25,357 nt of DNA, from the IMG/VR virus record IMGVR_UViG_3300020469_000237, positions 1 to 25,357 of that record; one strand, 5' to 3'. The position numbers were made by a program, and so were the translations under genes. The notes beneath the pieces were generated by a model. That model ran no database searches, was not told the DNA's origin, and was given only the letters and a program-made list of their open reading frames with translations. Below, piece after piece: positions 1 to 25,357 of this stretch; positions within the stretch are counted from its first letter, which is position 1; every line of letters begins with the position of its first letter. This stretch comes from a virus.

Positions 1-440
1 TCTTGTGATAAAGCATTTAAGGCAGATACTACTGTTACTTGTTCAGCAACATCAAATCCACCACGTCTCGTATCACTATCTCCACCAGCACTATCTAAAC
101 CAGATAAACTACCAAGAAGTTGATTGACATTTGTGTTCAAGTTGTTTATACTAATTGCAAAATTAGAATCACGAATATCATCTGCTAATGTCGATAGTTG
201 TCCTAAGTCTGAATCTATTTCATTGATTGCATTTACTATACTAGTTTTATTCGTAGTTGTCAAACTTGTTTTCGCACCCATGTTGCTATCAAGTTCGTTA
301 ATCGCACCTACTATATCAGAATCAACAGTTGTTGTCAACTTACCAGTTGCACCTACATCAATTGATTGGTTGTTTATATTATCAACTAACTGAGTAAAAT
401 TATCAGTTGTTGATGTTTTGATTGATGTGTTTCTACCCAC
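1..440 (-). CDS. Tail fibre-like protein, N-terminal part (cut by left window edge)
   Basis: The reading frame runs off the left edge; about 146 residues are visible. The start is a GTG at 440-438, chosen because a GGAG lies seven bases upstream and no ATG occurs in the first 50 codons. The N-terminus (TSTTDNFTQLVDNINN, then TTTVDSDIVGAINELDSNMG) closely resembles that of the fibre encoded at 895-2496, so the two are paralogues. The repeated A-I-N-E-(L/I)-D-S-(D/N) units look like the helical or coiled-coil shaft repeats of phage fibres. It is the last visible gene of the leftward late unit and overlaps the preceding small gene by 8 bp. A host-binding fibre or fibre-attachment role is inferred; the C-terminal tip, which would decide specificity, is outside the window. 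Confidence 0.75.
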   Translation of the reverse strand, partial: MGRNTSIKTSTTDNFTQLVDNINNQSIDVGATGKLTTTVDSDIVGAINELDSNMGAKTSLTTTNKTSIVNAINEIDSDLGQLSTLADDIRDSNFAISINNLNTNVNQLLGSLSGLDSAGGDSDTRRGGFDVAEQVTVVSALNALSQ

Positions 441-678
441 TGTCTAACTCCATAATTTTAGTTTTAAGTTGTGCTTCTGTAGTCATTGTATCGACTTCAT
501 TTGTAATGTCTCTTAGTCTTTGTTTTTCTGTTACGATATCTGTGGTATCTGCACCAGTTTCTAATGCTCTTTGAAACTTAACATCTTCTGCTTCAAGTAA
601 AGGTTTTCTATCTGCTCTTAACTTTTCTTTTGTTATTATTTTTGCTTTTGTTATATCTGTTACTATTCCCATGTCCAT
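433..678 (-). CDS. Small conserved phage protein, possible fibre-assembly factor
   Basis: An 81-residue charged protein. Its core (KLRADRKPLLEAEDVKFQRA, then ALETGADTTDIVTEKQRLRD) matches a pattern I recognise from small hypothetical proteins next to tail-fibre genes in many tailed phages. The C-terminal part (VDTMTTEAQLKTK) resembles tail-fibre-assembly chaperones, but I cannot name a family with certainty. The start may be the second ATG at 672, because AGGGA at 682-686 is nine bases from that ATG but only three from the one at 678. It overlaps the upstream 75-aa gene by 16 bp and the downstream fibre by 8 bp, so translational coupling with the fibre is likely. A role as a fibre chaperone rests mainly on its place between two fibres. 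Confidence 0.65.
   Translation of the reverse strand: MDMGIVTDITKAKIITKEKLRADRKPLLEAEDVKFQRALETGADTTDIVTEKQRLRDITNEVDTMTTEAQLKTKIMELDSG
448..451 (-). promoter_or_regulatory. Shine-Dalgarno GGAG deciding a GTG start
   Basis: GGAG on the minus strand lies seven bases before the GTG at 440-438, inside the end of the upstream small gene. It supports the GTG as the fibre start. Confidence 0.6.
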
Positions 679-890
679 GCGTCCCTAAAAGTTCTATCTG
701 TCGGTAATTCCGATTTATCTATTATATTATAACTAGTGCATTGTGGCAATTTTGCCATTGTTTTTTCTGCAAGGTCTTCAATCGAAGTAAAATTATCCCC
801 TTCGTCTCCCACTACTTCCATAAATGCTATTGCACCATCTATATCGTTTCTTAAAAAAACTATTACTTTATTATTTGTTATTGCTGTCAT
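663..890 (-). CDS. Small conserved phage protein with ELPTDRTFRDAW motif
   Basis: A 75-residue acidic protein. The C-terminal ELPTDRTFRDAWTWE is a motif I recognise from small hypothetical proteins beside tail-fibre genes in tailed phages; no function is established to my knowledge. The N-terminal part (KVIVFLRNDIDGAIAFMEVV) is probably a beta strand plus a helix. AAGG lies about eight bases before the ATG, within the stop region of the upstream fibre gene (4-bp gap). Together with the 81-aa protein it forms a two-gene cassette between two related fibres, consistent with a helper in fibre folding or attachment. That role is inferred from position. Confidence 0.65.
   Translation of the reverse strand: MTAITNNKVIVFLRNDIDGAIAFMEVVGDEGDNFTSIEDLAEKTMAKLPQCTSYNIIDKSELPTDRTFRDAWTWE
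682..686 (-). promoter_or_regulatory. Shine-Dalgarno AGGGA favouring an internal start
   Basis: AGGGA on the minus strand sits three bases before the first possible ATG (678) of the 81-aa gene and nine bases before the second (672). The usual spacing favours 672 as the true start. Confidence 0.5.
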
Positions 891-894
891 ATTT

Positions 895-2496
895 TTACCT
901 TATAATACATACTGAGTTTTCGGTGACATCACCACCAAAAGAATAACTACCAGTACCACCAGTTGCACCAGTAATTATAAAACATGCGGTTGTTGACCTA
1001 GTATAACTTAAATGTTCGGACATTGATGAAGGATTATGATTTCCATTTAATGATTTACCCATACCTGCTATACAATAAACATTATCAGGCATTGCACTAA
1101 ATGTTATAGCGGCAACTCCAACACCATAATCTATATAACCAGTACTAGTATCACCTCTTCCTCTTATCCCACTACTATGACTGTACATTATCCATGCTCT
1201 CACACCATATGCAACTCTATTACTACCATAACCATTATTAAACCGTATATTTCCACCATTCGTAAAGTTTGGTGCTAAATAACCAGCACCATTCGTTAAC
1301 TGGTTATTGTTTGATATACTGTTATTTATTGTAACAGTACCACCACCACCATTTAGTGTGAATGACCCACCACCTGATAAATTAGTACCAGCATTAATTG
1401 TGACAGTTGAATTACTCGGTGTAGTTGAAGTAATTGTAAACCCATTACCACTTCTTGATACAGAAGTACCACCAGAACCAGTAAATGAAAGTGTTTCATT
1501 ATTATTAATTTGTTCACTACTACCAGTACCTGCTCTGACAAAAAACTGTGTTGAGTTTGCACTATCTAATTGAGTTTGAATATTGCCAGTAATTCCATTT
1601 AGTGCTTGAAATTCTGTATTACTAATTGAACCATCTGCAATTTTTTCTGCATTAATACCAGCACCAGCGGCAATATCATTATTGACAAGACCACTAATTG
1701 CAGTACTACCTATCGCGGTAACATGTCCCGCAGAGTCCATAGTAATATCTTGCACATAAGTTTTACCACTATTGTTGACATCTGTTGCGCCAACTACTGT
1801 ATGGTCGACAAGTAATCTATTACCTGACATAGTAGTTTGAATAATACCATCACCAACAATTGCGATTGCTCCATTGGCACTATCAACAGTATCACTTCCA
1901 GTATCACCACTTATTGTTTGATATCTAAAGACATTACTAATATCTGTTTTTAATTGACCTACTGCTGAATCATGGTTTGATTCTAATTCGTTGATTGCAC
2001 CTTTGACTGTTGATGCAGAAGTATTTAAAGATGCGGCACCCATTTCTGCATCTAATTCATTTATACCACCAACAATATTTTTAGATGTAGTACTTAAAGT
2101 AGTTTTTGCACGAGCAGACCCTATGTCTGAGTCTAATATTCTAACATCTGCAGATAAAGAGTTTAATGCACCCCCAACAGTAGTTCGTTCTGCACTATCG
2201 TTAAAACCACCAAGTTTGTTTGCACTATCTGGTGTTAATCCGACTAATGAGGCATTACCAGCAGTATGTATTTCGTTTACTGCACCCGTAATAGTTTTTG
2301 AGTTTGTATTTAAAGTAGTATGTGGACGAGCACCAATGTCTGAGTCTAACTCATTAATTGCACCAACTAAATCAGAATCAACTGTAGTTGTTAATCTTGC
2401 AAGACCACCAACTTCTTTACCAATTGTGTTTGTATTATTAACAAACTGTGTAAAGTTATCAGTCGTTGACGTTAATGTATAATTACTATCAGGCAT
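895..2496 (-). CDS. Tail fibre protein
   Basis: A 533-residue protein that probably forms a trimeric fibre on the baseplate periphery and binds the host. The N-terminus (TLTSTTDNFTQFVNNTN) resembles that of the partial fibre at 1-440. Residues about 35-180 carry four to five degenerate repeats around GAINELDSDIGA, each separated by a T/S-rich strand. The middle (about 200-400) is rich in Gly, Ser, Asn and Thr, as in beta-structured shafts. The C-terminus has VRAWIMYS, FSAMPDNVYCIAGMG and a Gly-rich tail. This recalls the 'RAW-x-F-x-G ... F-x-x-x-M-P-x-x-x-Y' tip domain common in marine phage fibres. It overlaps the upstream small gene by 8 bp. Receptor and attachment site are unknown. Confidence 0.8.
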   Translation of the reverse strand: MPDSNYTLTSTTDNFTQFVNNTNTIGKEVGGLARLTTTVDSDLVGAINELDSDIGARPHTTLNTNSKTITGAVNEIHTAGNASLVGLTPDSANKLGGFNDSAERTTVGGALNSLSADVRILDSDIGSARAKTTLSTTSKNIVGGINELDAEMGAASLNTSASTVKGAINELESNHDSAVGQLKTDISNVFRYQTISGDTGSDTVDSANGAIAIVGDGIIQTTMSGNRLLVDHTVVGATDVNNSGKTYVQDITMDSAGHVTAIGSTAISGLVNNDIAAGAGINAEKIADGSISNTEFQALNGITGNIQTQLDSANSTQFFVRAGTGSSEQINNNETLSFTGSGGTSVSRSGNGFTITSTTPSNSTVTINAGTNLSGGGSFTLNGGGGTVTINNSISNNNQLTNGAGYLAPNFTNGGNIRFNNGYGSNRVAYGVRAWIMYSHSSGIRGRGDTSTGYIDYGVGVAAITFSAMPDNVYCIAGMGKSLNGNHNPSSMSEHLSYTRSTTACFIITGATGGTGSYSFGGDVTENSVCIIR

Positions 2497-2704
2497 CTTT
2501 TTCTACTAATTTTGTTAACAGAACTTTAATATCAGAAACATCTTTTTTGAGTTCTTGTATTTCTAGTTCTCGTTGTTTCTCCTTATTCTTTTTTAATCGT
2601 GCTTTTTGTATTTCAGTTGTATTTGCATTTAATATAGCACCTGTTTCTCTATCTCTTACAAGTCCCGAATTACCTTCAACTTGTATATACTTTTTACTAT
2701 TCAT
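2489..2704 (-). CDS. Small coiled-coil phage protein
   Basis: A 71-residue, strongly charged protein. The first part (KYIQVEGNSGLVRDRETGAI, then LNAN) is a short conserved segment I associate with small hypothetical proteins near the baseplate genes of T4-like marine phages. Residues about 30-70 are Lys/Glu-rich with spaced Ile and Leu (ELEIQELKKDVSDIKVLLTK), as expected for a coiled coil. Its start overlaps the stop of the large DUF4815-type gene by 1 bp (TAATG), and its end overlaps the fibre gene by 8 bp, so all three are probably translated in series. A small virion linker or fibre-assembly helper is possible; the function is not known. Confidence 0.65.
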   Translation of the reverse strand: MNSKKYIQVEGNSGLVRDRETGAILNANTTEIQKARLKKNKEKQRELEIQELKKDVSDIKVLLTKLVEKDA

Positions 2705-5700
2705 TATGTAGAAACTGCTATTACTCTTAAATCTTTAAATAAAGGTGGCATAGAAGTGTTTGTTGACCTAAATACAATCTTTATTTGATACTGATTAAAT
2801 GCATCTAATTCTTTAGGATGGGCATTATATCTGTACTCTAAGAAATTACTTTTATCTGCACCAACTGGACTTTCTAATGTAGAAAGTGTATATGGTTGCT
2901 CGTGTATATTTACACCTTCATTTGCAGTTCTAAAATAAACTTCAAAATCTGCTTCTGCTGGTCTCAATGAAGCAAATAATATTTTTAAGTTAATTGCATC
3001 TTCTAGTAATGTAATGGGTCTTGTAATGTGTTTACTAATATGAGAACCACCTTGAGGTTCTGTTTCAGCAACATAAAACAATGGAACATTAAATCCTGTT
3101 GTTGTACCACTCGCTTGTTTATCAATTCTATTATGAATTGTAGTCATTGCACATCTTTGTGTATCAATTACTGGTGAAACATCTGCTCTAATTGTATCAA
3201 TTGTTGCCTGCATTTCTACTGACCTGATACCATGTCCTGACCCTACACCTAATTCAGCATCTTCATCTGAATCATGTGCTATCATTCTAGGAGCAGTAAA
3301 GAAGTTTTCTTTACCTATTGAAATATCTTTTGAAAAAACAGTATCTTTTACAAATCTTGTTTCACTACCAGCAAGAGATTTACCTGTTGTAAACTTAGCA
3401 CCTAAATTAAATGTAGTATCTTCTGGTATAAGTGTATCTAATGTCGGAACAACACAATCAAACTCTATGTTTTTAGTACATGTAACATTGTCACCACCCA
3501 TAAAACCAGAAGCACTTGCATTTCCTGATTGTGGTGCATTGAATTGAAAACCATTACCATCTACTGCAGTTACAGTATGTTTCGCATGAAGACTTCCTTG
3601 GTTTATAGTACCTGAAGAGTCAACACCATTTTGTCCAGCACTAATACTAACACCTTCAATCATAACAGTATCGTTGACATGTAGTCCATGGTCTGGCATT
3701 AATACGTTTATTACTTTACTACTTGCAGTAGTTAGTATCGGATTACTAATTAATTTTTGTTTTGGCACACTTGCATTTTGGAATGTTGCAGTACCACCAG
3801 CAGTTGTAAACTGTGCTTTAAATAATTTAAATGCTAAGTCCTGTGTTTGGTCTGGTTCCCATGTTGTACCATTTTGTGATTTAAATAAACTACCCATTGA
3901 AGGTTGTTTGTTAATTCTTTTTTCAGTACTACCTAATTCAAACTCATAAGTTTTACCAACATATGCATTGTAACTTGTACAATCAGAAAGTAATACAATA
4001 GCATATTCTGTATCAGCATTCAAAAATATTGGTTCGTCAAAAACAAAATCTGTTGGTGCCGCAAGAGCATTTGCTTGAGTACCTGTCGCAGTATTTACAC
4101 TTGCAGGATTAACAAATACAGATGACCCTGGGAAAATTTGTGATGCACTTGGGTGACCATTAACCATTGGTCTTATTTGTAATTGTACAGGAATAGTTGC
4201 ATCTTTACTAGCAAAATAACATTGTACTTTAGTGATAAACATACCACTTGGTGCAGTCACCATAAATGATTGTGCAAGTGGGTCATGCCATGTGACATCT
4301 TCCCAACGTCTTGTTGCAGTAACAGTTAGTCTAGTGTTCCGTATAGTTTCTTGTCTAGTATCTAATGTACCTTTAGATGTAAAAATTGTTGATGCATGTG
4401 AAGTTGAAGATGGTTCATCATCAACAGAAATATCTAATAATTTAAATTCTCTTTCACCAACTCTAAATTTATTTGTATCAGAAGATGGTATTAAGAATGA
4501 ACCTTCTACTTTACCAGCGGCATCAGTTGTTAAAGTTGATGCAGTACTTGGGTGAGCATTTAAATTTTGATATTGATTACCTGTATAAGTTTGCTCACTT
4601 ATATCTTTAAAAGTTTCACTTTTCACAAAGTTATCAAATCCAACACCATCAAAGAATGGATAGTATCTAGTTGTAGGTCTTAAACCTTCTGCTCTAAAGA
4701 ATACTAATCTTGGTCTCATGAAAGGTATAAATGTTAATGATACAGTTCTATCACCTATTATTTCAGTTATAGTTGATGAACCAACAACTTGTCTTTGTGA
4801 GAATGTGTCTGTAGTTCTAAGAAGTCTACCGCCACCACCTAATCGTCTAGATTCTGCGGCACTAAATTGTTCAGTTACATTAGTAGTTTCAGCATTTTCA
4901 ATACCTGTCCAGTTCCATACCCAGTTACCAAACCAGTTAGTCATATCTAAGTTATCTGGAACATCTGGGAAATTGTTTAGTCGAACTCTATTCCATATCA
5001 TTCTTAATGCTTGAGCATTTTGATTACCCATACCATTAACATCACCTAAGTCAATAGTTGCTTCTGCATTAACTACTTTTGCTGGGTCATACTTAGTATC
5101 TGTCCATATATCAGATGCAGGAGAAAGTCTAATTTGACCTTCTTGAGTTATTACTGCAAATGGGTTTATATTTTCTGTACCAGAAATAAGTGTTTGTGTT
5201 ATAGCAGAATCTTCTGTATGTGACAAATAAACATTATCACCCTTTAATATAGTATTTGTAGATTTACTAGAATCATATATTAAAGGTATGTTCTGTACTG
5301 AAACGTGTGGGTGTAAAGTACTTGTACTTGGGTCAACAGATGCACGATAATCTGGGTCTTGAGCATCGGATAAACCTCTGTCATTAAAGTTATCTACTAA
5401 GAAACCTGATTTAGTTCTAGCAGTACCACCAGAATCTGTAATTAATAATTGTTCTGTTGCTTGTTCTAAAAACGAGAGAGCAGTAGTTTCTTCTAAACCA
5501 TCTACTCTTTCTTCAAGTCTAGCAATGTCTTGCATTCTAAATCTTTTAAACTTAAGTGTTTTTAAACTAGCATCTGAGTCTGATATACCATAACCATTCA
5601 AATTTAAGTTAAATAAATTTAAAGTATTTTCAGGTACAGGAGGTAATTGTCTAGAGAATCCTGGTTGACCAGAAATAAGTTGTAGTGACCCATCAATGTT

Positions 5701-7950
5701 TGCAACAATCCTATCTGCTCTTGGTAGATAGTATTCGATATCTGTATTTACAATATCACCTGTTGAAGGTAAATCATGAGTATGAGTAAATGCACCTGCA
5801 GACGAACCACTATCAGATGCTTTTATACCTCTAAAGTCAACTACGTCTCGTAAGTTAATAATTGTTCTTTGGTCTGGTCTATAATCAAGAATGTCTTCAT
5901 ATTCTACTTGACCAGTATATGAGTTTACTGAGAAGAAATCACCTGTCGCACCATGTGTAAAGTGTTTGTACTTAACATAAACATTACCACTTGGCGCAGT
6001 TGCACTTTGTTTTAAGATAATTCTACCAGTTTGATAAAATGCTGGTCTTTGTCCATTATCTAAATCAAAGTTAGCACTTATATCAGCACCACTTGAACTA
6101 CCATCTTTTATTTCTTCAATTGTGTAAATATCTGGATGGTCTAGTTTTACATAAGTTAATTGTCCTGCAGTTCCATCAGCAACACCATTTGTAATAGTTG
6201 CTCTTGTAACAGTTGATTCTGCAAGTGTTTTTGTTCTTGAAGTACCATTAGATTTATTTACTTTTGCATAAATTGTGTGTGCTCCATCTGGCATTGCAGA
6301 AAGAGTTAATGATTGTGACCCTACTGACCCAAAAGTTGGACTAGCAACTCTGTCACCACTTGAATCCGTTGTAACAATCCAATCAGCAGTATTTACAAAA
6401 GTTTCTCCACTTAATGCAGTTAGTGTAACACTTCCTCCACTTACTGTACCTGCAAAGACTCTTTGTACTTCAAAGTTAATATCAGATAAAGTTTTTGGTC
6501 TTACGTTAGGTGCAGGGAATACTATTGCACTATTACTTCCTTCTTTTAATATTGCTTTACTACTTTCTAGTTTTATTTTTAAAAAGTCTGTTGTGCCTGT
6601 ACCAATAGTTTTGGCGTTTCTAAAGTTTTGTCCAGAACTCATTTGTATATCGTAAAGATATGCTCTAAAATTAATACCATCTTTTGCTATTGAACGAACT
6701 CTTACAGTACCAATAACACTAGCACCTGGATTAGTTGTTGATGTTGATATATTTACTCGTGTACCATCAACAGGAATAAGACCTTCAATAGTATCACAAA
6801 CAACAAATGAACCATAGTTTACACCAACAGTTTCATTATTTACTGTAGTAGTTGTTCTTGGTTTTGGTACAATTAGTTTTGTCGGTTTCTCTTTATTAAA
6901 ACGATATCCATTTACGTATGCAGTACCTGACGAAACATTTGCAACTAAATTTGATGATGCACTTGCTGAATCCGCTTCTAAACTTAACCTAAATGGATTA
7001 ACAATGTAATTACCAGATTCTTCTCTTGTTCTTAAAGCAAGAACTTCATTTATCTTATTGTAACTATCTGTACCAGTTACTTGTTCTACTATTTCACCAG
7101 CAACTATATCTGCATAGAAAACAAAGTTCTGTGTTCCTGTGACATCTGATTTTCTTGTAAGTGTTAAACTAATTCTATATCTGTCTGCACCTGGGGCAGT
7201 TGTGTTTGGTGCGGCCCCTTGATTATCATACAATGCAGTATCATCTGCAAATGTGACTATATCTTCTGTAACTACAAAACCAACTACTTCTGTTGGAAAC
7301 TTAGAATACTTTCTTAATAAAGTAGATTGTGCTTTAGTAAAGACAAAATGTCCTCTTACAAAGAAATCACCCGCACCATTACTAATTAATGTTCCTTGTC
7401 CTGTTGCCGGGTTTGCAGTAGTGTTTGTTGATTGAACTGTTAAAGTTGTTGAACCTGAAGTGATGTTTTCTCCAGGGGTAAATCTTACAGGTGTAGTACC
7501 TGATAAACCACTTGTACTTGTATCTGTATATTGCACAAAGATAGTTGCAGGGTCACCAGTTGCTGAAACACTTGCAGACAATTCTGCTAAACTTGTATCT
7601 GTAACTGCTTGTGCTACTCGAATAACTCGTGCTTTAATACTTGATGTAGCACCAGTAAATTCTAATCCAACAAGTGAAGTAACTTGGTCATCTGTAATAG
7701 TGCTTGATAATTTGACAAATTCATATGAATTATCAATTGTTGGACCACCAGGATTAACTGCGGCACCATCTTTAAATACATGTCTACCAAGTCGTGCAAT
7801 TTCTTCTTGAGTTATAGTTTGCGATTGAGTAAGTTCTCTTGCTTGGACTGCCCTACCAGAGTTGAATAATATTCTATGATAATTATCACTATCTGCAAAG
7901 TCATCTTTATAAGTAACTCCGAATGTATTTTTAGTAAATGTTGTCGCCAT
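2704..7950 (-). CDS. Very large virion structural protein, DUF4815-type N-terminus
   Basis: At 1748 residues this is the largest protein in the window. Its N-terminus (YKDDFADSDNYHRILFNSGR, AVQARELTQSQTITQEEIAR, FKDGAAVNPGG) matches the DUF4815 region of large structural proteins in T4-like cyanophages and other marine phages. Other typical segments are GDFFSVNSYTGQVEYEDILD and the DPLAQSFMV / GMFITKVQCYFASKD / VQLQIRPMVNGHPS region near residues 1220-1270, which I recognise from the same family. It follows gp8 with a 4-bp gap, where T4 carries genes 9, 10, 11 and 12. By position it may take over the peripheral baseplate role of gp9/gp10, but I see no direct similarity to those proteins. A Gly-rich beta module near 7440-7690 resembles insertions in gp8 and gp53. 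Confidence 0.8.
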   Translation of the reverse strand: MATTFTKNTFGVTYKDDFADSDNYHRILFNSGRAVQARELTQSQTITQEEIARLGRHVFKDGAAVNPGGPTIDNSYEFVKLSSTITDDQVTSLVGLEFTGATSSIKARVIRVAQAVTDTSLAELSASVSATGDPATIFVQYTDTSTSGLSGTTPVRFTPGENITSGSTTLTVQSTNTTANPATGQGTLISNGAGDFFVRGHFVFTKAQSTLLRKYSKFPTEVVGFVVTEDIVTFADDTALYDNQGAAPNTTAPGADRYRISLTLTRKSDVTGTQNFVFYADIVAGEIVEQVTGTDSYNKINEVLALRTREESGNYIVNPFRLSLEADSASASSNLVANVSSGTAYVNGYRFNKEKPTKLIVPKPRTTTTVNNETVGVNYGSFVVCDTIEGLIPVDGTRVNISTSTTNPGASVIGTVRVRSIAKDGINFRAYLYDIQMSSGQNFRNAKTIGTGTTDFLKIKLESSKAILKEGSNSAIVFPAPNVRPKTLSDINFEVQRVFAGTVSGGSVTLTALSGETFVNTADWIVTTDSSGDRVASPTFGSVGSQSLTLSAMPDGAHTIYAKVNKSNGTSRTKTLAESTVTRATITNGVADGTAGQLTYVKLDHPDIYTIEEIKDGSSSGADISANFDLDNGQRPAFYQTGRIILKQSATAPSGNVYVKYKHFTHGATGDFFSVNSYTGQVEYEDILDYRPDQRTIINLRDVVDFRGIKASDSGSSAGAFTHTHDLPSTGDIVNTDIEYYLPRADRIVANIDGSLQLISGQPGFSRQLPPVPENTLNLFNLNLNGYGISDSDASLKTLKFKRFRMQDIARLEERVDGLEETTALSFLEQATEQLLITDSGGTARTKSGFLVDNFNDRGLSDAQDPDYRASVDPSTSTLHPHVSVQNIPLIYDSSKSTNTILKGDNVYLSHTEDSAITQTLISGTENINPFAVITQEGQIRLSPASDIWTDTKYDPAKVVNAEATIDLGDVNGMGNQNAQALRMIWNRVRLNNFPDVPDNLDMTNWFGNWVWNWTGIENAETTNVTEQFSAAESRRLGGGGRLLRTTDTFSQRQVVGSSTITEIIGDRTVSLTFIPFMRPRLVFFRAEGLRPTTRYYPFFDGVGFDNFVKSETFKDISEQTYTGNQYQNLNAHPSTASTLTTDAAGKVEGSFLIPSSDTNKFRVGEREFKLLDISVDDEPSSTSHASTIFTSKGTLDTRQETIRNTRLTVTATRRWEDVTWHDPLAQSFMVTAPSGMFITKVQCYFASKDATIPVQLQIRPMVNGHPSASQIFPGSSVFVNPASVNTATGTQANALAAPTDFVFDEPIFLNADTEYAIVLLSDCTSYNAYVGKTYEFELGSTEKRINKQPSMGSLFKSQNGTTWEPDQTQDLAFKLFKAQFTTAGGTATFQNASVPKQKLISNPILTTASSKVINVLMPDHGLHVNDTVMIEGVSISAGQNGVDSSGTINQGSLHAKHTVTAVDGNGFQFNAPQSGNASASGFMGGDNVTCTKNIEFDCVVPTLDTLIPEDTTFNLGAKFTTGKSLAGSETRFVKDTVFSKDISIGKENFFTAPRMIAHDSDEDAELGVGSGHGIRSVEMQATIDTIRADVSPVIDTQRCAMTTIHNRIDKQASGTTTGFNVPLFYVAETEPQGGSHISKHITRPITLLEDAINLKILFASLRPAEADFEVYFRTANEGVNIHEQPYTLSTLESPVGADKSNFLEYRYNAHPKELDAFNQYQIKIVFRSTNTSMPPLFKDLRVIAVST

Positions 7951-7954
7951 AGTA

Positions 7955-9421
7955 TTATACCTGTATTACGATTTTAATATCTTCTGTTTGTTCTGCAGAC
8001 CTTGTAATCGCCGCACGATTATCGATATATAGTAAATCACCAGTAAATGGATTTACTTCTGCTTTTAAGAATGCGGCAGTACCACTATCATATCCAGATG
8101 ATGCTTCTATGTTACCACCACCTGTTCCATCTGATTCTGTTAGTGCCTCACCAGCGATAAAGTTTGCAAACCCTGTTGAATCGTTTTGATGATAGAACAA
8201 TGCAGTTCCACTACCTGAACCTGAATCTTTATCTACAATTGCTCTTGCACCTGATGTTCCACCAACAATTGTTTTATCTTCTGTAAAGTTAGCAGAAACA
8301 GATGCCATTTGTAATCCTCTTACTGCTCTACCTGTAGATGCAGTAAACAATGTACCACCACCAGAATCTGAATCACCAGAGTAATGTCTACCTTGAACCA
8401 TTAACTGTCTACCTACATTTCCTGACGAATCAACTTTTGGATTCTTTAATAATCCTACTTGTCTAAAATCTTGCCCAATAATAAAGTCAAGACTTTCTTC
8501 ACCTGATGGTTTAGCATTAAACATTAACGATGATGATTTTAAATCGTCTGTTGGGTCATGTCCAAGTCCCATTGGAGGTGAAAGTATCGGTCTAATCTGA
8601 GCATTAGTTGTAACAGTACCACCACCAGATATTTTGACACTTGCATAATTATAATTTTGTCCCATGTTTGCAAGTTTAAAAGTATTATCTGAACTATCTG
8701 TGACTTTTACATCAACAACTTGATTGTTACTCATAACTGCAGTTGCACTTGCTCCTGTACCATCACCTTCAATTGTTAATGTTGGTGTGCCACTATATTG
8801 CCCTGGCGCAACAACTTCATATCCTACAACTTGACCTTTAATCGCCGCATCTTGTACACCTTTTTGTTCTGTGTCAGAAACAGGAGAGTTTGTATCTATT
8901 CCTTCTACTAGTTTTACAGGTATAAAGTTTGCAGATTGAAACTTACTTGCATCTAATGAACTAATTGAATACATAAACTTCCATACATATCCATCAGTAC
9001 CTCTAAATGGAGTACCATTTGTACCACCAACAGGTTCTACTGTTGATACTTGCACTACACCAGTTGCACTTTTACCTTGACGAAGACACATGTATACTTG
9101 TTGGTTATTGTTTATTATATAATAAGTATTTGTTGGATACCCTACTTGTGCATCATCGTATGCATCATACGTTGAACCAGAAGTCCAGTTTGCTCTAGGG
9201 ATAACTCTTGAAACATCACCAATTAATTTTACTGATTGCATGGAGTTTCTAAAGTCTATTTCTTCTGCTAAACTTCTTTGAGGAGTTGGTGGTGTATCTG
9301 TTGCATTCCACTGCTCTGAACGACCAATTGCCGCATAATACTGATTCGAAGCATCACTATCGTTTATTTTAACTAAATCCGCGACTAGTTGTTTTAGCGG
9401 GTCTGTTACTATTGCTACCAT
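7955..9421 (-). CDS. gp8: Baseplate wedge protein gp8
   Basis: A 488-residue wedge protein; T4 gp8 has 334 residues. It shares ordered landmarks with T4 gp8: AIGRSEQW near residue 31 (T4 FGRSEPW), RVIPRANW near 72, VYMCLRQG near 109, and STVEP then DGYVWKFMYSI near 126-153. The C-terminal GDLLYIDNRAAITRSAEQTE corresponds to the T4 'Y-M-E-N-R-P-P ... D-Q-T-E-E' end. The extra length is in the middle: a V-x-PGQYSGTPTLTIEGDGTGA beta module, and a module with TIVGGTSGARAIV (8128-8290). AAGGAG sits eight bases before the ATG. In T4, gp8 is a dimer in the wedge that contacts gp7 and gp10. Confidence 0.88.
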   Translation of the reverse strand: MVAIVTDPLKQLVADLVKINDSDASNQYYAAIGRSEQWNATDTPPTPQRSLAEEIDFRNSMQSVKLIGDVSRVIPRANWTSGSTYDAYDDAQVGYPTNTYYIINNNQQVYMCLRQGKSATGVVQVSTVEPVGGTNGTPFRGTDGYVWKFMYSISSLDASKFQSANFIPVKLVEGIDTNSPVSDTEQKGVQDAAIKGQVVGYEVVAPGQYSGTPTLTIEGDGTGASATAVMSNNQVVDVKVTDSSDNTFKLANMGQNYNYASVKISGGGTVTTNAQIRPILSPPMGLGHDPTDDLKSSSLMFNAKPSGEESLDFIIGQDFRQVGLLKNPKVDSSGNVGRQLMVQGRHYSGDSDSGGGTLFTASTGRAVRGLQMASVSANFTEDKTIVGGTSGARAIVDKDSGSGSGTALFYHQNDSTGFANFIAGEALTESDGTGGGNIEASSGYDSGTAAFLKAEVNPFTGDLLYIDNRAAITRSAEQTEDIKIVIQV

Positions 9422-9433
9422 TTTCTATTCTCC

Positions 9434-10438
9434 TTATGCTACTGCACCACCATATGTGCTGAGTAATTGCCAGTTCGTACCTTCCCAGATTAAAACTGCA
9501 GTTTCATTTTGTTGTAATGTTAAAGTTGAACCTGCACCAAAGTTTGCAGGTGTAAGTGTTACTGTACCTGCTCCTGAAACAACAAGTGTTTTCATTTGTC
9601 CGATTGAGGCACCATCTGCTAGTGAATTTGCTTTCGCACTACCACTTGTAAATTCTGTAAATGGAACTGTATTTGATATTGCACCTGCAGTACTTTTTGT
9701 TTCTTGTGTTAAAATCTGTGGACTATTTAATTTAATACCACCAGTACCTTTTGCAGTTAATTGGACATCAATGTTTGTATCACTACCAATTGCTTCAACA
9801 ACAGGACCATTATTAGTCGCATTGTTCTTAATACTAATGTGGTTAACAGCACTAGAAGTCTTTGTTAATACTAATGCTTCGTTACCTGCTGAGTCATTAA
9901 ATACACCCGCTCCGCTTAATCCTGTTACTGTAGAAGCATTTAATGTTGGTGTTGTAAGTGACTTATTGGTTAATGTTTGTGTATGTGCATTAAAAGTAAA
10001 TTCATCTGCACCAGTTAATAAAGGCAAAGTAACAGTTCTATCTGCCGCAAGTTCTGATACTGCAACAACGTATTGATGATTCGCACTTGTATCATTAATT
10101 TGTGGTGTTGTCAAGACAGGACTTGTAAGTGTTTTGTTTGTTAATGTAGCAGTACTTGAATCTAATAATATGTGTCCACTTGCATCTGGTAATACTATTT
10201 GCCTATCTGCAGTTGGGTTATCAACAATTAAAGTTGTTTCATTATTGTTTGCAAGTGTACCTTCAAAAATTAATGTTCCATCACCAAATTCAATCTTTGA
10301 CGTTAATGCAGTTGAGTCACCACCTAAGATTGTATAAACCTCAGAAAAGTTTGAATTTATCTTGGTAGCGGCAGAACGAAGAGTATCACCTGTACCATCG
10401 TTTGCTGTTGTTCCGTTTGCGATTATTTGTTTTGTCAT
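9434..10438 (-). CDS. Fibre-like virion structural protein
   Basis: A 334-residue protein that starts with NGTTANDGTGDTLRSAATKI and NSNFSEVY, an N-terminal motif shared by many structural proteins of marine T4-like phages. It then has collagen-like or beta-prism-like repeats of the TLTNKTLTSPVL type (two or three copies, residues about 95-170) and ends in GTNWQLLST. This composition fits an extended trimeric fibre or a spike decoration. It lies between gp7 and gp8 and has its own late promoter (10460-10467) plus an AAGGA ribosome binding site, so it may be made in extra amounts. I do not know a T4 counterpart; a short fibre or wedge accessory is inferred. Confidence 0.7.
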   Translation of the reverse strand: MTKQIIANGTTANDGTGDTLRSAATKINSNFSEVYTILGGDSTALTSKIEFGDGTLIFEGTLANNNETTLIVDNPTADRQIVLPDASGHILLDSSTATLTNKTLTSPVLTTPQINDTSANHQYVVAVSELAADRTVTLPLLTGADEFTFNAHTQTLTNKSLTTPTLNASTVTGLSGAGVFNDSAGNEALVLTKTSSAVNHISIKNNATNNGPVVEAIGSDTNIDVQLTAKGTGGIKLNSPQILTQETKSTAGAISNTVPFTEFTSGSAKANSLADGASIGQMKTLVVSGAGTVTLTPANFGAGSTLTLQQNETAVLIWEGTNWQLLSTYGGAVA

Positions 10439-10459
10439 AATTTCTTTTCCTTATGTCTC

Positions 10460-10467
10460 TATTTATA
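10460..10467 (-). promoter_or_regulatory. T4-type late promoter for the fibre-like gene
   Basis: TATAAATA on the minus strand, followed by G, is a perfect match to the T4 late promoter box read by the phage sigma factor gp55. By T4 spacing, transcription would start at about 10454 and give a 16-base leader with AAGGA nine bases from the ATG at 10438. It lies in the 39-bp gap after gp7. Confidence 0.75.
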
Positions 10468-10477
10468 CAAATTATTC

Positions 10478-11515
10478 CTAACTTATGTGTGCAGGATTAT
10501 TTAATTTCGAATAATATATGTCACTATCTGCACTAAAGAACTCAAATCTATCTTGGTCCATGGTTTCAGAAGTAAATGCATTACTAAAGTCTATGTTTAC
10601 ACTAGTTGAAAGACCAGTAGAATCTGTATCAAATGTTGGTGATGTTCTTAATTCTGCGGCACGTAGTGTTTCATATTGTTTCTGAATATCAACAATACTT
10701 GTACTACCAATAGATGCCAGTAAACTATCTTCAATAATAGTTCTTTTAAATATACCAGCACTATCACTACTATCTCTTGCTATACCTGTGACTTCAGGTA
10801 AAAATTGTGTTACTTCATCAAAGAAGAATGAGTTTGCACCAACAACATCAATTTGTCCTAAGTCTGAGTCAATAAGACTATCTGGTGCAAGTATTAAATT
10901 TTCTACTGCTCCTTCTAATCTTACTGCAGACCCGATAAACATTCCTGCAGGGTGAACAAATAACTTGTATGGTCTTTGCCATCTTTTAAATGGTAGTTCA
11001 CTTGTAATACGTAATGCAAACTGTTGAAACAATTCAGCATTTGTAATAAATTTTCTTGATTCTGCACCAATTTCACTTGATGCTTCACCAATTTTAAATA
11101 CTTGTTCTTTTGTATATTCTAAGTCTATGTCGACTTCGAAGAACATACGAAAAAATTGTTCAATTGAAAACTTTGTGCCTTTTGAACGATACAGATTATT
11201 AGAAAACTTTGCGGCAGTTCTTTTGTCTGAGAAACCTTCAAAGTAAGATTGCCCTAATAATAATTCATCTTCAATGTAACTAAGTAACGATTCGTCTACT
11301 TGATTAATATCTCTTGTATAAAATAAATCATTTACTAATCTACTTGGTGAACCATCACTATCTTCAAAATGATAGTATTGTTCTAAAAACGAGACTAATT
11401 TTGGATAGTCTGTTTTAAAATGTTCAGGAACAACTTTGTTGACTTCTCGCCCAGTAACCTGAGCAATCTCTCGTCTACCATCGTCTCTTAGTGTATCGTC
11501 TACTTTATGTGTCAT
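10478..11515 (-). CDS. gp7: Baseplate wedge protein gp7, short form
   Basis: A 345-residue protein between gp6 and gp8, the place of gene 7 in T4. It corresponds only to the C-terminal part of T4 gp7 (1032 residues). FLEQYYHFED near residue 43 matches the T4 'F-x-E-A-Y-I-Q-Y' region. SDKRTAAKFSNNLYRSKGTK (about 96-115), then FSIEQFFRMFFEVDIDLEY, matches T4 'D-K-R-D-A-V-A-R-F ... S-T-K-G-I-E-A-S'. LPFKRWQRPYKLFVHPAGMF (about 174-193) matches T4 'L-P-S-S-R-W-K-S ... F-V-H-P-V-G'. These comparisons are from memory. In T4, gp7 forms the outer wedge and contacts gp6, gp8 and gp10. The large N-terminal part is missing here. It follows gp6 after 1 bp. Confidence 0.78.
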   Translation of the reverse strand: MTHKVDDTLRDDGRREIAQVTGREVNKVVPEHFKTDYPKLVSFLEQYYHFEDSDGSPSRLVNDLFYTRDINQVDESLLSYIEDELLLGQSYFEGFSDKRTAAKFSNNLYRSKGTKFSIEQFFRMFFEVDIDLEYTKEQVFKIGEASSEIGAESRKFITNAELFQQFALRITSELPFKRWQRPYKLFVHPAGMFIGSAVRLEGAVENLILAPDSLIDSDLGQIDVVGANSFFFDEVTQFLPEVTGIARDSSDSAGIFKRTIIEDSLLASIGSTSIVDIQKQYETLRAAELRTSPTFDTDSTGLSTSVNIDFSNAFTSETMDQDRFEFFSADSDIYYSKLNNPAHIS

Positions 11516-11516
11516 C

Positions 11517-13361
11517 TTAGTTTAATACGTTTGTATCTACCTCTACCACGTCTACAAGTGATTTACTTACGTCATGATTAATTACATCTTGTCTTAAAGG
11601 AGTAACAAATGATTGATTATCTGGTACTACAGAAACTTTTATAAAAGTATCACCACTTGGTATTGCATCTATTTGCAAACCTACAATTGATACTGTATCG
11701 TTTGCATAAGAACCTACATTGTCAGTAACAACTTCTGTATTTACTGTATCAAATACTTCAAGTGTAGTTGAATTTAATCTGTTTCTAACAATACAGTTTT
11801 TACCATTAAAAGTAAAAGGTGTTGAAGTTACTCTAAAGTTAACATCATCTGCTTGTGCAATATTTTGTGGATATCTTATTGTATGGTTTTGAATTGCAGT
11901 TAATGTTGGCGTAAATCGTCCTTGTATTTTTACATCAAGTCTAGATGATAGAATAGCAGGACTTACTGCATCAATTAATGTTAATAGATTACTTCGTCTA
12001 AATGACTGTTTAAATTTACCAGTATTATCTGTAAAGTATTGTGTTACAGCATTTTGCACATTATCTTTTATTGTGTTTTCTGTAAGAGTTGTTAAGTTCG
12101 GATTAAATTGAAAAAAGACATTTGTTTCAACAAATGAAATAACTGGGTCAGTATATTTTATATCAAACGATGCAACAGATAAGTCTTTAAATAAACTTGT
12201 AATACTATCTTTTGTTGATTGTTTAATGGTTTCACCTGAGACAGTATCATTTTCTACTGCATCACTAAACAATAGTGATAAAAAGATTACACCAAATTCT
12301 GGTTCAAGTGCATCTTCACCACCAAATGATGAGATATCTTTTAATAATGACCCAAAGTTTCTTTGTACTAATGTTGCATAATCTTCTGCCGTAACTGCTC
12401 TGTTTTGAGTTGCATATTGAAAAGGTGCAGTTGTTCTAATTGATTCAATTGATTCTTTATCAGAACCACCAAATGAATTAGATACTGTTGCTACTTGAAG
12501 TGTAAAGTTTTGAGAATTTACTGTTACTTGATTTTGAGGTGTAAATACTTTGGCACCATTTGCAGTTTCACCACTAACAGATAAATATTCAACTGTAACT
12601 TTATTACCAGCAACAGGCGATGTACCAAGAACTGTTTTGTTACCAAAAGTAACTTCATATTCACCTTTTGGTGTTTCTTTTAATATGTAAACTGTTGAAT
12701 TAGATGTTAATGATGTTGCTTTTCTTAAGTCTGTAAATGTTGTAAACGAAGAACTTGATGGAGTTTCAAAACTTCGAACAATAGCAGTATCGATATCAAT
12801 TGTTGTGTCAGGAATAATATATGCCGCATTTTCTGTTTGTGCGGTAATGTTAAATGTTTTTATTGTTGTTGTTCCTTCAAAGACTTTTATGTTTGCAACA
12901 TTGTCTGCAGTTGTAAATGAGTAACTACCAGAACCATTATCAGTTGCAGATATTTCTTCTTGAGTTTGGAAAACATAGGTAATACCATCAACTACTGCAT
13001 TAAATTTTACACCACTTGCTAATGTAACTGTAGTTGGTCTGTTTGATAAACTTTCTAAGTTTAAAGATAATGTAACAATACCTTGTGAAGCATTCATAGA
13101 ATCTGGTATATAACCAATACCTTCTGCAAGTGATACAAGTGAACTACGAAGTTGAGCAGTTCCTAAATATGATTCGTTTAATGCAAAGTTGGCAATCAAT
13201 CCATTATAGTGTGTATTATATGCAAGAACATCTAAAATACTTGACAAACCAGATGCTTCAAAGTTATAATCAGTAAACTCGTCTTGTTGTGAAAGAAAGA
13301 CTTTTAAATTATTTTTTATTGCAGTAAAGTCTAATGCAGTTGATTTAATTGTTGTTGCCAT
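11517..13361 (-). CDS. gp6: Baseplate wedge protein gp6
   Basis: A 614-residue protein, close to T4 gp6 (660). The N-terminus (SGLSSILDVLAYNTHYNGLI near residue 42, then ANFALNESYLGTAQLRSSL, then SLAEGIGYIP) is the hallmark of the gp6 / Mu gp47-like baseplate J family. AVTAEDYATLVQRNFGSL near residue 320 is the other conserved segment of that family. In T4, gp6 dimers form the ring that holds the wedges together around the hub and drives the change of baseplate shape during infection. It sits directly after gp25, its structural partner, with a 1-bp gap. Confidence 0.92.
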   Translation of the reverse strand: MATTIKSTALDFTAIKNNLKVFLSQQDEFTDYNFEASGLSSILDVLAYNTHYNGLIANFALNESYLGTAQLRSSLVSLAEGIGYIPDSMNASQGIVTLSLNLESLSNRPTTVTLASGVKFNAVVDGITYVFQTQEEISATDNGSGSYSFTTADNVANIKVFEGTTTIKTFNITAQTENAAYIIPDTTIDIDTAIVRSFETPSSSSFTTFTDLRKATSLTSNSTVYILKETPKGEYEVTFGNKTVLGTSPVAGNKVTVEYLSVSGETANGAKVFTPQNQVTVNSQNFTLQVATVSNSFGGSDKESIESIRTTAPFQYATQNRAVTAEDYATLVQRNFGSLLKDISSFGGEDALEPEFGVIFLSLLFSDAVENDTVSGETIKQSTKDSITSLFKDLSVASFDIKYTDPVISFVETNVFFQFNPNLTTLTENTIKDNVQNAVTQYFTDNTGKFKQSFRRSNLLTLIDAVSPAILSSRLDVKIQGRFTPTLTAIQNHTIRYPQNIAQADDVNFRVTSTPFTFNGKNCIVRNRLNSTTLEVFDTVNTEVVTDNVGSYANDTVSIVGLQIDAIPSGDTFIKVSVVPDNQSFVTPLRQDVINHDVSKSLVDVVEVDTNVLN

Positions 13362-13362
13362 A

Positions 13363-13815
13363 TTATCTTAACCTGTTTATTGTTGTTTCGAAAACAACTA
13401 CTTCTTGTGAATTAATTACTTTAAACTCTAATGTTACACCTAATCTATGTCTATCTGGTTCTAGAACAACTATAACATTTAAAACTTTTACTCTCGGTTC
13501 GAATCGTTCAACAGTTGCAATAATATTATTTCGAATAATAGTTGACCCGTCTCTGTCTGCTAATTCAAACAATTGACTTTGTATATCTCCTCCAAAATTT
13601 GGAACAAATGGTTTTTCTAATCTGTTTGATAGCATTAGAGTTTTAATTGCCTGTTTTACCGCGGCAGTTGAGTTTTTTCTAAACACATCGCCAGAAACTG
13701 TTTTTACTTGAAAAGATAAATCAATATCTTTAAAGTCAACATTTCTACTCGTAGCAATACTAGTGGTATTTAAATCACCTTGGTCTTCTCTAGAGTATGC
13801 TTTTCTTGTTGCCAT
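13363..13815 (-). CDS. gp25: Baseplate wedge protein gp25
   Basis: A 150-residue member of the gp25-like family (T4 gp25, 132 residues). The C-terminal half shows the family signature FEPRVKVLNVIV (the EPR motif), preceded by STIIRNNIIATVERF. VDFKDIDLSFQV near the N-terminus is also typical. gp25 joins the wedge to the tail sheath and starts sheath assembly. Despite a historical lysozyme-like annotation, it is now regarded as structural. A late promoter box (13821-13828) lies just five bases before the ATG, in the gap after the 196-aa gene, so the mRNA made from it would begin at the A of the ATG. Confidence 0.92.
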   Translation of the reverse strand: MATRKAYSREDQGDLNTTSIATSRNVDFKDIDLSFQVKTVSGDVFRKNSTAAVKQAIKTLMLSNRLEKPFVPNFGGDIQSQLFELADRDGSTIIRNNIIATVERFEPRVKVLNVIVVLEPDRHRLGVTLEFKVINSQEVVVFETTINRLR

Positions 13816-13820
13816 ATGTC

Positions 13821-13828
13821 TATTTATA
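13821..13828 (-). promoter_or_regulatory. T4-type late promoter directly before gp25
   Basis: TATAAATA on the minus strand, followed by GACAT and then the gp25 ATG. It begins immediately after the stop codon of the upstream gene. With T4 late spacing (box at -13 to -6) the start of transcription is the A of the ATG. No ribosome binding site is visible. Confidence 0.75.
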
Positions 13829-14419
13829 CTAGTTCTCTTTTATTTCTACCAATTCATCTGCAGATTGTAGTGAATTATTGAAAAAAGTTTTAACGTCATT
13901 CTTAAAGTTTACATTAAACGTTTCACTTACAGTTGGCATTTCTATTCCTATTGATGCAGTAAGTGACCCATCTGGATTATAAGTATCATAATCTAAACGT
14001 AATTCATTAAAGTTTGTATAGTCTTTCCAATATTCTGCTATGTCAAATGTTTTTTCATAATCAATAGTTCCATTCTTATTAATTACTTGATAGTAAACTA
14101 ACTCACCTTTATTCTTTTTCGATGTATCACCCGCAAGTGTTTCTGTTGGTCCTTCACGATAGATACCTTCACTTACAATTAAACGAACATCATTAAACAA
14201 TTCAATATTACCTTGAATTACTCGCATCATTTCTGCTTGTAAATATAATTGTCTTGCTATTTGTTTTCTATCATCATTACTACCAACATGATTGAATGCA
14301 GTTCTATCTCCATATGCACCAAGGAACTTAGCAATTGTTACGCCTGGTCCTAATTTAGTACTAGCACTAATACTACTTTGTTTGTTTGGGTTAAATACTG
14401 GGTCGACTACTATTATCAT
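13829..14419 (-). CDS. Unrecognised virion-associated protein (196 aa)
   Basis: I cannot assign this 196-residue protein to a named family. It overlaps the spike gene by 4 bp (ATGA) and precedes gp25, so a place in the hub or wedge is likely. Notable segments are LGPGVTIAKFLGAYGDRTAF near residue 22, RKQIARQLYLQAEMMRVIQG near 51, NDVRLIVSEGIYREGPTET near 76, and a C-terminal FDIAEYWKDYTNF followed by ELRLDYDTYNPDGSL. The 'A-x-x-x-x-x-A ... V-S-E-G-x-Y-R' arrangement faintly recalls the start of M15-type peptidases, but the His and Asp zinc ligands of that family are not present. It is not gp53, which is clearly encoded at 20762-21553. Confidence 0.6.
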   Translation of the reverse strand: MIIVVDPVFNPNKQSSISASTKLGPGVTIAKFLGAYGDRTAFNHVGSNDDRKQIARQLYLQAEMMRVIQGNIELFNDVRLIVSEGIYREGPTETLAGDTSKKNKGELVYYQVINKNGTIDYEKTFDIAEYWKDYTNFNELRLDYDTYNPDGSLTASIGIEMPTVSETFNVNFKNDVKTFFNNSLQSADELVEIKEN

Positions 14420-15900
14420 TTTGGTGTGAACCTCTTTCCTCTATTTTCAATTGCATTACCAATTGGTGTATAACCAAATCTAGAAGTTGGTTTCTTACCA
14501 ACAGTTCTACCTATTTTATCTGGTGTTGTTCTAAATGCAGTATCACTTACTCGTTCTTCTGCAATCAATTGTCCAAGTAAACTACCTCTAGCACCACCTC
14601 TTAATCTAGAACGTATCTCTTGAGTTGTTGGGTGTTTATCAAAGAAACCTTTATAATCATCTGATAAGTCTAATCTGTTTTTTAGTTTATCACCTTCATC
14701 AATCGCAACGTCACGTATTGCAAAATCACCCATACTTCCATATGCGGCGACAATACTTGGAATCGGTGGTGGTCCAATTGGTGTTTTAATTTCTTGATTC
14801 AGAACAATTTCTGGTGCACCACCTGTTGGTATATCTGTTTCAGATGCAGATGCGGCCGCACCAGTTGCCGCGGTATTTGCTTTAAAGGCCGCATTTGCAA
14901 CATCTGATTTTTCTGCAAACTTAGATTTCTCTGCCGTCCATGCAGTTCTTGAGAACATTGCCTCAGTTGCTTGACCATGAAACGAACCATAGAATGATGC
15001 GCCACTAGTAAATGGTGCAGGACCTTCATTACCTTGAAACACTTGACCTGTAAAGTCAACTTGTTTACCACCAATAGAACCTTTCATACCAAAGATTGAT
15101 ACTTGTTTAACACCTGTCGCATTAAAGACTTCACTTGTCATTGCAAGAGAACTCTTTGCAGATACAAACATATCTTGCTCTGTAGCAATTTCAATATCAC
15201 CTTGTACCCAATTATTTTGATTACCCTTGACATATTGGTGATTATCTGCTAACATAATGTCAGTATGATTACCAATAGTCTTTGTGGACTTAGTGCCTTT
15301 TGTGACATACTCTGAGTTCTTTGTGACAAATGTTCGATGATTCTCTGAAATACCTTCAACCATATTACCAGCAACTTGTACGTTATAGTTACCACCAACA
15401 TCAACATTGTAATCACCCGTGACTACTAAATTAAGATTACCTTTGTAGACTAGATTACCAGCACCTTCGACTATAGTTGTTTGGTCACCACCTGTGACTT
15501 CGATTCTGTTATTTGTTGAAGAAACGATAACACTTCCGTCTGCTCTCATTTCTACACCAGCACCAGTTCGGTGTTTAATTAAAATTCTTTCACCACCTGG
15601 TGTGTCATCATATTCAACAACGTGACCAGATGTAGTCTCATCTACTTGATTAAAAGGAAACTCTGAAGGTCTTTGGTCTTCAATGTTAAGTGGTACACCA
15701 ATATCTCCACCACTTGTGTAGAGATTATTAATTTTAGCACCTCTTGCCGCTTGGTTTATTGATGACCCAAAGTTATATGTTCTTTTTGGATATTCACCAG
15801 TTGGGTCTTGAAAACCTTTATCTGGTACTCCAAGACTTTCTTCTAAACCAATGCCTAGTTTTTGTGTTCTTAACTTAAAATTATCTTTTTTAGTTGTCAT
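14416..15900 (-). CDS. gp5: Cell-puncturing spike, gp5 beta-helix part
   Basis: A 494-residue protein equivalent to the C-terminal part of T4 gp5. GFQDPTGEYPKR (residues 29-40) matches the T4 linker 'G-F-S-D-P-T-G-Q-Y-P-R-R'. SGHVVEYDDTPGGERILIKH (91-110) matches T4 'S-G-H-I-Q-E-F-D-D-T-P-G-Q-E-R'. From about 130 to 240 there are V-x-G octad-type repeats (IVEGAGNLVYKGNLNLVVTG, VDVGGNYNVQVAGN) typical of the trimeric beta-helix needle that pierces the outer membrane. Neither an OB fold nor a lysozyme domain is present; both occur in T4 gp5. The C-terminal 180 residues are of unclear fold and may cap the needle. AGGA lies seven bases before the ATG. Confidence 0.88.
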   Translation of the reverse strand: MTTKKDNFKLRTQKLGIGLEESLGVPDKGFQDPTGEYPKRTYNFGSSINQAARGAKINNLYTSGGDIGVPLNIEDQRPSEFPFNQVDETTSGHVVEYDDTPGGERILIKHRTGAGVEMRADGSVIVSSTNNRIEVTGGDQTTIVEGAGNLVYKGNLNLVVTGDYNVDVGGNYNVQVAGNMVEGISENHRTFVTKNSEYVTKGTKSTKTIGNHTDIMLADNHQYVKGNQNNWVQGDIEIATEQDMFVSAKSSLAMTSEVFNATGVKQVSIFGMKGSIGGKQVDFTGQVFQGNEGPAPFTSGASFYGSFHGQATEAMFSRTAWTAEKSKFAEKSDVANAAFKANTAATGAAASASETDIPTGGAPEIVLNQEIKTPIGPPPIPSIVAAYGSMGDFAIRDVAIDEGDKLKNRLDLSDDYKGFFDKHPTTQEIRSRLRGGARGSLLGQLIAEERVSDTAFRTTPDKIGRTVGKKPTSRFGYTPIGNAIENRGKRFTPK

Positions 15901-15904
15901 CTAA

Positions 15905-16609
15905 TTATCCTACTGCATCATATTGGCCAAATGCCCAATATTTTTCTTCACACCAATAACACATCTTACAAGGTTTTTCATGATAGTCAGTAACTTCTGC
16001 ACTTCCTAAACACGACCTAGTCAATGGAAATAAAGTCTCTAACAAAAACTCATCTTCATATACTTGAGCAGTAAATCTTTTATCAACATCTTTAAATGGT
16101 GAATATTCTGGTATACCTTTTATTCCAATTCGTTCTAAGTCTTGAGTATCATAATTTCTTGGTGCTTCTCGTGTTCCAACAAACTTTGCTAATTCTTTGT
16201 TTATAGTGATTGCTTCTTCTGGTGCTGGTAAATTCGTTGCATTCGTAAAGAAAACTATATCATTTTCTTGTGTTAATTTAAGTGCCCACTTATCAAATAC
16301 TTTTCTATATGGTGGTGAGATATCTCCATATTGATGTTCTTTAAATCTAACAGTTGGAAAAACTGTTTTAATTTCATTCACAATCATCTGAGCAACAATA
16401 AATCTATCTGGTTTATCATTAAAAGTATATGGTAGTATATTGAATTTTAAATTTCTTTCACTTATTTCTTTTGCAAATAAGTATAATAACAATGCCGTAT
16501 CAGCACCACCTGATAGTTTCATAGCAATTGTACCTTCGTCACTTCTTAATGACTTTAAGAATTGTTCTGATAACAAGTTTACTGTACCATATTCATTACT
16601 ATATATCAT
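15905..16609 (-). CDS. PP-loop ATP pyrophosphatase, QueC-like
   Basis: A 234-residue soluble enzyme of the adenine nucleotide alpha-hydrolase (PP-loop) superfamily. The ATP loop is KLSGGADT, residues 31-38, the SGGxD(S/T) motif. The C-terminus carries Cys200, Cys214, Cys217 and Cys220 (C-x13-C-x2-C-x2-C), followed by aromatic residues and AFG. This is the zinc site pattern of QueC, the 7-cyano-7-deazaguanine (preQ0) synthase, whose E. coli form has C-x8-C-x2-C-x2-C. The length is also near QueC (about 230). It overlaps the amidase gene by 4 bp and is 4 bp from the spike gene, so it is expressed late with tail genes. No other preQ0 or queuosine gene is in the window. A different amide- or thiol-forming PP-loop activity is possible. 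Confidence 0.72.
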   Translation of the reverse strand: MIYSNEYGTVNLLSEQFLKSLRSDEGTIAMKLSGGADTALLLYLFAKEISERNLKFNILPYTFNDKPDRFIVAQMIVNEIKTVFPTVRFKEHQYGDISPPYRKVFDKWALKLTQENDIVFFTNATNLPAPEEAITINKELAKFVGTREAPRNYDTQDLERIGIKGIPEYSPFKDVDKRFTAQVYEDEFLLETLFPLTRSCLGSAEVTDYHEKPCKMCYWCEEKYWAFGQYDAVG

Positions 16610-18534
16610 GTGTTTAGTGTAGTTGAAGTTGGGTCAACTGGTTCATCTTTTAATGGGTCTGTTATACCATTTAATTGTTTTCTAAATACTGTTTCTGTAT
16701 ATTCTTGGACATCAAAATATGGGTCAGATTCTTCTACATCTAAATCGTTATGTCCAAACACATTACCACCTGGATATCTACTATAAAATGCTTGACAGAA
16801 TCTTTCAAGTGTTGTATACTGTTCTCGTGTAAATGCAGATGATGACCTGTTACCAAGTGCATCTGTATCGCCAGTCGCAACATTAATTCCACCAACAAGC
16901 ACAATACCAAGAGAATGTTTATTATGATTGTTTACAGATGTATGGTCACCAAGTCTATCTGCTGGTCTACCTCTTTGTAATCTTCCGTCTCTTCGTATAA
17001 CATAATGATATCCAATACCATCATGTCCTAATTGTGATTGTATATTATTTATCTCTATTGCACCTATATCTTTATCAGTTGTAGTTTCAGTTGCATGAAT
17101 TACTATCTCTGATAATGGTCTTGAAATTGCACGTATTTCTGAATTTAATTCTTCAACAGAAGACACATAAGTAAAGACATCATCACCACTAGTTTTACCT
17201 GACCATTTTGTAATCTCTTCACCGATTGGTATTGGTGGGTCATAAAACTCTGCATCTAATACCATTTGACCAGCAATTGTTGTATTCAATGACTTTATTT
17301 CTTTATCTGTTCTATCGATTGTACCTGTTGCAGTATCTATTTCATCTTTAGGTACACCAGATTTTTCTGCTTTATCTTTTACTGCATTTTTAAAATCTAA
17401 AGGACTTGTTGAAGTTGTTTCTTGGTCTACGATACTTTTCATTTTACTACCAATATCTGCTTTTCCAACTATTGATTTAATTGCTTTTGCATCACCTTGT
17501 GGAGTTTTCTTTGCTACTTCTTCTGTAATACTTCTTAAAGCACCACTTCGTAAAGCACCACCTGTTATAGATTTTACTTTGTTTTCTGTATTTAATGTTA
17601 TCTTTTCTGTAATGTTTTGTAATACGCCACCTAAACCTGTAGCAATTGTTGCCGTGACAGTTGCTATGGCATCTGTTGCTTTGTCAACAAATTCACCTAT
17701 GTCTCCTGCTAAATCTTTAATTTTACCTAAAAATCCACCCACACTAGGGAAAGATGCAAGTTTAAGTTTAGTAACTTTTGCTTTTGCTTGAAGTACTTTT
17801 ACACCAGTTGTATTATCAACGTTACCTAAAACATCTTCTGGATTTGTTGTTGTTTTTAATCCTGGTATACCAGATATTAATTTAGTTACTGCTTCTGCGG
17901 CACCAGCGGCATTGGGAAGTTGTGTTACATTTCCTATTTCAGTTAGTTCTTGAGCAGATGCAATACCACTAGCGGCAGATGTAATTGATGATGCTTTTGC
18001 AGTTGCTTTTGAAATACCACCATCAATACCTTCTGCTATACTTGTTGGACTACCACCACCTGCAATATTTAAGTTAAGTTTAGGTAAAGATAATTTTAAA
18101 GCAGGCGCACCTGTTAAGTCGCCTAATATTGTTGAAATAGGTTGAGCAGTTGTTCCACCTGTTTTTGTTGCAGTAACATTAAATGATGAATTAAAACCAG
18201 AATCAGAACCACCAAAATTAGTTGTTAAACTACCAGCAGAATATGGTAATGTGATTGTCCCAGGGTCATTAATACCACTAATGCTCGGTAAATTTTCAGT
18301 AATAAGAGCAACACCTTCACCTTGGATAACATCACCCTTTGCATTTTGTACTATATCTAAAGGTTTTATACCACCAATTTCTGTTAAATCTCTACCAATA
18401 GTCGTGTCTAATTTACCACGAAGTTGGTCACTTGCTTTTGGCAAGTTTATTTGAATATGTTGTTGCTCTTTATCTTCTCTTTTTAATTTTCTTAATTGAG
18501 CATTAATTCTTGATTTAGTTTCTCTACTCACCAA
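16606..18534 (-). CDS. Large baseplate protein with C-terminal N-acetylmuramoyl-L-alanine amidase domain
   Basis: A 642-residue protein. Residues about 474-615 form an Amidase_2 / PGRP domain like T7 lysozyme: SEIVIHATET (zinc His480), GYHYVIRRDGRLQRGRP (Tyr509 at the T7 Tyr46 position), NKHSLGIVLVGGIN, and GHNDLDVEESDPYFD (zinc His595 and Asp604). The third ligand is Asp, as in AmpD, where T7 has Cys. The catalytic Lys two residues before it in T7 and AmpD is Glu here. Residues 1-470 are low in aromatics and rich in Ala, Gly, Thr and Lys, with helical stretches; I do not recognise them. Its place between the gp5 OB protein and the spike suggests that it replaces the lysozyme of T4 gp5 and cuts peptidoglycan during entry. 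It overlaps both neighbours (11 and 4 bp). Confidence 0.82.
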   Translation of the reverse strand: MVSRETKSRINAQLRKLKREDKEQQHIQINLPKASDQLRGKLDTTIGRDLTEIGGIKPLDIVQNAKGDVIQGEGVALITENLPSISGINDPGTITLPYSAGSLTTNFGGSDSGFNSSFNVTATKTGGTTAQPISTILGDLTGAPALKLSLPKLNLNIAGGGSPTSIAEGIDGGISKATAKASSITSAASGIASAQELTEIGNVTQLPNAAGAAEAVTKLISGIPGLKTTTNPEDVLGNVDNTTGVKVLQAKAKVTKLKLASFPSVGGFLGKIKDLAGDIGEFVDKATDAIATVTATIATGLGGVLQNITEKITLNTENKVKSITGGALRSGALRSITEEVAKKTPQGDAKAIKSIVGKADIGSKMKSIVDQETTSTSPLDFKNAVKDKAEKSGVPKDEIDTATGTIDRTDKEIKSLNTTIAGQMVLDAEFYDPPIPIGEEITKWSGKTSGDDVFTYVSSVEELNSEIRAISRPLSEIVIHATETTTDKDIGAIEINNIQSQLGHDGIGYHYVIRRDGRLQRGRPADRLGDHTSVNNHNKHSLGIVLVGGINVATGDTDALGNRSSSAFTREQYTTLERFCQAFYSRYPGGNVFGHNDLDVEESDPYFDVQEYTETVFRKQLNGITDPLKDEPVDPTSTTLNT

Positions 18535-19408
18535 TACTCTCCTTAATCTCTAGTGCCTTTGCTTCTACTTCATCTTTAAATCCAGAAGTGTTGTTTTCTA
18601 AATAATATTTAGTCACAATTTCAGGTAAAGAATTAGTTCCTTCAAGACTATCGCTTTGTAATATTTTTATATTAGCATTTTGTTTTGTACCTCTTAGTTC
18701 AAAAACAACAAATTCTAATTGTGTTGTAAATTGTTTGTATGCTGGACTAAATGCGATTAAATCAGAAAATCTTAGTGAAGAAAAGTTACCAATACCATTT
18801 TTACCCGTAATAAGTTTTGATGAAATAAATAAACCAGACGTAATTGCAATTGCTTGATTTTCTGTATAACCTAAATTTAATAAGAACTGTACAGCATGTT
18901 TTGTCCTTTGAGTCTGAACTCCACTAGATAATTTTCTTGGATTACTACTAGTGTTATCATTCTCTATACCTTTATCTCTTGGTTTAAATACACTTGCTAA
19001 TTTACTGAATACACTTTCTGGTTTACTATCATCACCAACATCTTCAAGTACTTGATTGTTTTGTGTTAATGTTGGAAACTCAATATGTGGTAACGAACCT
19101 AAAATTATTGGTGTCTGTGAATGATTACCATCCATAAACATACCAAAGACTAGTGAGTTTGGTTGTATCTTTGGTGATTTACCAATACCAGATATACCAC
19201 CTTCTGTTGTTGGGAGTACACATTGTGCCCAGGGTAAATCTTGTTGTGGTAAAAGATATGTCTCTTCTGTATGTAGTCCATGAACTCTTATCTTCACACG
19301 CCCTTCAAATCCAAATGGTGGTGATGCATCTATAACAGTTGCAATAAACCAACGAACATTATCTCCATAATATTCATAAGGTAGTGGATTTAATTGTTCT
19401 TCTTTCAT
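18524..19408 (-). CDS. gp5: gp5 N-terminal OB-fold hub protein with degenerate lysozyme-like domain
   Basis: A 294-residue protein. Residues 15-108 match the OB fold of T4 gp5: NVRWFIATVIDASPPFGFEG, RVKIRVHGLH, DLPWAQCVLPTTEGGISGIG and LVFGMFMDGNHSQTPIILGS line up with T4 'L-N-W-F-V-G-V-V-E-D ... G-R-V-R-V-R-V-V-G-L-H ... L-P-W-M-S-V-I-Q-P'. This part plugs onto the gp27 trimer and carries the spike. Residues about 171-272 (AVQFLLNLGYTENQAIAITS, then GIGNFSS and QLEFVVFELRGT) resemble the phage tail lysozyme domain Phage_lysozyme2, but the expected catalytic Glu appears to be Ser196. It overlaps gp27 by 4 bp and the amidase gene by 11 bp. Confidence 0.82.
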   Translation of the reverse strand: MKEEQLNPLPYEYYGDNVRWFIATVIDASPPFGFEGRVKIRVHGLHTEETYLLPQQDLPWAQCVLPTTEGGISGIGKSPKIQPNSLVFGMFMDGNHSQTPIILGSLPHIEFPTLTQNNQVLEDVGDDSKPESVFSKLASVFKPRDKGIENDNTSSNPRKLSSGVQTQRTKHAVQFLLNLGYTENQAIAITSGLFISSKLITGKNGIGNFSSLRFSDLIAFSPAYKQFTTQLEFVVFELRGTKQNANIKILQSDSLEGTNSLPEIVTKYYLENNTSGFKDEVEAKALEIKESIGE

Positions 19409-20760
19409 ACTTCTCTTTCTAATTTACAAACATTCATTGTGACTTCATGTGACGTTCCACTAAATGTATGTCTTAAGTCATAGATTAAATGTTTACCAGA
19501 TTTATTTTTATCAAGCATATCATCTGCATTTGATTGTTTACCAACTTCTAGATTGTCATTGACAATACTTAAATTTACTGTATCACCTACTGCCGCTTTA
19601 CCAAGAAAGAATGCAGTACCTGGGACAGTAATACTCATCATGTTTTTAACTAACAATTCTTTAATTGATGCAGATTCTAATTTTTTAAGATGTTTTCCTT
19701 CTTCAAACTCATCGTGATATGATTTAAATTTACCATATGTTCCTGTTGAAACTACTTGATGAATGTTTTGACCTTCGTACTCATTAATAAATTTATCTTT
19801 TAATTTAAACTTTCTATCAAAGACATTTTGATTTTTCTTTTTGATTACATCTTGTTGGTCTAAATTATTAATTGTTTGTTGAACATCATAGTGTTGTTGC
19901 ATTATTTGCCCAGTATTTAAATTAGTTATACATTGTGATGCACCAATACTTCCGTTTGCTACCATGCCAAGAGTATCACCCATTTCACTTAACCCTAATG
20001 ATTTAACAGTAAACCCTTGTTCAAATTCTGTCTTATCTTCTGCAACATTGACATTTGATGGGTTGTATGTGTAGGGTAGTTTGTCATTAAATGGGTCTTG
20101 TCGATACATAACATCTAAATTACCAAATCTTAAATTTTTGTCATGTATTGTTGACCAAAGAAAGAAAGGAGAACCTGTTGATGTTGTTGCTCTTGCAAGT
20201 AACCATTTTATTGCTTTTATCGGCGATAGATTAGGAATAATTACACGTATGCCATCTTGAATTGCTTCGATTGGTTTATCTTTACTAATGAATTGGTATG
20301 ATGCATCAACATTTTGATTTAACTCTGTCAAACAAATTTTCTTAATGATAGCATCAATACGTCCACGATAAGAACCACGAAGTCTTTGTGCATCTGAAAT
20401 AAAAGCATGTTCATCAATGATATCAAATAGAAACATACTTGACTTGTCATTACCTTTTAATTGCTTAACAATATTATGCATAATAAAAGTTTTTTCAAAT
20501 ACAGGGTCAGTATCTTTACCTACTCCTGCCATTTCTAATTTGATACGTTCTGTACCATTAAAATTAATTAATTCATACAAAGACTTATCATCTAAAATTG
20601 CAATTGTTCCAGATAAATATGGTTCTTCAATACTCTCGTAAACGTTTATTTCTGCTACTTGACTCTTGACATCAAAGAACTTTTTATCAAACCCACCAAA
20701 TCTATCTGCCGAGATATGCGCCTTAGTTAACTTAAATTGTTGACTTTTTGGGTTTGCCAT
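19405..20760 (-). CDS. gp27: Baseplate hub protein gp27
   Basis: A 451-residue protein, larger than T4 gp27 (391). It lies immediately before the gp5 OB-fold gene, as expected for hub partners. Features consistent with the gp27 / phage late control D-like fold are an N-terminal beta domain (FFDVKSQVAEINVYESIEEP, YLSGTIAILDD), then VIIPNLSPIKAIKWLLARA (residues about 170-188) and SPFFLWSTIHDKNLRFG, which correspond to the T4 'W-T-S-T-F-E-N-Y-L-S-Y-V ... F-V-F-V-W-Q-D' region. The C-terminal KHLIYDLRHTFSGTSHEVTM matches T4 'F-Y-V-D-E-V-I-H-E-L'. The gp27 trimer forms the central hub ring between the tail tube and the spike. The identification rests on landmarks and context. Confidence 0.8.
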   Translation of the reverse strand: MANPKSQQFKLTKAHISADRFGGFDKKFFDVKSQVAEINVYESIEEPYLSGTIAILDDKSLYELINFNGTERIKLEMAGVGKDTDPVFEKTFIMHNIVKQLKGNDKSSMFLFDIIDEHAFISDAQRLRGSYRGRIDAIIKKICLTELNQNVDASYQFISKDKPIEAIQDGIRVIIPNLSPIKAIKWLLARATTSTGSPFFLWSTIHDKNLRFGNLDVMYRQDPFNDKLPYTYNPSNVNVAEDKTEFEQGFTVKSLGLSEMGDTLGMVANGSIGASQCITNLNTGQIMQQHYDVQQTINNLDQQDVIKKKNQNVFDRKFKLKDKFINEYEGQNIHQVVSTGTYGKFKSYHDEFEEGKHLKKLESASIKELLVKNMMSITVPGTAFFLGKAAVGDTVNLSIVNDNLEVGKQSNADDMLDKNKSGKHLIYDLRHTFSGTSHEVTMNVCKLEREV

Positions 20761-20761
20761 A

Positions 20762-21553
20762 TTATGACTTCAATGCTTTATTAAAATCTGATACTACTTT
20801 GTCTATACTGTCTGGTCTAATAACAATAATTGATTTTAGTTCATCATTTCTGGTTTCAAGTCTATCACGATAAGTAACTGGTATTAAACCAGATGTATTT
20901 ACTGTTCTAGTTCCATCACTATCAGGTTCTGGATAAGGGTCAATATCAACTTGTTTATCATTCGTATTTTTATAGTGATGTACTGCATTGTATTGTTCAC
21001 CTTCACTTGCTATTACAAGTGAGATTACATTACTATTTGTATCAGTAAACTGTAATTGTTCACCAACAGAAAACTTTGTTCCGCTTGTAATCTTTATAAA
21101 CAATTGTCCTAAATCTAAATTTCTTTTTACAATTGTTCCAACAGTAGTTGATGATGCACCTGTGACAGATTGTCCAACAGGAAATGTTACTGCAATATCT
21201 TCATTTGCACCACCAATTGTAGTTCTATTGTTAAATGTAATAAATCTGTTTGGATACTTTGATACTGCAGTTGAAAGTAAATCGCCTGTATCTACTGGCC
21301 AACCACTGAGTCTTAGGTCGTCATTCATTAAATAAAATGTCCAATAGTAATCAGTTGTTCCATAGAGTTTAAACGATAAAGAATCTGCTCTATCACCAGA
21401 AAGTATCGTATACTTATTTAAAAATGCAACGTTGTCTTTTATTTGGTCAATTAAGTCAACATACTGTGTTAGATTATTAAATAGTGCTGTATCTTCTTCG
21501 TTTCCAAATCTGTATGCTAATGATTCAAAGTTTTTAAAATATTTGGTTGTCAT
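20762..21553 (-). CDS. gp53: Baseplate wedge protein gp53
   Basis: A 263-residue protein; T4 gp53 has 196. GDRADSLSFKLYGTTDYYWT and FYLMNDD (residues 53-79) match the T4 segment 'R-P-E-E-I-A-N-A-I-Y-G-N-P-Q-L-Y-W-V-L-L-M-C-N-D', the family hallmark. The C-terminal RNDELKSIIVIRPDSIDKVV matches T4 'E-N-E-K-L-R-Q-I-K-I-I-A-K-S-D-I'. The extra length is a beta module in the middle (about 21045-21190) that resembles insertions in gp8 and the 1748-aa protein. gp53 joins the wedges to the hub and to each other in T4. AGAAGG lies about ten bases before the ATG, in the end of gp48. Confidence 0.9.
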   Translation of the reverse strand: MTTKYFKNFESLAYRFGNEEDTALFNNLTQYVDLIDQIKDNVAFLNKYTILSGDRADSLSFKLYGTTDYYWTFYLMNDDLRLSGWPVDTGDLLSTAVSKYPNRFITFNNRTTIGGANEDIAVTFPVGQSVTGASSTTVGTIVKRNLDLGQLFIKITSGTKFSVGEQLQFTDTNSNVISLVIASEGEQYNAVHHYKNTNDKQVDIDPYPEPDSDGTRTVNTSGLIPVTYRDRLETRNDELKSIIVIRPDSIDKVVSDFNKALKS

Positions 21554-21555
21554 AC

Positions 21556-22572
21556 TTAATAACCTTCTGTTTCTACTTTACTTCTGTTTAGTGTAGACGT
21601 TTCAGTAAATGCTAGAGTCATATCTATTTCAGTAAACTTACCACCACTGTGCATTGCTGAGTTTGTTGGATTATATGTAATACTAATGTCACGAAGAAAG
21701 CAGGGTTGAATCTTTGTTGCTATTTCGTTTCCATCATATACCACTGCTATATTAAACTTATTTGGAAAACGATACCCAATCGATGCAGGAACACCACCTA
21801 TATCAACAAGAATATCTTCTGGATATAGTTCAGTTCGAAAGAACTTAATAATTTCATCTATCTCATCTGCTTCTCGTTCAGATGTAGCAATAAATTTAAA
21901 TGTAAATGCAAACTCTCGAAGTGCAACTGACTTAAACAATGCACGAGTATTTGGATTCATTGTCACACCAGCGGCCTGTTTTACTGCTAGATTGGCACCT
22001 TCACCTGCCGCTTTTGCTACGTTTACTTGTGTCATTGCAAGTTTACCTAAATCTCCACCTGCAGAACCTTGTAGACCAGCAGAAAGTGTTGACCCTACGC
22101 CACCCATAAGTGAACTTAACAGATTCTTACCACTTTTACCTGCGGCCTCACCTATACCACCACCAAAACCTAAATCTGCATTATCATATGCAACGTTATC
22201 TCTGAATTGTAATGCAACAGGTGTAAAAAGTTTTACTGATTTATCTATTTGTGATTTTTTTGAATTACCTTCTATTGTTGTAAATTCAGGACTAGTGCCT
22301 TGATGTTGGTCAGCAACACCTGTTTCGTCATCGCCAACTAGTTCTTCTGTATCTTTACCTGAACCAAATAAACCAGAAACACCTACTAAAGCACCTATAT
22401 CTACAGGTTCTTCTTCAAAGATACTAAACATGAGTCTACCTTTGTAATCGTCTGGATTATTGAGTGGATATTCTAAATCTTTTCTACCTTTTAAAACTGG
22501 TATTGCTTCTGGAAGTGAATCGAAAAGAACTTCTTTTCCAAAATTTACTAATGTTTTACCGAAATCTGCCAT
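21556..22572 (-). CDS. gp48: Tail tube-baseplate connector gp48
   Basis: A 338-residue protein; T4 gp48 has 364. The C-terminal half is characteristic: FKSVALREFAFTFKFIATSE, DEIIKFFRTELYP, YRFPNKFNIAVVYD, PCFLRDISITYNPTNSAMHS, then a FTEIDMTLAFTETSTLNRSK end and a final GY. This is the tube-fold domain of gp48-like proteins, which cap the hub and start tube growth with gp54. A Gly/Ala-rich stretch (residues about 130-180) of low complexity separates it from the N-terminal part. It is the first gene of the leftward late unit, with a late promoter at 22605-22612 and a predicted 27-base leader. Confidence 0.85.
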   Translation of the reverse strand: MADFGKTLVNFGKEVLFDSLPEAIPVLKGRKDLEYPLNNPDDYKGRLMFSIFEEEPVDIGALVGVSGLFGSGKDTEELVGDDETGVADQHQGTSPEFTTIEGNSKKSQIDKSVKLFTPVALQFRDNVAYDNADLGFGGGIGEAAGKSGKNLLSSLMGGVGSTLSAGLQGSAGGDLGKLAMTQVNVAKAAGEGANLAVKQAAGVTMNPNTRALFKSVALREFAFTFKFIATSEREADEIDEIIKFFRTELYPEDILVDIGGVPASIGYRFPNKFNIAVVYDGNEIATKIQPCFLRDISITYNPTNSAMHSGGKFTEIDMTLAFTETSTLNRSKVETEGY

Positions 22573-22582
22573 ATGTTACTCT

Positions 22583-22590
22583 AATAAATA
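22583..22590 (+). promoter_or_regulatory. T4-type late promoter for gp4 (7 of 8)
   Basis: AATAAATA on the plus strand, followed by G, has one mismatch to TATAAATA. Transcription would start near 22596 and give a 22-base leader before the gp4 ATG, with no visible Shine-Dalgarno. It faces the leftward late promoter at 22605-22612. Confidence 0.55.
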
Positions 22591-22604
22591 GTTTAATATA
22601 GTTC

Positions 22605-22612
22605 TATTTATA
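22605..22612 (-). promoter_or_regulatory. T4-type late promoter for the gp48-to-fibre unit
   Basis: A perfect TATAAATA on the minus strand, followed by G. By T4 spacing transcription starts near 22599, leaving a 27-base leader before the gp48 ATG at 22572. It is the only promoter I see at the head of the hub and wedge genes. Confidence 0.75.
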
Positions 22613-22617
22613 CACAA

Positions 22618-23097
22618 ATGAAGACATACAAAGGAAGATATCGAGTAAAAAATATAAAAAAGTATAAAGGTGACCATACTTCGGTTATTTTTAGGTCTTT
22701 GTGGGAAAGGCATTGCTTTCGATGGTGTGACGATAACCCAAAAGTAGAGTCATGGAGTTCAGAAGAAACTGTTGTACCTTATTATTACGAAATAGATAAA
22801 CGTTATCATAAGTATTATCTTGATTTGAAAATAACATTTAAAGAAGGTAAAACACTTCTTGTTGAAATAAAACCAGATAAAGAAACTAAACCACCAAGAG
22901 GTGCAAAACGAACAAAACGATATATTACTGAGGCAACAACATACGTCAAGAACATGAACAAGTGGGAAGCGGCAGATGAATATGCAAAAGATAATGGATA
23001 TGAGTTTCAAATTTGGACAGAAAAGACACTTACTGCAATGGGTATTATGCCAAAATCAACAAAACCTTTAAAACCTTTTACAAGACGTAAGAAATAA
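22618..23097 (+). CDS. gp4: Head completion nuclease gp4
   Basis: A 159-residue basic protein, near T4 gp4 (150). It has a TnsA / PD-(D/E)xK type nuclease core: RSLWERHCFRWCDDNP with the leading Glu, then KYYLDLKITFKEGKTLLVEI and KPDKET, giving the D...ExK active site. Homologues in T4 (gene 4, also called 50 or 65) finish the packaged head so that the tail can be attached. It is the first gene of the rightward late unit and has its own late promoter. The 14-bp gap to the next gene is almost filled by another late promoter. Confidence 0.88.
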   Translation: MKTYKGRYRVKNIKKYKGDHTSVIFRSLWERHCFRWCDDNPKVESWSSEETVVPYYYEIDKRYHKYYLDLKITFKEGKTLLVEIKPDKETKPPRGAKRTKRYITEATTYVKNMNKWEAADEYAKDNGYEFQIWTEKTLTAMGIMPKSTKPLKPFTRRKK

Positions 23098-23098
23098 G

Positions 23099-23106
23099 TA
23101 TAAATA
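23099..23106 (+). promoter_or_regulatory. T4-type late promoter directly before the 193-aa gene
   Basis: A perfect TATAAATA on the plus strand, starting one base after the gp4 stop and followed by GAAGT and ATG. The predicted transcription start is the A of the ATG at 23112, as at the gp25 promoter. Confidence 0.75.
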
Positions 23107-23111
23107 GAAGT

Positions 23112-23693
23112 ATGTCAAATATCTTTCAGAAACTAGAACTCGCGGCATTTCGTAATCAAATTACTCCACGAACCGAAGAGAGTAGAGCATGGTTTATGAA
23201 GAAAGCGAGAACGATACGAGGTATTAATAGAGAAGAACTCATGAAAGAAGATGAAGTCAGTAGTGGTGGTAGACGAATCATCGGGTCAATGCAGATGTTC
23301 TTTTATGACCCAAAATTTAAACAGACATTACCGTACTATGATACTTTTCCATTAGTTATTGTAATCAAACCTGCAAAGGGTGGGTTTCTAGGATTGAATC
23401 TACATTATTTGCCACCAACGCTTCGTGCAAAGTTTCTTGATGCATTAATGGACAATGTCACAAGTAAGAAAAGCGATAATGCAAAGTTTGACTTAACAGT
23501 ACGATTGTTAGCAAGTGCAAGTAAGTTAAAGTATTACGAACCTTGTATCAAACATTATTTAAATGCACAAGTAAAGAGTAAGTTTGCAGAAGTCAAGGCA
23601 CCAGAATGGGAGATTGCTACATTTTTACCAACTGCTCAATTCCAAAAAGCAACACAAACTAAAGTCTATGCAGATAGCAGGAAAATGATATGA
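23112..23693 (+). CDS. Conserved phage protein of unknown function (193 aa)
   Basis: A 193-residue protein I cannot name, though its core looks familiar from T4-like marine phages: SMQMFFYDPKFKQTLPYYDT, FPLVIVIKPAKGGFLGLNLH, and YLPPTLRAKFLDALMD (residues about 59-117). The N-terminus is basic (AWFMKKARTIRGINREEL). The C-terminus (FLPTAQFQKATQTKVYADSR) resembles a short extended tail. It lies between gp4 and gp54 and overlaps gp54 by 4 bp (ATGA), so it is probably a late protein linked to tail tube or head completion. It does not resemble the T4 gp2 sequence as I remember it. There are no membrane segments or catalytic motifs I can see. Confidence 0.65.
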   Translation: MSNIFQKLELAAFRNQITPRTEESRAWFMKKARTIRGINREELMKEDEVSSGGRRIIGSMQMFFYDPKFKQTLPYYDTFPLVIVIKPAKGGFLGLNLHYLPPTLRAKFLDALMDNVTSKKSDNAKFDLTVRLLASASKLKYYEPCIKHYLNAQVKSKFAEVKAPEWEIATFLPTAQFQKATQTKVYADSRKMI

Positions 23694-24475
23694 CAACAGG
23701 AGTAATAGATACATTTAAAAGTAGAGTAAGTGAAGGTCAAGGTCTTGCAATGGCCAATTTGTTTCGTGTCTTTTTACCACCAATTATTGGTGTCAGAACA
23801 GAAGATATGGATATTCTCTGTAAGGCCGCACAAATACCAGGTAGACAAATACTTTCAACAGAAAGATTTATGGGTATGACAACTATGAAAGTTGCAAATG
23901 GTTATGCTAGTGACGATGTAACTTTAACATTCTATTGTTTAAATGACATGAGAATCATCGATTACTTTCATGCTTGGCAATCAAAAGCAGTTAACCAAGA
24001 AGAACAAGAAGTGGGTTATTTAAATGATTACACTTACCCAGTAATTATTCAAGCACTTAAAAAAGGTGCAGAAAATCCACTGTTAAAACCTAAAAAGTTA
24101 TTTGACAATAAACTACCAGATGCATTAAGAGATATGATACCACCAATTGGTCCACTTGACTTAGCAAATGGTACTTTTGATTTAGGTTTGTTAGGTGATA
24201 CAGGTTTGAGGTATATGGCAGAAGGAGTAACATATTCTTGTCGTTTAGATAAAGCATATCCTACTACTATAAATAGTTTTGAAATGACAAATGAACCAGA
24301 CGGTTTATTAGAAGTGAATGTCCAGTTATCGTATAAAAACTTTACGATAGTTGAAGGCAATTTAAAAGATAGAATCATTGATAAAGCAATTGATGTTGTC
24401 GGTGATAAAGTGAAAAGTAAACTTAAAAATAAAGTCCTTAATGGATTTACAAGTACACTTATAGATAGATTATAA
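23690..24475 (+). CDS. gp54: Baseplate tail tube initiator gp54
   Basis: A 261-residue protein of the tail-tube fold; T4 gp54 has about 320 residues and the tube protein gp19 about 163. Landmarks are MANLFRVFLP, ILCKAAQIPGRQILSTERFM, GYASDDVTLTFYCLNDMRII, DYFHAWQ, and the C-terminal KAYPTTINSFEMTNEPDGLL, EVNVQLSYKNF. gp54 polymerises on gp48 and nucleates the tail tube. The length and the neighbours gp4 and gp26 favour gp54 over gp19, but both share this fold, so the choice depends partly on context. The lysine-rich C-terminus (residues 225-261) is probably a helix. Confidence 0.78.
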   Translation: MTTGVIDTFKSRVSEGQGLAMANLFRVFLPPIIGVRTEDMDILCKAAQIPGRQILSTERFMGMTTMKVANGYASDDVTLTFYCLNDMRIIDYFHAWQSKAVNQEEQEVGYLNDYTYPVIIQALKKGAENPLLKPKKLFDNKLPDALRDMIPPIGPLDLANGTFDLGLLGDTGLRYMAEGVTYSCRLDKAYPTTINSFEMTNEPDGLLEVNVQLSYKNFTIVEGNLKDRIIDKAIDVVGDKVKSKLKNKVLNGFTSTLIDRL

Positions 24476-24489
24476 TATAGGAGAATATT

Positions 24490-25203
24490 ATGAGTAATGC
24501 ATTACCAAAATTAAATGCAAACCCAACTCACGAGTTGACCATTCCGTCAACTGGGCAATTAGTGAGATATCGTCCCTACTTAGTAAAAGAAGAAAAGATA
24601 TTGCTTCTTGCATTTGAGTCTAAAGACGAAAAACAGGCGATGCAGGCAATGGTAGATACAATCGTTGCATGTGTTAATGAAAAAGTCAATACTGATAAAC
24701 TTACTGCATTTGATGTTGAATATATGTTTACACAAATACGTAGTAAATCTGTAGGTGAAACAACTAAAATCAATGTTGCATGTTCTGAATGCGAAACAAT
24801 GCATGAGCATACAATTAATCTAGCAGAACTTAAGGTTGAAGTTCCCGACATAAACAATGTTATTGAGTTAACAGATACTATCTCTGTAGAGTTAAAGTAT
24901 CCACCTTTTAGTTCATTTATTAAAAACTACGGGTCAAAACAATCTGAAACTGAGTTTAGTTACATGATTATTAATAATTGCATTGATGCAGTAATTAATG
25001 GTGATAATAGAATTAGTGCAGATGAAGTTTCACTTGACGATATAAAAGAGTTTGTTGAATCAATGAGTTCTCAACAATTTCAATCTGTTGCAGATTATAT
25101 TCAAAGTATGCCTAGTTTAGAGCAAACAATTGAATTTAAATGTACTAATTGTGAACACGAGAATAGTAGAACACTTAGAGGCATATCAGATTTTTTCTCC
25201 TAA
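24490..25203 (+). CDS. gp26: Baseplate hub assembly protein gp26 (T4_baseplate family)
   Basis: A 237-residue protein; T4 gp26 has 208. The pattern PSTGQLVRYRPYLVKEEKIL, LLAFESKDEKQAMQAMVDTI and VEYMFTQIRSKSVGE is typical of the T4_baseplate chaperone family. Two Cys pairs, CSEC near residue 100 and CTNC near residue 222, suggest a small zinc site. It helps assemble the hub and is likely not abundant in the virion. AGGAG eight bases from the ATG is a strong ribosome binding site. The stop at 25201-25203 is preceded two codons earlier by a slippery T TTT TTC, after which the -1 frame stays open to the window end. Confidence 0.85.
   Translation: MSNALPKLNANPTHELTIPSTGQLVRYRPYLVKEEKILLLAFESKDEKQAMQAMVDTIVACVNEKVNTDKLTAFDVEYMFTQIRSKSVGETTKINVACSECETMHEHTINLAELKVEVPDINNVIELTDTISVELKYPPFSSFIKNYGSKQSETEFSYMIINNCIDAVINGDNRISADEVSLDDIKEFVESMSSQQFQSVADYIQSMPSLEQTIEFKCTNCEHENSRTLRGISDFFS
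25191..25197 (+). promoter_or_regulatory. Putative -1 ribosomal frameshift heptamer T TTT TTC
   Basis: In the gp26 frame the codons are GAT TTT TTC TCC TAA, so the seven bases form X XXY YYZ in the correct phase. A slip of one base back gives TTT TTT CTC CTA AAC and enters the open -1 frame. Stems start 11 to 20 bases downstream. Confidence 0.6.
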
Positions 25204-25357
25204 ACCTTTCGCATGATAGTTTGATAAATTACTATCAGACTAACTTTGCGATGATGCAACATCATAAGTACAGTTTGACAGAACTAGAAAATATGATACC
25301 ATGGGAAAGGGAAATTTACATTACATTATTATTAGATTGGATAAAAAAAGAAGAAGA
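25197..25357 (+). CDS. -1 frame extension of gp26 (cut by right edge)
   Basis: An open frame of 53 codons continues from the slippery site to the window end. It contains SHDSLINYYQTNFAMMQHHK, then YSLTELENMIPWEREIYITL and LLDWIKKEE. This looks like a real, helical, conserved small-protein sequence; the HKYSLTELE...PWERE part is familiar to me from short genes downstream of gp26-like genes. The first ATG is at 25251, with no Shine-Dalgarno before it, and protein-like sequence begins upstream of it. This favours expression as a gp26 fusion by frameshifting, comparable in logic to lambda G/GT. The alternative is a separate short gene starting at 25251 (ATG) or 25221 (TTG), perhaps comparable to T4 gp51 in role. 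Confidence 0.55.
25209..25251 (+). other. Hairpin downstream of the slippery site
   Basis: TGATAGT (25214-25220) pairs perfectly with ACTATCA (25231-25237) around a 10-base loop. TCGCA (25209-25213) continues the stem by pairing with TGCGA (25247-25251) across a 9-base bulge. A competing hairpin pairs AGTTTGATA (25218-25226) with TATCAGACT (25233-25241), nine pairs including one G-T, with a 6-base loop. Either could act as a stimulator of frameshifting. Confidence 0.5.

Follow-up and report, generated by a model that had tools for sequence, protein, structure and literature searches.

The gp26 and gp51 proteins of T4-like phages have reportedly been identified as tail assembly chaperones (TAC-N/TAC-NC) by Vladimirov, Gautam and Davidson in 2022. 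One paper credits this work with poly-T slippery sites in the short-form genes of T4-like phages (PMC12846349), and the PRFect paper, which also cites it, describes T4-like phages in which the short and the long chaperone each have their own gene, in place of frameshifting (PMC10885494). As presented in these citing papers, a frameshift-made chaperone pair is already proposed for this phage group and is not new as a kind; the statement of the first-pass annotation that such a device was not known to be described for a T4-type gp26 must therefore be withdrawn. In lambda, the short form gpG is accompanied by gpGT, a rarer form extended by a -1 frameshift, beside the tail tube and tape measure genes, and a 2016 review describes this G-T frameshift as widely conserved 'except T4' (PMC5009743). 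For T4, gp26 and gp51 are both listed as hub assembly chaperones, gp51 being essential yet absent from the particle (PMC3004832). Moreover, in the Vandenendeviridae phage Adele, the short chaperone gene carries near its 3' terminus a T-rich -1 site (GTTTTT), with an unannotated extension (PMC12846349).

The locus studied here lies in a window (the whole stretch of DNA analyzed) of 25,357 nucleotides, corresponding to the IMG/VR virus record IMGVR_UViG_3300020469_000237. Compared through the descriptions given in the citing papers, it belongs to the same phage group as the gp26/gp51 genes of Vladimirov et al. and has the same short/long pair and poly-T site, its difference being that the window represents an uncultured lineage. 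The synonymous-codon, selection, Shine-Dalgarno (SD)-like and folding tests reported below are this analysis's own. The likeness to lambda lies in the short and extended forms and in the neighboring genes, whereas the slip sequence is another one and no sequence or significant fold relation is shown here. Adele, likened by its slip-site description, belongs to another phage family. On the other hand, T4 differs from the window in having two genes, which arose by duplication, and no slippery site.

Gene context and slip site of the window locus

The features of the locus are the following.

23690..24475, + strand: tail tube gene, directly upstream of gp26 (PHROG_45 tail tube, E 1.5e-30)
24490..25203, + strand: gp26, short form, putative tail assembly chaperone, T4_baseplate family PF12322 (profile matches)
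25177..25181, + strand: SD-like AGAGG, candidate stimulator, 9 nt upstream of the heptamer
25191..25197, + strand: slippery heptamer T TTT TTC (direct reading), one sense codon (TCC) ahead of the gp26 stop
25191..25357, + strand: -1 frame extension, gp51-like C-terminal domain (PHROG_634 match), its 3' part lying beyond the window end
25209..25251, + strand: candidate stimulatory hairpin, 10-bp upper stem 25217-25226/25233-25242 and lower stem 25209-25213/25247-25251
25214..25237, + strand: alternative hairpin TGATAGT/ACTATCA, stem 25214-25220/25231-25237, register 45

The gp26 product is matched by PF12322 (E 4.7e-58; 196.9 bits against a curated cut-off of 24.5) and by PHROG_150 (E 1.9e-59), and its AF2 model has a pLDDT of 88. 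The window ends before the position of the tape measure gene, and the downstream neighbor is known from a close relative, L005, with a gp26 82% identical, where the gene after gp51 encodes a 512-aa protein matching tape measure family PHROG_58 (E 7.5e-8). The resulting order of tail tube, gp26/51 and tape-measure-like gene is the lambda order of tail tube, G, GT and tape measure; together with the listing of both T4 proteins as hub assembly chaperones, it leads us to read the locus as encoding a short/long pair of tail assembly chaperones. A fold search of gp26 against solved structures gave nothing significant, the HK97 chaperone 2OB9 appearing at ranks 9 and 12 with E about 1 and a probability of 0.25-0.33, and the same search with a T4-like gp51, the long form, gave no significant match. 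A sequence search of the PDB returned nothing relevant, and in a viral structure library most of the named matches were to further gp26-type proteins or to proteins of the baseplate hub. Elsewhere in the window, the head closure (gp4-like) protein at 22618-23097 has a match (E 3.3e-16) to PF08722, the N-terminal domain of TnsA-like endonucleases.

The 3' end of gp26 reads ...AGA GGC ATA TCA GAT TTT TTC TCC TAA, with the TAA at 25201-25203. The heptamer T TTT TTC conforms to X XXY YYZ, stands in the 0-frame phase for tandem -1 slippage, as the first-pass annotation had claimed, and is followed by an open -1 frame. This frame is open from 25179, 5' of the heptamer, to the window end.

Conservation of the slip site, and candidate stimulators

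A comparison of 178 gp26 loci, taken from IMG/VR contigs and annotated phages of several families, revealed an in-phase TTTTTT[C/T/A/G], 0-2 codons ahead of the gp26 stop and with an open and homologous -1 frame, in 175 of them, the heptamer being TTTTTTC in 113 of these 175. The alignment of relatives proposed as a check thus finds heptamer, phase and open -1 frame conserved in nearly all loci. The Phe-Phe pair is nearly invariant in gp26 and the codon preceding it is always NNT, even though it encodes Asp, Ser, Asn, Gly or Ala. Given the protein and the codon usage of each locus, finding NNT TTT in all 50 heptamer-carrying clusters has a log10 P of -23.2, the clusters being defined at 70% identity and taken as independent, so that kinship makes the true P less extreme. 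Synonymous positions are near saturation across the relatives (pS about 0.8), and the heptamer is kept even where TTT use is about 0.18-0.24, for example in YB07, OLIVR5, phiW-14, RHph_Y68 and phiM7. Searches of viral contigs for further relatives of K483 and phiW-14 gave no new lineage.

Regarding the candidate stimulators, the starts of SD-like tetramers fall at -15 to -12 in most lineages. Pairing with the anti-SD averages -7.25 kcal/mol there; synonymous-codon controls give -5.39 (mean z -1.12 +/- 0.17, n=50), and other parts of gp26 give -1.6. A conserved L-x-G peptide accounts for part of this pairing signal. Downstream, both of the alternative hairpins announced by the first-pass annotation exist in the window, where the 60-nt fold reaches -16.7 kcal/mol (z -3.7 against peptide-preserving shuffles). 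Across 29 lineages, the folding excess over such shuffles has a mean z of -1.5 +/- 0.29; a single conserved stimulatory stem was sought across lineages and not found, the stems occurring in differing registers.

The -1 frame extension and its counterpart in T4

The -1 frame peptide, read from the slip site, is FFLLNLSHDSLINYYQTNFAMMQHHKYSLTELENMIPWEREIYITLLLDWIKKEE, and over its 53 residues in the window it is matched by PHROG_634 (gp51, 'baseplate hub assembly catalyst') with an E of 8e-26. In relatives, the extension ends about 60-66 codons beyond the slip site. The predicted gp26-gp51 junction peptide for the window lineage is ...GISDFFLLNLSHDSL.... Counting from the first base of the gp26 stop, the first ATG of the -1 frame is at +50, a TTG at +20 being the only near start codon; the protein-like open -1 frame, claimed earlier to begin ahead of any ATG, is thereby borne out. 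In another lineage, C48C1, the -1 frame contains zero ATG, GTG or TTG up to +75 of the gp26 stop, so its annotated gp51 start would remove the beginning of the conserved domain.

For the 12 -1 frame codons 3' of the slip site, which are largely past the gp26 stop and precede any ATG, a pN/pS of 0.31 was obtained from 44 unique segments; sequences with an ATG among the 15 codons that follow the slip site were excluded. Entropy at the three codon positions of the same codons is 0.74, 0.61 and 1.36, the third position being the most variable. These substitution patterns indicate selection at the protein level on the -1 frame ahead of any ATG. Along with C48C1, this speaks against gp51 being an independent protein in these lineages. 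Annotated gp51 genes (L083:4780-4884 and similar) start internally and lose a conserved LSHDSL... segment.

In T4, the situation is different. The 249-aa gp51 of T4 also belongs to PF12322, which covers its residues 1-201 (E 3.9e-52); PHROG_150 matches it over the whole length, and PHROG_634 matches the C-terminal part. In a joint alignment, the rows of gp26, the -1 extension and T4-type gp51 join gaplessly at the slip-site Phe. By these matches, T4 gp51 is the equivalent, domain for domain, of the predicted gp26-gp51 fusion. PF12322 genes number two in T4 and phiAS4 and one in each of 14 other phages tested. Those T4-type gp26 genes that retain Phe-Phe spell it as the non-slippery codons TTC TTT after GAG/GAA, and the heptamer is never present in them. 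Where the heptamer is truly lost, in T4, the long form is encoded in frame by a gene of its own, and this supports the frameshift reading. T4 gp26 and gp51 are paralogues lying back to back on opposite strands (L082:5803-7229), gp51 having the extra C-terminal domain. In one T4-type contig (L189:3001-3746), gp51 is split into two ORFs by an in-frame stop, a sequencing error or a broken gene.

In an unrooted tree, the T4-type copies of gp26 and of gp51 each form a well-supported clade, and the single-gene phages group together with weak support (82/50). The Straboviridae hold both states, nt-1 and PX29 carrying the heptamer. The simplest history suggested by these data would be a single replacement of the frameshift by the two-gene arrangement, in the T4 line.

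Some phages are exceptions to the heptamer. In the Vibrio phages VPALA, SUMAE and K483 (L093, L094 and L201 being the Vibrio loci), CTT TTC replaces the T6 heptamer, and in the Ackermannviridae S8, PP35, phi1_175010 and phiMAM1 (L197, L198, L199 and L200) the string is ATT TTC or GTT TTC. In all of these NTTTTC phages the -1 frame is still open and has a PWH-type gp51 motif, mostly without a start codon at the junction. Relatives that lost the heptamer while both frames persist, which the first-pass annotation had held to speak against frameshifting, do exist in this side clade, but they have the NTTTTC string and mostly no junction start codon. The Ackermannviridae/Vibrio side clade may slip at this weaker string. 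The gp51-like -1 stretch of S8, PP35, phiMAM1, VPALA and SUMAE carries no annotated gene.

Alternative explanations and proposed mechanism

The heptamer could be incidental if the protein needs Phe-Phe and AT-rich genomes spell it as TTTTTTC, as might be thought from the near invariance of this pair and from the preference for TTT in many of these phages. However, the third-base T of the preceding codon is fixed whatever the amino acid (log10 P = -23.2, as above), phages of low TTT use (near 0.18-0.24) keep the heptamer and T4-type genes keep Phe-Phe as TTC TTT, which leaves this explanation with practically no credibility. Amino-acid conservation alone, considered as the cause of the heptamer, was ruled out by the codon statistics together with the T4-type TTC TTT. 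Alternatively, RNA polymerase could slip and add a U to some transcripts, which would join the two frames with no need for a ribosomal frameshift. The sequence is a run of T, and it reaches 7-8 T in loci ending GATTTTTTTTAG. Nonetheless, T runs usually need to be longer than six T for polymerase slippage, in most loci a C follows after only six T (113/175 TTTTTTC), the -1 ribosomal phase is kept exactly and the SD-like element stands at ribosomal spacing, making polymerase slippage extremely improbable.

It is somewhat less remote, though still very unlikely, that gp51 is produced on its own as a small protein through translational coupling, with reinitiation at a start codon near the gp26 stop. 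Database annotators place gp51 starts at such near-stop ATGs, which overlap the gp26 stop (TAATG/TGATG, +2) in nt-1, Cr30, phiW-14, YB07, RHph_Y68 and S-CRM01 and lie at +5 in many cyanophages, where reinitiation could coexist with frameshifting. However, the first ATG of the window lineage comes only at +50, ATG, GTG and TTG are all absent near the junction of C48C1, the codons ahead of any ATG are selected as protein, and in T4 the gp51 domain is covalently fused. Moreover, coupling leaves the invariant heptamer unexplained, and the heptamer is kept even where an ATG is found at +2 or +5.

Thus, the comparative tests, with heptamer, phase and open frame conserved and selection ahead of any ATG, support the original reading of gp26 and the downstream peptide as joined by a programmed -1 frameshift. 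We consider it very probable, from these genomic comparisons, that the locus makes a short/long pair of tail assembly chaperones in this way, like lambda G/GT. Established here are the sequence and phase of the site, its conservation, the selection on the -1 frame protein ahead of any ATG, and the equivalence of the predicted fusion to the in-frame gp51 of T4. Most ribosomes would end at the gp26 TAA and give the short form of 237 aa. In a minority, the Phe-tRNAs on TTT TTC would move one nucleotide backward to pair with TTT TTT, and translation would continue into the gp51 segment; the product would be a gp26-gp51 fusion approximately 300 aa long. If the parallel with lambda G/GT holds, the gp26 part common to both forms would cover the tape measure protein, and the gp51 tail would bring in the subunits of the tail tube. 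The SD-like element and the hairpin would act as stimulators of slippage. A more tentative proposal, which we regard as possible and rather less likely than otherwise, is that an internal, dnaX-like SD element within the L-x-G motif is the main driver, the hairpin drifting freely, and that a single ancestral frameshift gave way once, in the T4 line, to a gene duplication and decayed to an NTTTTC site in the Ackermannviridae.

Finally, many database entries list gp51 as an independent protein whose start codon is doubtful, and because internal starts drop the LSHDSL... segment, the long chaperone form would be missing from many records. The long-mysterious gp51 of T4 becomes interpretable as the long form of the chaperone. 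Frameshifting is very probably the way in which a large and abundant group of T4-like phages from the sea produces its two tail chaperones, whereas the model phage T4 uses two genes.
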